This document shows, piece by piece, positions 1-64,000 of a DNA stretch of 64,000 nt. Location: assembly GCA_000496135.1 (NCBI GenBank), contig KI542675.1:1-64000 (forward strand), written 5' to 3'. A program made the translations under genes and the position numbers. Under the pieces are notes generated by a model. It worked only from the letters and a program-made list of their open reading frames with translations. It was not told where the DNA came from and did no database searches. The stretch is from Thermoplasmatales archaeon E-plasma (GTDB lineage: Archaea > Thermoplasmatota > Thermoplasmata > Thermoplasmatales > Thermoplasmataceae). The stretch's first letter is position 1, and each line of letters begins with the position of its first letter.

Positions 1-233
1 TCCGAAGTTGGAACGGGAGGCCTTCCCGCTCCCCTCTTCTCCACCTGGATACGGGATGAGGCAATGTTAACAACATCCCTTATTGTTTCCAGAACGTCGG
101 CGATCTCGTTTACCTGTGCCTGGTCATACTGGTGCCAGTTCCTTTCGGCCGGTTCCCTCTTCTCGTAGGAGAAGGATTGATCCCTTACCGATTTAACAAG
201 ATTCCTCAGGTCCTCGACATTCTTCCTGGCCAC
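1..233 (-). CDS. Transposase, N-terminal part (runs off window)
   Basis: An open frame runs from a GTG at 233 to the window edge, giving 77 residues without a stop. The sequence begins MARKNVEDLRNLVKSVRDQS and ends with a basic stretch containing RGAGRPPVPTS. A charged helical N-terminus followed by GRPP is what I associate with archaeal IS4/IS5-like transposases; this is family recognition from memory, not a search. The DDE catalytic domain would lie outside the window. A TTTAAAT box at 254-260 sits about 25 bp upstream of the GTG, which fits a leaderless transcript. The gene is divergent from the small gene at 284. It could instead be another DNA-binding protein with the same N-terminus. 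Confidence 0.6.
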   Translation of the reverse strand, partial: MARKNVEDLRNLVKSVRDQSFSYEKREPAERNWHQYDQAQVNEIADVLETIRDVVNIASSRIQVEKRGAGRPPVPTS

Positions 234-250
234 ATGTGTATATGACAAAC

Positions 251-284
251 AGGTTTAAATAGTTATGTGGACTATTCCACATAA
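251..284. promoter_or_regulatory. Shared TATA box and palindrome between divergent genes
   Basis: The self-complementary TTTAAAT at 254-260 lies about 25 bp from the GTG of the transposase (233) and about 27 bp from the ATG at 284, so one element could serve both directions. A perfect inverted repeat follows, with arms TTATGTGGA (263-271) and TCCACATAA (276-284) and a 4-base centre. The right arm ends on the A of the ATG. A protein bound there would cover the predicted transcription start of the rightward gene. Functional role is inferred from position only. Confidence 0.45.
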
Positions 285-586
285 TGAATGGGACAATGAT
301 ACTCTTTCATTTTCCTGAGAAGTCCGATCATGGAACAATAAACAAGTTCATGCAGAAATTCTACGGGCAGGATTCAACTTCATGGAAAGGAAAATACACG
401 TATCACAGACATGGTTTGCTGGAGAACATACCTCACAGAAAACTGCTTAGAGGAGTCCTGATACTCAGGAACGAAGATGCTCCAAAAGTACTTGAGTTTC
501 TAGGGCAGTATTCTCTGACCCTGCATGTTAGGGAGATAAAGCTGACACCGGACGACGAAAAAACATTAGGGGAGACCCATGAATAA
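284..586 (+). CDS. Small conserved archaeal protein, function unknown
   Basis: A 100-residue protein with ordered, non-repetitive sequence: a hydrophobic beta-like start (MILFHFPEK), a Tyr/Gly/Lys-rich middle (KFYGQ, KYTYHRHGL), then RGVLILRNEDAPKVLEFL and a charged tail. It has no signal peptide or membrane segment. I recall similar small proteins in other Thermoplasmata and in Sulfolobales but know of no assigned function. The ATG at 284 fits a leaderless transcript from the TATA box at 254-260; a second in-frame ATG at 296 is possible. Its 3' end overlaps the truncated gene on the other strand by 21 bp. The neighbouring transposase raises the chance that both came in together. Confidence 0.6.
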   Translation: MNGTMILFHFPEKSDHGTINKFMQKFYGQDSTSWKGKYTYHRHGLLENIPHRKLLRGVLILRNEDAPKVLEFLGQYSLTLHVREIKLTPDDEKTLGETHE

Positions 587-1003
587 TTTTGTCCCAAAAC
601 CGTTTTTGAATATAGGTTTGTTCACAGATAGTGATGTGTTAAGGATTGTAACTACAGGATTGCTGAAGGGCCAGTAAACTGATGTCAATGTAGTCATACA
701 AAATGTACTACTTTCCATGCATCCTCGCGTGCTATTAACTTCACAAATGTTGGACAAATTTACATAATGATAATATGGATCCGCTACCATTGCGTATCCT
801 ACATTTATATTATTTCCCAGAAATGAAGCATTGTGAAGAGCAAATATCTCAAATGTACCAGGCGTCACATAAAAATTGGTATAATAACCTGATTCAAAGG
901 TTAATCCCTTTGGTTTAGTTGAATTTTCATAGTATGCAAAGGATACAAGCACCATAATTGAAATTACAATGATTGCACCTATTTTTTTGAATTTACTCCT
1001 CAT
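566..1003 (-). pseudogene. Truncated copy of the secreted protein at 1152-1856
   Basis: Starting at the ATG at 1003, the first 35 residues (MRSKFKKIGAIIVISIMVLV and onward) parallel the N-terminus of the neighbouring gene at 1856, including the basic start and single hydrophobic segment. From residue position about 79 to 135 the two are identical at DNA level. After KPIFKNG the copy switches to unrelated residues (FGTKLFMGLP) and stops, so about 90 C-terminal residues present in the paralogue are missing. The junction is at position 599, next to the small gene and transposase. The product may still be made and exported, but it looks like a remnant. Confidence 0.6.
599..769. repeat. 171-bp direct repeat, copy 1
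   Basis: Bases 599-769 are identical to 1449-1619 (offset 850). The repeat lies in the coding part of the truncated gene. Sequence on the right side of the repeat is clearly related but diverged, and sequence on the left is unrelated. This points to recent recombination or gene conversion within an older duplication. Confidence 0.9.
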
Positions 1004-1005
1004 GT

Positions 1006-1056
1006 TTATCCCTCCAGTGGCATATAGAGTGGTAATGATACTGATCCACTCCAGCA
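1006..1056 (-). pseudogene. Remnant of the 3' end of the large surface gene
   Basis: Just upstream of the truncated gene, the minus strand encodes SVSLPLYMPLEG and a TAA stop at 1006-1008. This matches the last residues of the large surface protein (AVSLQLYIPLEG, stop at 1859-1861), with the same short spacing to the next ATG. Further upstream the similarity is lost. The remnant shows that the duplicated unit contained at least the end of the large gene plus the small gene. Confidence 0.6.
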
Positions 1057-1151
1057 AATCAATGTTTCGCAACAAATGCATTAATTATTTAAGTGGTGGT
1101 GATCAAGAAAAAAGAGTTAAGGAAATTAAAGTTTTATATTGTATTTTTCAC

Positions 1152-1856
1152 TCAATATATTTTCCCGTTTTGTGTCAGGTTATACTCATACACTTCCCAC
1201 CAAGATTCGTCAAGATGAAATGGCTGCGATGTGAAATGCATGAATCCCATTGACAGTGTTATAGTATATGTTATGTTTTCATAGAATGTATAATTTCCAG
1301 GATTCAATATAGATGATATGGGAATGTTGCAAGCACTATTATTTGAATCATGATAATCGCCTTTTTCATAAATACAGAAATATGAACGATAATTATCATT
1401 GGATACTGAATAAGTCCAGTATGGCCCGAAATTGTCGTTTTTATCCGTACCGTTTTTGAATATAGGTTTGTTCACAGATAGTGATGTGTTAAGGATTGTA
1501 ACTACAGGATTGCTGAAGGGCCAGTAAACTGATGTCAATGTAGTCATACAAAATGTACTACTTTCCATGCATCCTCGCGTGCTATTAACTTCACAAATGT
1601 TGGACAAATTTACATAATGGAATATTGGGCAAACTGACATAATGTATCCTACATTTATGTTATTACCTAAAAATGATGAGTTTTTAAGAGTGGTCATAGG
1701 AAACAATCCTGGCAACGGCTTACCCCAACTAGTATAACATGCTATTTCATGGTTTATCCCGCTTGGTCTTGTCGCATTTTCATAGTATGTAAGGGATACT
1801 ATAACAAAAATTGCAATTATGATTAATGCACCAATCTTTTTAAATTTGCTATTCAT
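1152..1856 (-). CDS. Secreted or membrane-anchored protein, Cys-containing, unknown function
   Basis: The start is taken as ATG at 1856, 2 bp after the stop of the upstream surface gene, which suggests coupled translation; the open frame extends further upstream but that part lies inside the neighbour. The 234-residue product has a basic N-terminus (MNSKFKKIG), a hydrophobic segment at about residues 9-25 and an extracellular-type remainder rich in Asn, Ser, Thr and aromatic residues, with many N-x-S/T sites and several cysteines (NICEVNSTRGCMESSTFC). This looks like an exported or lipid-anchored archaeal envelope protein. I recognise no domain. The truncated paralogue lies directly downstream. 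Confidence 0.65.
   Translation of the reverse strand: MNSKFKKIGALIIIAIFVIVSLTYYENATRPSGINHEIACYTSWGKPLPGLFPMTTLKNSSFLGNNINVGYIMSVCPIFHYVNLSNICEVNSTRGCMESSTFCMTTLTSVYWPFSNPVVTILNTSLSVNKPIFKNGTDKNDNFGPYWTYSVSNDNYRSYFCIYEKGDYHDSNNSACNIPISSILNPGNYTFYENITYTITLSMGFMHFTSQPFHLDESWWEVYEYNLTQNGKIY
1449..1619. repeat. 171-bp direct repeat, copy 2
   Basis: Identical to 599-769. This copy sits inside the full-length secreted-protein gene and encodes the segment with NICEVNSTRGCMESS. Both copies keep the same reading frame. Confidence 0.9.
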
Positions 1857-1858
1857 AT

Positions 1859-4557
1859 TTATCCTTCCAATGGAATATATAGCTGTAATGATACTGCAAC
1901 AGTATAGGATGCACCGTTGTAAACAAAATGTCCAGAGAACCACGAGGTGGAATGCCATGTTGCATTGACATAATCGTTTTGATTAAGATGGAATCCGCAA
2001 ATATAGTGAGTAATTGGTACTATGGTCATACTAACTGAATAGGTATAGTAATTAAGGATATATCGAGAGCTGTGGATAGTTAAAGAGTTCTTCGGTTGTT
2101 GATATAGTATCATGTTAAGATATTGCATATATGAAGGATTGCCATTACCATTATTGACGATTTGGTATACTTCCCTCCCTACTGGTTGACTAAAAGGTCC
2201 AGTCCTATATCCTACAACTTTAAAGTATGGGGATGGAAGATTGCTTCCCCTTTTACCTAAATCCCAGCTTCCATAAGATATCGAGTTTACCATCCCAAAC
2301 TTCGAGTTCCAATAGGATTGCTTATTACTTGGTGCAGACCCTGGAAATACAAACGGACCTAAGGCTACCATTGCTAAACCCACTGCCATAAGGCATGGAT
2401 CTGCTGTGAGCAACAATACATTATCAGTAAGATCATAAAGTGAGTGTTCCGCCTCTATTGTAGTTTGGTTAGTTGCTGTATCACTAGATGAAGTTCCCTG
2501 ATTTAAAGCACATTCAGGTTCATAAATTGGGTAACCCGATGCTGATCCAATCTGAGGTCCTGTAAAGTTCAGATATTGATTATAGTTCAAAACGCCGTAC
2601 TTGTATTGATTTAAACTGACGTTGTTATCTGGAGAATAAAATACAGTTGTTAGACCAAATGGAATATTTCTATCATAATAGCATTTATGACCGCTTGGAC
2701 CATTACTTGCAGTTATTACAAGATTTCCTATGTAAATTCCACTGGAAGAGTATATGGAAGTAGATGCAACACTGTCTCCAAAACATGGCCCGTAAGCATT
2801 ATTGACGAGTCGTGAATAAACATCAAACGGATGCTTGTAATATTCACTCGCAGAACCAGCATTATTTATCATTTTAACCATGAATCCACCATATGCTCCA
2901 GGCTGCGTCTGCCAAGAAACATGTGCGATTCCATTCCCGAATAAATTGGAATTTGCATATATTAGTTTCCCTATATCACCGCTTGGCGTGAGCGTGTATA
3001 CAAACATACCGTATGAATAACAAGTTGGCAAATTGTGTACCATATTTGCGTCGAAATATGGAATATTAAATGCAATATTCGATAATTCTCCTGGAAGCAT
3101 TACATAATTAGTTGATACCCCACCTGGTGATGTCGAGTTATACGCCTTGTTTATGGCTTGAGTTAGATTGTAAGAATTCAGTGTACCTTTCATGTTGTAA
3201 CATCCGTAATTGTAAGTTGGACAGAAATTCCCTATCATTTCCGTATATGTAACAGATACCGTCGTCGAACCTCCATTAATATTTGCAGTTCCTGAGGAAG
3301 GAGATAGCCCATATCCTGATATTGATCCTATGGAGTATGAATACGATCCATCAGGTTCTGGAAATGATATGGATGATGATGTTGTTGAAATGGTATTTCC
3401 ATTGAGATCAATTGTCCATGAGGTTCCTGAAGATAATCCTGATTCTGTGAATGTAAGTGTATATGACTGGGTTGCATATGCAATGGATATTGATCTTGAA
3501 CCACCGCTTACATAAACATAACCGCTTGATGGTGAATCGGTATATCCACTCACAGATCCGATAGTGTATGAATATGATCCGTCGTATTCACTGAATGTTA
3601 TGGTATTTGATGTTGAATATTGTGTATTTCCATTCAATGTTACATGCCATGATATTCCTGAGGATAATCCTGATTCTGTGAATATTACACTGTATCTCTG
3701 TGGTGCTGGAGTTGGTCCGGGAGAAGGACCTGGTCCGATTCTTGGCCCTGGCCACCCGATTATTCTGTATGGACTGTAATATATCATCGGATCGATTGTG
3801 TATGACTGGTTATGATTGATTATACCTGTTTCAAATGGTAATATGATCTGATCACCTGATTGACTTTCACTTACAATTCCTGAATGGAATATGGAATCTT
3901 CAGACTGCCAGTTGACTGATATATTACCAACAGAAACATTCCAGTCGTTTGAGGGAATGATTCCGGTACCTGATGATATATTCTGGCATGAGGGGTTGAA
4001 ACCGTTCACTGCCATTGTGCTGTTTATACCCATTCCAAGTGAGAATGTGGATATATATGTGTTTGTTACATTGAGATTCTTCACAACAATGGATGCATCT
4101 ATTCCACTGTTCGTAAATGAAAATATCTCCGCTATCTTCACATAGTGGTTCCATTTGATCATAACCGCTGAATTCTGCCATACCGATTCAATCCTTTTTG
4201 TTGTATAATGGGAGAATGTCTCTTCTATTAATGGTGCAGATGTATTGGTATTATTTGTGGATACTGCAAAGGGATTTACCTGTGGTCCGGGAGAATAGTT
4301 GGGATTTGCCTCAAACACATTCCATGAAACCGGAAACAGATTTCCGTCAAAACCTATGAATGTATCTGATCCCACAAACCTCACCATTTCGTTGTAATAT
4401 GAATATGATTCCACTGGTGTGGATGCATATTCATTCTGAATATGCTGAATGATGGGAATAGCCATCATTGCTGTAATTGCAATGATTGCAAGGAATTTGA
4501 TTGCTCTGTATCTTTCCTCTCTCTCTCTCTTCCGATTTCATTTGCTGTTGAGTACAT
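1859..4557 (-). CDS. Large surface protein with thermopsin-type repeats; start out of frame at a GA repeat
   Basis: The long open frame (4468 to 1859, 869 residues) encodes an N-terminal beta-rich domain, a Pro/Gly linker (GPRIGPGPSPGPTPAP), two tandem repeats of 77 residues (each with FTESGLSSG-SW and DGSYSY, 231-bp period) and a C-terminal region of about 450 residues rich in Asn, Ser, Tyr and Gly. Such SGL repeats occur in thermopsin-like and other cell-surface proteins of Thermoplasmatales. The frame upstream of 4468 encodes a signal-like segment (RYRAIKFLAIIAITAMM) but has no start codon before a TGA. An ATG at 4557 opens MYSTANEIGRERE in another frame; the two join if the (AG)7 tract at 4517-4530 had 6 or 9 units. 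The gene as sequenced is therefore OFF, or it carries an error. Probable TATA box at about 4617-4626. Confidence 0.7.
3241..3693 (-). repeat. Two in-gene 231-bp repeats (77-residue SGL domains)
   Basis: Within the large surface gene the segment encoding FTESGLSSG recurs 231 bp later: the bases gattctgtga (plus strand) occur at 3441 and at 3672. Each unit encodes a beta-sandwich-like domain with conserved SW, DGSYSY and SPSSG positions. Tandem units of this kind can be gained or lost by recombination. Confidence 0.75.
4517..4530 (-). repeat. (AG)7 dinucleotide tract in a surface-gene start region
   Basis: Seven CT units on the plus strand (AG on the coding strand) lie 27 bp inside the reading frame that starts at ATG 4557. 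With seven units the frame ends early at a TGA. With six or nine units it continues into the 869-residue surface protein and supplies its signal segment. Slipped-strand mispairing at such tracts is the standard mechanism of phase variation in bacteria. Confidence 0.7.
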
Positions 4558-4899
4558 TATTGAATCAGCCCTGAAAAAGACGATTACTAATAAATGTTCG
4601 CTTTCGAATCAGTGGTTTATATATTCAGGCTCTAAATGCACATGGAGTTTTTAACCGTTCTATATTTCAGAATCAGATATCTATTGACACAATTTAACTA
4701 CTATATGAGATATATACCGATTGTCAGTTAAGAGAAACTACTTAGATTTATTGCATAAAAAACAAATCCTTGAGTCCGCAATTCCTTTCATATAGAATAA
4801 TCCTCTGCACGTGGATGACGCCTTCTTATGGCATTCTATCAAAATGCAATATTCGTATAACCCTATCCTATCATGAATTCAAAATATTTTGGTTTATTT
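4558..4899. other. Intergenic region, 342 bp
   Basis: It holds the leader and probable TATA box (about 4617-4626, read leftward) of the surface gene. The rest, 4640-4899, is the far side of the convergent-free gap after the helicase stop. I see no conserved reading frame, RNA gene or clear repeat. Confidence 0.4.
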
Positions 4900-6189
4900 T
4901 TAAAAATCACGGTTTCTGCTCGGCCTTCCATTTCTTGGATATCTGAATCGACCGTCTCCCTGTCTTGGGGGACCACTTCTGCCGCCTCCGGATCTGCTTC
5001 CACGAAATCCCTGAGACCTTCCGCCGCTGTTCCTTCCATTCCGGTTATAGGAGAAGCTCAATTTCATATCAATAAAAGGCTCCTGATCCAGCTCAATTCT
5101 GCTCATTCTTATCCTGAGCTTTTTCTCGATATCCTTTATTGACCCGAATTCTTCGCTGTCAATTATTGTTAAAGCTGTTCCACTCTTACCCATTCTGGCT
5201 GATCTTCCCACTCTGTGTACATAGATCTCAGGTTCAGATGGCGCATCAAAATTGATTATATCTGAGACATCATCAATGTCAAGTCCTCTTGCTGCAACAT
5301 TTGTTGCCACAAGAAATTGAGCACCTTTCCTGAATTCCATCAGTGATTTCTCTCTCTGGGCCTGTGTCAGATCGCCATGTATAACTACAGCTTCATATCC
5401 CTGTGAAACAAGCATATTATAAAGGGCGTCTGTCCCTCTCTTTGTTTCTGAAAATATTATGGATTTTCCCGGCTGATATTCCTTCAGGTAAGCAAGAAGT
5501 GCTGGTACCTTTGAAGCTCCATTTGAAAACGTATACATATGGAAAATGGTGTCAACTGTAACTTCCTTTTCCTGCCCTATTTTAAGGAATTCAGGCTTTT
5601 TCATAAATCTCTTTGTAAGGCCAACTATCCTTTCCGGAACAGTTGCAGAAAATAGCATTGATTGCTTCTTTTCCGGAGCCTTGGAGATTATGAATTCAAT
5701 ATCTTCAATAAATCCCAGATCAAGCATAATATCCGCTTCGTCCAGAACAAGATATCTGATCTTCGAAAGATTGATCTCTCCTCTTTCCATTAAATCTATA
5801 AGTCTGCCGGGGGTACCAATTACCATTGATGTACCCTTTCTCAGGTTCCTTATCTGATTCTCTATACTCGCACCACCATAAACAACAACGGGTTTCGTAT
5901 TGAGGTGCCTGGACATCTGTTCAGCCACCTTTAAAACCTGCATGGCAAGTTCTCTTGTTGGAACAACTATAATTGATTGTATTCCCTTTTCACTGGTTGC
6001 ATTTTGTAATATTGGTATTAAAAACGCTCCAGTTTTTCCCGTACCTGTCTTGGATCTGACAATCAAATCCCTGCCTTCAAGGGCGAGGGGTATTGCCTTT
6101 TCCTGAACCTCTGTAGGCTCTATGAAATTCATTTCACTGAGTGCGTCCAGAAGTTCGCTTCTTAGATCGAACGCATCGAATTTTGTCAT
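4900..6189 (-). CDS. DEAD-box ATP-dependent RNA helicase
   Basis: The 429-residue protein has the full helicase set: a Q-motif region (FIEPTEVQ, residues 22-29), Walker A SKTGTGKT (46-53), PTRELA, GTPGR, the DEAD box, SAT, and in the second RecA domain ATNVAARGLD and HRVGRSARMG. The last 45 residues are rich in Arg and Gly (GGRSQGFRGSRSGGGRSG), as in RNA-binding tails of cold-shock or ribosome-assembly helicases such as CsdA/DeaD. It probably unwinds structured RNA in ribosome assembly or mRNA turnover; the exact substrate cannot be read from sequence. The start ATG at 6189 is supported by the early Q-motif and by a TATA-like AAATATAAATAC about 80 bp upstream. Confidence 0.93.
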   Translation of the reverse strand: MTKFDAFDLRSELLDALSEMNFIEPTEVQEKAIPLALEGRDLIVRSKTGTGKTGAFLIPILQNATSEKGIQSIIVVPTRELAMQVLKVAEQMSRHLNTKPVVVYGGASIENQIRNLRKGTSMVIGTPGRLIDLMERGEINLSKIRYLVLDEADIMLDLGFIEDIEFIISKAPEKKQSMLFSATVPERIVGLTKRFMKKPEFLKIGQEKEVTVDTIFHMYTFSNGASKVPALLAYLKEYQPGKSIIFSETKRGTDALYNMLVSQGYEAVVIHGDLTQAQREKSLMEFRKGAQFLVATNVAARGLDIDDVSDIINFDAPSEPEIYVHRVGRSARMGKSGTALTIIDSEEFGSIKDIEKKLRIRMSRIELDQEPFIDMKLSFSYNRNGRNSGGRSQGFRGSRSGGGRSGPPRQGDGRFRYPRNGRPSRNRDF

Positions 6190-6378
6190 TTAAACACTCT
6201 TTTTGGTTAAAACACAGAATAATCTTAGATTCTCCTTGTAGTTTTCCTGTCCCTTAATCGAGTATTTATATTTAAGCTATTGTAGAGAGTGCAAAAGACA
6301 TGCATCGAAACACTGTTTATGTCATGGAAAGGCTGGCAAATTGCCTTCTCTCAAAAGAAGAATCCTATTCACAAACCT

Positions 6379-8730
6379 CTATGTAGTTTTATCTGAAGTA
6401 CTCTCAATTGCCTCAACAGTTAATTTTTCTTCCTGTCTTGTTTCTACAGCATTCAGTCTTGAAATGGCTTTAATAATCTGCAACTCATCATTTTGAACCG
6501 GATTGGAACTTCCAACCCGGACAGCTTTCAGGGTAAGGCCATTGGTTTTCAGATTACTCTTTAAAGCTCTTACCATATGAATTATCTCTATGGACTGCTC
6601 AAAAGTGCCATCATCCTGCAAATTTATACCGGCAGGCCATGTTTTATTATGAATGCTTTCTGTGAATCCCAGAATTTCATTGCATTCCTCTGTTATGAAA
6701 GGCATAAAGGGAGCATACATCCTCAGAATGCTTTCCATTACTATTTTAGATACTTCCGCTGTTTCAGAGCGTTGTTCCACATCATAATCTGATGAAGTAA
6801 AGACTGCTTTGCATATTTCAAGGTAATCATCGCAGAAGATTTCCCAGAAGAATTTATCAAGCTCAAGTCTGGCCTTTGCCAGCTCAAAAACTTCCATAAG
6901 TTCAGTTACTTTCAATATGGTCTGATTTAATTTCTGTAAAACCCACACATTATGTTTCAATGTGGCATTTCTTTTTGAATTTTCCTCACCATTAAATGAA
7001 GAAACAAGCTTTGTTGCGTTAAACATTTTTATTACCGTTCTTCGACCTCTCGTTAGTTCCTGCTCCCTGAGCCTTGCATCTTCACCCATTGAATATGCAG
7101 AAGCCCAGAACCTCATGGAATCAGCACCATACTGATCGATTATTTCCTCAGGATAAGATGTATTACCCTTGCTTTTACTCATCTTAGCCCCCTGGGCATC
7201 CAGCACATTTCCTGAAATAAAGATGTGTTCCCAGGGTATGCTGTTCCAGTGAAGATAAGATCTTAATATGGTGGTAAAGGCCCAGGTTGAAATGATATCA
7301 TGACCCTGGAATCTGGCAGTCATAATCCTGTATCTGGAATTCAATCCTGCCCTTTCCAGATACATAGACGGGGTAAGTGATGAAGTTGCCCATGTGTCCA
7401 TAACATCAGTGTCAGCAATGACGCTTGAGGATCCGCATTTGGGGCAGATTGGTGCTTTTTGAGAGGGATCAACAGGCAGTTCTCCATCTGAAGGGAAAAA
7501 CATTTCATCACAGGAGGTGCAGTAGTAGACAGGAATCGGTATTCCATATGGCCTCTGCCTTGAGATACACCAATCCCATTTGAGACCTTTTACCCAGTTT
7601 TCATATCTTACTTTCATGAATTCAGGGTGCCATTTTATCTTCTCTCCCTGTGAAAGTAATTCTTCCTTGAGATTCATACATGCAATAAACCACTGCTTGC
7701 TTATTCCCAGTTCCAGTGGTGTTCCGCATCTCTCATGTGTATTCACAGAATGTTCAATCTTTTTCCGTTCTATGATCAAATGCTCTTTTTCAAGATATTG
7801 AACAATGAGAGATCGCGCTTCCTGAATGCTTTTGTTTGTAAACAGCTTTCCATCGTTTACCCGTCCGTTTTCATTGATGATTATCCTGCTCTCCAGATTG
7901 TTCTTCTTCCAGATTTCATAATCATTCTGGTCCCCAAAGGTACATACCATTTCAGCCCCGGTTCCCTTTTCCGGCAGAACTGATTCATCTGTGATTAATT
8001 TTACAACATTTTCGTAAACCGGAACGATAAATTTCTTACCCACCAGACCGGTAAACCTTTCATCTGAGGGATTTACACACAAAGCAACACATGCTCCAAT
8101 TAATTCAGGTCTCGTAGTTGCAATTCTTAAATATCCCCCTTCAACTCCCTTGAAATCCAGAAAGAAGTATTCTGATTTAAGATTCTCATCTTTCATCTCA
8201 ATTTGAGAAATTGCAGTTTTACATGCGGGGCATCTGATCGTCAGCGATTCTGATCTGTAGGCTTTGCCGGATCTGGCAAGTTCAAGAAACATCTTCTGTG
8301 AAAGTTTCCAGGAATCTTTGGAATAAGTTGTGAGATAATTTGCAAAGTCAGCGCTTAGACCAAACTTTTCGTAAACCTCAAGCATTTTTCTTATCGTTTC
8401 ATTTGACACATCTGTGCATATGCTTATAACCTCAGACCTGGATAAATTGGATACTTTGAAGCCTCTCTCTTTCTCTGCATAACGTTCTGTGGCCAACCCG
8501 TTATTATCAAATCCCCATGGGTAAAAAACAAAATCACCTCTCATTCTTCTGTATCTGGCCATCATATCCTGTACGGGGTATGAGAATGCATGGCCTATAT
8601 GAGGTAATCCGGATACCGTGGGAGGAGGAGTATCTATGAGAAACGCTCTGTTACCATTAACATTCTTAGAAGGTGAATTTTTCCATTTATGCAGCCATTT
8701 CGATTCAATGGCTTTAAGATCTAGATCCAT
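6379..8730 (-). CDS. valS: Valyl-tRNA synthetase
   Basis: A class I aminoacyl-tRNA synthetase of 783 residues. The HIGH signature is at residues 44-47 in GLPHIGHAFSYP, KMSKS at about 515 (GAKMSKSKGN), and the connective editing domain carries ATTRPEL. The Cys pairs (CPAC, CTSC, CPKCGSS) are zinc-ribbon-like insertions typical of archaeal ValRS. It charges tRNA-Val with valine and edits threonine. The length is slightly short of bacterial ValRS because the C-terminal coiled coil is absent, which is usual for this archaeal type. It stands alone, divergent from dtdA. Confidence 0.95.
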   Translation of the reverse strand: MDLDLKAIESKWLHKWKNSPSKNVNGNRAFLIDTPPPTVSGLPHIGHAFSYPVQDMMARYRRMRGDFVFYPWGFDNNGLATERYAEKERGFKVSNLSRSEVISICTDVSNETIRKMLEVYEKFGLSADFANYLTTYSKDSWKLSQKMFLELARSGKAYRSESLTIRCPACKTAISQIEMKDENLKSEYFFLDFKGVEGGYLRIATTRPELIGACVALCVNPSDERFTGLVGKKFIVPVYENVVKLITDESVLPEKGTGAEMVCTFGDQNDYEIWKKNNLESRIIINENGRVNDGKLFTNKSIQEARSLIVQYLEKEHLIIERKKIEHSVNTHERCGTPLELGISKQWFIACMNLKEELLSQGEKIKWHPEFMKVRYENWVKGLKWDWCISRQRPYGIPIPVYYCTSCDEMFFPSDGELPVDPSQKAPICPKCGSSSVIADTDVMDTWATSSLTPSMYLERAGLNSRYRIMTARFQGHDIISTWAFTTILRSYLHWNSIPWEHIFISGNVLDAQGAKMSKSKGNTSYPEEIIDQYGADSMRFWASAYSMGEDARLREQELTRGRRTVIKMFNATKLVSSFNGEENSKRNATLKHNVWVLQKLNQTILKVTELMEVFELAKARLELDKFFWEIFCDDYLEICKAVFTSSDYDVEQRSETAEVSKIVMESILRMYAPFMPFITEECNEILGFTESIHNKTWPAGINLQDDGTFEQSIEIIHMVRALKSNLKTNGLTLKAVRVGSSNPVQNDELQIIKAISRLNAVETRQEEKLTVEAIESTSDKTT

Positions 8731-8894
8731 TTCACATCGATTTAATGTATTCTAAAAAGCTTTTCCATGAGAATGGTTTAGAACAGCATTAATTTTCAAG
8801 GTTTGATATGTGTATGTGGAAAGGTTTCCATTAAAAAAACCTTCAGAAGCATTTAGAGAAATTGTTTATTGAATGAACCAATCACAGTGAAGAA

Positions 8895-9698
8895 ATGCAA
8901 GGACCGGTGACAATAAATAAGCTTTTCATTGCAAGCCGTACAGATCCATCGGGTTCGACCATTTATGAATATATGAAACATGAATTTTCCTGGGATGAAA
9001 ATGACGGCGTCCTTATAAATGGAAATATGGCGTTATGTATTATGGATAAGCCATTGCTCTATGAAAATTACCCGGAAAGGATTTTCAAGGATAAATATCA
9101 TATAGAGAACATAATATTTCTGTCAAAACATTCCTCTGTAAAAGAAATCAGTTCCTTAACGGTACACCCGATGGGGAACTTCAGTACTGCAGATCTCGGA
9201 GGCAATCCGGGTGCTTTTTCAATGTCATCTCCTGGCATGATGACTTCTGCACTGCGGTTGGTGAAGGAAAAATACAGGGGAGACAGGTTTATGATCACAC
9301 TTGAAGCAACTCATCACGGTCCGCTGACAGATATCCCATCTTTTTTTGCTGAAATAGGGACCACCTCCCATGACTGGAACGATCCAGAGGCTCTAAACGC
9401 TTTATCCTCAGCGGTAATGGAAACTACGGAAAACAACTTTCCAGATTATATTGGCATTGGAGGCGGTCATTATACACCAAAGATAACCGATTATGCCCTT
9501 CAAAAGAATATAAATGTTGGTCATATAATATCAAAGCACAGGCATAATGAACTCACCATGGATATGCTTTATGAAGCCATAAGGAAAACTCCGGGGATAA
9601 AAGGATTCATAATCGATAAAAAGGGGTCAAAAGCCTCTGCCTTGAATCTTGTAAGGACCATCAGTGAAAAAGAAGGATTTGAAAACATTATATTATAA
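8895..9698 (+). CDS. dtdA: D-aminoacyl-tRNA deacylase, archaeal type
   Basis: A 267-residue protein of the DtdA/GEK1 family, which hydrolyses D-amino acids from mischarged tRNAs. Characteristic segments are visible: HPMGNFSTADLGG, LEATHHGPLTDIPSFFAEIG, HDWNDPEA and IGIGGGHYTPK, with the His and acidic residues of the zinc-dependent site. The ATG at 8895 gives a short extension; a GTG at 8907 (VTINKLFIASR) is an alternative start. It is divergent from valS and precedes, in the same orientation but with a 370-bp gap, genes that may also concern D-amino acids. Confidence 0.92.
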   Translation: MQGPVTINKLFIASRTDPSGSTIYEYMKHEFSWDENDGVLINGNMALCIMDKPLLYENYPERIFKDKYHIENIIFLSKHSSVKEISSLTVHPMGNFSTADLGGNPGAFSMSSPGMMTSALRLVKEKYRGDRFMITLEATHHGPLTDIPSFFAEIGTTSHDWNDPEALNALSSAVMETTENNFPDYIGIGGGHYTPKITDYALQKNINVGHIISKHRHNELTMDMLYEAIRKTPGIKGFIIDKKGSKASALNLVRTISEKEGFENIIL

Positions 9699-10068
9699 CA
9701 TATAAATTATAATTACATTATTATTTACAATTATTTTTTTATTTTACCCTTCCGCTGAGCCTTCAAACAAGGGAAAAAAAGGTTACCCTGTTTTTCAAAC
9801 AAGTTGAGGTTATTCACACTTTTTCTAAAGTGGCCTTTGGAAAAATTCAGTTTTTACAAATGAATTTTAACCTTACAGGTAAACTTATGCGCTTTTATAC
9901 TATATTATGCAAATATGAATATATAAATTATAATATGTTCTATAATTTATAGTATTATTGGGAATTTTATTTCTTATGGGTTTCACAATGCCAGCAATTA
10001 ATATTAAGACAATTGAATATTAAAAATATTTAAGTATAATTGAATGCTTAGGTATTTAGTCGCAAGAC
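9699..10068 (+). promoter_or_regulatory. AT-rich intergenic region with T-rich terminator and promoter
   Basis: A T-rich run at about 9730-9745 just after dtdA fits archaeal intrinsic termination. Very AT-rich sequence follows. AAATATTTAAGT at about 10024-10034 lies near 40 bp upstream of the next start and is the probable TATA box. I see no reading frame or RNA gene here. Confidence 0.4.
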
Positions 10069-11052
10069 TTGGTGAATGAATTAATGGAGCAGGTTTTAGA
10101 AGAAGAAAAACCTCCGGGTATGACTCCCTTTTTTAGGGCTAGAAATATTGAGAAATATCTAGAACTGAAAAAGGTTTTTTTTAAATTTGAGGGAGCGAGT
10201 ATAACCGGAACTCAGAAGGACAGGATATCGAGATTACATATTATGAGGGCCAAGGAGCAGGGTTATGATACCGTTGCTGTGGCAACTTGTGGTAATTATG
10301 GAGCTTCGGTTTCATATTACGCCGCGCTTGAGGGTGTAAAATCCGTCATAGCCACACCTTCATATTATTCTGGGACAAGAAACCAGGAGATATATGAAAA
10401 TGGTGCAACTGTAATGGAATTAAACCTGAAATACGAAGAGCTTCTAGATTATATGAAGGATAAGACCAGAGATGAAAACTGGTATGATTGCAGCCCCGGT
10501 TCTCCAAATTCAGCTGTTGATATCATGGGCTACGAGAATATTGCATATGAGATCTATAACCAGTTGGGTCACAGCCCATCTTATCTGGCTGTTCCAGTGG
10601 GAAACGGAACAACACTATCTGGAATTTACTCAGGGTTCAGAAAGCTTTACAGGAAGGGTATGATCTCAAATCTCCCAAAGCTAATTGCCTCAAGCACCTC
10701 GCTTGGAAATCCAGTGGTCTATTCGTGGAAAAGAGGTCTCAGGAGAATTCAGAACCTTGAACCAAGTGTAATAACGGAGACACACGTCAATGAACCACTT
10801 GTTTCGTACAGGCCAACAGACGGTCAGAAAGCCCTTAATGCCATAATAGAATCCCATGGGGTTGCTCAGGCTGTCACGGATGAAGATATGCTGAGGTTCT
10901 CAAGAATGATTGAGAAACTTGAATACATTCAGGTAATGCCAGCTTCATCATCGGCAATGGCCGCGGCCAGCCATATATTATCAAGAAAATCTCAGGAACA
11001 CGATGTTGTTGTCGTTCTCACCGGAAGAGGGGACCTTTGGACAACGCGGTAG
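10069..11052 (+). CDS. Threonine-synthase-like PLP-dependent enzyme (fold type II)
   Basis: This 327-residue protein has the fold-II plan: a Schiff-base Lys at about residue 50 (GASITGTQKDR), the substrate loop CGNYGAS (74-80), the phosphate-binding VGNGTT (about 183) and a late Ser-rich strand (MPASSSAM). Threonine synthase is the closest family I recognise, but it is shorter than usual and lacks the N-terminal domain, so it may act on another hydroxy or phospho amino acid. Possible starts are TTG 10069, GTG 10072 and ATG 10084. It overlaps the downstream DUF1611 gene by 16 bp, so the two are surely co-expressed and may act in one pathway. Confidence 0.75.
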   Translation: MVNELMEQVLEEEKPPGMTPFFRARNIEKYLELKKVFFKFEGASITGTQKDRISRLHIMRAKEQGYDTVAVATCGNYGASVSYYAALEGVKSVIATPSYYSGTRNQEIYENGATVMELNLKYEELLDYMKDKTRDENWYDCSPGSPNSAVDIMGYENIAYEIYNQLGHSPSYLAVPVGNGTTLSGIYSGFRKLYRKGMISNLPKLIASSTSLGNPVVYSWKRGLRRIQNLEPSVITETHVNEPLVSYRPTDGQKALNAIIESHGVAQAVTDEDMLRFSRMIEKLEYIQVMPASSSAMAAASHILSRKSQEHDVVVVLTGRGDLWTTR

Positions 11053-12068
11053 TTCTTTGCGAAGGTTTTCTTGGAACAACATATGGAAAAACCGCAAACG
11101 GCTTAATCAGGTATACCACAAGATTCAACATTGTTGCAGCACTTGATTCAACAAAGGCTGGTCAGGACATTTCAGCCATAGTTCCCAAGGCAAATAAGTC
11201 GGTAAGAATAGTCAGTTCTATTGAAGAAGCTAAAAACCTTGGGTGCAATACAGCCATTGTTGGAGTTGCAACAGATGGGGGTTTTCTACCTGAAAATTTC
11301 AGACCATTCATAAGGAAAGCCATTGAGTACGGTTGGAAAATCGTAAGCGGTTTACATGAATTTATTTCTGATGATCCGGAGTTTTCTAAATTGGCAATCA
11401 AGAACAAAACAGAAATTGTGGATGTAAGGAAAATGTTCATGAATTTCAAGCCATTTTTCACGGGAAAAGTTTTCCAGGTCAAATCATGTAAAATTGCTGT
11501 CCTTGGGACGGACAGTGCAATAGGAAAGAGAACAACCGCAGTTTATCTGAACAGGGAGATAAATTCACGCGGTAAGAAGTCAATAATGATTGGCACGGGA
11601 CAGACAGCATGGATGCAGGGGTTTCAATATACTGCAGTCATTGACTCCATGATTAATGATTTTGTGGCTGGCGGCATTGAATATGAGGTGGTTAAAGCAT
11701 GGGAAGAAGAAAAGCCCGAGTTCATGTTCATAGAAGGTCAGGGTTCCGTATTGCATCCTGCATATCCGGGAAGTTTTGAGATTATTGGGGCGGCAAAGCC
11801 GGATGCTATCATTTTACAACATGCACCCGGGAGGGTGGATTATGATGGTTTTGACGGGATAAGAATTCCTCCGCTTGAGAAGTATATCAAGGTTCTTGAA
11901 TTACTATCTGACAGGAAAGTCATAGGCATTTCGCTGAACCGCGAAGGACTTATGGAAAATGACATACCTGAAGCACTCAAAAAAATAACCCGGGAAACAG
12001 GAATATATGCTTTTGATCCTCTGGGAGATCTGTCTGGAATGGTAGATTTGATTCTCAAATTATCTTAG
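11037..12068 (+). CDS. DUF1611 (DgcN-like) P-loop protein
   Basis: A 343-residue member of the DUF1611 family. The N-terminal Rossmann-like part has KTANGLIRY and LDSTKAGQD, and the C-terminal part a P-loop GTDSAIGKRTT at about 157-167 followed by IGTGQTAWM and IEGQGSVLHPAYPG, all family hallmarks. The haloarchaeal homologue DgcN works with an enolase-type partner DgcA in D-glutamate breakdown; other members sit beside dipeptide epimerases. Here the partner is a PLP enzyme instead. The start is a TTG at 11037 inside the preceding gene; no better start exists before the conserved EGFLGTTYGKTANG. Confidence 0.82.
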   Translation: MDNAVVLCEGFLGTTYGKTANGLIRYTTRFNIVAALDSTKAGQDISAIVPKANKSVRIVSSIEEAKNLGCNTAIVGVATDGGFLPENFRPFIRKAIEYGWKIVSGLHEFISDDPEFSKLAIKNKTEIVDVRKMFMNFKPFFTGKVFQVKSCKIAVLGTDSAIGKRTTAVYLNREINSRGKKSIMIGTGQTAWMQGFQYTAVIDSMINDFVAGGIEYEVVKAWEEEKPEFMFIEGQGSVLHPAYPGSFEIIGAAKPDAIILQHAPGRVDYDGFDGIRIPPLEKYIKVLELLSDRKVIGISLNREGLMENDIPEALKKITRETGIYAFDPLGDLSGMVDLILKLS

Positions 12069-12151
12069 ATATAAAATGTGTTCACTTTCATTTATTGAAG
12101 GTTTTCTTGCCTTCATGATATGATTAGATCTGTCATCTCAAAAGAGTTTTA

Positions 12152-12397
12152 ATGGAAGTAACAGCTATAGTAATTGTGATATTGTTCTTTGGCACTGGAA
12201 TGGAACCCGCAACCATTCATAATAGTGCACAAACAAAGAATCCTGTGAACAACGAAATCTGGGTAATGCTTAAACAAAAAATCAATACATCAAACGTTGC
12301 TCTGGAAAAGAATATGATCATTGCAAACAGGTTTGTAGAAGTTAAGAAAACTTCTGAAGCCATTGATCCATATATAAGCGTACATTACAATTCATAG
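12152..12397 (+). pseudogene. Short relic of a secreted protein related to the gene at 60006-60941
   Basis: An 81-residue frame begins MEVTAIVIVILFFGTGMEP, close to the TAIVIVILFLGMS hydrophobic segment of the protein at 60006-60941 on the other strand, with weaker similarity after it. The hydrophobic N-terminus lacks the usual basic start, and the frame stops early, where the relative continues for over 200 residues. Bases 12398-12605 hold no recognisable continuation. It is probably a decayed paralogue; a genuine small membrane peptide cannot be excluded. Confidence 0.4.
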
Positions 12398-12605
12398 AGG
12401 CAAAGGAAAAACCTGCAGCTAAAAAAAAGATGTTACAGAAGGAAGGGTTGCCGCAAAAAACCGTAGATCCGAAACGCTTTGGATTTTCATGTAACAGGTT
12501 TTTTTGTTTATAACTCACACACAGTGGCTGGTTTGATGGAAAATATGTTCACGCTTCTCTATCTCACCGAATGGCAAGCGCAAGAAAACAAGAATCAATT
12601 CAAAT

Positions 12606-14087
12606 TTGTATATTGGCGCATCGGTTAAATACGAAGTTGCTCTGATAGAATACTGCATATTTTATTTGGGGTGGGAAGAGACGTCATATTCTCAAAGGGT
12701 AAGATGCTTTGACAGCATAACCATAACGCCGGAAAGGATCACGGATCACGGAACCAAAGGAACGCTGAAAATGAAAGGCCGGGATTCTTTTTCTTTTGAA
12801 GAAATTTTTACATATAATCAGAAAGTCATAAACAATAAAAATCTGGCTGGACTGGCTATGACAGGCTCGGCAATAAACTTCTCTTTTTTTTCCAGGGAGC
12901 TCATACTTGATTTTCCCGTTACGCGTAAAGATGTTGAGTTTCTGAAGGAAATGATCAGAATCAATAACATTGAGGTATTCGTGAACTCAATCTGCAGGAG
13001 AAGATATGAATTTTTCAAACGTCAATATCTTCCATATGAAGAGGAGATAAACCCGCAAACCGCTGAGGGAGATACGGTCATAGTTGCTGACAATATTATA
13101 GAAAATGATCATGAAGAAGTAAAGGGCAAAGGAGGTGTAATGATCTCTTCATCCGGTGGAAAGGAAAGTCTTCTTTCCATGGGAATAATGAGACAGATGA
13201 ATTACGATGTAAAACCATTTTTTTACAATGAATCCGGCGCACACTGGCTTCCAGCAAAAACCTCATATTATCATTTCAAAAATATAGGTCTCGACGTGAT
13301 GAAAGTATGGTCAAATACAGACCGGTATTATAAAAAAATCCTGAGAAACATGGATATAATGGATAAGAAGCAGATTGAAAGGAAAGCCGATTCTTATCCG
13401 ATTCAACTCTTTATTTTCCCGGTATATCTTCTGGCTTCCCTGCCATTTGTTTACAAACATGGGATATCAAACATGATCATGGGAAATGAGTTTGATGACC
13501 CAACGGCAATGGAAAGCTACAAAGGTATAGAACATTATTTTGGGGTATATGATCAGACATGGGACTTCGCAGTGGCTTTCAGTAATTTCATGGAATCAAA
13601 GGGATTGAACTCAAAATTATGGTCAATTGTATATCCTGTATTTGGTTCCGTCATTGAAAAAACTCTCATAAACGAATTCCCGGATCTTTATAGTCTTCAG
13701 CGATCATGCCATTCCTGCAAAAGTGTGAAGGGGACGGTTATCCCATGTGGAAAATGCACCAAGTGCCTGGGAGTCAGAATGTTCATTGAAAATGCTCAGG
13801 GTGATCCCACCATTGTGCATTATGAGAAAGATACAGAATCATTGATGAGACAGGTTGAAAAGGCAAAAATGAGGCTTGATCCAGACGAACTCTACTATCT
13901 TAAGCAATATTTGACCAAATCAAATCGAATAAATAATCATGTGGAAGGGATCCATTTAATGCCCGGAGAAAGTGAAACATTTAGCCTTACACCTCCAGAA
14001 ATGAGAAACGGCTTCAGAAAATTCTTTGAAAAATGGACGAATGGAACATGGGAATTAACTGATGGAAAATGGATCAGAAAGAAATAG
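12606..14087 (+). CDS. PP-loop ATPase with Cys cluster, MurL/QueC-like, unknown function
   Basis: This 493-residue protein has a PP-loop SSSGGKES at about 180-187, which binds ATP in adenylating enzymes of the N-type superfamily. Later come MGNEFDDP, a conserved Tyr-rich region, and a cysteine cluster (CHSC then CGKCTKC, about 367-388) like those of QueC-type proteins. The overall order (PP-loop, NE-type acidic segment, YPVFGSVIEKTLI, Cys cluster) also resembles MurL, a bacterial ATP-dependent L- to D-glutamate epimerase of a peptidoglycan precursor; I rate that resemblance as suggestive only. The start is a TTG at 12606 and uncertain. It follows the DUF1611 gene with a 538-bp gap. Confidence 0.7.
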   Translation: MYIGASVKYEVALIEYCIFYLGWEETSYSQRVRCFDSITITPERITDHGTKGTLKMKGRDSFSFEEIFTYNQKVINNKNLAGLAMTGSAINFSFFSRELILDFPVTRKDVEFLKEMIRINNIEVFVNSICRRRYEFFKRQYLPYEEEINPQTAEGDTVIVADNIIENDHEEVKGKGGVMISSSGGKESLLSMGIMRQMNYDVKPFFYNESGAHWLPAKTSYYHFKNIGLDVMKVWSNTDRYYKKILRNMDIMDKKQIERKADSYPIQLFIFPVYLLASLPFVYKHGISNMIMGNEFDDPTAMESYKGIEHYFGVYDQTWDFAVAFSNFMESKGLNSKLWSIVYPVFGSVIEKTLINEFPDLYSLQRSCHSCKSVKGTVIPCGKCTKCLGVRMFIENAQGDPTIVHYEKDTESLMRQVEKAKMRLDPDELYYLKQYLTKSNRINNHVEGIHLMPGESETFSLTPPEMRNGFRKFFEKWTNGTWELTDGKWIRKK

Positions 14088-14092
14088 AAAAA

Positions 14093-14605
14093 TCAGGCAA
14101 TTGAATCCACTACATTCTTTATATCATCCTCTGATTTGCATTTTGCATATTCTTCCAAAATCTCCATATTAAGGGAAATAAATGAATGCCCCCATGAAAA
14201 TTTAGAGAGGATACGCTCTGCGAAATCTCTGAATCCGGTTATTATCAGAGATGCGCTTATTGCTTCCACAGATGAAAGTAGATTCCACTTTCCGTAATTT
14301 ACAGGATTTGAGGCCAGCAAGGGTGGAAGAATTCTTCCATACCTGAATTTAGTTTCACCCATTAGATTATTTTGCTTCCATGAGCCCTCTATTGCAGTGA
14401 TTCCTCTTTCCAGAATCAGAGTTCTATCCGAATTCATAAGATATTGGGAAGAAGATACTGTAAGAACCAGTGATCTTGACGCTTTTGCCCTGTCTATTCT
14501 CTTTGCCATATGGAAGCGTTCAAGCTTTTTCATGGTTGATTTCTTTGGATCGTCCTGAAAAAGGTAAATGAAAAATATTTGAGGGTCTATTTTTTCAATG
14601 GACAT
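14093..14605 (-). CDS. tsr3: rRNA aminocarboxypropyltransferase Tsr3
   Basis: A 170-residue DUF367/Tsr3 protein. The signature region LPPLLASNPVNYGK followed by LSSVEAISASLIITGF and KFSWGHSFISLN matches the family. Tsr3 transfers an aminocarboxypropyl group from S-adenosylmethionine to the hypermodified uridine of small-subunit rRNA helix 31. The N-terminal RLI-like metal-binding domain seen in some homologues is absent, as in many archaea. The gene lies 7 bp downstream of glnA on the same strand and is probably co-transcribed with it. Confidence 0.87.
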   Translation of the reverse strand: MSIEKIDPQIFFIYLFQDDPKKSTMKKLERFHMAKRIDRAKASRSLVLTVSSSQYLMNSDRTLILERGITAIEGSWKQNNLMGETKFRYGRILPPLLASNPVNYGKWNLLSSVEAISASLIITGFRDFAERILSKFSWGHSFISLNMEILEEYAKCKSEDDIKNVVDSIA

Positions 14606-14612
14606 TCTAACA

Positions 14613-15947
14613 TCATAGAATGGGAAGATATCTCTTCACTTCCCACTCCATTACATGTGATCGGAAAGAATCCCATTCTTTCTGCTTCACCGTGAGAAAA
14701 TTCTCATAAACATGATCACCAAGAATCTCTCTCATCAGTTTGCTCTCCCTCATATGATGCAGAGCCTCTCCAAGACTTTCCGGCATTGCGTATACACCAA
14801 TCTTTTTCCTTTCTTCCGGTGTCATATGGAATATATCTTTTTCAACAGGCTCCGGAGGCTCCAGTCCTTTTTTAATGCCATCAAGACCCATACCAAGTAT
14901 GGTGGCAAACTGAAGATATGGATTTCCCGCCGGATCAGGACACCTGAGCTCCATCCTTTTTCTCATCCCTTCTCCCGCTGGAATTCTCACAAGGGCTGTT
15001 CTGTTTTTGTTTGCCCAGGAAATATAAACAGGGGCTTCATATCCTGGTATTAATCTCTTATAGGAGTTAACCCATGAAGCTAAAACGGCTGATCCCTGTG
15101 AAACATTCTGCAATATCCCCCCGAGATAATTTCTCATCATTTTACTCATTCCGAATTTTTCTTTTTCTTCATAGAAGAGATTCTTCTTTTGATCTTTGAG
15201 CATTATGCTCTGATGTATATGCATTCCTGATCCATTCACTCCATTGAGGGGTTTCGGCATAAAAGATGCATACAGGCCATGGCTCTGAGCCACGTTTTTG
15301 ATTATGCTTTTCAGTATGGAAATTCTGTCAGCCATTAACAGTGCAGGAGCATATCTCAGGTCAATTTCCTGCTGACCATAGGCAACTTCATGATGCGCTG
15401 CCTCAGGTTCAAAACCCAGTGTTCGCATATCAGTAAGTATTTCCTGCCTCACTTCACTTGACAGGTCCATGGGGGTATTATCAAAATATCCGCCGAAGTC
15501 ACTGGGTTCACTTGTGGGATTCCCGCTTGCATCTCTCTTGAAGAGGAAGAATTCAAATTCAGGGCCAACAAAAAATTCCTGCCCCTGATCCCAGAGTTTC
15601 TTTAAGAGTTTCTCAAGGACGAATCTTGGATCACCCTGGAATCTCTTTCCATCTGGAGAATAAGCATTGCAAATATATCTGGCAAGTTTTCCGGTCTGCC
15701 CCGAATATGGGAGAATTGCGAACGTGGAAAATTCAGGTACAGCCCTCATATCCGACTCTTCAATCTGTGCATAACCGGCAACAGAACTCCCGTCAAACAC
15801 AACACCCTCATTTAAAGCATCTTCAAATCTATTTTTCGGTACAGTGAGTGTTTTCACGGTACCTACAATGTCCGTAAACTGAAGTTGCAGGAACTCCACA
15901 TCAGCCTTCTTCAGCCTTTCTAACTCTTCCTTTACCTGATCTTCCAT
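14613..15947 (-). CDS. glnA: Glutamine synthetase, type I
   Basis: A 444-residue GS-I enzyme, which makes glutamine from glutamate, ammonia and ATP. Family segments are present: FDGSSVAGYAQIEESDMRA near residue 50, GPEFEFFLF, the NGVNGSGMHIHQS metal and glutamate site, and PGYEAPVYISWANKNRTALVRIP. The adenylylation-loop Tyr of enteric enzymes is not obvious, so this is the GS-I-alpha type controlled by feedback or regulators. A TATA-like element (CATATATTTG, about 15963-15975) lies some 25 bp before the ATG, so the message is probably leaderless. Confidence 0.96.
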   Translation of the reverse strand: MEDQVKEELERLKKADVEFLQLQFTDIVGTVKTLTVPKNRFEDALNEGVVFDGSSVAGYAQIEESDMRAVPEFSTFAILPYSGQTGKLARYICNAYSPDGKRFQGDPRFVLEKLLKKLWDQGQEFFVGPEFEFFLFKRDASGNPTSEPSDFGGYFDNTPMDLSSEVRQEILTDMRTLGFEPEAAHHEVAYGQQEIDLRYAPALLMADRISILKSIIKNVAQSHGLYASFMPKPLNGVNGSGMHIHQSIMLKDQKKNLFYEEKEKFGMSKMMRNYLGGILQNVSQGSAVLASWVNSYKRLIPGYEAPVYISWANKNRTALVRIPAGEGMRKRMELRCPDPAGNPYLQFATILGMGLDGIKKGLEPPEPVEKDIFHMTPEERKKIGVYAMPESLGEALHHMRESKLMREILGDHVYENFLTVKQKEWDSFRSHVMEWEVKRYLPIL

Positions 15948-16106
15948 AAACTGGTATTATCATTCAAATATATGCACTTATCTAATCACAAAGACAAAAA
16001 AAAGATAGGAATTTATAAAAATTAACGACAGAACTTCAAAATCATAGTAAGAACTATTATCCCCCTAATCAGGGAACGTTTAACTGTTTACAGACTCAAG
16101 GCTTTA

Positions 16107-16859
16107 TCATATCAAATTCACAAGGAAGCCAATGAGAAATCCTGTAAAAGCACTAAGATAAACAATCCTTGTTGTTTCAGGGGACTGGTCTTTGAGAAGA
16201 TGTTTAAGAATAGGAATTATAACATAAAACATGGCCCCTATTGCTAGACCATCGAATACGAGGTCAAATGCTTTCGAGTTATAGAAGAAACCTATTCCTC
16301 CCCCGAGAATAGTGGGAAATCCACCTATGAAGAGTAAACCAAGAATTGCTTTGCCACTCTTTCTCTTATCTCCAAGGAATGGAGATGCAATGGGAAAACC
16401 CTCTGTAATATTCTGAAGAATAAAACCAACCAGAATTACCAGTGTAACCCCAACAAGACCTATGGAAATATTGTCTGCACCAAAAACCATTCCTTCAGTT
16501 AAATTCTGAAAGCCTATTCCCAAAGCTATGAAAAATGACAGTCTCAGTTTGGAAGACTGCCTCTTACCGTTTCCTTCAGCAATGAATATTACAAAAAACC
16601 CAACCGAAAGAGAAACGAAAAACACCAAATCATAAAAAGGCGACGATATGTAACCCCCGTTTGCAGAATTTCCATACAGGATGGTTGAGGCATCAGAAAA
16701 TACGTCTGCAATAAGGAAAATGAGTATTCCAATTGCAACTGAACTTAAAATTCTCACCTTTTTTTCAGCAATGTTTTTCGCCATTATTATGGGAAATGTA
16801 AAGAATATTGAAAATCCCATTATTGCAGACAAAAAGAGTGTTATAAACAGTTTATACAT
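16107..16859 (-). CDS. ZIP-like metal transporter
   Basis: A 250-residue membrane protein with about eight hydrophobic segments. Two central helices carry QNLTEGMVFG and QNITEGFPIA, which correspond to the H-N-x-P-E-G metal sites of the ZIP family (GufA/ZupT type); here the first His is Gln and the Pro is Thr in both. The glutamates are kept. This changed ligand set may alter the transported ion, so I leave zinc, iron or manganese open. A perfect palindrome between TATA box and start suggests repression by a metalloregulator. The ATG at 16859 is the only good start. Confidence 0.75.
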   Translation of the reverse strand: MYKLFITLFLSAIMGFSIFFTFPIIMAKNIAEKKVRILSSVAIGILIFLIADVFSDASTILYGNSANGGYISSPFYDLVFFVSLSVGFFVIFIAEGNGKRQSSKLRLSFFIALGIGFQNLTEGMVFGADNISIGLVGVTLVILVGFILQNITEGFPIASPFLGDKRKSGKAILGLLFIGGFPTILGGGIGFFYNSKAFDLVFDGLAIGAMFYVIIPILKHLLKDQSPETTRIVYLSAFTGFLIGFLVNLI

Positions 16860-16860
16860 C

Positions 16861-16888
16861 GTAAGGAAATCCTTACACTATATTTAAA
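16861..16888 (-). promoter_or_regulatory. Palindromic operator and TATA box of the ZIP-like gene
   Basis: GTAAGGAAATCCTTAC at 16861-16876 is a perfect inverted repeat (7-base arms, 2-base centre). It starts 2 bp before the ATG at 16859 and is directly preceded, on the gene strand, by a TATA box (TTTAAATATAG, about 16879-16888). The repeat therefore covers the predicted transcription start. The architecture fits a repressor of the DtxR/MntR/SirR kind; the regulator is not in the window. Confidence 0.6.
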
Positions 16889-16890
16889 CG

Positions 16891-17326
16891 TTATTTTCAT
16901 GCATCAAAGAGTCGTGAAGATCTTTATGCCAATTACAAAGAATATATTCAGCGGTGATCATACCTGATTTTAGCATGGAGCACATTCCTCTTATCTATTA
17001 TACCAATCTCATGAAAATATTGGGCTGTAACTGGGCTTTGTTGATGCAGATAGCACACTCGAATTGGCCAGTTACTGCCTGCCCACATTAACACCTTTGT
17101 TTCACAGTAGGAAATTTATCAAATTCGTTTACTCTTATGTATACCATGTAAGTCATTGCTGAAAATCAGTAATGGTTGTTTGCTTTCTTTTATTTTAAAC
17201 GCCATATTAATCATCAAAAAACCCTAATCTTAGAGTATTATTTCAGCAGATCCACTTTATTTTTAGTGTCAAAGGCATTGATCAGGTGAAGGCATCATTC
17301 TTATTTCCCCGAGTAATATCATATTC
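16891..17326. other. Intergenic region with a possible gene relic
   Basis: Between the ZIP-like promoter and nnr there is no complete gene. On the plus strand 17037-17168 reads as a stop-free stretch (GFVDADSTLELASYCLP and about 28 more residues) without start, which may be decayed coding sequence of unknown origin. The sequence 17200-17326 is AT-rich and should hold the nnr promoter, but I cannot single out one TATA box. Confidence 0.3.
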
Positions 17327-18745
17327 ATGTTAACTGAGTTTATTGATTCAAGCAGGCTGGATATTAATTATTTTTACAGATATGGAGATATGAAGGGACT
17401 AATGGAAAATGCAGGTGCTGCTGTAGCAGAGAGCGTAAGTGAATTCTATGGAAATAAATTGAATATCATAGTTGTTTGTGGAAGTGGGAATAATGGAGGA
17501 GACGGGATTGTCGCTGCTAGAATATTGCAGAAAGAGAATAATGTCGCTCTGGTATTAACCAGTGACATAGACCATATTAAATCTGCATTTATCAAAAATT
17601 TAATCTCTGAATGGAAAGGAAAGATATCTGGCATTCAGGATATTGACTCATCTCTTTCGAACGCAGATTTGATTATAGATGCAATTTTTGGTACCGGATT
17701 TCATGGAGAAATCAGGGAACCGCTGGCATCTATAATAAAAAAAATAAACAGTTCCGGAAAACCTGTTCTGTCTGTGGATGTTCCCTCAGGAATCGGGTCA
17801 TCGCTCGCGATCAAGCCTTCCAAAACAGTTACTTTCACATTTGTGAAGGATTCTATGGATAAACAGAACAGTGGTGATATAATTACAAAGAATATAGGAA
17901 TTGATCAAAAATCTTTATATGAAACAGGACCGGGAGACATTCTATTTTTTCCATCTGCCGAAAAGAGCTCCCACAAAGGAATGAATGGAAAACTTGCCAT
18001 TGTTGCAGGATGGAAATATCATGGTTCTGCATTAATAGCATCAATGGGGGCACATTCCACTTCTCCCGATCTCGTAAGGATATTTATAAACGGCAGAAAT
18101 TATTCAGTAATTGGATCGCAAATTCACACAACAATGCTTGAAAACTGCGAAGAAAATGAATATTTCATGGAAGAGATTCTGAAATACGATTCTATCCTTA
18201 TGGGACCGGGAATGGGAAATAGCGATTATGAAATTTCAGTAATGGAAAAGATCATGGAAGCGGCAAATGTCCCAATAGTGCTGGATGCATCAGCTATTAA
18301 CATCATAGGGAAACAGGGTAAGGGATCAATGGGCAAAGAAATTGTTATTACACCTCATAAGGGCGAATTTCAAAAGCTCACCGGAACAGAACCAACACTG
18401 GAAAATGCAAAATCAGCAGCTAAAAAGTTTGGAATTGCTATATTTCTCAAGGGACCAACGGATATAATTACTGACGGCGTGACAACTATACTTGGAAATG
18501 GGGGGAATTCCAGAATGACAATGGGTGGAACCGGAGACCTTCTTGCAGGACTGCTTGCCGGTTTGATCAGCAGGAAGGTTCCGACGCTTAGAGCATGTTC
18601 CATGGCATCTTTTATAAACAAGAGGGCAGCTGAAAGATGCATGAATCATAGAAAAGTATGGTTTGGAATAGATGAAATGGTAAATGAAATACCCCAGGTA
18701 TTCATGGAAATGGAAGAAGTCCGATCAAAAATTAAGGAAATGTAA
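17327..18745 (+). CDS. nnr: Bifunctional NAD(P)H-hydrate epimerase/dehydratase
   Basis: A 472-residue fusion that repairs hydrated NAD(P)H. The N-terminal YjeF domain (about 1-200) has MENAGAAVAE, CGSGNNGGDG and SVDVPSGI. The C-terminal carbohydrate-kinase-like domain (about 220-470) has GPGMGN, VLDASAIN, ITPHKGEF and GGTGDLLAG, which are the ADP- or ATP-dependent dehydratase motifs. The gene is 32 bp upstream of the degenerate ligase homologue and probably shares its transcript. The ATG at 17327 gives the usual length. Confidence 0.94.
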   Translation: MLTEFIDSSRLDINYFYRYGDMKGLMENAGAAVAESVSEFYGNKLNIIVVCGSGNNGGDGIVAARILQKENNVALVLTSDIDHIKSAFIKNLISEWKGKISGIQDIDSSLSNADLIIDAIFGTGFHGEIREPLASIIKKINSSGKPVLSVDVPSGIGSSLAIKPSKTVTFTFVKDSMDKQNSGDIITKNIGIDQKSLYETGPGDILFFPSAEKSSHKGMNGKLAIVAGWKYHGSALIASMGAHSTSPDLVRIFINGRNYSVIGSQIHTTMLENCEENEYFMEEILKYDSILMGPGMGNSDYEISVMEKIMEAANVPIVLDASAINIIGKQGKGSMGKEIVITPHKGEFQKLTGTEPTLENAKSAAKKFGIAIFLKGPTDIITDGVTTILGNGGNSRMTMGGTGDLLAGLLAGLISRKVPTLRACSMASFINKRAAERCMNHRKVWFGIDEMVNEIPQVFMEMEEVRSKIKEM

Positions 18746-18777
18746 ACTGTTTTATGCTGTTTGATATTTGAACTTTA

Positions 18778-20373
18778 TTGGGAGAAAACACTGATAAGGT
18801 TGAAATAAAGGAAAATCTACTCACAGATGAAGAAGTAGAAGACTATTTTGAACAATTCAAAAAGGTAAGCCTCAGAAAGCCCAGTAGTGCAGCCATCATC
18901 TTTGGAGGCCAGGTATACAGCTATTCAAAACTGCTCCGCTTTGTGGAATCATTTTCGTCTGGAATCAAAAAGCTATTTTCCATCAAGAAAGGTGATAAGA
19001 TCTTAATAACACTGCCGCCAGGGCTTCCATATGTTATCGCATTACTTTCAATGACGAGGATCGGAACCATCGCAATACCACTGGAACCATACCTGTCAGA
19101 GAAGAGTTTCCTGGAAATTCTCTCAAAAACAAACCCATCGGGTATCATTGCTCCTGATGGCTTTTTGAACAAATATGAAAAAAACATTTCCTCTGAAATC
19201 TTCAAGATACGGGTTTCGAGCAATGAATTTTTAACTCCAAGAAACAGGAAGCAATTTGGAATAAGAACGCCAGAACTGATGAAACAGAGAACCAGAGGGA
19301 ATTCAAATATTTTCGAGAGCCTCTGTTATTCTGAAGTGACAGGAGAGGAAACAATTGATCCTATAACGGATTATTTCATGGAGAGGGTTGTTCGATCAGG
19401 GGATAAAAAGAGTAATATTGCCAGATTTACATATTTTAATATTATGAGTGCAATTAAAAAGGAAGCGGATTTCTTCAGAAATAACAATGGCACAGAAAAA
19501 TTTCTCATCGAGTGCGAAACCTATTCCATTGCTTCCATAACATTGAGCATTTTGTATCCTTTATTGAATGGAAATTGCATAATTTTTGATTCCACGGAGA
19601 ATCGGGATGGCATGGCAAAGCTCGTAAAGTGGTTTCAGCCTGAGATTGTAATACTGGAAAATTACATAAACGAGAATTTCGACACGCTTATGAAATATTC
19701 TCGAAGGTATAAACCACAACACGTGGTTATTATACAGTCTCATAGAAACAATTCCATGATTTCTGAGATTTTTTCAGGACTCAAGACAAGGGTTACAGGA
19801 ATAAAGATTCATGGAAGGATAAGCACACCCATATCATTGCTGGAATCAGTTGATATAAGTTCACATCCGCTCTCCGACGGTTCTCTCTTTTTCGGCTTAA
19901 CAGGCGAACAAACTGAAGCAAATGGAGATGCTAATCAGATTGCCATACGGGGCAGTCAGGTATGCGGTTATTTAGAAACTACAGAAACAGATGAAGAAAC
20001 GCCTCCTGATACGAGCAGACTAATCATTCGTGGAAAACTTATCAGGGAGTACATAGAGCTTGAGGAAGAAATATTCGAATCAGGAGGTTCAGAAATATAT
20101 GTCAACGACCTGTCACTGGAGGTCGAATCTCAGTTGATACTGGAATCCGGGGTAAAGGGAGCTGTTGTCATTACGTTAGAAAAGGGGATTAAAAGATCGA
20201 ATGTAGTTCTTATTGAAAGCGAGACCACAAAAATAACCACACAGGACATTTCCAGGGTTTTAGGGTTCTGGTTCCCCAGATTTATCAGGGAAAGTGGAAT
20301 CCGTATCGTTGAATCCATACCCAGAAGCATTTCCGGCGCACCCATATTGGATCTCATATGGAAGTTGCTCTGA
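18778..20373 (+). CDS. Degenerate acyl-adenylate ligase homologue (ANL superfamily)
   Basis: The 531-residue protein follows the ANL layout: an early YSYSKLLRFVESF helix, KKGDKILITLPPGLPYVIALL, MTRIGTIAIPLEPYLS, a late IAIRGSQVCGYLETTE and GGSEIYVNDLSLEVE. The core catalytic elements are lost: the Ser/Thr/Gly-rich ATP loop is replaced by RSGDKKSNIARF, the adenine-binding and GD motifs are not recognisable, and the C-terminal catalytic Lys of PRTxSGK is Ala in PRSISGAP. I infer a non-catalytic or repurposed protein. The start is TTG 18778. It follows nnr closely. Confidence 0.6.
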   Translation: MGENTDKVEIKENLLTDEEVEDYFEQFKKVSLRKPSSAAIIFGGQVYSYSKLLRFVESFSSGIKKLFSIKKGDKILITLPPGLPYVIALLSMTRIGTIAIPLEPYLSEKSFLEILSKTNPSGIIAPDGFLNKYEKNISSEIFKIRVSSNEFLTPRNRKQFGIRTPELMKQRTRGNSNIFESLCYSEVTGEETIDPITDYFMERVVRSGDKKSNIARFTYFNIMSAIKKEADFFRNNNGTEKFLIECETYSIASITLSILYPLLNGNCIIFDSTENRDGMAKLVKWFQPEIVILENYINENFDTLMKYSRRYKPQHVVIIQSHRNNSMISEIFSGLKTRVTGIKIHGRISTPISLLESVDISSHPLSDGSLFFGLTGEQTEANGDANQIAIRGSQVCGYLETTETDEETPPDTSRLIIRGKLIREYIELEEEIFESGGSEIYVNDLSLEVESQLILESGVKGAVVITLEKGIKRSNVVLIESETTKITTQDISRVLGFWFPRFIRESGIRIVESIPRSISGAPILDLIWKLL

Positions 20374-20374
20374 C

Positions 20375-20556
20375 ATCCTCTCCTTCCTGAAGGTTTGGAG
20401 GTTCCTGATTCATAGAGTGACAACCTGTAGGCCTCCTTATAAGAGGCCCGCCGTTGTAGCACTTTCCACAGACGTGAACTTGGGAATGCCCTTCCCTGCC
20501 TTTGTTAATTTGTTCATGTTCATTACGTTTCTAACAAATTTTTCCTTCGCAATTCA
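20375..20556 (-). mobile_element. Relic of an IS200/IS605-type tnpB 3' end
   Basis: On the minus strand 20556-20440 reads AKEKFVRNVMNMNKL, then KAGKGIPKFTSVESATTAGL and a stop, which resembles the C-terminus of archaeal TnpB proteins. The following bases, 20375-20440, encode in other frames pieces such as MNQEPPNLQEGEDV that I associate with the right end of IS605-family elements, the part that gives rise to the guide RNA. No other part of the element is present. The recognition is from memory and unverified. It lies between two plus-strand genes. Confidence 0.45.
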
Positions 20557-20674
20557 TATCCACTCTTAAGATAGGAGCTTTCTTGATTTAAGAACTGTAA
20601 ATTGATGTCATATCCTTATAATTCCGGTTAATGTTTATTTATCATCTTTTGATTAGAGATTAAGGAGATTATTT

Positions 20675-21832
20675 ATGGAAAACTCTGGCGGACAAAACAA
20701 TACATACGCGAAAGGCCTGGAAGGTGTCATAGCTGCTGAAACAGAAATCGGCTTCGTTGATGGACAGGAAGGCAGATTAGTTTACAGGGGTTATGATATT
20801 ACAACTCTCTGCGATAACTCAAACTATGAGGAGGTATCATATTTACTCAATTATGGAAAACTCCCAAACAGAAAGGAAATGAAAGATTATCTGGACAAAT
20901 TGAAACTTAATTCAGATATACCGGAAAATACATATGAAATAATTGAAAAGTTCGGGAAAAAGGCTCACCCAATGGTTACCCTTAGAACTGTCATCTCCAA
21001 CATGGCATCATACGACCCGCAGGAATCAGACAGTTCCATTGAAAATCAGAGGAGAATCGCAATATCAATAACAGCAAAAATGCCGGCGATTGTAGGTGCA
21101 ATACACAGAACTATTCAGGGAAAGGACATTATAAAAACAAAGAGTGAACTGTCATATGCAGGTAGTTTTCTTTACTACGCACTTGGAAAAAACCCTGATT
21201 CGGTAGAGACCAAAATAATGGATACTGCTCTTATGCTTCATGCAGATCACGGGATGAACGCTTCCACATTTTCTTCCCTGGTTACTATATCAACACTTGC
21301 AGATATTTATTCAGCTACAACATCAGCCATTTCCACCTTAAAGGGTCCACTTCATGGTGGAGCCAACGAAAGGGCGTTGAAAATGATTATGGACATTGGC
21401 TCGCCAGATAGAGCGGGTCCATTTCTAGAAGCAATGGTTGCCAGAAAAGAGAAGATTATGGGTTTTGGGCACAGAGTATATAAGGTATATGACCCCAGAG
21501 CAAAGATTCTCAAAAAATATGCAGCATATATATCTGAAAAATCAGACAAGAAAATTATTTTTGATACAGCCAGCAAGGTGGAGGAAATCATGATAAACAA
21601 GCTGGGAGAAAAGGGAATATTCCCAAATGTGGATTTCTATTCAGGAATGATTTACTATTCAATGGGTCTTTCACCTGAAATATTCACACCGGTATTTGCT
21701 CTTGGAAGAATATCCGGTTGGACAGCGAGATCTATAGAATATTTACAAAGCAACAAGCTTTTCAGACCTAAAGCACTATACGTTGGTGAACGGGGACCAA
21801 AGTCTTACATATCAATCCAGGAGAGGCAGTAA
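20675..21832 (+). CDS. gltA: Citrate synthase
   Basis: A 385-residue citrate synthase of the short archaeal and Gram-positive type, joining oxaloacetate and acetyl-CoA. Visible signatures are GRLVYRGYDI near the start, the catalytic His region LHADHGMNASTFSS, GPLHGGANERA, MGFGHRVYKVYDPRA and the late Asp-containing NVDFYSGMIYYSMG. An AAGGAG ribosome-binding site lies just before the ATG at 20675, and a TATA-like GTTTATTTATC lies at about 20633-20643. The 3' end overlaps the frame of nob1 by about 50 bp. Confidence 0.97.
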   Translation: MENSGGQNNTYAKGLEGVIAAETEIGFVDGQEGRLVYRGYDITTLCDNSNYEEVSYLLNYGKLPNRKEMKDYLDKLKLNSDIPENTYEIIEKFGKKAHPMVTLRTVISNMASYDPQESDSSIENQRRIAISITAKMPAIVGAIHRTIQGKDIIKTKSELSYAGSFLYYALGKNPDSVETKIMDTALMLHADHGMNASTFSSLVTISTLADIYSATTSAISTLKGPLHGGANERALKMIMDIGSPDRAGPFLEAMVARKEKIMGFGHRVYKVYDPRAKILKKYAAYISEKSDKKIIFDTASKVEEIMINKLGEKGIFPNVDFYSGMIYYSMGLSPEIFTPVFALGRISGWTARSIEYLQSNKLFRPKALYVGERGPKSYISIQERQ

Positions 21833-22344
21833 ACTGGAAAACGGGAATGGGCAAGAAGAAACTAAAGATGAAAAACCCTTAGTTCCGGATACATCTGCAA
21901 TCCTTACCGGTTCGGTAAATCTTCTTGGAGAGAATATTGTTGTTCCATCAATGGTATTATGGGAAATAGCAAAGGGAAAACCGGCAAGGATAATAAAGGA
22001 TCAGGAAGAAATGCTGAAAGTGGTGGAACCACAAAAAAGCAGTATAACTAAAATAAGAGAACAGGCCGGAATCACAGGCGATCTTAAGTACCTAAGTGAA
22101 ACGGACATTGAGGTTCTGGCAGTTGCATTTGAAATTAAAGGCAAGGTGATAACCAACGACTACTCCATGCAAAACGTGGCAAAAACAATGGGGCATAGCA
22201 TTTGAATCCTGTGGTATTGAACCAATAAAAAATGAGATTCAGTGGTCTTTCAGGTGCAAGGGCTGCAGAAAGATTTATGAAGAAAACATCAAGGAGTGCA
22301 GGATTTGCGGTCACAAAGTGGTTCGGTTCAGGAAGGTGGAGTAA
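21783..22344 (+). CDS. nob1: rRNA maturation endonuclease Nob1, interrupted by a 1-base frameshift
   Basis: The first frame gives a PIN domain: VPDTSAILTG, VPSMVLWEIAKG, SETDIEVLAVAFE and VITNDYSMQNVAKTMG, with the acidic residues of the nuclease site. It stops at 22205. The next frame, from 22198 to the stop at 22344, encodes AFESCGIEPIKNEIQWSFRC with CKGC and CRIC pairs, the zinc ribbon that normally follows in Nob1. Removing one G from GGGG at 22190-22193 joins them into one protein (MGIAFESCG). Nob1 trims the 3' end of 16S rRNA and should be essential, so a sequence error is likely, though a real shift is possible. The start is unclear (TTG 21783 or GTG 21786, inside gltA). Confidence 0.8.
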
Positions 22345-22345
22345 A

Positions 22346-22972
22346 TTGATTGACTATTCAAACTGGAAGTTTTCAAAAATACAGGATGTTACCTGGAAAT
22401 TGAATAATTCAACTCCTATTTATCCCGGAGATCCGCCTCTAAATATTGAACAGGTTAAGAATGAGGTTAAGCCGTACATCAAAATAAGCAAAATTACAAT
22501 GGGTAGCCACACTGGAACTCATATAGACGCCCCATACCATATGCTTGAAAATGGCTTCAAACTGGATGAGATCCCCATCACAAATCTTGTTGGTCCGGTT
22601 AAGGTTGTTCAGATAAGGGGAAAAAACGTGGAACCGGAGGATGTACCCTCGGGCTATTGCGAAAGAGTTTTGTTTAAAACTACAATAGAAAGCTATTCAG
22701 GAGCTTTCAGGGAAAACTTCTCCTTTATATCAAAGGAGGCAGCAGGAGCCATTATGGAAAGGAATATAAAACTCATTGGAATCGATTACCTGTCCATAGA
22801 TGAATACAATTTCATTGAGCCGGATGCACACTGGACACTTCTGGGAAAGGGAATAACCGTAATAGAAGCCCTTGATCTCAGGAATGTCGAACCCGGAGAG
22901 TATTTTTTGGTTGCACTTCCATTGAACATATCTGCAGATGCTTCTCCATGCAGGGTTATTTTGCTTTCATAA
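22346..22972 (+). CDS. Cyclase family metal-dependent hydrolase (kynurenine-formamidase-like)
   Basis: A 208-residue protein of the cyclase/arylformamidase family. It has YPGDPPLNIEQV, the metal-binding signature HTGTHIDAPYH and GIDYLSIDEY. Members hydrolyse cyclic or formyl amides such as N-formylkynurenine; no tryptophan-degradation genes are near, so the substrate is unknown. The start is taken as TTG 22346, 1 bp after the nob1 zinc-ribbon stop. The open frame extends to 22232, but that extension is nob1 read in another frame. Confidence 0.8.
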   Translation: MIDYSNWKFSKIQDVTWKLNNSTPIYPGDPPLNIEQVKNEVKPYIKISKITMGSHTGTHIDAPYHMLENGFKLDEIPITNLVGPVKVVQIRGKNVEPEDVPSGYCERVLFKTTIESYSGAFRENFSFISKEAAGAIMERNIKLIGIDYLSIDEYNFIEPDAHWTLLGKGITVIEALDLRNVEPGEYFLVALPLNISADASPCRVILLS

Positions 22973-23095
22973 ATGATAACAGGAATCATCAGGTAAAATT
23001 AATGCTAAATCATTTTCTCACAATTGCGCAAGAGCTACATTTGGCAAAAACTTAAGAAAAGAATCATTATTCCTAAACTAAAGGTGCACAAATTA

Positions 23096-23437
23096 ATGGA
23101 GAAGAATGATTCAGCAAGAGGGGAAATTCGCATAGTGAAGGGGGATACAACGATAGCAAAAATTGGAAGTTCTCCCATAGTTATTGGAAGGGAACAGCTT
23201 GAACCATTGATGACTGAAAAGCTCAAAGCAGCCTCAATTTCGCGGGAGCACATAAGAATCACGCCCAGAGATGGTCGTCTCTACATAGAAGATTTCAAAC
23301 CCAGTAAAAATGGCACTTGGTTAGTCAGGGATGGCCAGGCAATAGATTTAACTGGAAAAAAGGGAGAGACGGAACTCCTTTTATCGGACGAAATAATACT
23401 TGCAAAAGCAGTTACACTGAAATTACGGTCAGATTAA
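23096..23437 (+). CDS. FHA-domain protein
   Basis: A small protein (113 residues from ATG 23096) made of one forkhead-associated domain: VIGRE, SISREHIRI and SKNGTWLV hold the Gly-Arg, Ser-x-x-His and Asn-Gly positions that bind phosphothreonine. It probably reads Ser/Thr kinase signals in the cytoplasm. The open frame reaches back to 23024 with a basic extension (MRKSYIWQKLKKRIIIPKLK), which may be real but shows no domain. The kinase partner is not in the window. The membrane-protein gene follows 42 bp downstream. Confidence 0.8.
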   Translation: MEKNDSARGEIRIVKGDTTIAKIGSSPIVIGREQLEPLMTEKLKAASISREHIRITPRDGRLYIEDFKPSKNGTWLVRDGQAIDLTGKKGETELLLSDEIILAKAVTLKLRSD

Positions 23438-23479
23438 TTCTTCCAAACAATTTAATAATATAGCTAAAATAATCTTAGG

Positions 23480-24115
23480 ATGAGTAAAGCTGGTTCTGGT
23501 TCTGGAATTCTCGCAGCATTATTGAAGCTTCTTGATTTCCAGCACAGCTTTCTCGGCTATTCAAGAAGTACGGTACTCATCATATTGCTTCTTATTGGCA
23601 TCGCCCTTGTTTACAGGGGGAGCGAAAGCTGGATGCTCATATTCGGGGCACTTGGAGCTTATATTGGCTTTATTATTGCGCTTTATGTAGCATCGCTTTT
23701 AAGCATTACAAACTCACCAGTATATTTGATTCTGGCCATAGGAGCTGTTATGGGCGCAATTTTAATGCTTTTTTTCGTTAGAATTCTGATATCCGCCTCT
23801 CTGGCATTCGCAGGTTTCATAGCTCTTTACGTAATTCTGGGAATAAATCTCATAATTGCAGGGCTACTTGCCGTAGCAATATTTGGTATAGCCTATTTTT
23901 TCAATAAAAGGCTCATTATCTATATTGCAGCAATACTGGGGGCAATTGCTATCTGGTTTGCTCTGTATAATCTTGGTCTATCATCTGTAATAGCGCAATT
24001 GCTTGCAATTCTCGCCTTTATCTCGGGAATATATATTCAACTGAGGGAAAAAGAGAAAGGCTCTAACAATTACTATTACAAGGAACCCCCGTATCCACCA
24101 TATTACTGGGAATGA
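23480..24115 (+). CDS. Multi-pass membrane protein, DUF4203/TMEM198-like
   Basis: The 211 residues form about seven hydrophobic helices with many small residues (LILAIGAVMGAILMLFF, IIAGLLAVAIFGIAYFF), a short cytosolic-type tail with charged residues and a Tyr/Pro-rich end (YYYKEPPYPPYYWE). Glycine patterns resemble the TMEM198/DUF4203 group, with low certainty. No transport or catalytic motif is visible. It is co-directional with the FHA gene and may be the membrane partner of that protein. Confidence 0.6.
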   Translation: MSKAGSGSGILAALLKLLDFQHSFLGYSRSTVLIILLLIGIALVYRGSESWMLIFGALGAYIGFIIALYVASLLSITNSPVYLILAIGAVMGAILMLFFVRILISASLAFAGFIALYVILGINLIIAGLLAVAIFGIAYFFNKRLIIYIAAILGAIAIWFALYNLGLSSVIAQLLAILAFISGIYIQLREKEKGSNNYYYKEPPYPPYYWE

Positions 24116-24125
24116 TGGATGGTTG

Positions 24126-25844
24126 TTAATGGACAACTAAATTCTCCAGTGCTGTTATGAACTCTGCTGAATCGGCAATTACCCCGTAATCGGCAGACCT
24201 GAATATTGGAGCATTTGGATCCTTGTTCACGGCAAGTATTTGCTTTGCATATCTCAATCCAACCAGATGATTGTCATGGCCCGAAATTCCCACTGCAACA
24301 TATAGGGCAGGGGAAATTGCAATGCCAGTTAAACCTACCTGTTGTTGCCTAGGTATAAGTTTCATATCAACCACAGGTCTGGTTGCAGCCACTGCTGCGT
24401 CCAGGCTTTTGCTTATATTAACTACTTTACCAATCAATTCTCTGGATCTCGCTCCCATGCCTATTCCTATTACAAGACCACTTCCTGAGAGCGGCTTGAA
24501 TTCTTCTGAAACCGGAGTAAAGCTTATCTCCTTAACATATGATTTTTTTGATGGGGCTATTTCAACGGTATTGAAGGGTTTTTCACTTATGCCCTTCATG
24601 AGAATCCCGGGTCTCACCGTGGCCATTTCAGGCTTGGTTTTTGAGGTTATCCTTGCAACTATTCCTCCACCGAAAGCTGGTTTATACTGAATCAGTTTCC
24701 CATCTTCGTAAGAAATTTTTACGCAATCTGCTGTTAATCCAAGATTCCTTGCAGCGCTTATTGTTGCAGAGACCTCTCTGCCGTTTACCGTGGAAGGGAA
24801 AATCACAAATTCTGGCTTTATTTTATCCATAAGAGAAATGAGTTCCTCAGTGAGTTCATCATTTCTCCTGCTCCTAATATAATAGTAATTATGGCATGAA
24901 ATACCTTTAAGGGAACCCGGTTCAATGTTTCCGGCAATTGATACATTAAATCCCTCTCTGATGGCAATTCTGCTGAGCTCTGAGGCAATTTCAACTGATA
25001 CCTCAGGAGAATCCATGGCTATACCCAGAAGAGTCTTTCCATCCCTCTGTTCACCCAGGGATAATTTTTCGAAAGATGCAGTTTCTTTTGAGGCAATTAT
25101 TTCAGATTCGTGTATTATTTTTATTGCCTCATCAATACTGATGAATTTTACCTGTCTGGAGCTCTGAACACTTTCCGTTCCTGATACAACAGTTAATGAA
25201 TCTGCAATACCATTTATGCCTATAGCAAGATCCTTAGCATTAACGGTTGTGATCTTATCACGCATTTCCGGCGTTCCTTCAGGGATTTTTCTGGCTTTGT
25301 TTATTTTTTCAGAAACGGAAATCACAATAGGCATTGAAACCTCAATTTTTTCTATTCCCGCTTCGGTCTCCCTTTCAAGAATCAGGTTTCCCGATTCAGG
25401 GAACTCTATGGAAGAAACAGAGGTTGCCAGCGAGTATTTTGAAAATCTTGCAATCTGTGGGGGTACCTGGGAAGTTTCACCATCAAGGGAATATTTTCCG
25501 CACAGGACAATATCAGGTTTCTCAATCTCTATGAATCTTGAAAGTATCTTTGAAGTAGCCCATGTATCAGCACCTCCGAATTGTCTGTCTGTAATAAGAA
25601 TTCCCCTGTCAGCTCCCATCCTGAGGGATTCATTGAGTATATCAGACGCCTGAGGAGGTCCCATGGTTGCAACAGATATCTCTGCACCAAGTTTTTCCTT
25701 AATTCGTATTGATTCTTCCACAGCCTTCTTGTCGAATGAATTTATGGAAAGTGGAACTCCTTCTCTTATGATCCGTCCAGTTGAAGCATCAAAAGAGATC
25801 TTGTTTACATCCGGAACCTGTTTTGCCAGAACTAATATTTTCAT
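24126..25844 (-). CDS. Electron transfer flavoprotein, EtfB-EtfA fusion
   Basis: A 572-residue single chain: the N-terminal 240 residues are EtfB (MKILVLAKQVPDVN, AVEESIRIKE, MGADRGILI, DGETSQVPP) and the rest EtfA, ending with the FAD-binding region (GARSRELIG, AATRPVVD, PRQQQVGLTG, GISGHDNHLVG). It carries electrons from acyl-CoA dehydrogenases or ferredoxin-linked enzymes to the quinone pool. Fused ETF is usual in Thermoplasmatales. The Rieske gene ends directly before its ATG with no gap, so both belong to one operon. Confidence 0.92.
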   Translation of the reverse strand: MKILVLAKQVPDVNKISFDASTGRIIREGVPLSINSFDKKAVEESIRIKEKLGAEISVATMGPPQASDILNESLRMGADRGILITDRQFGGADTWATSKILSRFIEIEKPDIVLCGKYSLDGETSQVPPQIARFSKYSLATSVSSIEFPESGNLILERETEAGIEKIEVSMPIVISVSEKINKARKIPEGTPEMRDKITTVNAKDLAIGINGIADSLTVVSGTESVQSSRQVKFISIDEAIKIIHESEIIASKETASFEKLSLGEQRDGKTLLGIAMDSPEVSVEIASELSRIAIREGFNVSIAGNIEPGSLKGISCHNYYYIRSRRNDELTEELISLMDKIKPEFVIFPSTVNGREVSATISAARNLGLTADCVKISYEDGKLIQYKPAFGGGIVARITSKTKPEMATVRPGILMKGISEKPFNTVEIAPSKKSYVKEISFTPVSEEFKPLSGSGLVIGIGMGARSRELIGKVVNISKSLDAAVAATRPVVDMKLIPRQQQVGLTGIAISPALYVAVGISGHDNHLVGLRYAKQILAVNKDPNAPIFRSADYGVIADSAEFITALENLVVH

Positions 25845-26162
25845 CTATGCTTCGACCATAATGTCTCCATTTTCGACCTTTGTTTTGAAAGACTTCAGGG
25901 GTTCAATATCACCTGATCCCTCTGGAGGGCTGATTACTTCTCCTGTTTTTGGATTGAAAGTTGCAAAATGGTTAGGGCAGATTAACGTCCCCTCATCAAT
26001 AAAGCCCTCAGCCAGATCATAATCCTCGTGGGTGCATAAATGTGAAGTCGCGTAATAGTTTCCCTTGACGTTCATAATTATGATCTCCATGCTGCCGACC
26101 TTTACTTTTGCAATATCTCCTTCTTTCAAGCTGCCTGTTTTTCCAACCTTGTACCAATTCAT
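25845..26162 (-). CDS. Rieske-type [2Fe-2S] ferredoxin
   Basis: A 105-residue soluble Rieske protein. The cluster ligands are in CTHEDYDLAEG (C-x-H) and CPNH (C-x2-H), 16 residues apart, as in ferredoxin components of dioxygenases and NirD-like proteins. There is no signal peptide or membrane anchor. Placement just upstream of the fused ETF suggests it exchanges electrons with it. A TATA-like AATTTATAAC at about 26181-26190 gives a leader of only a few bases. Confidence 0.88.
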   Translation of the reverse strand: MNWYKVGKTGSLKEGDIAKVKVGSMEIIIMNVKGNYYATSHLCTHEDYDLAEGFIDEGTLICPNHFATFNPKTGEVISPPEGSGDIEPLKSFKTKVENGDIMVEA

Positions 26163-26198
26163 CTTTTCAAATTTAGAACTGTTATAAATTGTTATCGT

Positions 26199-26231
26199 TG
26201 CTCCAAAGTGAGTATTCGAGAATCTGGAGCA
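26199..26231. promoter_or_regulatory. Inverted repeat between Rieske/ETF operon and SufR-like gene
   Basis: TGCTCCA at 26199-26205 and TGGAGCA at 26225-26231 are exact reverse complements, 19 bp apart (26 bp centre to centre, so on nearly the same DNA face). They lie just upstream of the leftward TATA box, within the 204-bp divergent region. This is a plausible site for the neighbouring regulator. Confidence 0.4.
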
Positions 26232-26380
26232 TAGGATAGATAGATTACACCAGGATCGATCAAGAACAAAACTATGAAAATATTAACGATGAAGTAAGTT
26301 TTGCTGTTGTTTCCAAAGGATCTGCAATGACAGGGAAATAATTCACGAAACAGTTAATAAACCTGTTGAAATATTGTAAG

Positions 26381-27022
26381 GTGAAGGGGCTCTATTCAGA
26401 ATCGTCTCCAAAAACAAAACTACTCTTAACAGTTAAGAGGAATGGAGAACCATCGCTCAGTGAGCTCAGCCACATTTTAGGCATATCAAAGGCTGCAGTT
26501 TTAAAGCACATATCGGAACTGGAAAAAGAGGGTATGCTGGAAAGAACTTATGTTCCATCAGGTAAAGGTAGACCAGTCTGCAAGGTGTTTATAACAGAAA
26601 AAGGCCATAGTGTTCTGCCCAAGTCTTATTCATCCCTTGCACTTGAAGCACTGGAATACGTTGAGAAAAATCTGGGACTGGCGGGGGTTTCAGAGGTTCT
26701 GCATTTAAGGTCTGCAAAAATTCTGGAGGAATATAGTAAAACCATTGAACCAACGGACGAAAGTCTTCTGGTGGAAAACCTGAAAACGCTAAGGAATTCA
26801 GACGGGTACATGGCGGAAATCAAAAAATTATCAGAACGGACATTTGAACTTTGTGAATACAATTGCCCCATTCTTCAGATTTCAGAAAAGTACTCAGAAG
26901 CTTGCAATTCAGAAAGAGAACTGTTTCAAGATCTGCTGGGTGCAGAGGTCGAATCAACGCACAGAATCATATCCGGTGCCAAAACATGCAGGTTCGTGAT
27001 CAAGTTTCAGGATAAGTACTAG
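26381..27022 (+). CDS. SufR-like winged-helix iron-sulfur regulator
   Basis: The N-terminal part is an ArsR/DeoR-like winged helix (SLSELSHILGISKAAVLKHI, then LEKEGMLERTYVPSGKGRPV). The C-terminal part has the cysteine pattern of SufR (CEYNCP, then EACNSERELF, LLGAEVE and KTCRFVI), which holds an iron-sulfur cluster sensing iron or oxidants. I prefer GTG 26381 because a TATA-like TTAATAAACC lies about 23 bp upstream; a TTG at 26366 is also open. The gene is divergent from the Rieske/ETF operon and could control it and itself. Confidence 0.8.
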   Translation: MKGLYSESSPKTKLLLTVKRNGEPSLSELSHILGISKAAVLKHISELEKEGMLERTYVPSGKGRPVCKVFITEKGHSVLPKSYSSLALEALEYVEKNLGLAGVSEVLHLRSAKILEEYSKTIEPTDESLLVENLKTLRNSDGYMAEIKKLSERTFELCEYNCPILQISEKYSEACNSERELFQDLLGAEVESTHRIISGAKTCRFVIKFQDKY

Positions 27023-27065
27023 AAAGCAGGAAATAAAAAATATATTTTTTTAGAGAAATGATGCA

Positions 27066-28112
27066 CTAAATTATTGCAACAGAATCTCCAAACTCGTGGC
27101 CACCCAGCCCAAAAGATGAAGCCATTGAATTTAACGGCATTGTCATTTGATCCCCCGTAAAGGCTGAAAGGAGATCGTTATGTGAGCTGTCGGGGTCGTG
27201 TACCCCGGTTATTATGCCGGAAAGTGGATAGATATCTGTATCCTGACCTATCTTTAACGTTGTGATCCCTTTAACACGCTTGAGGCTGCCTCCATTGCAT
27301 GCTGAAACAATAGCCCTTGCCACAGTAGTGCCAACTGCAATAACTCGCTTTCCGGAAGCAACAGCATTTTCCACTTTCTCCACTGTTTCATCTCTCACAT
27401 CATAAAATTCCGGAAGAAGAACATTTGATTTCTGAAATTCAGTTCTTTCCAGCGAGGCCAGATTGCAGTGCAATGTAACTGTTGACATTTGAATTCCTTT
27501 TTTTGTCAGCCTGTTCAAAATCTCATCATTGAATGGCCTTGAAGCAGAAGGGTATTCTGAGGACCCTAACTTTGTCTGGAACACGTTTTTGTAATAGGCA
27601 TAGTCAAAGGACCTTGTTATACCCTCATAAAATATTGGTTCGCCCATCTTAAGGAGGAATTTTTGCATATCTTCATTAAGATTGGTAAAGGTCATTTCAA
27701 CATATCTGGGAAACTCTTTATTTCTTCCCGCAACACTGGCAATTACCTCACTGTTTAATATTGAAAATTGAGCTTCACCGGGAATATTGCCAAACTCAGA
27801 TTTTGGTCTTATTTCTGCAAGAAATTTATTCTTACTCACAGGCTGGCCAACATGAATCCTGCAAAATCTCCCGCTTGAAACTTCTCTGGCCCAAAGTGAA
27901 GAGGGGAGCATCAAACTGTCATTAAATATGAGAAGATCCCCTGGTTCCAGGATTTCAGTGATATACGTGAAATCCGGATACAGGGAAACCTCCCCTGTCT
28001 TTAACAAAGCAACTGCAAGTTTAACAGAGCTTCTGTTCTTTCCCAGAATCTCCCCTGGCACATTTTCAGTTTTTTCTCCATTAAAATAGAGTAAATCATA
28101 GTACAAACTCAT
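27066..28112 (-). CDS. QueA-like S-adenosylmethionine ribosyltransferase-isomerase homologue
   Basis: A 348-residue protein with the QueA plan: PGDLLIFNDSLMLPSSLWA near the start, IRPKSEFG, PFNDEILNRL, TLHCNLASL at the place of LHVGxGTF, YDVRDETVEKVENA, IAVGTTVARA and a late SSHNDLLSAF. QueA makes epoxyqueuosine in bacterial tRNA, but archaea lack queuosine and make archaeosine, so the substrate here is probably different. The key loop is diverged. ATG 28112 shares one base with the stop of the SDR gene, so translation is coupled. Confidence 0.78.
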   Translation of the reverse strand: MSLYYDLLYFNGEKTENVPGEILGKNRSSVKLAVALLKTGEVSLYPDFTYITEILEPGDLLIFNDSLMLPSSLWAREVSSGRFCRIHVGQPVSKNKFLAEIRPKSEFGNIPGEAQFSILNSEVIASVAGRNKEFPRYVEMTFTNLNEDMQKFLLKMGEPIFYEGITRSFDYAYYKNVFQTKLGSSEYPSASRPFNDEILNRLTKKGIQMSTVTLHCNLASLERTEFQKSNVLLPEFYDVRDETVEKVENAVASGKRVIAVGTTVARAIVSACNGGSLKRVKGITTLKIGQDTDIYPLSGIITGVHDPDSSHNDLLSAFTGDQMTMPLNSMASSFGLGGHEFGDSVAII

Positions 28113-28798
28113 CACCTCTCAATGAGTTCCAGCAACTCTCTGGCTGAGTCACAGGGATTTTTCAAACGGTCAGGGTCGTCACCGGGAAGAGCCAATCTGT
28201 GCATCTCGGTATTCATATCGCCCGGATCAAAGGAAATGAATCTGTTTCCCAATTTTTCCTCCTCTGTTTGCATAATTCTGAACAGAAAATCCATTGCCGC
28301 TTTTGATGATCCATAAGGTCCCCAGCAAGGATAAGGAGTCGAGCCCGCATCTGAAGTGATATGTACATACGTGGTATTTCCTTTACCTTGTTTTTTCAAT
28401 AGTTTCAGAATAAGTGAAAGGTTTCCGAAAAAATTGGTTTCAAATACAGATCTAAAATCATTCGGTTCCAGATCAGATGAATTACGAAGCGGGGTCTTTC
28501 CAAGCTCACCAGCATTAAGAATAACCACATCAAATCTGCCAAACGTTTTCTGAAAAATTTCGAGGACATTATCCAGGTGATTTGAAACCCGTAAATCGCA
28601 AACTTCTGCAATTATATTTTTATTTCGATTTACTTCTCTGATTTCAGAAATCAAGTTAAAGCGCCTTCCAAAAGTTGCAACGTTCCACCCTGCATCCAGA
28701 AAAACATCCACACAGGCTCTGCCCAGCCCGGAAGTACCACCAGTTATGAGGACAGTTTTATTTTGCATCCACTCTTTTCTTTCTATTTTATTCTCCAT
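28112..28798 (-). CDS. Short-chain dehydrogenase/reductase
   Basis: A 228-residue SDR enzyme: cofactor loop TGGTSGLG near residue 20, NAGE, and the catalytic Ser-Tyr-Lys in ITSDAGS and YGSSKAAM. Arg and Asn after the second strand (FGRRFN) suggest NADP. The FDPGDMNTEM stretch after the active site matches the family. The substrate is unknown; strict coupling with the QueA-like gene suggests they modify the same molecule. A related pair in other genomes would be informative. Confidence 0.85.
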   Translation of the reverse strand: MENKIERKEWMQNKTVLITGGTSGLGRACVDVFLDAGWNVATFGRRFNLISEIREVNRNKNIIAEVCDLRVSNHLDNVLEIFQKTFGRFDVVILNAGELGKTPLRNSSDLEPNDFRSVFETNFFGNLSLILKLLKKQGKGNTTYVHITSDAGSTPYPCWGPYGSSKAAMDFLFRIMQTEEEKLGNRFISFDPGDMNTEMHRLALPGDDPDRLKNPCDSARELLELIER

Positions 28799-28859
28799 AG
28801 TTTATCATGTTTCCACATTAAATAAACAAAATGGTTAACAAAATAAATTAAAAAGGATT

Positions 28860-29759
28860 TTGTCCGAACAGAACATTACCCATGATATGGATCCATACGA
28901 AAAATCATGCATTCTCAAAGCGGGGAAAATCGGGAAAGCGGCTCTTGAATTTGCCCAGACACTTATAGAACCGGGAGCGCTTCTCCTTGATGTTGCTGAA
29001 AAGACAGAGACCTTCATCAGACAGGAAGGAGCTCAACCTTCATTTCCATTAAACCTGTCCATCAATCATGAAGCGGCACATTATACCCCTTTCCCCAACG
29101 ATAAAAAAACATTCAAAACAGGCGATCTGGTTAAAGTGGATATAGGCGCACAGGTGGATGGATTCATCTCAGACAATGCTGCAACTGTTGAGGTTGGAGG
29201 AACTGGAAATTATTCAAATCTCATTGATTCTTCAAGAGAAGCTCTTGAGGCTGCTTTAAAAGTATTGCGCCCTAATATACCAATAGGCCTTATCGGAAGG
29301 GTCATTGGTGATAAGATCAACTCCATGGGGTTTAAGCCTGTAAAGAATCTCGGCGGGCATGGAATAAACCGCTTTGATCTTCATTCAAGAATTTTTATTC
29401 CGAATTATGATGATGGAAATGGAGCAACCATAACCCCCGGCACAGTAATTGCAATAGAGCCTTTTGCATCCACGGGCACTGGAATGATCCATAACGGCCC
29501 GGGAGGCAATATTTACATAATGAGCGGGACGAAACAGGATAAAAGGGATCCGGTGTACGGCGCATTCAATATGCTTCCCTTTGCAGAGAGGTGGATTACA
29601 AGCTTAATTCCAGATCACTCTGCATACCTCAGGAAAATGATGGGGAAGAAACAGATTTCACAGTTTCCTGTACTCAAGGAGCATAATGGGGCTATGATAT
29701 CTCAGGCAGAGCATACCATACTTGTCTTGGCAGATGAAATAATTGTTACGACAAAGTAA
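28860..29759 (+). CDS. map: Methionine aminopeptidase, type II
   Basis: The 299-residue enzyme removes the initiator Met. The metal ligands of the pita-bread fold can be placed: His in INHEAAHYTPF, Asp in VKVDIGAQVDG and ISDNAATVEV, His in LGGHGINRF, Glu in IAIEPFAS and the final Glu in SQAEHTILV. The insertion before the last part marks type II, as in all archaea. The start is TTG 28860, and the sequence downstream of ATG 28890 (MDPYEKSC) is an alternative. It is divergent from the SDR gene. Confidence 0.95.
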   Translation: MSEQNITHDMDPYEKSCILKAGKIGKAALEFAQTLIEPGALLLDVAEKTETFIRQEGAQPSFPLNLSINHEAAHYTPFPNDKKTFKTGDLVKVDIGAQVDGFISDNAATVEVGGTGNYSNLIDSSREALEAALKVLRPNIPIGLIGRVIGDKINSMGFKPVKNLGGHGINRFDLHSRIFIPNYDDGNGATITPGTVIAIEPFASTGTGMIHNGPGGNIYIMSGTKQDKRDPVYGAFNMLPFAERWITSLIPDHSAYLRKMMGKKQISQFPVLKEHNGAMISQAEHTILVLADEIIVTTK

Positions 29760-29880
29760 GTTTTGAAAACCGAAGTAAGTTTATCTCCGGCATAGTGCAT
29801 CTACGTGGATTATCGCATATTGACAGTAACGGTTGAAGATTAAGCCTAAACATTTACATCTTGGTCGAGAATAACAATAC

Positions 29881-31525
29881 ATGACTCATATAATCAGGGA
29901 AGAGCGTGATCTCAAATTTATTTATACAAAAATCAAAGACGGTTCTTCATTTGCAGTTTCCGGTTTCAATCTATCAACCTCTCCGGAATATCTTCTTTTA
30001 AAACTATTTGAAACCTATGAGGAAACAGGACATCCAGCAAATCTTTTTCTTATTTCAGACAGTTCTCCAGGATCTCCGGGAAGGGGGCTTGACATAATAG
30101 CAAGGAAGATGTATGAATCAGGTGATTTTGGTTTCCTGTCCGGAATACTGTCGCCTTTTCTCGCCTTCACTCCATGGATGGAGAAGATCGTCAAGGAAAA
30201 CAAAATAGAGGGCTATACTGCAAGCATTGGAACAGTTGCACACTGGCTCAGGGAAATCTCTGCCTCAAGACCGGGACTTATAACAAGGGTCGGGCTTGGA
30301 ACTTTTCTTGATCCAAGAGAGTCCGGGTCGAGTCTTAATGAAAAGGCAAAGGAAAGAAAGAGGGTTTGTCAGGAAATTATAACCATCGACGGCCATGAAT
30401 TTATCTTCTTTAAAGGTCCACAACCGGATTTCTCACTCATCAGGGGAACAACCGCAGATGAGATAGGGAACATGAGCATGGAAAAGGAGGGAATTTATGG
30501 AAGCATATTTCCAATGGCACAGGCTGCTAAAGCTCTTCCCAATAAGGGACTCGTATTTTCTCAGGTGGAAAGAATAGCAAAGTTTGGGACAATGAATCCC
30601 AAGTCTGTTCACGTTCCAGGGCCCTTGATCGATTATATTGTTATTTCCCCGGAAATGTATTCCTGGCAGGGAGGGAATCTTGAATTCAATCCAGGTATCT
30701 CGGGAACCATAATCCCACCGGATCCCGCCAAAAAGAGAACCATCAGGTGAACTGACATTCCGGGATGTAATTGTACGGAGAACCGCCCAGGAAGTTGCCA
30801 GTGTCATAGCGGAAAAAAAGGGTCCAATAATAGTAAATTTTGGGGTAGGCATGCCTGCGGAAGTTCCAGCTGTCCTAAATGATGAGGGTTTAAAGGACTA
30901 CGTCTATTCAACAGTTGAAGCAGGACCATGGGGAGGTGTCCCTCTGAAGGGTTCAGATTTTGGTCTTTCAATGGGGCCATTTGCCATAATCCCTCTACCA
31001 GACCAGTTTACCCTGTATGAGGGTGGTATGATCGATCTGGCAGTACTTGGCTTCATGGAGGTCGATCCATATGGGAATGTGAATCCATCATCTCTTCCCG
31101 ATAAAATAACAGGGCCGGGAGGTTTTCCGGTCATAGTGTCAGGCTCCCCCAGGATCATTTTTGCGGGTGCTTTCACTTCCGGTAAACCTGATATTAAAGT
31201 AACCATGGACGGATTGAAAATAATCAGTGAAGGCGGAAAGAAATTTGTAAAGAACCCATACAAGATTTTATTCTCAACAAATCAAATGGATGGAAGAAAG
31301 AAAGAGATTACATACATAACAGAAAGAGCTGTATTCAAGCTTATCTCTGGAAACGTCACACTTGTTGAAATTGCACCAGGAGTCGATATTGAAAAAGACA
31401 TAATGGATATGATGGAATTCAGACCAAAGGTATCTCAGGCAATAAACGAAATGGATAGGGCAATATTCCTTAACTGGAGATTAGGGCTCTCCAAAAAAGG
31501 ACCAAGGCATCAACAGAAAATCTGA
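29881..31525 (+). CDS. Acyl-CoA:acetate/3-ketoacid CoA-transferase, frameshifted
   Basis: Two frames make one YdiF-type CoA-transferase of about 540 residues. The first (29881-30750, 289 residues) is the alpha-like half (LFLISDSSPGSPGRG, GTTADEIGNMSMEKEG). The second includes GELTFRDVIVRRTAQEVASV and then NFGVGMPAEV and the catalytic Glu in STVEAGPWGGVP. The second frame has no start codon before 30851, and its upstream part is clearly coding, so a split subunit pair is unlikely. Removing one A from AAAAA at 30730-30734 restores a single frame. The enzyme would move CoA between acyl groups in fatty or keto acid metabolism. Confidence 0.8.
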
Positions 31526-31688
31526 TTGTATATAAATGATTAATTAAATTGCTTTAACTTTTTACAAAATCACTCAATCGGTCAAAATTTATCCATGGTT
31601 GTGAAGAAGATCAGAAGTGGAACTTGATTTCAGAAGTATGCAAAAATCCATTTGGACAATCACAGTCAATTTTATATAGAATAAGTAG

Positions 31689-31708
31689 CGTATATATATC
31701 AATATACG
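31689..31708. promoter_or_regulatory. AT-rich palindrome upstream of the MFS gene
   Basis: CGTATAT at 31689-31695 and ATATACG at 31702-31708 form an exact inverted repeat with a 6-base centre, 56 bp before the ATG. TTTTATATAGAATA just upstream and TACTATATACT just downstream could both act as TATA boxes. The site could bind a regulator, but AT-rich palindromes arise easily. Confidence 0.3.
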
Positions 31709-31763
31709 ATACTATATACTATATCGGTAAACCTTATTACACCACTATAATTGAAAGGAATGT

Positions 31764-33209
31764 ATGAGTACAGATACAAAAGAGGACTTGATAAAGTCCA
31801 TAAACGAAACGGAAACAAGTGGTTTTCACTACAAAACCTGGTTGATTTCTGGTCTCGGCTTCTTTACAGATGCATACGACCTGTTCATAATAGGAGTAGT
31901 GACAAGCTTACTGGTTTTGGCTGGCTGGGGTAAATTCAGCACTTTGGAAACATCCCTGCTGGATTCAACAGCTCTACTGTCAGCAGTAATTGGGGCCCTT
32001 ATTTTTGGAAGGCTGCTTGATAAATTAGGAAGAAAAGCAATCTAGGAACTGGAACTTATAATTCTAGTCGTAGGGGCATTGGGGAGTGCATTCCTGACAC
32101 CGGTGAACGGAGTGTATATTTTGATAGCATGGAGATTCATTCTTGGAATAGGAATTGGAGGAGATTATGCCACAAGTTCAACAATTATGGCAGAATACTC
32201 AAACTCCCGCAGCAGAGGAAAACTTGTTGGTATGGTTTTTTCAATGCAGTCATTTGGATTGCTCGCGGGTCCTCTAATATCCCTTGGATTGATCTTCTCA
32301 GGTATTGATCTGGGTCTTGTCTGGAAGTTACTTTTGGCATTCGGCGCAATTCCAGCCATAATTGTGGTATATTACAGAAGAAAGATGCCTGAGACACCAA
32401 GATACAGTCTCAGAGTTAAGGGCGATGCAAAAGGTGCATCAAGCAACTGGCAGAAATATACCGGCATATCCACAACTGCAGACGCGAGTACAGAAACAGT
32501 CAGGGAATCCTGGATAAGCATCATAAAACAGAAAAGATTCCTTCTTACTCTCCTTGGAACAGCTGGATCATGGTTCCTGATGGACTGGGCTTTGTATGGT
32601 AATTCAATCATGTCAAACTCAATGTTATCCGCTCTGGTGCCTTCCGCTGTAACAGGACTTAGCCGACTGATAACAACTACGGAATATTCAGCGTTGATAT
32701 TTGGTGTTGCGGCACTTCCAGGTTACTGGTTAGCAACGTTTACCATCGACAGGATTGGAAGAAAACCAATTCAGACGATTGGATTCGCCGCCATGGCCGT
32801 CAGCTTTGGGATTCTGGGAATATTCCACCAGCTTCTCTCTGCGTCCTTCGTGGCTGAGTTTCTGGTTATTTACGGTATGAGCTACTTCTTCATTGAGTTT
32901 GGACCAAATGTAACTACCTTCATATATCCACCTGAAGTTTTTCCCACTAAAGTCAGAGGGTTAGGTTCAGGTGCATCAGCTGCTGGAGGTAAAACCGGTG
33001 CTTTCCTGGGGACATTCCTTAATGTAATAATAAGCGCATCCTTAGGGGAATCAGGACTATTCCTGATTCTGGCATTCCTTTCAGTAATTGGACTGATATT
33101 CACCGTGGTACTGCTCCCTGAACCAAAGAGACTGGATCTGGACGAAATATCGGGAGAAAACGAACTTCTCAAGGGGGAAGCACTTAGGACAGGAACAAAA
33201 GCTAACTAA
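31764..33209 (+). CDS. MFS transporter, phosphate:H+ symporter-like, with in-frame TAG
   Basis: Two open stretches in the same frame (31764-32045 and 32046-33209) are separated only by TAG at 32043-32045. Together they encode about 481 residues with 12 membrane segments. The first part has GFFTDAYDLFIIGVV and GRLLDKLGRKAI; the second GGDYATSSTIMAEYSNSRSRG, FGPNVTTFIYPPEVFPTKVRG and GASAAGGKTGAFLG, as in Pho84/PHS-type proton-coupled phosphate and organic acid carriers. In relatives a Tyr is common at the TAG position, so a TAY to TAG change is likely. Translation could restart downstream only as a truncated, probably inactive protein. Confidence 0.78.
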
Positions 33210-33218
33210 GAATACCAT

Positions 33219-33234
33219 TATTTTTATTTTTTTT
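33219..33234 (+). terminator. T-rich terminator after the MFS gene
   Basis: A run of 14 T residues broken by one A, starting about 10 bp after the stop codon. Archaeal RNA polymerase terminates on such T tracts without a hairpin. Confidence 0.5.
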
Positions 33235-33430
33235 AAATTACAAATTGTACCCAGAAACACTATTTTTTCTGCATTTCATAACTTTTACACATCTTTTCTT
33301 AATACCTCAAAAGCATTGAAAAAAATTGGATTTTTCTCTTCTAATGGCGATGGAGGTATAATTGACCTTTCCACTCTGACATGGACCCCATAGAATATTA
33401 TTTTACTGAGTTCTATCTTTCCAATTAATC

Positions 33431-34051
33431 ATGTTTATAGCTATTGAAGGGATCGATGGTTCCGGGAAGAGCACTTTAGCCAGTTCAATTGAGAAAGTTC
33501 TATCCTCCTTAAACTACAGGGTATATAGAACATATGAACCCACTGATAAATTCTTAGAAAATCAGGTGATTCTTGAGAAGTCAGGGCGAGACGAGCCTCT
33601 CCTGTTACTATCTCTATTTCTCAAAGACAGAATTGAACACTCCAATGAAATAAAAAGGCAATTGGATATGGGAAATATTGTTATATGCGATCGCTACTCT
33701 CTCTCAACATTTGCATATCAGGGAGCTCTCCTAAGGAATAATTTTGAAGATGACAAATCGTGGATCGAATGGATGGAAAACGTTCTGAGTATAGTGAGGG
33801 TGATACCAGATTTAACAATATATCTTGACCTTGATCCAAAGGAATTTATGCAAAGAAAGGTGGGTAACCACCAATATGAAATGTTCGAAAACGAGGAATA
33901 TCTCTGCTCAGTTTATGATACTTACAGAAAAGCCATTGATCATAAGATTTTATCAAAAAGTTACCACATATGTGATGCCAGCCTGCCCAGAAACATGGTT
34001 CTTGAATGTGCTATGAATGGTATAAAAAGCAACATTAATTTGATTAAGTAA
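33431..34051 (+). CDS. tmk: Thymidylate kinase
   Basis: A 206-residue nucleoside monophosphate kinase making dTDP from dTMP. The P-loop is GIDGSGKST at residues 7-15, followed by YRTYEPTD, the DR(Y) motif VICDRYSLSTFAYQG and the LID-side LDLDPKEFMQRK. The length and order are typical. It stands alone with about 220 bp of upstream sequence in which no TATA box is distinct. Confidence 0.92.
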   Translation: MFIAIEGIDGSGKSTLASSIEKVLSSLNYRVYRTYEPTDKFLENQVILEKSGRDEPLLLLSLFLKDRIEHSNEIKRQLDMGNIVICDRYSLSTFAYQGALLRNNFEDDKSWIEWMENVLSIVRVIPDLTIYLDLDPKEFMQRKVGNHQYEMFENEEYLCSVYDTYRKAIDHKILSKSYHICDASLPRNMVLECAMNGIKSNINLIK

Positions 34052-34190
34052 GATGAAAGTTTCGTTTTCTCTCACATCTTGCCATAAATTATGTGAAAAA
34101 GCAGATCCGGTGAAAATAAAAATTCTCCACACTGGAACATTCATAGTAATTTTCTAGAAAGTGTTATTCATCGGCAATGAATTCTTTTCT

Positions 34191-35366
34191 ATGTCAGAAC
34201 GGAATGGTGGAATAAACACAAGAGCAGTGTCAGCCGGGGAACTTAAAATAAAAGAGTTTGGGAACGTTGTTACACCTATATTTCAAAATGCCACTTTTAT
34301 CTATCCGAACTATGAAAGTGGAGCAATAAATGATCCATCCACAGGGAAGCCATACATTTACTCGAGATGGGGAAATCCCACTGTCAACTCACTGGAACAA
34401 AAATATGCAGCAATTGAAGGTTCCGAGTTTGGAATTTCGTTTTCTTCAGGAATGTCTGCAATTTCCTGTCTGGCAATGTCAAAATTGAAAAGGGGAATGA
34501 AACTCCTTTCAGCTTCAGAGCTGTATGGGCAGACATACTCATACTTCCTCAACAAGCTTATGGAGATTGGAATTGATGTAACATTTATGGATACCAGCAC
34601 TCTTAACGAGGGCTCTTTTAAGGCGTCTGATTATGACATGATTTATGCGGAATCTATTACAAATCCAACGGATATGGTCACAGATATTCAACTTCTGGGG
34701 TCCTTATGCAGGGACACAGGTACAGAACTGGCAATCGATGCAACATTTGCATCCCCGGTAAATCAAAACCCTCTGGACCTTGGGGCGGATTATGTGGTTC
34801 ACAGCGGGACAAAATATCTCTCAGGACACTCGGATGCAATATGCGGATTCCTGGGAACAAATGATGATCCTGGTGCAATATATGATATGAGGAAGAACCT
34901 TGGTCCGGTTCTGGATCCAACACAGGCATACATTATTTCCAGAGGAATGAAGACAATAGGTCTGAGGGTGGGAAGACAAAATGAAAATGCAATGAAAATT
35001 TCAAAATTTCTGGAAGAAAATGGAAAGGTTGAGAGTGTTTTTTATCCAGGACTGGAGTCAAATCCATATCACAAAATTGCCAGAAGAAATTTGAAGGGCT
35101 ATGGAGGAATGCTGTCCTTTGAAATTAAAGGGGGCGTCGATCAGGCAAGAAAGTTTCTGGGGAAGCTGAGATATATAACACCTGCTCCAAGTCTGGGAGG
35201 GGTTGAGTCGCTTGTCACGCTTCCCATAGACACATCCCATTCATCCATGTCAAAGGTGCAAAGGGAAAAAATTGGAATTAAGGATGGTCTTGTAAGATTT
35301 TCATGTGGAATAGAAGATGCGGAAGATCTCATAGAGGATATGAAAAGTGCTCTTGATTTTCTATGA
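34191..35366 (+). CDS. Cys/Met metabolism PLP enzyme (cystathionine gamma-synthase/lyase or sulfhydrylase type)
   Basis: A 391-residue fold-type-I PLP enzyme. Visible positions are YSRWGNPTVNSLEQ, SSGMSAISC, ESITNPTD, AIDATFASPVNQNPLDLGAD and the Schiff-base Lys in VVHSGTKYLSGHSD. The family splits into cystathionine gamma-synthase, gamma-lyase, methionine gamma-lyase and O-acetylhomoserine sulfhydrylase; the sequence does not decide. ATG 34191 is chosen over the GTG at 34161 because the conserved part starts right after it. No methionine-pathway gene is adjacent. Confidence 0.9.
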   Translation: MSERNGGINTRAVSAGELKIKEFGNVVTPIFQNATFIYPNYESGAINDPSTGKPYIYSRWGNPTVNSLEQKYAAIEGSEFGISFSSGMSAISCLAMSKLKRGMKLLSASELYGQTYSYFLNKLMEIGIDVTFMDTSTLNEGSFKASDYDMIYAESITNPTDMVTDIQLLGSLCRDTGTELAIDATFASPVNQNPLDLGADYVVHSGTKYLSGHSDAICGFLGTNDDPGAIYDMRKNLGPVLDPTQAYIISRGMKTIGLRVGRQNENAMKISKFLEENGKVESVFYPGLESNPYHKIARRNLKGYGGMLSFEIKGGVDQARKFLGKLRYITPAPSLGGVESLVTLPIDTSHSSMSKVQREKIGIKDGLVRFSCGIEDAEDLIEDMKSALDFL

Positions 35367-35388
35367 CTGTAAAAATTTGAAAGAATAT

Positions 35389-35472
35389 GCAGGGGACGGG
35401 ATTTGAACCCGCGTATCCCTACGGAACCAGACCCTCAATCTGGCGCCTTTGACCAATCTCGACAACCCCTGC
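35389..35472 (-). tRNA. tRNA-Leu (anticodon GAG)
   Basis: An 84-nt cloverleaf on the minus strand. The acceptor stem GCAGGGG pairs with CCCCTGC, the D arm contains GAGATTGGTCAAAGGC, the anticodon loop is TTGAGGG with GAG, a long variable arm follows as expected for Leu, and the T arm has GGGTTCAAATCCC. CCA is not encoded. It reads CTC and CTT codons. Confidence 0.93.
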
Positions 35473-35656
35473 TTCTACGGTCGTGATTGCCCATTACATA
35501 ATTAATTTTCTCAATCGATGGTAAATTTCCAATTATGTAACATGCATTTTTAGATTATTGGATCTATGAGGATTTGCGCGATTTAAGATTCTTGCGTCAC
35601 GGGTCTATGGGCTTTTGAAGCACTCCCTTCCAACATGGAAAAAAAGCCATGTAAAG

Positions 35657-36148
35657 TTATAACATTCCAAAATATACTATGTATAAAAGGGCACCAATAA
35701 AAATAATTATGACCATAAGAAGGGCAATCTTTGTCTTTCCCATGAGAAAAGAAACAAAAGTTCCGAAAAATCCAACAATTATGAACGGTCCGCCAATAGC
35801 TGAAGCTATGGTTTTTGGTATACCTAGATTTGATGAATTTATAAAACTTGCATAAATTATAAAGGTTACCAGTGCAGACATAATGGTTACGGATATGATG
35901 AAAAAGATACTGCCAAAGAAACTTTCCTTCTCTGCATCATCGATCTGCAGTTGCGGGGTAAATTCCTCATCTCCTTCTTTTGTTAACCTCAACTCCAATA
36001 TTGATCGCCATGGAATGAAATATTTTTCATCTCCTTTTTTTAGAACGATTCCGTTATCACTGAAACTGTCAAGGGTTCCTATTCTCTTCATTCCAAGACT
36101 ATTTAATTCGACAATTATCTCCTTATCTACCAATTCCTCTAGTGCCAA
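35657..36148 (-). CDS. Membrane protein with a possible Sm-like N-terminal domain
   Basis: A 163-residue protein. Residues 1-60 look like a small beta barrel (VDKEIIVELNSLGMKRIGTL, NGIVLKKGDEKYFIPWRSIL), the pattern of an LSm-type or PRC-barrel-like fold in which a transmitted strand ends in a hydrophobic IPW. After a charged linker, three hydrophobic helices follow (about 77-100, 110-135 and 138-160). I do not recognise a family. The protein may attach a regulatory or RNA-binding barrel to the membrane; that is inference. It lies downstream of the RNR cluster on the same strand, 26 bp after the next gene. Confidence 0.55.
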   Translation of the reverse strand: MALEELVDKEIIVELNSLGMKRIGTLDSFSDNGIVLKKGDEKYFIPWRSILELRLTKEGDEEFTPQLQIDDAEKESFFGSIFFIISVTIMSALVTFIIYASFINSSNLGIPKTIASAIGGPFIIVGFFGTFVSFLMGKTKIALLMVIIIFIGALLYIVYFGML

Positions 36149-36174
36149 TTCCTTAAATAGATATATTTAAAGAG

Positions 36175-36486
36175 TTAATTTATTTTACTGAGCAAATTTA
36201 TAGCTATTTTTCTAATTTCAACAAAAAAGTCGTTATAATATGAGTTTTCAAACTGGCTAAAATCCACTTTCGCAATTGGAAACTTATCCAAAACTTCCTT
36301 TTCCAGCATATCAAGAAACTTATGAACATATTTTGGTTTCAGAAAAACTCCGGATTCCAAAAACCTGTTATCTCTGGCAAGTGAATAGCTCAGAATGTGA
36401 CGCAATGGATCCTTTTTAAAAAAAATTTGAGATTCGGAGAGAAGGATTCTGGACAGACCCTCCTCTCTAATTTCATCGTCTCCCAT
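36175..36486 (-). CDS. Hypothetical protein downstream of ribonucleotide reductase
   Basis: From ATG 36486 the product has 103 residues, soluble, with helices and mixed charge (EEGLSRILLSESQIFFKKD, YVHKFLDMLEKEVLDKF, FVEIRKIAINLL). I recognise no domain. The ATG is 1 bp after the nrdJ stop, so translation is likely coupled; the open frame extends to 36525 inside nrdJ. Coupling hints at a role with the reductase or its cofactor, with no direct support. Confidence 0.5.
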   Translation of the reverse strand: MGDDEIREEGLSRILLSESQIFFKKDPLRHILSYSLARDNRFLESGVFLKPKYVHKFLDMLEKEVLDKFPIAKVDFSQFENSYYNDFFVEIRKIAINLLSKIN

Positions 36487-36487
36487 A

Positions 36488-38794
36488 TCAGAGATCGCAC
36501 TTTCCGTCAGGACATGCCGGGTCAAAGGTTGCCTCCAGTTTTATGAACTCTTCAGGAAGAGTATCCTCAGAAGGCAATGATTCCAGTGGAGCAGGTATCT
36601 TCTCTTCTTTTACCGGTTCCTCAGAACCTGCGTATAGAACCTGTTCACTTTTGCTGTGATCTCTGTAAACTGTGATTCCTTTGCAATGAAGATCTTTGGC
36701 CATGCGGTATGCCTTTGCAATATCTTCCTGAGTTGCCGTTGAAGGAAGATTGATGGTTTTTGAAACACCTGAATCGCAGAATCTCTGGAAAGTTGCCTGC
36801 ATAAGAACATGCCATTCCGGGTCTATTTCCTGTGCTGTCACAAATATCTTCTTAATTTCATCAGGAAGATCAGTTCCCTTAAGATTTCCAGTCCTGGCAA
36901 CCTGCTCCATTAACTCCTTGGAATAAAGGTCATAATCGTGAAGCGTTTCTTCGAAGAGAGGGTTCATTTCAATAAGTTCCTGACCGTTCAAAACATGCCG
37001 CATGAACGCTATGGCAAATATGGGCTCAATGGATGATGAGCAGTTCGCAATTATAGATATTGTGCCAGTTGGGGCTATTGTGGTTGTCGTGGAGTTTCTC
37101 ATCTTCCTCCCAATGCTTTCCCAATATGAGCCTGTCCATCCCGGAAATACGCCCCTTTCGTTGGCCAGTCTTTCCGATTCATCATGGGATTCATTTTGAA
37201 GGAATTCCATCACTCTTTCACCGGTATCAAGTGCTTCACCGCTGTTATATGCTATTTTCAATTTTATTAGCATATCGGCGAATCCCATATATCCCAATCC
37301 GATCTTCCTGGTTTTTCTTGTCATAATCTCAATTTTATCCACCGGGAAATTATTTGCATCCACAACATTGTCCAGAAATCTCACAGATAGCCTGATAACT
37401 TTCCGGAGCTTGTCAAAGTTTATTTTTCCGTTTTCCACAAACCTGGAAAGATTTATTGAACCAAGGTTACAAGATTCATAGGGCATAAGCGGTTGTTCGC
37501 CGCAGGGGTTTGTAGCTTCGATATCGCCGAGGTGTTTAACTGTGTTCTTCTTGTTTATCTCATCGAGGAAAATTAAACCGGGGTCTGCTGTTTTCCATGC
37601 CTGACCAACTATGGCATCCCAGAGTGCTGAAGCTTTCATTCTCCTAACGGTCTTCCCGCCGTGTGGGTTCTTCAGTTCTATATAGTCATCTTTATCAAGT
37701 TTTTCGAAGAAAACATCGTCTAAACCCACAGATATGTTAAAGTTTCTTAACTGGGAATTGTCTGAATCCTTGCTCATTACAAAATCCATTATGTCAGGAT
37801 GATCGTATCTTAATATTCCCATATTTGCTCCTCTTCTCTTTCCACCCTGCTTTATGACCTCTGTGGTTGTATCGAAAATTTTCATGAATGAAACCGGCCC
37901 GGAGGCAACCCCCTTTGTTGATCCAACTATGTCGTCCTTGCATCTTAATCTTGAGAATGAAAAGCCTGTACCGCCGCCTGATTTGTGTATTTCTGCGGTA
38001 TATTTCACTGCCTCAAATATTTCCGGAATGCTGTCACCCACAGGCAATACGAAGCAGGCAGAAAGCTGACCAAGGGGAGCGCCTGCATTCATAAGGGTCG
38101 GGGAATTAGGAACATATTCCAGACTGGTCATCATTTCCTCAAATTCATCAATTGTTTTAGGGGCTATTGTTCCCCTGGTGTACAGGAAATCAAGGAAATC
38201 TTCAAAAGATCCTTTTATTTCCTTCTCCACAGCGAGTTTGGAGAACGAAGCTTTCAACACGGACAACTGTGTCTCTGAAATGGAAGAAATCTTTGTGGCA
38301 CCTTCCGGTAATTTCCCTGTTTTTTCATATGATATGTAATCATATACTGCGTCTATGATGCCAACATGTTCTGCAACTCTTCTGAACATCTGGCCCGGGG
38401 TTTCTATGATCTTTCCCTCCTGATCCTTGATCAGGTATCTGGATTCGAGCACCTTTATGGCGTTCAGAGAAAGCTTGAGATCATCCTTTACACCAATCCT
38501 TTCCTTCTCAAGCCTTATGGTTCTCCTTCTCTCCCTGTAAAGTATGTAGGACTTAGCAACATCGTTGAATTTTCTCCCGTCTATCTCCGTCCCCATTAAT
38601 ATATTTTCAACTCTGTCCTGAATCTGTTCAACAGTAGGCTTGGTAAAATCATTTGATAATGAAGCAACAACCTTTTGAGTCAGAAGCTCAGCATCTTTCA
38701 TGCTTCCTATTTTGACTGATAACATCGCTTTGTAAATTGCCCTTGTAATTTTGTCCGGTTCGAATGTAACCTCTTTTCCATCCCTTTTTATCAT
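36488..38794 (-). CDS. nrdJ: Ribonucleotide reductase, adenosylcobalamin-dependent (class II)
   Basis: A 768-residue class II reductase. An ATP-cone domain ([20 protein letters not shown]) opens the protein and gives allosteric control. The catalytic barrel has [44 protein letters not shown] (the active Cys and the redox partner) and [18 protein letters not shown]. The C-terminal CPDGKC pair regenerates the active site. It reduces ribonucleotides using B12, and a PduO adenosyltransferase later in this window supplies the cofactor. ATG 38794 is chosen over TTG 38818. Confidence 0.95.
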
Positions 38795-38827
38795 ACTTGT
38801 AATCAATATTCTCACCAATAATCTCGG

Positions 38828-38902
38828 TAAACATGTTTAGTAATTGGGTGTATTTTAAAGTTTACATCAAACCTGTTTATTTTATGTTACCAGACCTGTT
38901 AA
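38828..38902 (-). promoter_or_regulatory. Three related 12-mers at the nrdJ promoter
   Basis: TAAACATGTTTA at 38828-38839 is a perfect palindrome. CAAACCTGTTTA at 38868-38879 and CAGACCTGTTAA at 38891-38902 are close variants. The first lies 34 bp before the ATG and just downstream of a TATA-like CTTTAAAATAC (about 38850-38860), so it covers the predicted transcription start. The set looks like a multi-site operator; the regulator is unknown. Confidence 0.5.
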
Positions 38903-39009
38903 TATAACGCTTTTGTGAGTTAGGACTTATTTAAGAATGGTGTAAAAACTCATAATTAATCATAACCAGTCAATGATTAGGGCTTTATCTTTGAATAATA
39001 TACAAGTTC

Positions 39010-39909
39010 ATGGGTATCGTTGAATGTGTACCAAATTTCAGTGAAGGACAGAATGATGAAGTGATTTCAAAGATCACAGAAGCAATTTTGTCAGTAAAAG
39101 GAATTAAGCTTCTTGATCAGGAAAGAGATGCAAATCATAACAGATGCGTAATATCCTTTATAGGAAGCGAAGACGTAGTTGTGGAAGGGGCTTTCAGGGG
39201 AATCAGAGAGGCTTCAACCTTAATAAATCTGGATAATCACAAAGGAGAGCATCCAAGATTTGGGGCTTCAGACGTAATTCCTTTCATACCAGTTTCAGGC
39301 GTGGATATTAAGAAGTGTGTCGATCTGGCAAACGAACTTGGATCCAGAGTATCAAAAGAGCTGGGAATCCCAGTTTATTTATATGGTGAAGCTGCAAAAA
39401 TAGAATGGAGGAAGAGCCTCGAAAATATTAGAAATAAAAATTTTCAATATGAGCAGATCAGGAACGAAATTCATAAAGAGCAGTGGAAGCCTGATTTTGG
39501 ACCGCAGGAAGTAGGCACTGCAGGAGCATCAATTATTGGTGCAAGGGATTTTCTCATTGCATACAACGTAAATCTAAGGACACAGGATATTGAATCCGGA
39601 AAGAAGATTGCTAAGGCATTGAGAGCAAAGGATGGAGGTCTGACCTTTGTCAAAGCACTGGCATTTTACCTTGAAGACAGGAAAATGGTTCAGATATCCA
39701 TGAATCTGACAAATTACAAAAAAACACCCATTTACAGAGCATATGAACTTGTCAGGATGGAAGCTCAGAGATTTGGATTTGAGATAGCAGAATCAGAAAT
39801 AGTCGGCCTGACTCCAATGGATGCCCTCATTGAAAGTGCAAAGTATTATCTAAGGCTCAACGGATTCAAGAGTAACCAGATATTTGAAAAGAAGGTGTGG
39901 GAGCAATGA
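39010..39909 (+). CDS. Glutamate formimidoyltransferase
   Basis: A 299-residue protein of the formiminotransferase family, with ECVPNFSEG, DQERDANHNRCVISF, KGEHPRFGASDVIPF, LYGEAA and IGARDFLIAYNVNL. It moves the formimino group of N-formimino-glutamate to tetrahydrofolate (and/or the reverse one-carbon route). The C-terminal cyclodeaminase half of the vertebrate FTCD is encoded separately by the next gene, which overlaps by 4 bp (ATGA). No histidase or urocanase is in the window. Confidence 0.92.
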   Translation: MGIVECVPNFSEGQNDEVISKITEAILSVKGIKLLDQERDANHNRCVISFIGSEDVVVEGAFRGIREASTLINLDNHKGEHPRFGASDVIPFIPVSGVDIKKCVDLANELGSRVSKELGIPVYLYGEAAKIEWRKSLENIRNKNFQYEQIRNEIHKEQWKPDFGPQEVGTAGASIIGARDFLIAYNVNLRTQDIESGKKIAKALRAKDGGLTFVKALAFYLEDRKMVQISMNLTNYKKTPIYRAYELVRMEAQRFGFEIAESEIVGLTPMDALIESAKYYLRLNGFKSNQIFEKKVWEQ

Positions 39910-40526
39910 AAAACTATAACACGTTTATGGAGGACCTGGCATCACCAAAACCGGCCCCAGGTGGAGGGTCGGCTAGCGCCTTTGTCGGGGTAATTTCCAG
40001 TTCTCTCTGCTCAATGGTTGCGTCATTGACAAGAGGAAAAAAGAATTATGAAGCAGTACAGGAGGAAATAGAGAGGCTCAGCAGGAAGGCACAGGATTAT
40101 GCAAACCAGTTTGAAACATTAATGGAGGATGACGAGAAGGCATTCAACGCTATGATGGATGCAAGAAAACTTCCCAGAGACACAGATGATAACAGGAGGC
40201 ACAGGGAGAACGAAATTAACAGAACAATGAAAGCAGCAATCTCCGTCCCGTGGAAAACAGCACAGCTTTGTTATAAAACCATGGAATTATCCCGACGTCT
40301 GTGTCAGATCGGAAATAAAAACGCCATAACAGATGCCGCTGCAGCAGGATATCTCAGCAGTGCGGCCATTGAGTCGGTTTTACTCAATGTTAAAATTAAC
40401 CTGAAATCCATAAAGGATGAAAAATTCGTAGATTCTGAAAAATTAAAGCTGCGCCTTTTCAATGAAAACGTAAGGGATATCATTTCAGACATACGAAAAA
40501 TTACTGAAAAGGAATTAGCAATCTAA
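39906..40526 (+). CDS. fchA: Formimidoyl-tetrahydrofolate cyclodeaminase
   Basis: A 206-residue helical protein: SPKPAPGGGSASAFVG, then RGKKNYEAVQEEIERL, DDEKAFNAMMDA and GNKNAITDAAAAGYLSSAAI match the FchA/FTCD_C family. It releases ammonia and forms methenyl-tetrahydrofolate. ATG 39906 overlaps the preceding stop in ATGA, which fixes the start better than the upstream GTG 39897. Together with the previous gene it completes a one-carbon entry route into folate. Confidence 0.92.
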   Translation: MKNYNTFMEDLASPKPAPGGGSASAFVGVISSSLCSMVASLTRGKKNYEAVQEEIERLSRKAQDYANQFETLMEDDEKAFNAMMDARKLPRDTDDNRRHRENEINRTMKAAISVPWKTAQLCYKTMELSRRLCQIGNKNAITDAAAAGYLSSAAIESVLLNVKINLKSIKDEKFVDSEKLKLRLFNENVRDIISDIRKITEKELAI

Positions 40527-40665
40527 TTCTTATTTCAAATTTGGTTCAACTCATAGAATATTCAATACGGTCTCTCAATATTTCGTAGAAACTATCCTTT
40601 AGGTTTCTTCTTATGCAGCTTAAAAAGAGGAAACTGATTAATATTCCCGAAGAGGATATAGTTAT

Positions 40666-41898
40666 ATGTCAGACGAAAATCAAATGGAACCTTCCATTGA
40701 AGACATTCTTGAGGCTCAGGAATATCTGAAGGGAAAGATTTTTTCAACTCCTGTTGAATGTTCTTCCACTTTCTCCAATATGTATGGCGCTCCCATCTAT
40801 TTTAAGCTGGAAAACTTTCAAAAGACAGGATCATTTAAAACAAGAGGGGCACTATTCAAAATCTCAAAATTAACTCCACAGGAGCAAAGAGACGGGGTTA
40901 TAGCATGTAGTGCTGGAAATCACGCACAGGGAGTGGCCTATGCAGGCCGCCTGGCTAAAGTATCTTCTAAAATCGTTATGCCATCATATACAATAAGTGC
41001 AAAAATAAATGCAGTTAAGGCTTACGGGGCGGATGTAATTTTATATGGAAACTCATATGCGGAAGCCTTTCAGGAGGCCAGGCGTCTCTCACAGATTGAA
41101 AAAAGAACATTTATTGACGGCTTTAATGACAGATGGATAATTGCAGGGCAGGGAACCATTGGGCTCGAGATACTTGAGAAGCATCCCGACGTGGAAAACA
41201 TAATCGTTCCGGTAGGTGGAGGGGGCCTGATTTCCGGCATTGCCAAGGCCGTAAAGTCAATGAACGATAAGATCAAAATTATCGGGGTACAATCCGAGAA
41301 CTGTGATTCAGTGGTCCAGACCGTTAAGAGGGGGGAATATACGGTAAGCAGCAAAGGGTTCACCATTGCAGATGGTATTGCAGTTCAGAATCCGGGGAAA
41401 CTGAATATCGAAATGATCAGGAAGTATGTTGATCAACTGGTAACGGTATCTGATGAATCAATGGCTTATGCTCTTTTTAAGCTTCTGGAAAGGCACAAGA
41501 TACTTGTGGAACCTTCTGCAGCATCGCCGCTGGCCGCCATAATGGAAAAGAAGGTAAATCTCGGGGGAAAAAAGACCGTGGGAGTTGCATCGGGTGGAAA
41601 TATTGATCTCCTTCTTCTATCAAAGATCATATACAAAGCAATGGAAATGGACAAAGGGCTTGTCAGGATAGAATGCAAAATTCCTGATCGTCCAGGCACA
41701 CTTCAGGCAATAACTTCAACCATATCATCAACAGGAGGCAACATTTTCCACGCTGAGGTGGATAATCTCAGTTATGATACACCCCCGGGATATCAAAGCA
41801 TAACATTCAGTATTAACCTCAGGGATTCAGATCATCTGGAAGTACTTCTCAAAAAGCTCGGTGACCTTGGTTATAAGTTTCACGTTTCATCTGTGTGA
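40666..41898 (+). CDS. Threonine ammonia-lyase with C-terminal ACT domain
   Basis: A 410-residue fold-II PLP enzyme: Schiff-base Lys in FKTRGA (about residue 63), SAGNHAQGVAYAG, GGGGLISGIA and a late SGGN. The last 80 residues form an ACT-type regulatory domain (RIECKIPDRPGTLQAITSTI). It deaminates threonine (and serine) to 2-oxobutyrate, either for isoleucine synthesis or catabolism. The ACT type suggests feedback control. The gene stands alone, preceded by an unusual GAGGATAT spacing before the ATG. Confidence 0.9.
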   Translation: MSDENQMEPSIEDILEAQEYLKGKIFSTPVECSSTFSNMYGAPIYFKLENFQKTGSFKTRGALFKISKLTPQEQRDGVIACSAGNHAQGVAYAGRLAKVSSKIVMPSYTISAKINAVKAYGADVILYGNSYAEAFQEARRLSQIEKRTFIDGFNDRWIIAGQGTIGLEILEKHPDVENIIVPVGGGGLISGIAKAVKSMNDKIKIIGVQSENCDSVVQTVKRGEYTVSSKGFTIADGIAVQNPGKLNIEMIRKYVDQLVTVSDESMAYALFKLLERHKILVEPSAASPLAAIMEKKVNLGGKKTVGVASGGNIDLLLLSKIIYKAMEMDKGLVRIECKIPDRPGTLQAITSTISSTGGNIFHAEVDNLSYDTPPGYQSITFSINLRDSDHLEVLLKKLGDLGYKFHVSSV

Positions 41899-41925
41899 AA
41901 TTACAGGCAACGATATGGAAGAATT

Positions 41926-43032
41926 TTAATTTCTGCTGACTATGGTTATTATATCCCCATCTGCCACTGAATACTCAAGGCCAACCCGCATATCATTAAC
42001 CTTACTTCTATCGCTCCTTAAAATTGCATATTTGAAAGACACCAGCATTTCTCTGCTGATATTCCTGCAGACGTCCCTTACAGTTGTTCCTTCTGTTAGT
42101 ACCAGAGGGCGCTCATAATCAATCTTCCCGGATTTATCTCTCAGAAAGACCCTGACCAGGCTCAGTGACTGATAAATCATTTCTTTCAACTCTTCCACTC
42201 CCTTTCCTGTTGACGCTGAAACCTCTGCTATCTTTCCAAAAGAACTCAGTTCTCTTATCTTTGCCTCGTCATGCGGCAGGTCAATCTTGTTCACAGCAAT
42301 CATGCTTGGAAGATATACCACATTTCCCCGGAAGAAATCAATAAGATCATCTGAATCAACAGATTCGCGGATATACAACTCTGCATTTGTAATTTTAAAC
42401 TCCTTGGCAATAGCTCTAATCTGTTCCACAGGGAGGCTCAAAGATTTTGGTTTCCTGATTCTTATGCCCCCTGTATTGGCTCTTTTCATGGATATATTCT
42501 TTCTCTTTCTATTCAAAACTATGCCGACTTTTCTCAGTTCCTCTATTATCTTGTCCATTCCTTTTGCTTCATTATCTGTAACCAGGAGGACGAGATCTGC
42601 ATTCCTGACTATTGCAAGAACCTCTCTGCCCCTTCCTGAACCCGCTGAAGCATTCTCAATAATTCCAGGAAGATCCAGAATCTGAATCTGACAGCCCTTA
42701 TATTTGAGAATTCCGGGAATTACCCTCAATGTGGTAAAAGCGAAATTTCCAACTTCACTGCCACTGTGCGTCATGGCATTTACAAGACTGCTCTTCCCCA
42801 CGTTAGGATATCCAACAAGAGCTACAGTGGCATCTCCTGTCTTTGGAACAGAAAAACCCGATCCGCCTCCTGATTTCTTATGACTCTCTGCTTCCAGCTG
42901 GAGTCTTGCCATCTTTGCTTTCAGGAGACCTATATGACTCTCTGTGGCCTTGTTATATTTTGTCTTTTTTATTTCCTGTTCTATTTCCTTTATGCGGTCT
43001 TCTATCGTGGGCAATTTTATCTCAAAGCTCAA
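41926..43032 (-). CDS. DRG-type GTP-binding protein
   Basis: A 368-residue GTPase of the DRG/Obg-related group that is universal in archaea and eukaryotes. The helix-rich N-terminus (RIKEIEQEIKKTKYNKATES) precedes the G domain with G1 GYPNVGKSS, the FAFTTL G2 region, G3 DLPGI and G4 NKID. A TGS domain closes the protein. It has a role in translation with ribosomes in eukaryotes; in archaea this is less well known. It is convergent with the threonine ammonia-lyase. Confidence 0.92.
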   Translation of the reverse strand: MSFEIKLPTIEDRIKEIEQEIKKTKYNKATESHIGLLKAKMARLQLEAESHKKSGGGSGFSVPKTGDATVALVGYPNVGKSSLVNAMTHSGSEVGNFAFTTLRVIPGILKYKGCQIQILDLPGIIENASAGSGRGREVLAIVRNADLVLLVTDNEAKGMDKIIEELRKVGIVLNRKRKNISMKRANTGGIRIRKPKSLSLPVEQIRAIAKEFKITNAELYIRESVDSDDLIDFFRGNVVYLPSMIAVNKIDLPHDEAKIRELSSFGKIAEVSASTGKGVEELKEMIYQSLSLVRVFLRDKSGKIDYERPLVLTEGTTVRDVCRNISREMLVSFKYAILRSDRSKVNDMRVGLEYSVADGDIITIVSRN

Positions 43033-43171
43033 ACATTGATTTTACCTTATCTATTAATCGTGACGGTTCATTCCAGTGCAATTTTATATCCTAAGTGAAA
43101 AAAGAATATTGGGGAAAACGAATCCATTTGATGCACTTATAAGCAATTTCTATATTCATTCTTCCCGTAAA

Positions 43172-43561
43172 TTACACATTTTCCGGAACCCCCTCTTTCA
43201 TCCATTTAAGGATATTCCCTTTTGCAGTCATATATTCATTATAGGAAATATCTGTTATAGATTTTTTTAGATATAAGAGTACGGCGCTTCTCATGCAACG
43301 CTGGGATATCACCAAAAAAGCAGTACCAATTCCCAATATAAGAAAAAAAGCCCCGTAATATAGCAATGGGTTTGAATCCAATATGGGAACTCTGTTATTT
43401 ATGTACTTTCCATCTCCCTGATAGATTGGAATATTTGTTGTTTTTAACAAAGAATACATAAAAACAACGCCTGAGGTTATCCATAAAATAATACCAAATA
43501 TCAATAACCATCTTCTCCTCCTTGCCAGAGCAACCATATTTCGTATTTCTTCCGCTTCCAT
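43172..43561 (-). CDS. Two-helix membrane protein, unknown function
   Basis: The 129-residue protein starts with a charged helix (MEAEEIRNMVALARRRRW), followed by a hydrophobic segment (LLIFGIILWITSGVVFMYSL), an outside-type loop and a second segment (LLYYGAFFLILGIGTAFLVI), then a charged tail. Arg residues before the first segment place the N-terminus inside. I recognise no family. Confidence 0.5.
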   Translation of the reverse strand: MEAEEIRNMVALARRRRWLLIFGIILWITSGVVFMYSLLKTTNIPIYQGDGKYINNRVPILDSNPLLYYGAFFLILGIGTAFLVISQRCMRSAVLLYLKKSITDISYNEYMTAKGNILKWMKEGVPENV

Positions 43562-43742
43562 TTAACCGAGAAGATTTTTTATATATTTGTTCTTTTCTTA
43601 TAGGGTTTTCAGTGGCACGGATCAATTCTCCTCGCCATTAATATAAATTTCAAACTATTATTTTTGAGGAAAGACTTGTAAATCAAATATTCAGTTATAC
43701 TTAAAAACGAAAAGTAATAGATATACATCCAATTCACATAAT

Positions 43743-43904
43743 ATGAAAAAGGTGGAACTTAAGGAAGAAAATGAAATCACCGTGAAAAATATTCAGGCTT
43801 ATATGGAAAAAACGGTAACAAAATTTGGATCAGGTGCCAAGGTTACCTGTCCAAAGGAATTCATTGGAAAAAAGGTCTACGTTATTATAAAAAAGGATGA
43901 ATGA
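43743..43904 (+). CDS. Small DUF2080-type protein
   Basis: A 53-residue protein, too short for most gene finders but clearly coding: YMEKTVTKFGSGAKVTCPKE followed by FIGKKVYVII. This is the DUF2080 pattern (transposon-encoded small archaeal protein, possibly a swapped-hairpin AbrB-like fold). No transposase lies beside it. It sits between a membrane-protein gene and the PDO gene, with a TATA-like TTAAAAACG about 35-40 bp upstream. Confidence 0.7.
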   Translation: MKKVELKEENEITVKNIQAYMEKTVTKFGSGAKVTCPKEFIGKKVYVIIKKDE

Positions 43905-43948
43905 GAAGATAAAGGCTGTTCAAACTTGGAAAAATCAAAAGATGAATT

Positions 43949-44608
43949 TCACTGATTCATCTTATTGAAGGCTTCCAGAACATTATTTGCGAACTCCTCC
44001 TCAGGCAAAGCACCAACAAACTGCACATCATCATTTATGACTATGTGGGGCACGCTTGATACCCCGAATTTTGCTGCATCTTCCTGGAATTCGTGGGTTT
44101 CAATCATTTCTCCAATAATGTTTGGATTGGCTATGGCAAATTTGTGAGCTATTTTAACTGCTCTTGGACAGTATGGGCATGTTGGAGTCACGAACACTTT
44201 TATCCTGACTGGTTTATTGATGGTGGAGATCTTGGCAAGGGCTTTTTCATCTATCTCTTTCTTTGCCCTTGATACCTCTTCTATATCTTCAATCAGGGTT
44301 CCAAATTCGTAACCGGAAGGAATCCCATAATACCTTACCCTGCTATCCTCAATCCCGTTACCAGTTACTATAATCGCAGGGTATTTCTCTATATTATATT
44401 TTGAAACAAGAGGATCATTTTCCTTAACAACATCACACGTAATTTTTTTATTGAGTTCTGTGAGTTCATTGCATAGAGTTACAGTTTCAGCACAATATTT
44501 ACAATCTTCACCATCCTTAATAAAAACGATCAGTTTAACATCGTGCACCAGTATTTTCTGGAATTCACTGGTCAAAAGTTTTCGGTATTCATCATTAATC
44601 AGTGGCAT
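43949..44608 (-). CDS. Protein disulfide oxidoreductase (two-thioredoxin-fold PDO)
   Basis: A 219-residue protein with two thioredoxin-like units. The first active site is CKYC in KDGEDCKYCAETV (about residue 33), the second CPYC in VTPTCPYCPRAVK (about 143), and cis-Pro positions follow (SSVPHIV). This is the archaeal PDO type, which keeps or makes disulfides in the cytoplasm with a thioredoxin reductase. CPYC is the canonical second site. The gene stands alone, with a TTTATTTAAGTTTTA promoter-like stretch upstream. Confidence 0.9.
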   Translation of the reverse strand: MPLINDEYRKLLTSEFQKILVHDVKLIVFIKDGEDCKYCAETVTLCNELTELNKKITCDVVKENDPLVSKYNIEKYPAIIVTGNGIEDSRVRYYGIPSGYEFGTLIEDIEEVSRAKKEIDEKALAKISTINKPVRIKVFVTPTCPYCPRAVKIAHKFAIANPNIIGEMIETHEFQEDAAKFGVSSVPHIVINDDVQFVGALPEEEFANNVLEAFNKMNQ

Positions 44609-44767
44609 CGTATATCATCATACCAGTTTATTTAAGTTTTAGTCATTAGAATAAAGGGTCAAAAATTCAAACGGCAGTTAAAGGGTTGAGATTAGAAAAG
44701 GCAGGAATATTCTGTTTCAGATAACCGGCTATTCATCAGTACCCTGAATAATAATACCAACCTTTAT

Positions 44768-45466
44768 GTGCCAATAGATGATGTTTCACCAATGCCTGGT
44801 ATGGTATCATTAAAAAAGATAACTGTTGGTCAGCTTATGACTAACTGTTATGTAATTGGAAGTGCAGGGGAATGTGCTATTCTGGACCCGGGAGGAAACA
44901 GTAAACTTATAATCAATTACATTAAGGAATCCAGACTTGTCCCCAAATATATACTGGCCACACACGGCCATTTTGATCATGTTCTTGCAGTGGATGAGCT
45001 AAAAAAGCAGTTCAATGCTAAATTCATAATAAGTTCAAAGGAAGTACCAATCATGAGGGAGTCGGAAAAACTCATAGGAGAGTTTATTCAAGGCGCTGTC
45101 TTCAAGGCACCTTCACCTGATCAAACCTTCATGGGGCATATTACTATTAGAATTGGTGAAATAGATATCGATGGGAACGAATATCCGGGACATACCCCGG
45201 GAAGTACCATTTTCTCTTTCGACAGGAATCTGATGACAGGAGACACACTCTTTGCCGGTGGTATAGGGAGAATAGATGTAGGTGGTTCCGAGACAGATAT
45301 GGTTGAAAGCCTATGGAAACTATGGAAGATCGGTGAGGATTATAAGGTATATCCCGGTCATGGAGAACCAACAACGATCAGAAGGGAAAAGATGGTAAAT
45401 ACAATATTCAAATATGCGGCAGAAGAGAAATCCCTGCCAAAATCCATCGGCTCAAGGATACTTTAA
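44768..45466 (+). CDS. Metallo-beta-lactamase-fold hydrolase (glyoxalase II-like)
   Basis: A 210-232-residue protein depending on start. The metal motif THGHFDHV, the later His in YPGHTPGS, Asp in MTGDTLF and a last His in YPGHGEPT define the dinuclear site of the glyoxalase II/YcbL group. The substrate is not fixed by sequence; thioesters are usual. GTG 44768 opens the frame, but ATG 44801 (MVSLKKITVG) also gives a standard N-terminus. The 3' end overlaps the PduO gene by 15 bp, converging. Confidence 0.88.
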   Translation: MPIDDVSPMPGMVSLKKITVGQLMTNCYVIGSAGECAILDPGGNSKLIINYIKESRLVPKYILATHGHFDHVLAVDELKKQFNAKFIISSKEVPIMRESEKLIGEFIQGAVFKAPSPDQTFMGHITIRIGEIDIDGNEYPGHTPGSTIFSFDRNLMTGDTLFAGGIGRIDVGGSETDMVESLWKLWKIGEDYKVYPGHGEPTTIRREKMVNTIFKYAAEEKSLPKSIGSRIL

Positions 45467-45982
45467 GGGCCATATCTCTTCTTCAAAACCGAGTCTTTTA
45501 TTGGATACAAGAGCATGGTAGAAGAAAAGGCTTGAGAGCCGGTTCATATATCCCTGTACTGCCTTATCAATCTCTCTTCCGGAAGCTATTCTTGTCAAAT
45601 CTCTCTCTGCTCTCCTGCAAACTGTTCTGGCAATGTGCAGTGATGCAGCCTCCTGTGAACCTCCCTGAAGAACAAACAGAGTTACTTTCCCAAACTCTTT
45701 ACTATACTGGGCAATTCTTTCCTCCAGCCATTTGACCCTGTCTTCAGTAATGATCCTCTTCCTTCCTTTTAATGTAACATGTTCGCCAACTGTGAAAAGG
45801 TCCCTCTGAACTGCCTCGAGATCACTTTTTATATCGCCCCATCTTGAAATGGACCTTGCAAATCCAACGAAGGAATTCAATTCATCCAGGTCTCCTTCCA
45901 GATCTATTATTGGCGACCCTTTGTTCACGCGCTCTCCAATACCAGTATCAGTTTCACCTTTGTCTCCTCTCCCGGTAAACAT
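45452..45982 (-). CDS. ATP:cob(I)alamin adenosyltransferase, PduO type
   Basis: A 176-residue helical-bundle enzyme. TGRGDKGETDTG at the start binds ATP, then LDELNSFVGFA and ARTVCRRAERDL near residue 120 mark the family. It attaches the adenosyl group to cobalamin, the cofactor of the class II ribonucleotide reductase encoded about 7 kb earlier. ATG 45982 gives the full motif. I did not see cobalamin synthesis genes in the window. Confidence 0.93.
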   Translation of the reverse strand: MFTGRGDKGETDTGIGERVNKGSPIIDLEGDLDELNSFVGFARSISRWGDIKSDLEAVQRDLFTVGEHVTLKGRKRIITEDRVKWLEERIAQYSKEFGKVTLFVLQGGSQEAASLHIARTVCRRAERDLTRIASGREIDKAVQGYMNRLSSLFFYHALVSNKRLGFEEEIWPLKYP

Positions 45983-46067
45983 AATGCAAGATGTGTCTCA
46001 GGATTGTAAACATTGCGACATTCTGGGGTTTAGCAAATTATAAAAGCCATCCCGGTCTTATGCGTTG

Positions 46068-46526
46068 ATGGCTATATCAAGAAGCCTGTTCAGAGCAGGT
46101 ATATTATCAGGAGGTTTTTGGGGAGTATTCACCGGGTTCTTTTCCTACCTGATCCTGTCTCTTAACCGGAGTCAGGTAACAACCTTTTTGAACTCCAGCG
46201 GAACCTCACCGGCGCCATCATTTCAAACATTTGCCTTTGTGCTTGTTATTGCACTTATTATTCTAGGTCTGATGGGGGGAATAATTATCTCCATAATTTT
46301 TGAGAGAACAGGACAACTCTTTGGGAAATTAAGTGATAGTAAACGGGGAATAATTCTCGGAATAATTTTCGGGTTATTATTTGTCTTAATTTACCCATTT
46401 CCGGGGGACATAAGCGACATCGGGTACATATTAATATCAGCACTTTCAGGATATTTTCTGGCCTCTTTTTATCTTAGATTTTCCAGGCGTTATGATGCAC
46501 AGAAAAATCCTCCCGGAAAGAAGTAA
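46068..46526 (+). CDS. Four-helix membrane protein, unknown function
   Basis: A 152-residue protein with four hydrophobic segments (GILSGGFWGVFTGFFSYLIL, TFAFVLVIALIILGLMGGII, RGIILGIIFGLLFVLIYPF and DIGYILISALSGYFLASFYL) and a basic tail (RRYDAQKNPPGKK), so both ends are probably inside. ATG 46068 directly follows a TTG that also opens the frame. I recognise no family. It is 23 bp upstream of the phosphoesterase gene and likely in its operon. Confidence 0.55.
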   Translation: MAISRSLFRAGILSGGFWGVFTGFFSYLILSLNRSQVTTFLNSSGTSPAPSFQTFAFVLVIALIILGLMGGIIISIIFERTGQLFGKLSDSKRGIILGIIFGLLFVLIYPFPGDISDIGYILISALSGYFLASFYLRFSRRYDAQKNPPGKK

Positions 46527-46549
46527 ATCACTGGAGAACATTCAGATCT

Positions 46550-47236
46550 ATGAGACTGCTTGTTATATCTGACATCCATTCCAACTTTGAGGCATTAAAG
46601 GCGCTGGATAGAATTGTACAGTATGATGAGGTAATTTTTCTGGGAGACGCTGTCAATTATGGTCCCCAGCCCATTGAAACACTTCAGTGGATCAAAGATA
46701 ATGTGAAATATAGAACCATGGGAAACCATGATAATGCGGTTCTTAATGGAGTTGAACCGAAGTGCAGTCCAAAGACAGTAGATATTGCCCTTTATACCAT
46801 GGAAAATATCACAGGCAGACTTCTGGACAGAGCTTCAAAAGATATTCTGAACACATTTAAAATAAGGACAGAAATTGAGTTAGACGGGTTTCGGTTACTG
46901 ATGATGCACGGTTCCCCCTATGATAATCTCTTTGGATATACCTATGGGAAAGAAATGGAACGCATAGGGGAAGATCCGGACCTGATGAAATTCTCAAAGA
47001 TTATGCTGGGGCATACACATTTTCCATCGCTCTACAATTCAAGGATTATTAATCCGGGAAGCTGCGGTATGCCAAGGGATGGAAATCCCAATCCATCATA
47101 CCTGATTATGGATATGGCTAAGGACATCCTGGAATTTCGCCGTTTCAAATACGAAAATGAAAAAGTTAAACAGCTGCTTAAGGAATTGGTGCCGGATAAG
47201 GATATTCTTGAAAAACTACTTCCATATTATGGATAA
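46550..47236 (+). CDS. Metallophosphoesterase, YfcE-like
   Basis: A 228-residue calcineurin-type phosphoesterase: SDIHSN at residues 7-12, GDAVNYGPQP, GNHDN, MMHGSPYD and GHTHFP are the five metal-binding blocks. Such enzymes cleave phosphodiesters or small phosphomonoesters; the natural substrate is unknown. The next gene starts 13 bp downstream, so a function shared with that hypothetical protein is possible. Confidence 0.88.
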   Translation: MRLLVISDIHSNFEALKALDRIVQYDEVIFLGDAVNYGPQPIETLQWIKDNVKYRTMGNHDNAVLNGVEPKCSPKTVDIALYTMENITGRLLDRASKDILNTFKIRTEIELDGFRLLMMHGSPYDNLFGYTYGKEMERIGEDPDLMKFSKIMLGHTHFPSLYNSRIINPGSCGMPRDGNPNPSYLIMDMAKDILEFRRFKYENEKVKQLLKELVPDKDILEKLLPYYG

Positions 47237-47249
47237 TTGAGGGGAAGAA

Positions 47250-47666
47250 ATGATAGAGTGGGATGATCTCAAGCAAAGGATTGGCTTTAAAAAATTTCCA
47301 GAGGATTACCTGACAGGCGTAAAATGGGAAAAATACATGGAACTGCCAAAGGGATCGGATATCTTCATGTATCGGGAAACGGAGGGCATTTACCTTGTTA
47401 TAGATATGGAGAAATTCTATTTCCTGGATCTTGCGCTTGCAAGGTTTGTGCAGATGTGCGCACTTACCGGAAACACCAGTGCTCCTATTCTCTCTCATTC
47501 AGATGCCTCCAGGGTCGTCAAAAATTTCAAAAACGACATTGAAAAATGGGATTCAATCATGCGTGATTTGCTGAAGGAAAAGCCAGATAAGGAGCGCTTA
47601 AGGGAACAGTTATGGGAGCTTTCAGGATACAGCCGCATTTTGCACAATTTCATGGACCTTGAATAG
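47250..47666 (+). CDS. Hypothetical protein downstream of the phosphoesterase
   Basis: A 138-residue soluble protein with no motif I know. It is rich in aromatic and charged residues (FPEDYLTGVKWEKYMELP, IYLVIDMEKFYFLDLALARF) and ends in a helical segment. A GGGGAAG ribosome-binding site precedes ATG 47250. Its close linkage to the phosphoesterase makes a partner role plausible. Confidence 0.55.
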   Translation: MIEWDDLKQRIGFKKFPEDYLTGVKWEKYMELPKGSDIFMYRETEGIYLVIDMEKFYFLDLALARFVQMCALTGNTSAPILSHSDASRVVKNFKNDIEKWDSIMRDLLKEKPDKERLREQLWELSGYSRILHNFMDLE

Positions 47667-48009
47667 AGGAATAAACATTCTAAAATCTTCTAATTTTGAA
47701 TAGGCGAATGCTGATAATTGCATTGCCAATAATAAAGTATAAAGATAAATAATGGTCTAATTCGCCGTTGTCTCTGAGCCTGGATTAGTTCAGGCGGATC
47801 GTATTTTTGTTTATGGACTGCCAGAAAAAAGTTCTGCATTAACAACATCTGAAAATTTCGATGTTTAAAGCGGATTCCCGTAATAGATGTTTTTTGACTC
47901 AAGTTTAGTTCATGCTTGAGGAGATTCAGCTTATGGGCATTATGGATTGCCCCTAACAGGACTTAGTTCTATGTACCTTTTCAATGGGAAATAACCCGAT
48001 TAAACATGT
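47667..48009. other. Intergenic region with small hairpins
   Basis: This 343-bp gap contains two small inverted repeats: GCCTGGA/TTCAGGC at 47779-47795 (one mismatch) and CTCAAG/CTTGAG at 47898-47920. TTAGTTC lies in both loops and occurs again at 47963-47969. The two flanking genes converge, so these could be 3' ends, an unannotated RNA or chance. I see no reading frame. Confidence 0.3.
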
Positions 48010-48387
48010 TCAATATCCTATTGAACTCACAATAGCGTGAATCATGTTGTCAATTCGTTTGGCAAGTTCATCAAGGCCAGCAAAGGGTTTAAACAGCTCT
48101 GAAGCACTTTGTGCAATCACCTTTGTTCTTTCATCATCCTCATAAACATAAATTCTTAACGGTATAACTATCCCTGCTTTCAGATCACTTTGAAAGACTT
48201 CCATAGCAAGCTTTGGATGAAAAACCTCCAGAATCGAATTTCCCCCGATATTGACGCCGATCTTTTTCAGGTTTTCCCTCGCATCAATGAATGAAACTAC
48301 CTTGAGGCCATTATTTTCTATGGATTTTCTTAGAGCTTCAATAGTCTCAGTGAATTGATATTTTGAAATTATTTGGTTATCTTCCAT
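48010..48387 (-). CDS. DUF302 protein in the mercury operon
   Basis: A 125-residue DUF302 protein: TIEALRKSIENNGLKVVSFI, GGNSILEVFHPKLAMEVF and IPLRIYVYEDDERTKVIAQS. Members bind small ligands or metals in a periplasmic or cytosolic setting; function is not established. ATG 48387 is chosen because it follows the merA stop by 5 bp; the longer frame to 48408 overlaps merA. It is probably co-expressed in mercury response. Confidence 0.82.
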   Translation of the reverse strand: MEDNQIISKYQFTETIEALRKSIENNGLKVVSFIDARENLKKIGVNIGGNSILEVFHPKLAMEVFQSDLKAGIVIPLRIYVYEDDERTKVIAQSASELFKPFAGLDELAKRIDNMIHAIVSSIGY

Positions 48388-48392
48388 AATTC

Positions 48393-49832
48393 TCACTCCA
48401 CACAACAAGCCATTTTAGACAGATCTCTTATGAAGGATTGAGCGGCAAGCTTTACCCCCTCAGATATTGATGGGAATATATGGCTCGTTGATATAATGTC
48501 ATCTATTGTATATCCATTCTTCACAGCGTAGGCGCCCTCAGTAATTATATCTGTGGCGTTTGGTGCCATTATATGCATACCCACAATTCTGTTATCTCCA
48601 GGATCGACAGTGATCTTTATGACACCTTCAGTTTCTCCCATTATGCTTGCCTTTGTGAGGTTTGACAGCGAGAATACTCTGCACGAACATGCGCCATTCT
48701 TCCTTGAAAATTCATTTTCAGTCATTCCTACCCCTGCTATCTGAGGGCTTGTGAATACAGCCCATGTTGATGATTCATAATCAATCTCTGATTCTTCCCC
48801 AAACATATTGCTTACAGCAATAACCCCTTCCCTTGCAGCAAGGGTTTCCAGGAACAATTTCTTCGAAACGCAATCACCTGCAGCGTATATGCCAGGCGCA
48901 GACGTTTTCATTTTCGTCGAGGTAATAATAAGGCCTCTTGAATCCTTTTTAACTCCAGCGGATTCCAGATTCAATTTATCAGTATTTGGCTTTCTACCGG
49001 TGGCAACAATGATCTCCTTCACATCTATACTTTCTTTTCCGTTGTGAGTTATGACCTCCAGTGATTTGCCATTTGCAGTTTTCTTCACTGCATTGACCCT
49101 TGCCCTGAGGTAAAACTTCATCCCTTCTCCTTCAAGCACAGCCTTCAAGGATGCTCCTATCTCAGGCTCTGACTGTGGAAGCAATGTATCAAGGGCTTCT
49201 ATAATAACAATCTTTGAGCCTAAATGCTGCAAAGCCTGTCCCATCTCAAGGCCAATTGCTCCTCCACCGATTATTGCAACCGATTCGGGGAGTTTGTCAA
49301 TTTCCCATAGAGTATCACTGGTAAGGAATCCTGTTTCGGAGAGCCCTTCAATATTAGGTGAAGTAGGTGTAGAACCAGTTGCAATCAATATGTTTGAACC
49401 AGAAATTCTTGACAATTCATTTCCATCTGCGTCAGTTATCATTATCGTTTTTCTGTCAACAAATTTTCCAAGTCCCTTAAATATTTTGACATTCTGGTAA
49501 TTCTCTATGACACTTGCATATTTCACATCTCTCGCATGATTGACATAATCCCTTAGACCTTTCATTATTTTAGAAAAATCGTGTTTTACAGGTGTTTCAA
49601 ATACTCCGGCCATTCTGGGATGTTCAGGCCTGTAAACTGCGTGGGATGCCTCCAGAAGGTATTTGGATGGAACACAACCAACATTTACGCATGTCCCTCC
49701 AAGTGGACCTGAGCCAATCATTGCAATTTTCATCTCTCCATTACTGATCTCAGAGGCCTTTATAGCTGCTGAAAATGCTGCAGCTCCCTTTCCGAGAATG
49801 ATCAGATCAAATTTCTGTATTTCACTATCCAT
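48393..49832 (-). CDS. merA: Mercuric reductase
   Basis: A 479-residue FAD and NAD(P) disulfide oxidoreductase. The redox pair is in GGTCVNVGCVPSKY (C-x4-C), the second nucleotide loop in GGGAIGLEMG, and YAAGD near the FAD. The last residues MACCVE carry the vicinal Cys pair that passes Hg(II) to the active site, which separates MerA from dihydrolipoamide dehydrogenase. The N-terminal NmerA metal domain is missing, but a separate HMA gene lies just upstream. ATG 49832 is preferred to TTG 49841 because an AAGGAG site stands at the right distance. Confidence 0.9.
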   Translation of the reverse strand: MDSEIQKFDLIILGKGAAAFSAAIKASEISNGEMKIAMIGSGPLGGTCVNVGCVPSKYLLEASHAVYRPEHPRMAGVFETPVKHDFSKIMKGLRDYVNHARDVKYASVIENYQNVKIFKGLGKFVDRKTIMITDADGNELSRISGSNILIATGSTPTSPNIEGLSETGFLTSDTLWEIDKLPESVAIIGGGAIGLEMGQALQHLGSKIVIIEALDTLLPQSEPEIGASLKAVLEGEGMKFYLRARVNAVKKTANGKSLEVITHNGKESIDVKEIIVATGRKPNTDKLNLESAGVKKDSRGLIITSTKMKTSAPGIYAAGDCVSKKLFLETLAAREGVIAVSNMFGEESEIDYESSTWAVFTSPQIAGVGMTENEFSRKNGACSCRVFSLSNLTKASIMGETEGVIKITVDPGDNRIVGMHIMAPNATDIITEGAYAVKNGYTIDDIISTSHIFPSISEGVKLAAQSFIRDLSKMACCVE

Positions 49833-49846
49833 GGAATTCAATCTCC

Positions 49847-50080
49847 TTAATCCTCAATGAGTGTGGCTTTATAGTGTGATGGCTTAACAAAAACTCTGTT
49901 TCTGAGAAGTTCCTCTGGGCTTACTTCTTCAGGATTTACCTTGATCATGCCAGCCCCATCCTTTAAAGAAACATTGACTTCAAGAACACCCCGTTGTTCT
50001 TTGAGGCTTCTGGTAACACTGGCTACGCAATCATCGCATGTCATTCCGTATATTCTCAGTTTTACTTCATTCTGGTTCAT
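49847..50080 (-). CDS. HMA-domain metal-binding protein (MerP/CopZ-like)
   Basis: From ATG 50080 a 77-residue protein with GMTCDDCVASV, the GMTCxxC heavy-metal site, and the beta-alpha-beta fold pattern. Without a signal peptide it fits a cytosolic metal chaperone that delivers Hg(II) to MerA, replacing the fused NmerA domain. The longer frame to 50140 would add a hydrophobic tail (LLIILLVQN) but lacks support. It heads the operon with merA (14 bp) and DUF302. Confidence 0.83.
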   Translation of the reverse strand: MNQNEVKLRIYGMTCDDCVASVTRSLKEQRGVLEVNVSLKDGAGMIKVNPEEVSPEELLRNRVFVKPSHYKATLIED

Positions 50081-50215
50081 GACATCAAATGGATTCTGGA
50101 CTAATAAGATGATAAGTAAATTTTTCTTTACCTTAAGCAAAGGATGTCCTACAAAAAAAACACCAATTTTTTTCTTTAGTCTTTAAAAACAATTGATTAT
50201 CAGAACCACAATAGT

Positions 50216-50254
50216 TAACAAAATAAGGCAATCTGTTTTTATATTATTTTGTTA
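50216..50254. promoter_or_regulatory. 11-bp inverted repeat between mercury and sulfur operons
   Basis: TAACAAAATAA at 50216-50226 and TTATTTTGTTA at 50244-50254 are exact reverse complements with 17 bp between. They lie in the 320-bp region between the two divergent operons, about 150 bp upstream of each. The TTAACAAAATAA core also appears upstream of map at about 28834-28845. A regulator site is possible; AT-rich content weakens the case. Confidence 0.4.
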
Positions 50255-50400
50255 TTATGTCAAGTAGTAGATATAAAAGTATGCCGCATTTCACTGTATT
50301 TTATTCTTATAACAGGAACATATACATCATATTTTTAAGCCTTATAAGTCAGGTGTGGAATTTATCGTTATCCTTGAGATATATTATTACAATAAAAGAG

Positions 50401-50826
50401 ATGATTAAGATGACAGATAAAGGGATATCAATCGTTATTTCCACAGGAACGGAGGAGAAAATGGTCATGCTGGGTGTATTGACTCAGACAGCGGTTAATC
50501 TGGGAATGCCATTGAGAATATTTGTTACAGGAACGGCACTTCCACTATTTCTGAAAGATGGGTATAGGAAAGAGCCGATATTGCCCAGAGGTTTTGAGGG
50601 CTATATGAAGCAGCTTAGAGATGGACTGCAAAAAATAAAGTTCGAGGGCTGGCATGAGCTTCTCCAAAATTCCGTCAAAGACGGCGACGTCAAGGTATAT
50701 GTTTGCTCGTTGATGTCCAGTGCTCTGAACATTCAGAAAAAGGGTCTTGATCCAATGGTTGAGGATATTGTGGGGGCAACAAATTTTATGATTCAGTCAG
50801 CCGAGAATCAGATAATTACCATATGA
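50401..50826 (+). CDS. DsrE-like sulfur-transfer protein
   Basis: A 141-residue DsrE/DsrF-like protein: GISIVISTGTEEKMVMLGVL near the start, AVNLGMPLRIFVTGTALPL, VCSLMSSALNIQKKG and a late conserved Asp/Gly. The Cys in VYVCSLMS is the likely persulfide carrier. The first ATG with this family's N-terminus is 50401 (MIKMTDKG); the frame extends to 50257 without similarity. It probably passes sulfur to or from TusA. Confidence 0.8.
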   Translation: MIKMTDKGISIVISTGTEEKMVMLGVLTQTAVNLGMPLRIFVTGTALPLFLKDGYRKEPILPRGFEGYMKQLRDGLQKIKFEGWHELLQNSVKDGDVKVYVCSLMSSALNIQKKGLDPMVEDIVGATNFMIQSAENQIITI

Positions 50827-50836
50827 GGTGAGAAAA

Positions 50837-51073
50837 ATGACAACATTAAATGTGGATAGCAGAGGAACAGCGTGTCCAGGACCGATCACAGATCTCATTA
50901 GAGCCTATAAGAAGGCTCAGAACGGCGATCTGATTGTTCTGGTGGCAAACGATCCGGGAGCAGTGCCGGATTCAAAGGCATGGTGCGAGAGAACGAAAAA
51001 CGAGTTTGTAGGTTCGAAAGACGTTGAAAGCGCTTTCGAGATTACAATCAGAGTAACAGGTAAGAAGGCATAG
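50837..51073 (+). CDS. tusA: TusA-family sulfurtransferase
   Basis: A 78-residue TusA/SirA-like protein. DSRGTACPGPITDLIRA holds the Cys-Pro-x-Pro signature with the persulfide-carrying Cys near residue 13. The rest follows the beta-alpha-beta-alpha fold (DLIVLVANDPGAVPDSKAWC). ATG 50837 is preferred to GTG 50828 as GGTGAG stands ahead of it as a ribosome-binding site. Together with the DsrE-like, YeeE/YedE and SQR-like genes it forms a sulfur-handling operon. Confidence 0.9.
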   Translation: MTTLNVDSRGTACPGPITDLIRAYKKAQNGDLIVLVANDPGAVPDSKAWCERTKNEFVGSKDVESAFEITIRVTGKKA

Positions 51074-51086
51074 GAAGGCGATATGT

Positions 51087-52532
51087 ATGGCAGCAATCCC
51101 TCTCCTTATATATGCACCAATTTTGGCAGTTATATTTTATGCCATACTTGGTTTTCTGTTTGGAGGATATGCTGAGAAAAAAACCTATTGCATGGTAATC
51201 GCAACTCACCAGGTTATGGGACTAAGATACAGCAGCATATACGAGATCATATTAATCAGCATCGCAGTATCTGCACTTGGTACAGGTATACTGGTGGCAA
51301 TTGGTGCGGTTCCAGTTGTTGACGCTTATGCATTTCTTCCAGGAGCCGGATGGTTTACACTCCTAGGATCATTCATCTTTGGTTTCGGCATGATGCTGGG
51401 ACAGGGCTGCATGGTAGGAATGCTCTGGAAATCAGGTTCAGGTTATGTTGTAAACTGGGTGGAATTACTTGGGCTGGCTCTTGGCTCAATAATCTTTGCA
51501 TTCCCACTTTTCAACTGGATGAATCTCTCCTACTGGTGGAAGTATAACGGAACTGGAAACATTGCCAACGGAAGTTCCTTAAATTATGTTCCTGACATTC
51601 TGCTGGGAATCCCAGCTACGGCTGGAGCTGCAATTATTGGAATACTTTTCTTCCTTGCCATATTATGGGTTTCGCTCACATTAAGGAAGAGGAGGCTGGC
51701 AAGTACAGGAAAATCTGTAGCAAGTGGATCAAAGGCCATATTGAATTCACCATATTTCATTGGCACAGTATTTTCCCTTGCAATGATCGCATCATTCATT
51801 TTCGCAGCAGGGCATTCATTTAACTATCTTGGGGTTACAACGCCCGTTGCCCTCTTTTCACAATATTTGCTCTCTCCTTTTGGGTTATATCTTGGTAGTA
51901 GCGGAGTTTCAAAGAACTGGTACCAGACAATTCCAGTCATCAGTGCGTTCTCATTTTTTATCCTGATGATAATTGCAGGTTCTACCATATTCTCAATGGC
52001 AAGGGGCACGTTCAAGATTCGTCTTCCTTCGGGATCCGCAAGCAAAATTGGGGATATGTCCATAGGATTTGCAGGAGGAATGATAATTGCAATCGGGGCA
52101 AGAATTGCTCAGGGATGCAGTGTAGGGGGTTTCTGGAGTGGACTGGCGGGGCTCTCACTTTTTGGACTGGTCTTCACCATCGGAATAATTCTGGGAAGTA
52201 TCGCAGGCTACTTTGTATATATCTTTCTCAGTTCAGCCTTTGCATCCAGGGGGAAAAAGCCAAAGGCACAGGAGAAGAAAAGCAAGGCGTACAGTGCACT
52301 GATTGAGCAATCAGCTTTTTCAGTTATATTTGGGCTAATACTGGTGGCAATAGGACTGGAAAGTATAAGCGCCAACTCAAAATATTTGATAAAAGTGGCT
52401 TCACCGCTGATTACACAGGAGGGAGAAGTGATGGTAATTGCAGGAATTATTGTAATGGTGCTTGGGCTTGCCATTACCATATTCCATTACCTCAGAGATA
52501 TGAACAGAAAAATTGCCCAGCCAAACCCATAG
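51087..52532 (+). CDS. YeeE/YedE-family sulfur compound transporter
   Basis: A 481-residue membrane protein with 10-12 hydrophobic segments. GFGMMLGQGCMVGMLWKSGSG and the matching second half GARIAQGCSVGGFWSGLAG each carry the conserved Cys between small residues seen in YeeE (TsuA), the thiosulfate importer. The two halves are internal repeats. It probably brings thiosulfate or polysulfide into the cell for TusA/DsrE. The ATG at 51087 has GGAAGG ahead. Confidence 0.88.
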   Translation: MAAIPLLIYAPILAVIFYAILGFLFGGYAEKKTYCMVIATHQVMGLRYSSIYEIILISIAVSALGTGILVAIGAVPVVDAYAFLPGAGWFTLLGSFIFGFGMMLGQGCMVGMLWKSGSGYVVNWVELLGLALGSIIFAFPLFNWMNLSYWWKYNGTGNIANGSSLNYVPDILLGIPATAGAAIIGILFFLAILWVSLTLRKRRLASTGKSVASGSKAILNSPYFIGTVFSLAMIASFIFAAGHSFNYLGVTTPVALFSQYLLSPFGLYLGSSGVSKNWYQTIPVISAFSFFILMIIAGSTIFSMARGTFKIRLPSGSASKIGDMSIGFAGGMIIAIGARIAQGCSVGGFWSGLAGLSLFGLVFTIGIILGSIAGYFVYIFLSSAFASRGKKPKAQEKKSKAYSALIEQSAFSVIFGLILVAIGLESISANSKYLIKVASPLITQEGEVMVIAGIIVMVLGLAITIFHYLRDMNRKIAQPNP

Positions 52533-52541
52533 GTGATAAAA

Positions 52542-53735
52542 ATGAAAAATATAGCAATAATAGGAAGCGGCGCTGGAGGTCTCATAACATCCAGCAAACT
52601 TGCAAAGGATCTGTCAAAAGAGATTAAGAATGGAGAGGTAACTATAACCCTGTTTGATAAGAAAAGAGAGCAGGAATTTCAGCCAGGATATCTGGAAGTT
52701 GCCTTCAGGGGAACCGATCCATCAAAGATCAGGAGACCGGTGAAAAAGCTTGTTTCATCAGGCGTCAAAATGATCTATGATAACGTGGAGAAGGTAGATC
52801 TGGCTGACAGGTATGTAAAAACAGAGGGCAGCAGCGAGAAGATCAATTATGACTATATCATAATATCTACAGGTTCTTCACCTGACTATGATCAGATTGA
52901 TGGCCTGAAACAGGCAAATATGGATTTTCATACTGATGCCTACAACGCAAGCCTGATCTATAACAGAATTTCATCCATAAAGTCTGGTAAAATTGTGGTT
53001 GGAATAGGAGGATTGCCTTATAAATGCCCTCCTTCGCCAAACGAATCTGCGTTCATGCTCGATGAATACTTCAGGAAGAAAGGAATCAGAGATGACGTTG
53101 AAATAGTTTACATTACACCATTCACAAGGATATATTCAGCTGAATCAATAAATGAAGTTATAGAACCCATGTATGAAAGAAGGGACATAGAAAGCATTAC
53201 CGCCTTCAACACAGACACAGTAGATGATGAAAAAAAGGAAATCACATCACTGGAGGGTGAGACTTTGAAATATGATTACCTGTTCCTTACTCCACCGCAT
53301 AAACCAGCTGGATTTCTAAAGGGTTCAGATATGTCAGATGAAGATGGATGGGTCAAGGTAGACAAAAAGGATCTTCATATCACAACCTATGATAATGGAT
53401 TTGCCATTGGAGATACAACAAACATTCCAATATCAAAGGCTGGAGTCGAAGCCCACCTTGAGGGAGTAGTAGTGGCCAACAACATTGCAGCAGAGATTAC
53501 CGGTACCGAACAAAAAATTAAATTCACAGGAAGGACACAATGTTCCATGGAGACAGGTTTCCACAAGGCAACATTCGTCGTAGGAACATATGACAGACCA
53601 GTGGAAAAAATAGAACCGTCAACCATGAACTACATGGAAAAGAAGGTTATGGAAAAAATTTACTGGGGATCCCTCCATGGACACTATGAATGGCTTTTCA
53701 AATATCACTTCAAGAAAGACTACTTTGAGAAATAA
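52542..53735 (+). CDS. FAD-dependent oxidoreductase, sulfide:quinone reductase-like
   Basis: A 397-residue flavoprotein with the first FAD loop IIGSGAGG, then EFQPGYLEVAFRGT, YDYIIISTGSSPDY and a late IGDTTNI, as in SQR and the FCSD flavin subunit. A Cys in GLPYKCPPSPNESAFM and others could form the sulfide-reactive pair. It should oxidise sulfide (or a persulfide on a carrier) with electrons to quinone. A GGTGAT site stands before ATG 52542. It closes the sulfur operon. Confidence 0.85.
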   Translation: MKNIAIIGSGAGGLITSSKLAKDLSKEIKNGEVTITLFDKKREQEFQPGYLEVAFRGTDPSKIRRPVKKLVSSGVKMIYDNVEKVDLADRYVKTEGSSEKINYDYIIISTGSSPDYDQIDGLKQANMDFHTDAYNASLIYNRISSIKSGKIVVGIGGLPYKCPPSPNESAFMLDEYFRKKGIRDDVEIVYITPFTRIYSAESINEVIEPMYERRDIESITAFNTDTVDDEKKEITSLEGETLKYDYLFLTPPHKPAGFLKGSDMSDEDGWVKVDKKDLHITTYDNGFAIGDTTNIPISKAGVEAHLEGVVVANNIAAEITGTEQKIKFTGRTQCSMETGFHKATFVVGTYDRPVEKIEPSTMNYMEKKVMEKIYWGSLHGHYEWLFKYHFKKDYFEK

Positions 53736-53856
53736 CTTAATTTGATGTTCCAGGAAATCTTTTTACGCGGAATTTTTGAAACATCACATTTATTTTTGAA
53801 ATGAAATTTCCAAACATAAATTATTATTATAGTAATAGAATTATCTTGGATTTGAC

Positions 53857-54507
53857 GTGCTGAAATACCTATATATTGATGAAAGTGGAGATTTGGGATT
53901 CTCTAGAGGAAGTTCAGAGGTCTTGGTTATTTCAGCACTTTTAGTGAACGATCAGAAAAGACTTGACAGAATCATAAAAAATCTTAGAAGACACAAACAC
54001 AAATCGGATTTAGAAGGAGCAACCGAATTAAAAGCAAATCGCTCATCCCCTGCACTGAGAAAAAGTGTAATAGGAAAATTGAACGAAATTGAAGATGCGC
54101 AGGCATTCCATATTATTCTTGTGAAAGAAAGATTACGCAATGAGGACCTCAAAGATCACAAAGATAAACTTTACAATTACATGAGGGGGATTCTTGCATA
54201 TGGCATCGTGATTGATAATCACGATCTGGAAGTTCGAATAGATAAGTCCAAAGGGAAGCAATTTCTTCTTGACGATTTTAATAGGTACTTCGAGAATCAC
54301 ATAAGGGAAAATTCCTCTATTGGCAGATTATCCATATATCACAGTTCATCAGAATCATTCTCTGGAATTCAATTTGCTGATTTCCTTGCGTGGAGTGTTT
54401 TTCAGAAATACAACTGGTATAACTGTGAATATACCAATCTGTTTAATTTTGAAAATAGCTATAACATTTTCCCATCAAGGGAAGAAGACAAAACAAAATG
54501 GTGCTAA
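53857..54507 (+). CDS. DUF3800 protein
   Basis: A 216-residue DUF3800 protein: YLYIDESGDLGF at the start holds the DESG motif (Asp/Glu of an RNase H-like fold), LKANRSS, and FADFLAWSVFQKYN near the end. DUF3800 proteins are spread by horizontal transfer and often lie in mobile or defence contexts, with no firm activity. A transposase relic follows downstream. GTG 53857 gives the common start. Confidence 0.82.
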   Translation: MLKYLYIDESGDLGFSRGSSEVLVISALLVNDQKRLDRIIKNLRRHKHKSDLEGATELKANRSSPALRKSVIGKLNEIEDAQAFHIILVKERLRNEDLKDHKDKLYNYMRGILAYGIVIDNHDLEVRIDKSKGKQFLLDDFNRYFENHIRENSSIGRLSIYHSSSESFSGIQFADFLAWSVFQKYNWYNCEYTNLFNFENSYNIFPSREEDKTKWC

Positions 54508-54725
54508 AAGATACAGAACCAATGAGAACTTTTGACCGTGCATCTCAAGGTACACTGTCTCACTGGCTTTACCTGTAAATAACTATTGTGCGGCTATATT
54601 TATAGTTTACCGATATAAGTATAGAGGTCATTTAGCGTTATAAAACCAGCAATTCGATCATCATTTTCTCTTTGTTTTACTTGATAACCGCAAGGTAAAG
54701 AGCCTGTTGTGCATATCTACGGAAT

Positions 54726-54908
54726 AAGACACTAATTCTAAGAAAGGTTAGAAGGGAACACGGAGAGCATCGTGAACCTGTAGATGTGAAGAGGGTCAAC
54801 GGAAAGGTTGTGCAGAAGTATCTGGGATATCTGGGAAAAACTCTGAATCAGAAGACTGAGATTGAAACAGAAAATAACAAAAACGCATGTTTCACGCATG
54901 CTAAATAA
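54726..54908 (+). pseudogene. Relic of a transposase N-terminus
   Basis: The plus strand reads VRREHGEHREPVDVKRVNGK and then VVQKYLGYLGKTLNQK before a stop at 54908. The RVNGKVVQKYLGYLGK stretch is typical of the N-terminus of IS1634-like and related archaeal transposases. There is no start codon in frame near it and no DDE domain follows, so this is a fragment. Confidence 0.55.
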
Positions 54909-55109
54909 AAAGTTGATAACCTGAAAAAAGTAATTGGAATTGGGAAGTTTTGCATAAGAATATAAAATAAAAAGTATACATAACATAGGGAATATATAAC
55001 GGGCTATTTCCGCCCACAGCCTTCAATCATACTCTGTAATTCATTTGCCATAACGATTGGATTGGGCATATGATATAAATGGCTTTCTGGGCTTTTTCCC
55101 TTTGCGTGA
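54909..55109. other. Spacer between transposase relic and tRNA-Thr
   Basis: It contains GGGC and GCCC arms at about 55000-55014 and otherwise no clear gene. The preceding stretch 54508-54725 is likewise without a frame I can support. The insertion of mobile DNA beside tRNA-Thr is a usual pattern in archaeal genomes. Confidence 0.3.
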
Positions 55110-55182
55110 AGCCACTGGAGGGATTTGAACCCCCGACCTGCTGATTACAAGTCAGCTGCTCTACCACCTGAGCTACAGTGGC
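55110..55182 (-). tRNA. tRNA-Thr (anticodon TGT)
   Basis: A 73-nt cloverleaf on the minus strand: acceptor GCCACTG with CAGTGGC and a T discriminator, D arm AGCTCAGGTGGTAGAGC, anticodon stem-loop GCTGACTTGTAATCAGC with TGT, and T arm GGGGGTTCAAATCCCTC. CCA is not encoded. It reads ACA codons. Confidence 0.94.
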
Positions 55183-55305
55183 GCTCATGGGATGATATTT
55201 CATTATTAATTAAACTTTCATCCTATGATATATGCCCTGCAGGATCGAAATATCGAAAAACGATTTATATTGATTAATTATATGGCACTATAAGAGGTTG
55301 AAAAA

Positions 55306-56250
55306 TTGGATGAAAATGTCATAGAGGCAATAAATTTAACAAAGAAATATGGTTCATTTACCGCTCTTTCAAAGCTCAATCTGAATTTATCCGGATCAAA
55401 ATGCGTAGGATTTTTGGGACCAAACGGGGCTGGAAAAACAACAACATTGAAGATATTCACAGATTTAATCAGACCATCTTCCGGTCAGGCTATGATCAAT
55501 GGAGTTAATGTTCAATCAAACAAGAAAAAAGCGCTTTCAGACTGCTCTGCCCTCATTGAAACTCCAGAGATCTACCCTTCTATGACAGTTCGAGAGGCGC
55601 TCAGTTTAGTTGCAGAATTAAGAGGTGTACCAAGAAGTGAAAGGACATCACAGATAGAAGAGGTAGTGGCTGAGGTTAAGATGTCGGATTGGCTGGATAA
55701 GAATGTTGGAAAATTTTCGAAGGGTATGAAACAGAGGGTAAATATTGCTTCAACTCTCATTGGGAATCCATCAATAATTTTGCTCGATGAACCAACCAGC
55801 GGTCTTGATCCAAGAGGAATGGCAGAAGTTCGTGAAATTGTAAAGTCCTTGAAGAAAAAGGACAGATTGATTTTCATGAGTTCTCACCTTCTGAATGAAG
55901 TTGCAGATGTTTGTGATGAGGTTGCTATGATAGATCATGGTAAATTGCTGGCTTATGGGCCGCTGGAAGAAATTACCGATAAGTTTTCAACAGTTGATGA
56001 TTCTGCCGAAGCTCAGTTTTCAAGGCCCATTGATGAATCAATCAACAGTCAAATTTCACGCATTGATAACATTGTTTCAGTTGAAAAAATAGATTCACGT
56101 ACCGTTAAGATCAAATATACCGGGGGCTTAAAAAGTCAGGAATACATACTTGCAACTCTAGCAGGAATGCAGATTGGTCTTGTTGGGTTTAAGAGTTCAT
56201 CTACCCGGCTGGAGGACACCTATTTGAATTTGATTAAGGAGACATTGTGA
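55306..56250 (+). CDS. ABC transporter ATP-binding protein
   Basis: A 314-residue ABC-2-type ATPase: Walker A GPNGAGKTT near residue 42, Q-loop SALIETPEIY, signature FSKGMKQRV, Walker B IILLDEPTSGLDP and switch His in SSHLLNEV. The C-terminal 90 residues form the usual extra domain. The start is TTG 55306. It drives the permease encoded by the next gene, which overlaps by 4 bp; substrate export (drug, lipid or polysaccharide) is undetermined. Confidence 0.94.
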   Translation: MDENVIEAINLTKKYGSFTALSKLNLNLSGSKCVGFLGPNGAGKTTTLKIFTDLIRPSSGQAMINGVNVQSNKKKALSDCSALIETPEIYPSMTVREALSLVAELRGVPRSERTSQIEEVVAEVKMSDWLDKNVGKFSKGMKQRVNIASTLIGNPSIILLDEPTSGLDPRGMAEVREIVKSLKKKDRLIFMSSHLLNEVADVCDEVAMIDHGKLLAYGPLEEITDKFSTVDDSAEAQFSRPIDESINSQISRIDNIVSVEKIDSRTVKIKYTGGLKSQEYILATLAGMQIGLVGFKSSSTRLEDTYLNLIKETL

Positions 56251-57122
56251 TTGACATGGAAACTATGAATGTGGATATTAATCAGGAGAAAAAAATACCG
56301 GGGAGCCTTGATCAGCTATTTATCATTACAAAATATGAACTGTTAAACTATTTTCGTTCAAGGAGATTTCTGATTCTTCTAATAATAGGGCTAATAATAG
56401 ATTTATTGTTAACAGGAATCATTGGATATTACAGACCACAATCATTTTTATCCTCATCTCTGAGCTTTTATAGTGGATGGGTCGGAAATTCTATAACTTT
56501 CATCATAATTCTATCGGCTATATTCTTTGGAGGCGATTCAATTTCAGGGGAATTTCAGAACAAAACCGGGTTCTTCATTGCTAGCAGACCAATTAGGCGG
56601 TCATCCATATATACAGGAAAGTGGATAGCATCATTCATAGCATCGTTTCTAATTATAATCATATTCCTTGCAATTACCATAGCTAACGGTGTATATTACT
56701 TTGGAGCCAGCGTACCATATCAACTCTGGGACGCACTTGCATTTTCAATCTTATATCTGGCAGCCGTTCTCGGGTTTGCATTTTTCTTCAGTTCTCTTTT
56801 CAAGTCAAGTGCTTATTCAATTATAGTTACGGTCATCCTTTTCCTGTTTGCTTTTACTCTGATCCAGTTTATAGTTTCTAGCCTGGTAGGAATTGAGCCA
56901 TGGTTTATCATTACATATGCTTCCGGGATTATTTCAAATATATTTACGGTTCCTTTTCCACCGCACGTTGTAACAACTGTGACTCACTTGGGGCATGGAA
57001 GGACTCTCACAACAACCACATACAACGCCACAATCTCCGAGGGACTTATAATTATGGCAGGATATTTCATAATATCTACACTCTTAGGCTTATTTGTATT
57101 TGAAAAGAGGGAGTTTAACTAA
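56247..57122 (+). CDS. ABC-2-type permease
   Basis: A 291-residue membrane protein with about six helices, as in the NatB/YhaP permeases. An N-terminal cytosolic stretch ends with YELLNYFRSRRFLILLIIGL, and FFGGDSISGEFQNKTGFF is the family-typical linker after helix 2. It starts with GTG 56247, which overlaps the ATPase stop (GTGA). A large loop before the last helix is Thr-rich (GRTLTTTTYN). Works with the ATPase as an exporter. Confidence 0.88.
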   Translation: MIDMETMNVDINQEKKIPGSLDQLFIITKYELLNYFRSRRFLILLIIGLIIDLLLTGIIGYYRPQSFLSSSLSFYSGWVGNSITFIIILSAIFFGGDSISGEFQNKTGFFIASRPIRRSSIYTGKWIASFIASFLIIIIFLAITIANGVYYFGASVPYQLWDALAFSILYLAAVLGFAFFFSSLFKSSAYSIIVTVILFLFAFTLIQFIVSSLVGIEPWFIITYASGIISNIFTVPFPPHVVTTVTHLGHGRTLTTTTYNATISEGLIIMAGYFIISTLLGLFVFEKREFN

Positions 57123-57260
57123 AATTTTCACAACCAATTCTATTTTCAATAACAAATTTAAAAATCGCGCCCGTGCAACACAGTTGAAGGTACAAACTTA
57201 TTTCCACACAATTTTATCTGGTCTTAATGTTCTAGGAGAAATGTAATTAAAAAGTTGGGA

Positions 57261-59246
57261 TTACTTGAATTTGTAATCCGGTTTTCTTTTTTGTACAAAG
57301 GCTGATATTCCTTCCTTGAAATCATCTGTTGTATATAGCAAACCCATTGATATTGCCTCCATCTCAAGACCATTATCCATTGACATTTCTGATCCTTTGT
57401 TAATGAGTCTCTTGGAAAGCGCTGCGGCAATTGGAGATACCTTCTCAGACAGGTCCTTTGCAAATTCCATTGTTTTATCCTTTATTTCAGCCTTGGGGAA
57501 GAGTTTTGAAACTATTCCGAGATTGTATGCAGAAGTTCCGTCAAATCTCTCTCCAGTTAGAATCAGGTGGGTGGCCCTTGACATTCCAATGAGTTTTGGA
57601 AGCCTCTGGGTTCCGCTCCATCCTGGCAGTAAACCGATTGTAACTTCCGGAAATCCAATCATTGTCTCTGGCGTAGATACACGGATATCGCAATTTAAGG
57701 AGAGTTCAAATCCCCCTCCTAAAACATATCCCTTCATTTCTGCTATAGTTATTTTTGGAATTTCGGACAATCTTCTGAATAGACGTTCACCTTTTCTTGA
57801 ATATTCAACAAAATCAATTCCTCCAGGAATAAACTGTGTCAGTTCTGCTCCTGCTGAGAAAATTTCTCCAGAACCGGCAATAACTATGACATATATCTCC
57901 TTGTCATTCCAAAGCAGGTCTATTGCATTCTCCAGTTCATTGAGAACGCCTGAATTTAGAAGATTATTTTTTCCATTCCTAATTTCCAGTCTTGCTACCC
58001 TGTTCTCTCTTATTATTGAGACAAGCCCTTCGGTCTTTACACTTGCTTCTGAATGCTTTTCCTCCTTCGCCTTCGATTCCTTTCTTTCAACCTTTCCGGA
58101 GAGAGTATCTTTCAACTTTCCTTCCTTGATGCTTCTGGCAGGTTCAAAGACTGAAATCTTGAATTTCTTTGAAATATTCTCAAGTTTTTCCTTAATTTCT
58201 GAATTTGTCAGCCCGGAAGCAACTGATATTGGGCCAAATGGCCTGTTCATGCCCAGTTTTACACCAGTTTCAATGTCTTCAGGACTTGTAACTCCATCTT
58301 CTATGAGCTTGACTGCCTCATTGACTTCCAGACATAGGATGTCCATGAGTTCAACCTTATCAGATGCAGGAGTCTGTGGTATAACCGCCTTTCTGTTTTC
58401 CCACCTGTAGAATCCTTCACCTGTTTTCAATCCCAGTTTATTATCCTTCATCATGGAATTATAATATGTACATTTTCCATAATCCGGAGAAAGCGTTTTT
58501 GAATAATATTCCAGAGAATGAACCACTGTATCTATACCCACATAATCCATCAGTTCATATGGTCCCATGGGAAGTGCCTGTGATTTAGCAAAATTATCTA
58601 TGGCCGATGGGGAATCGATCCCCTCCTGAAGGAGCATACAGAAGAACAGAGATTCCGGTGCACTGATTCTGTTTACCACAAAACCGGCAGTATCCTTTAG
58701 CACCTTGATAGGAACCTTACCAATCTTTTTTACCAGTTCAAAAATAGCTTCAAAATTTTTGTCGTGTGTCTTCTCTCCTTTAATCACTTCAACAAGTTTC
58801 ATTATGACAGGAGGATTAAAGAAATGCATTCCTACAAGCCTGCCTGGATCATTCATTGACGCGGAAATCTCTGAAATTCTAATGTTTGAGGTGTTCGTAG
58901 CAAGAATGGCTTCCGGGCCTGCAAACTTTTCTATATCCTTGAAAATTTTAATTTTTAAATCTGGAATCTCCGGGACCGCTTCTATAATGATATCGGAACC
59001 TGAAACAGCTTCTTTGAGATCACTGCTGAAATTTATTCTTGATAGAATTGTTGCGGAATCAGATTCAGAAATTTTTCCTGATTTCACAAATTTTCCAAGA
59101 CTTTCAGTTATTGTCCTTTTGGATTTGTCCAACGCTTCTTTAAAAGCATCTTCCACTGTCACACTGATACCGGAAGTAGCTATGACCTGAGCTATTCCGC
59201 TTCCCATTATACCTCCGCCGATTACGGTAATTTTCTTAAAATCCAT
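57261..59246 (-). CDS. 3-hydroxyacyl-CoA dehydrogenase/enoyl-CoA hydratase fusion
   Basis: A 661-residue two-domain beta-oxidation enzyme. The N-terminal HADH half (about 1-390) has the NAD loop GGGIMGSGIAQ, NTSNIRISEIS, HFFNPPVIMKLVEVI and VNRISAPE. The C-terminal crotonase half (about 405-661) has AGSGEIFSAGAELTQF and YVLGGGFELSLNCDIR for the oxyanion hole and the active-site Glu in FPEVTIGLLPG. This order (dehydrogenase first) is the archaeal type, opposite to bacterial FadB. It hydrates enoyl-CoA and oxidises the hydroxy product. Four bases separate it from the SCP2 gene. Confidence 0.94.
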   Translation of the reverse strand: MDFKKITVIGGGIMGSGIAQVIATSGISVTVEDAFKEALDKSKRTITESLGKFVKSGKISESDSATILSRINFSSDLKEAVSGSDIIIEAVPEIPDLKIKIFKDIEKFAGPEAILATNTSNIRISEISASMNDPGRLVGMHFFNPPVIMKLVEVIKGEKTHDKNFEAIFELVKKIGKVPIKVLKDTAGFVVNRISAPESLFFCMLLQEGIDSPSAIDNFAKSQALPMGPYELMDYVGIDTVVHSLEYYSKTLSPDYGKCTYYNSMMKDNKLGLKTGEGFYRWENRKAVIPQTPASDKVELMDILCLEVNEAVKLIEDGVTSPEDIETGVKLGMNRPFGPISVASGLTNSEIKEKLENISKKFKISVFEPARSIKEGKLKDTLSGKVERKESKAKEEKHSEASVKTEGLVSIIRENRVARLEIRNGKNNLLNSGVLNELENAIDLLWNDKEIYVIVIAGSGEIFSAGAELTQFIPGGIDFVEYSRKGERLFRRLSEIPKITIAEMKGYVLGGGFELSLNCDIRVSTPETMIGFPEVTIGLLPGWSGTQRLPKLIGMSRATHLILTGERFDGTSAYNLGIVSKLFPKAEIKDKTMEFAKDLSEKVSPIAAALSKRLINKGSEMSMDNGLEMEAISMGLLYTTDDFKEGISAFVQKRKPDYKFK

Positions 59247-59250
59247 AAAA

Positions 59251-59586
59251 TCACTTCTTTAATTTTTTCAAAAGCCCCATAATCTTGGTGGCGCTCATTA
59301 TGTCTCCTGAAACCTTTATCTTCCCTGACATGTAGGACATTACCGGATCAGCCTTTCCCAAATATAGATCAGAGAGCACTTCATCCTTTCCTGTTATAGT
59401 TACACTGGCCGAAGGTGCTTTTCCCTCAGCAAATTTAACATCGCCACTGGTAACAGTCACAAAATAATCCTTGCCTTCCGTTGTGGAAAACTGGAAGGTT
59501 TTATCAAAGCCGGCTATTTCCTTCTTGACCAGTTCGTTCCCAGAGAACTGGCCTATCATCTCTTTTAAAATATCCGAAGATGCCAT
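59251..59586 (-). CDS. SCP2 sterol-carrier domain protein
   Basis: A 111-residue SCP2-family protein: DKTFQFSTTEGKDYFVTV, SASVTITGKDEVLSDL and MSGKIKVSGDI are the beta strands and final helix of the lipid-binding fold. In archaea such proteins bind acyl chains or acyl-CoA. An AAGGAG ribosome-binding site stands before ATG 59586. It shares an operon with the beta-oxidation enzyme downstream. Confidence 0.88.
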   Translation of the reverse strand: MASSDILKEMIGQFSGNELVKKEIAGFDKTFQFSTTEGKDYFVTVTSGDVKFAEGKAPSASVTITGKDEVLSDLYLGKADPVMSYMSGKIKVSGDIMSATKIMGLLKKLKK

Positions 59587-59711
59587 GACTCCTTATCATT
59601 TAGTCATAATAATATCTATCTATTTCGACAGTTGTTATTGAGAAATATTCTTGTAAGCTATCGTCTCCAAAGGATTAATATATTCAAATAATCATGAAAA
59701 GAACAACTGGA

Positions 59712-59990
59712 TCATTTTAAAGCCCCTATTCGGGGTTCACTTTTTAATTTAAACCGATGTAAAATTAACCTTACATATGGGTAGCTAGATAAAAGGGCAA
59801 GAAAGACTCCAATTATACTCAACATTAAAAACAGCATGACAAAGAGAAAAATCATTACAATGTGCAGAGTTCTCCATTGTACTGGCTTCTTTTGGAATAT
59901 CCTTAGTAAAACTAACCAATACAGGAATACAGAAAGTGTAGCCAATACAAGGAGCGTATATTCATCAACAAAAGCTAAAATAAAATTCAT
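59712..59990 (-). CDS. Two-helix membrane protein, unknown function
   Basis: The 92-residue product has two or three hydrophobic segments (YTLLVLATLSVFLYWLVLL, LHIVMIFLFVMLFLMLSIIG and the following FLALLSSYPYV) and a basic tail. I recognise no family. It lies 15 bp after the secreted-protein gene at 60006 and could be its membrane partner. Confidence 0.5.
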   Translation of the reverse strand: MNFILAFVDEYTLLVLATLSVFLYWLVLLRIFQKKPVQWRTLHIVMIFLFVMLFLMLSIIGVFLALLSSYPYVRLILHRFKLKSEPRIGALK

Positions 59991-60005
59991 ATTATTACCA
60001 GAAAA

Positions 60006-60941
60006 TTACCATGGCGGCTGTGCATTAGGGTTCCATGCACCATAGTGAAAAATCATTGAAGCTGAACCGGGACCATATGACGTCATCATGGGTTCATATA
60101 ATCCATTACTTGTAGCATAATTGCTCATGTAAATACCTTCTTCACCATATACTCCAATATTATAGAAGTTATACCGCTGTGTTACATAGCTGAATCCATA
60201 GTTAATGTATATTGTTGGACCGTGTTCAACAACGGCATAGGCATATAAAATCGCCATGTTTGCCATGAGTAACGTCAAGGTATAAGGAAGTATTCCGATA
60301 GCCTCTGGTTGAATAGAAAGTATTGCACTCTCCTCATATGCTGCTACTGTTCCCAGCATAATTCCAATGGTTGCTACTGAATAAACGGCGAGCTGTGGAA
60401 CATCTACTCTTGTGACTGCGAGTATTGCATTATATCCAGACAGTGACCGGGTATAAAGATGGAAATAATATTCTCCCGGCATAGAATCAGTTGCAATTAG
60501 GGGATTATTATGACCATTTTTGTCATTTGTGTTCTGCAAATTTATTTTGTGATTAATTTGAACACTTGATATAATATACATCTTATGCCCTATGAAACTA
60601 ACGCTAACCTTACCATCATGGAAAAATGATGTTTTATTTCCGCCCACTTCAGAAATAGTCATTGCTGATGAATAGCTATACACAATTTCAAGATGAAGTA
60701 CTTTATAATTCTCTGATCCAGAAATAAAGGTTTTAGAATGTATGAATCTTATGTTACTTTCCTTTAACAGAGAATATGCTTTTAATGCAGGCGAGTTGGG
60801 TACGGTATCCTCCGCAATCTTCTTCGATTGTTTTTGAACCTGTTCAACGGAAGATGCCTGTATTGGGTTTATTGACATTCCTAAGAACAATATCACAATC
60901 ACTATGGCTGTTATTGATAATAGAGCTTTTCTCAGTTCCAT
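60006..60941 (-). CDS. Secreted or membrane-anchored protein with a C10 tract at its promoter
   Basis: A 311-residue protein starting with MELRKALLSITAIVIVILFL, a basic start and hydrophobic signal segment, followed by a charged region and an outside-type beta-rich remainder with several possible membrane segments (IGILPYTLTLLMANMAILYAY near residue 215). Aromatic and Asn-rich sequence ends with NPNAQPPW. I recognise no domain. The promoter region contains ten consecutive C (coding strand) 10-19 bp before the ATG. The truncated relic at 12152 is probably a paralogue. Confidence 0.6.
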   Translation of the reverse strand: MELRKALLSITAIVIVILFLGMSINPIQASSVEQVQKQSKKIAEDTVPNSPALKAYSLLKESNIRFIHSKTFISGSENYKVLHLEIVYSYSSAMTISEVGGNKTSFFHDGKVSVSFIGHKMYIISSVQINHKINLQNTNDKNGHNNPLIATDSMPGEYYFHLYTRSLSGYNAILAVTRVDVPQLAVYSVATIGIMLGTVAAYEESAILSIQPEAIGILPYTLTLLMANMAILYAYAVVEHGPTIYINYGFSYVTQRYNFYNIGVYGEEGIYMSNYATSNGLYEPMMTSYGPGSASMIFHYGAWNPNAQPPW

Positions 60942-60951
60942 TGTCCGGAAT

Positions 60952-60978
60952 GGGGGGGGGGAGATTAATAAATTTTAT
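60952..60978 (-). promoter_or_regulatory. TATA box and C10 homopolymer of the secreted-protein gene
   Basis: On the gene strand TAAAATTTATTAATCT (about 60963-60978) is followed directly by ten C residues (60952-60961) and then by ATTCCGGACA and the ATG at 60941. The tract lies between TATA box and the predicted transcription start, so a change in its length would change their spacing. Homopolymers of ten G or C are very rare by chance in AT-rich DNA and are classic slippage sites. Confidence 0.65.
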
Positions 60979-61155
60979 GAGAAGTTTGTTGAAATATCAT
61001 ATAAGCATCTTCAGCTGGAACTTCTAATCTATTCTCATCATTGATAAAAACTGCAATACAGGAGGAAAAATTTTCCATAGCACCCCAGATCAGTGAATCA
61101 ATTCATACTATAGCTTGAAAATTTCCCTTTACGATATTAGATCCTGATAACTATC

Positions 61156-61761
61156 TTAACTTAAAGGCTGCTTCTCTTTTAAGGAAATACGGTAACAATT
61201 CAGGGTTTCCATGAAGAATGATACTGATCTTACTTTCTGAAAAATGAACCTTTGATAAGAATCTATGAGGGATTGAATGTCGGTCAGGGATGAAAGAACT
61301 ATCCATGCTGATCCACCTGTATTCAAGTGTGATTCAAGAGAATTCAGGAAAGTTTTAGTCACCTTGAATCCATCCTTTCCACCATTCCATTGTTCTGATC
61401 CTTCAACATCATCCTCAGATGGAAGATAAGGGGGATTGAAAATAATTGAATCATAAGACTCGTCAATCTTTTCAAACAGATCTGAGGGAAGTGTTTCAAC
61501 TTGTACATGATTGAGCCTTGAATTCATTTCGGTGCAATTCAGAGCCAAAGGATTAATATCAACTGCAGTCACTTCAGAACCGAGAGCGGCGCAATAAACA
61601 GATAATAATCCAGAGCCGCACCCAATTTCAAGAACTTTTTTTCCTGGAGTTAATGATTCAAGAAGCAGGTAAGTATCTTCAGAAGGGGGATAAACGCCAG
61701 GGCATATCCTGTATCTAAATATCATGCCCTTCACAGCTATTTCAAAAACATCACTATTCAC
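61156..61761 (-). CDS. HemK2/Mtq2-type release-factor methyltransferase
   Basis: A 201-residue class I methyltransferase. VYPPSEDTYLLLE before motif I (LEIGCGSGLLSV) and FNPPYLPSEDD as motif IV are hallmarks of the HemK2/PrmC-like archaeal group, in which NPPY binds the target Gln amide. It probably methylates the GGQ Gln of release factor aRF1 with S-adenosylmethionine, together with a Trm112-like partner not seen here. ATG 61761 fits the family length. Confidence 0.87.
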   Translation of the reverse strand: MNSDVFEIAVKGMIFRYRICPGVYPPSEDTYLLLESLTPGKKVLEIGCGSGLLSVYCAALGSEVTAVDINPLALNCTEMNSRLNHVQVETLPSDLFEKIDESYDSIIFNPPYLPSEDDVEGSEQWNGGKDGFKVTKTFLNSLESHLNTGGSAWIVLSSLTDIQSLIDSYQRFIFQKVRSVSFFMETLNCYRISLKEKQPLS

Positions 61762-62177
61762 AATGTTACAATAAAGTGAAAAACTAATTTAATCTTTTAT
61801 GCGTCAATGTTCATTCTGAGATTCTGTAAATATTGAACTTTTTAATTTACGGAATAGAGGGATCGGAAAATGATAATAACAATTGAAAAACAACTCGACA
61901 AAACGGTTTAAAGCCGTGAATTTCCAATAAATTCTGACACATTTATTTTCGCTCAGGAAAGTAGTTCGATACCAATATGAATTAGACGCGTGTTTAAATC
62001 TCAATGGTCTTTTAATATCTCCCTGTGAGCAAAGTCATAATCAAATTAATTCAATTCAAAAGACTCTCAATATCCCTGATGGAAGCAACATGGAAAACAC
62101 ATTTTATTCATCATTGTTTGGCATTCCCTGAAAAGGCAAACAATAATTAATGACCTTAGTTTACAAATCTGAAACAT
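61762..62177 (+). promoter_or_regulatory. Intergenic region upstream of topoisomerase I, with hairpin
   Basis: This 416-bp AT-rich gap holds the HemK2 promoter at its left end. ATTGTTTG (62113-62120) and CAAACAAT (62137-62144) form a perfect 8-bp inverted repeat with a 16-base loop, 34 bp before the topoisomerase start. It could be an operator or a leader hairpin. No reading frame in the gap looks coding. Confidence 0.35.
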
Positions 62178-64000
62178 TTGCAAAGGACTTTAATAATTTC
62201 AGAAAAGGCAGATGCAGCGAGAAGGATAGCTTATTTTCTGTCTGAAGGGAATTCAAAACAGAAATCATCAAAGGGTTTAAGTTTCATAGAGTTTCAGAAA
62301 GGAGAAGAGGAATATTATGTGGTACCACTCAGTGGTCACATAATCGAGATCGATTTTCCAAAAGAACTTAAGGACTGGAAACCCGAAATCGTAAAGCAAC
62401 TTATTTCATCAGGAATTGAAAAGAAAGTTAAGAATAAAAGAGCATCTGACAGCCTCATTCAAACCGCAATTAATTCTCAGAAAGTAATAGTTGCAACTGA
62501 TTATGACCGGGAAGGTGAACTCATAGGAGTTGAAGCCCTGGAAATAATCAAAAATAAGACTCCATTTAAGGGAGATATTCAAAGGGCAAAATTCAGTGCC
62601 CTCACAGGTACCGAAATCAGGGAAGCCTTTGATAATCTCATAACTGTTGATTATAACCTTTCGGATTCAGCAGAAGCTAGAGAAGAAATTGATCTTCTGT
62701 GGGGAGCGGTACTTACAAGATATTTTTCAATAATAACTGGAAGAATGGGAAAGGACTTCTTATCCATAGGAAGGGTTCAAACACCAACCCTTGCAATAGT
62801 GGTTAAGAGGGAGCTTGAAATTGAATCGTTCGTTCCAAGGCCTTTCTGGGTCATTTCTGTTGATTTCCTTAAAGAAACAGCTTTCAGGGGAACACTGGAA
62901 GAGGGCCCAATATTTGAGGAAGCAAGGGCTGAAAAGATATTAAGTGACATAACAGGAAAGAATGGTAAGGTTACTTCATTCGAAAAGAAAGAGGAGAGAA
63001 TACCACGACCACCACCGTTCAGCACAACAGACTTCCTGAGAGAGGCATCAAGAATTGGTGTTCAACCTGGAAAAGCGATGAAAATAGCTGAAAATCTTTA
63101 CGTCAAAGGTTATATAAGCTATCCCAGAACTGATAATACAGTTTATCAGAGATCAATACCATTGAAATCCATAGCGGAAAAGCTTCTGGAGTCAGATTTC
63201 AAGAAAGAGGCACAAATGGTTCTTTCACAGGAGAAGATAAAACCCACCAGAGGAAGAACTGAAACAACAGACCATCCGCCCATATACCCTGTTTCTGTTC
63301 CAAAGAAGGGTGCACTTAAAGGGGACGAAAACAAGGTTTATGAACTCATAGTCAGGAGATTTCTATCAACAATATACCGTGATGGTATAAGGGAAGTAAA
63401 GACTGCCATAATTGATGTTTCAGGATACCCATTTAAAACATCAGGGTTGAGAATAATTGATCCAGCATGGCTGGAGATTTACACATACAGGAAAGTGAGG
63501 GAGATCGAGCATCCGGATCTGGTAATGGGAGAGGATGTAAAGGCGACATCATGGAATAAGGATCGGGATGAGACAAAGCCTCCACCAAGATATGACATGG
63601 CATCTCTCATAAAAGAGATGGAAACACTGAGACTCGGAACCAAGAGTACAAGACACAGCATCATAGAGAAACTTCAGGATCGGGGTTTCATCGAGGGAAA
63701 TCCTGTAAGACCGACACCACTGGGCAAGGGTCTGATAAAGGCAGTTCTGACCGTTGATTCAAAGATATCAGAGCCTGATATGACAGCAGAACTTGAATCA
63801 AAAATGGATCTGATAACACAGGGAGAAATTACACGGGAGGCCGTTGTAAATGAATCAAGGGATATGCTCAGAACAGTTCTAAAGAGCCTGGAAAAGGCAG
63901 AATCACAGTTAAAGGACAAAATAAAGAATTCTCTCAATGAAGGTATAGTTATAGGCAAATGCCCGGAACACAACACTGATATAAAGGTCATAAAAAATCG
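62178..64000 (+). CDS. topA: DNA topoisomerase I (type IA), runs off window
   Basis: An open frame of 607 residues without stop to the window end. From TTG 62178: TLIISEKADAARRIAYFLSE is the toprim start, ATDYDREGELIG carries the DxD metal motif, FSALTGTEIREAF follows, and the catalytic Tyr is in KGYISYPRTDNT near residue 315. IGRVQTPTLA and ETTDHPPIYP are further family blocks. It relaxes negative supercoils. The end reaches CPEHNTDIK, probably the start of the zinc-finger tail. The TTG start gives the normal N-terminus. Confidence 0.95.
   Translation, partial: MQRTLIISEKADAARRIAYFLSEGNSKQKSSKGLSFIEFQKGEEEYYVVPLSGHIIEIDFPKELKDWKPEIVKQLISSGIEKKVKNKRASDSLIQTAINSQKVIVATDYDREGELIGVEALEIIKNKTPFKGDIQRAKFSALTGTEIREAFDNLITVDYNLSDSAEAREEIDLLWGAVLTRYFSIITGRMGKDFLSIGRVQTPTLAIVVKRELEIESFVPRPFWVISVDFLKETAFRGTLEEGPIFEEARAEKILSDITGKNGKVTSFEKKEERIPRPPPFSTTDFLREASRIGVQPGKAMKIAENLYVKGYISYPRTDNTVYQRSIPLKSIAEKLLESDFKKEAQMVLSQEKIKPTRGRTETTDHPPIYPVSVPKKGALKGDENKVYELIVRRFLSTIYRDGIREVKTAIIDVSGYPFKTSGLRIIDPAWLEIYTYRKVREIEHPDLVMGEDVKATSWNKDRDETKPPPRYDMASLIKEMETLRLGTKSTRHSIIEKLQDRGFIEGNPVRPTPLGKGLIKAVLTVDSKISEPDMTAELESKMDLITQGEITREAVVNESRDMLRTVLKSLEKAESQLKDKIKNSLNEGIVIGKCPEHNTDIKVIKN

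Follow-up and report, generated by a model that had tools for sequence, protein, structure and literature searches.

The (AG)7 tract at the 5' end of a large surface-protein gene of Thermoplasmatales archaeon E-plasma is very probably a repeat-based on/off switch in this acid-loving archaeon, and relatives very probably carry the same kind of switch on sets of surface genes. We are highly confident that the tract is a simple-sequence contingency locus, although switching itself, its reversibility and its control over expression are inferred. The gene lies in the window (the whole stretch of DNA that was analysed, 64,000 nucleotides), on a 911-kb contig of a 1.66 Mb genome in 8 contigs.

The start codon and the signal segment lie in different frames

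On the minus strand, the ATG at 4557 is followed by eight codons including ...ATC GGA, by (AG)7 and then by GAAAGATAC... (Table 1). The segment behind the tract is a basic-then-hydrophobic stretch, which runs on into an intact 869-codon ORF that ends at 1859. The Met codon of this ORF at 4468 lies 89 nt from the ATG, so that the two are 2 nt out of frame, and the ATG frame meets a stop after 30 codons. Followed upstream, the frame of the ORF meets a TGA four codons ahead of the tract, and no ATG, GTG or TTG is found in it between this TGA and 4468. The two frames join only if the tract length is a multiple of 6 nt (6, 9, ... units); with 6 units the predicted N-terminus reads MYSTANEIGREREERYRAIKFLAIIAITAMMAIPIIQ. 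The initial annotation had claimed that the ORF lacks an upstream start and that the frame opened at 4557 runs into the tract and leaves it out of frame, and both statements were confirmed. Its arithmetic, by which 6 or 9 units restore a continuous frame, is also correct, and its claim that the sequenced state is OFF is correct for the consensus sequence. The tract is a pure short tandem repeat in the 5' coding region with a unit that is not a multiple of three, which meets one criterion for a contingency locus of this type.

Table 1. Features of the switch region and its gene (positions in the window)
Feature	Position	Strand	Remark
TATA-like box TTTATTA	4588..4594	-	31-37 nt 5' of start codon
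ATG start codon, switchable reading frame	4555..4557	-	conserved start region
30-codon OFF-state peptide MYSTANEIGRERERKDTEQSNSLQSLQLQQ-stop	4465..4557	-	
(AG)7 dinucleotide tract, switch	4517..4530	-	sole indel vs 97% identical own-genome copy (5 units)
Signal/anchor segment ERYRAIKFLAIIAITAMMAIPIIQ	4445..4516	-	presently out of frame with ATG
869-codon surface-protein ORF (stop included)	1859..4468	-	two beta-rich repeats, residues ~256-410

A TTTAT(T)A-like element is present at a similar distance from the start in most homologues, and from the position of this box we infer that the transcript leader of the window gene is short or absent. The start region (MYST-, MYSV- or MNN-) is conserved among homologues and is in frame with the protein in the ON members; in the homologues G015, G031 and G030:C148 the signal/anchor segment is in frame with the start. 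One could imagine constitutive production of the protein from a start codon within the 869-codon ORF, either ATG 4468 or an ATC or ATT as non-standard start, which would make the tract irrelevant. ATG 4468 does open a frame, and the product of an ATC start would retain the hydrophobic stretch. However, initiation at 4468 would leave little of the hydrophobic segment, the tract lies downstream of both the start region and the conserved TATA-like box, and the ON homologues read straight through. We therefore consider an internal start very unlikely.

Searches of Pfam, PDB and Rfam gave no match for the window gene or region. The AlphaFold model of the protein has a mean pLDDT of 49.7 and is locally confident only in the two repeats (256-410). 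Downstream of the switch gene, a near-identical direct duplication of ~170 bp (window 600-780 and 1449-1620) is common to two small ORFs for predicted exported proteins (566-1081 and 1152-1958, both minus strand).

Long AG tracts are rare in the genome

The tract is not a product of chance. The window contains (AG)7 a single time, 100 dinucleotide shuffles never produced it, and a first-order Markov model predicts 0.24 tracts of at least 6 units and 0.016 tracts of at least 7 units per genome. Genome-wide counts were made by pattern searches. These found three AG tracts of at least 6 units in the own genome, namely the window tract, a tract of ~11 units and one at C3:567269 in EF-1alpha that codes for the conserved KEERERG stretch. 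Only the first two reach at least 7 units, and the ~11-unit tract occupies the same place, between start and hydrophobic segment, in a paralogue that is 40% identical to the window protein. An (AG)5 screen returned homologues of the window gene but otherwise mostly runs that arise by chance within ordinary genes, so the signal fades into the background at about 5 units.

At the DNA level, a further paralogue (C3:843368, minus strand) is ~97% identical to the window gene between the promoter and about codon 250, beyond which the two diverge; this paralogue has 5 AG units and is likewise out of frame. Aligned along window 1859-4600 and G000:C3:840186-843430, the two genes form a mosaic with much lower and uneven identity past codon ~250, a pattern that, as far as an alignment can tell, is as expected from recombination or gene conversion of the 5' cassette. 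The own genome also holds a 5' fragment (C3:174297) with 5 units followed by unrelated sequence. This stranded cassette (G000:C3:174240-174420, L044) consists of promoter, start, (AG)5, signal and ~20 further codons. The four tract loci of this gene family in the own genome are at C3:4517, 174238, 334449 and 843417. All three intact tract-bearing copies of the own genome are OFF, with both possible OFF frames represented. Of 12 other surface proteins with repeats that were examined in the own genome, 8 lack an AG tract and possess a normal in-frame start and signal, and 4 show no obvious N-terminus, for other reasons.

Tract length and reading frame vary among homologues

We searched 117 genomes of the order for N-terminal homologues and read the 5' ends of these genes. 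For 28 homologues from the same family we determined how long the longest AG run is and in which frame the hydrophobic core stands relative to the start codon. We assigned start codons by the constant distance to the TATA-like box (TTTATTA), a choice that might bias the ON/OFF calls in more distant homologues. Some of the 28 are closely related and the counts are thus not fully independent; the public relatives of the gene are mostly MAGs, several of them of low coverage.

All 9 homologues with AG runs of up to 7 nt are in frame (ON). With runs of at least 8 nt, 5 of 19 are ON and 14 are OFF, the frames being distributed 5/7/7 (in frame, shifted by 1, shifted by 2). ON state and run length are associated (Fisher 6e-4, 28 homologues), and the ON fraction among the long runs is compatible with one third (p = 0.63). 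A 5/7/7 spread is expected if 2-nt units are gained and lost without bias. Repeat number shifts the gene in and out of frame, as a contingency locus demands, and a gene is ON only if the distance from ATG to core is a multiple of three. Near-identical or homologous copies carry 4, 5, 7, 7.5, 9.5, 10.5 or 11.5 units and cover all three frames; both ON and OFF states occur, and the ORFs are intact. Slippage would be slow in those OFF tracts that measure only 8-10 nt.

The distribution of frames speaks to two other readings. Repeats are generally slippery for polymerases and ribosomes, and programmed ribosomal frameshifting or transcriptional slippage on the AG tract might thus yield the full protein from an out-of-frame gene. 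Such a programme needs a fixed offset, whereas the required shift is 0, 1 or 2 in near-equal numbers and differs between near-identical copies, which renders this reading highly unlikely. The tract could also merely code for a favoured Arg-Glu linker, given that it specifies alternating Arg and Glu in all three frames. We attach almost no weight to this idea: ON homologues such as G015 and G014 have no Arg-Glu, most long tracts are out of frame, and a pure AGA GAG run is improbable by codon choice alone (P(AGA given Arg) = 0.50, P(GAG given Glu) = 0.25).

Close copies differ in the tract and OFF genes are maintained

A contingency tract should change faster than its flanks, and pairwise 5' alignments meet this criterion: copies that are 85-99% identical usually show no indel outside the tract. 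The window gene and the own copy 843368 are 97.1% identical over 0.8 kb with a sole indel of 4 nt in the tract, and G030:C148 (19 nt, ON) and G009:C39 (15 nt, OFF) are 99.0% identical over ~0.4 kb, again with a sole indel of 4 nt. The own copy 334520 and its orthologue G032:C24 (91.8% over 2.6 kb) differ by a single in-gene indel of 2 nt, located in the tract, and occupy two different OFF frames. Tract differences of 4 nt and 10 nt separate G050:C48 from C41 and G010:C33 from C71, respectively. Sequencing or assembly error comes to mind with low-coverage MAGs among the relatives. The tracts of 8-23 nt, however, are well within a read, the pattern recurs in independent genomes and is confined to tracts of at least 8 nt, and errors would not restrict long tracts to the 5' ends of exported-protein genes; error as the explanation is scarcely credible.

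G009:C39 (L246) and G030:C148 (L247) carry the same 5' cassette in MAGs assigned to two genera. Their gene neighbourhoods differ, which suggests that the cassette moved or was exchanged recently; mis-binning of one short contig is a possible alternative.

OFF genes might also be plain pseudogenes, that is, frameshifted genes heading for loss. The 5' fragment at 174297, which continues into unrelated sequence, and the OFF state of all three intact tract-bearing own copies are in line with this. Against it, the OFF ORFs (866-1061 codons) show no other damage, every frame break in the aligned 5' regions falls at the tract, and all copies with runs of up to 7 nt are ON. The OFF/OFF pair formed by 334520 and G032:C24 has 866 codons without a stop or a coding indel outside the tract and shows a dS of 0.23 and a dN/dS of 0.21, in agreement with the intact ORF that a contingency locus should retain; dN/dS in other pairs ranges from 0.12 to 0.41. 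Pseudogene formation is thus a very unlikely account. Maintenance of the OFF genes would fit part-time expression, which is inferred here from substitution patterns, rather than decay. Programmed frameshifting, selection for an Arg-Glu linker, assembly error and simple pseudogene decay were all considered and rejected.

The initial annotation had suggested counting repeat length in raw reads and in related strains and had named a fixed seven units, with decay of the gene in all relatives, as a refuting case. This case did not appear: lengths vary across copies in all three frames, both ON and OFF, and the ORFs are intact. Its proposal of a contingency locus is supported by these observations; switching itself and its effect on expression remain inferred.

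AG tracts precede the signal segments of further predicted surface proteins in the family

In 77 genomes of the family we found 20 AG tracts of at least 6 units, distributed over 9 genomes. In the majority (16/20), the tract follows a start codon and precedes the hydrophobic N-terminal segment of a protein predicted to be exported or anchored; one of these 16 tracts (G050:C25) is nearly a duplicate and lies where its contig ends. Nine of the 16 belong to homologues of the window gene. The other placed tracts belong to other proteins (G010:C190, two at G010:C212, G016:C82, G032:C52 and G050:C15/C25), and a Pfam scan of five unrelated tract-bearing proteins gave no match. The remaining 4 of the 20 comprise two in EF-1alpha, one inside an ORF and one intergenic tract. 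As a control, (AC)6 was searched in the same 77 genomes and yielded one tract.

Outside the family, 20 tracts from a sample of 400 genomes across the class were examined, and not one lies between start and hydrophobic segment; these were located inside coiled-coil or other ORFs or between genes. The difference (16/20 versus 0/20) is significant (Fisher 1.5e-7). The pattern used for the class was one base longer, and with this longer pattern the family part is 10/11.

The phenomenon is wider than first noted and represents a multi-gene, multi-genus system. We think it probable, with considerable room for doubt, that several genera of one Thermoplasmata family share a multi-locus contingency system, in which AG switches precede the signal or anchor of paralogous and unrelated surface proteins and an N-terminal cassette (promoter, tract, signal and first ~250 codons) recombines between loci and lineages. 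If true, this would be a full bacterial-style surface-variation system in archaea without an S-layer.

In another Thermoplasmata family, a 37-nt AG run (L182, G313:C73:35670-35706) divides a restriction gene in two. Upstream of the run there are matches to Mrr_cat_2 and to the start of ResIII (profile 2-51); the downstream part, in another frame, matches ResIII from position 56. Judged by these profile matches, the locus is a candidate for a phase-variable restriction system in a second archaeal lineage.

A model for switching by slippage

Slippage as the cause, its reversibility, its control over expression and any benefit are inferences. Slipped-strand mispairing during replication would add or remove AG units, and slippage at the tract would be the natural cause of the 2-nt steps; archaeal replicative polymerases slip in vitro (PMC4134008). 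With a 2-nt unit, one state in three would join the ATG to the signal segment so that the protein is made and exported, and in the other two states translation would stop after ~15-60 codons. The sequenced genome is in an OFF state at the window gene as at the two other intact tract-bearing paralogues. In the ON state, a variable Arg-Glu stretch is predicted on the cytoplasmic side of the signal segment, a place that should tolerate changes in length; since Arg-Glu is missing in some homologues, the peptide itself is not needed. With the same AG device on several surface-protein genes in related genera, populations could become mixed in surface type, which may allow escape from viruses or from other surface interactions.

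MutS-domain and NucS genes were not found in the own genome, and positive controls were detected. MutS-domain genes are present in 28 of the 77 family genomes, often as two adjacent matches in ORFs of ~500 codons, and are missing from many genomes without long tracts. Their loss is thus permissive at most, and we rejected loss of mismatch repair as a specific cause.

Comparison with known systems

According to cryo-EM, two members of the order lack an S-layer and are covered by a protein coat that is unordered and whose composition is unknown (PMC12448462), which makes the tract-bearing proteins candidates for a variable coat. If our reading is right, repeat-based surface bet-hedging evolved in free-living archaea. 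There is no host immune system for them to evade, and viruses or microbial neighbours would then be the selecting force. The genes, frames and tract lengths listed here make the idea directly testable in reads.

The strategy is well known from disease-causing bacteria and hardly reported in archaea. A 2025 review describes phase variation as belonging to bacteria and defers archaeal loci to future studies (PMC11868660). Our literature search, limited to open-access sources, found no report on Thermoplasmatales or Thermoplasmata together with phase variation; this does not prove absence. The statistics in the accessible portion of a homopolymer survey that includes 18 archaeal genomes suggest that 5' tracts in prokaryotes, archaea included, favour inactivation by frameshift. 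That survey differs from our case in covering mononucleotide tracts only and, in the same portion, identifies no archaeal contingency gene family.

In the haloarchaeal virus phiCh1, phase variation is brought about by recombination and not by repeat slippage. What varies are surface-adhesion proteins, by the title of the work (cited in PMC8371274). The likeness lies in phase variation of surface adhesion in an archaeal setting, but phiCh1 is a virus. The opa genes of Neisseria carry (CTCTT)n in the region coding for the signal peptide. They resemble the archaeal genes as a paralogous surface-gene family with independent switching by a repeat near or in the signal peptide and with recombination between copies. 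Unlike the AG tracts, the opa repeat is a pentanucleotide inside the hydrophobic core, and the products are bacterial outer-membrane proteins.

The closest mechanistic likeness is to Helicobacter pylori oipA, a gene whose frame depends on a CT dinucleotide repeat in its 5' region (PMC10564699). In both systems a surface-protein gene carries a dinucleotide repeat within its 5' coding part, and the number of units determines the frame; the shared mechanism would be slipped-strand mispairing, with switching demonstrated in H. pylori and inferred in the archaeal genes. H. pylori hopZ, sabA and others carry the same type of CT repeat as oipA. The differences are that H. pylori is a bacterium and a host-associated pathogen, that the coding strand reads CT instead of AG, and that the proteins are unrelated; in Pfam and PDB, no match supported homology of the window protein to the oipA-type outer-membrane family. 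The window gene works like oipA without being a member of its protein family, and our best reading is multi-locus slipped-strand phase variation of archaeal surface proteins, mechanistically like that of oipA.
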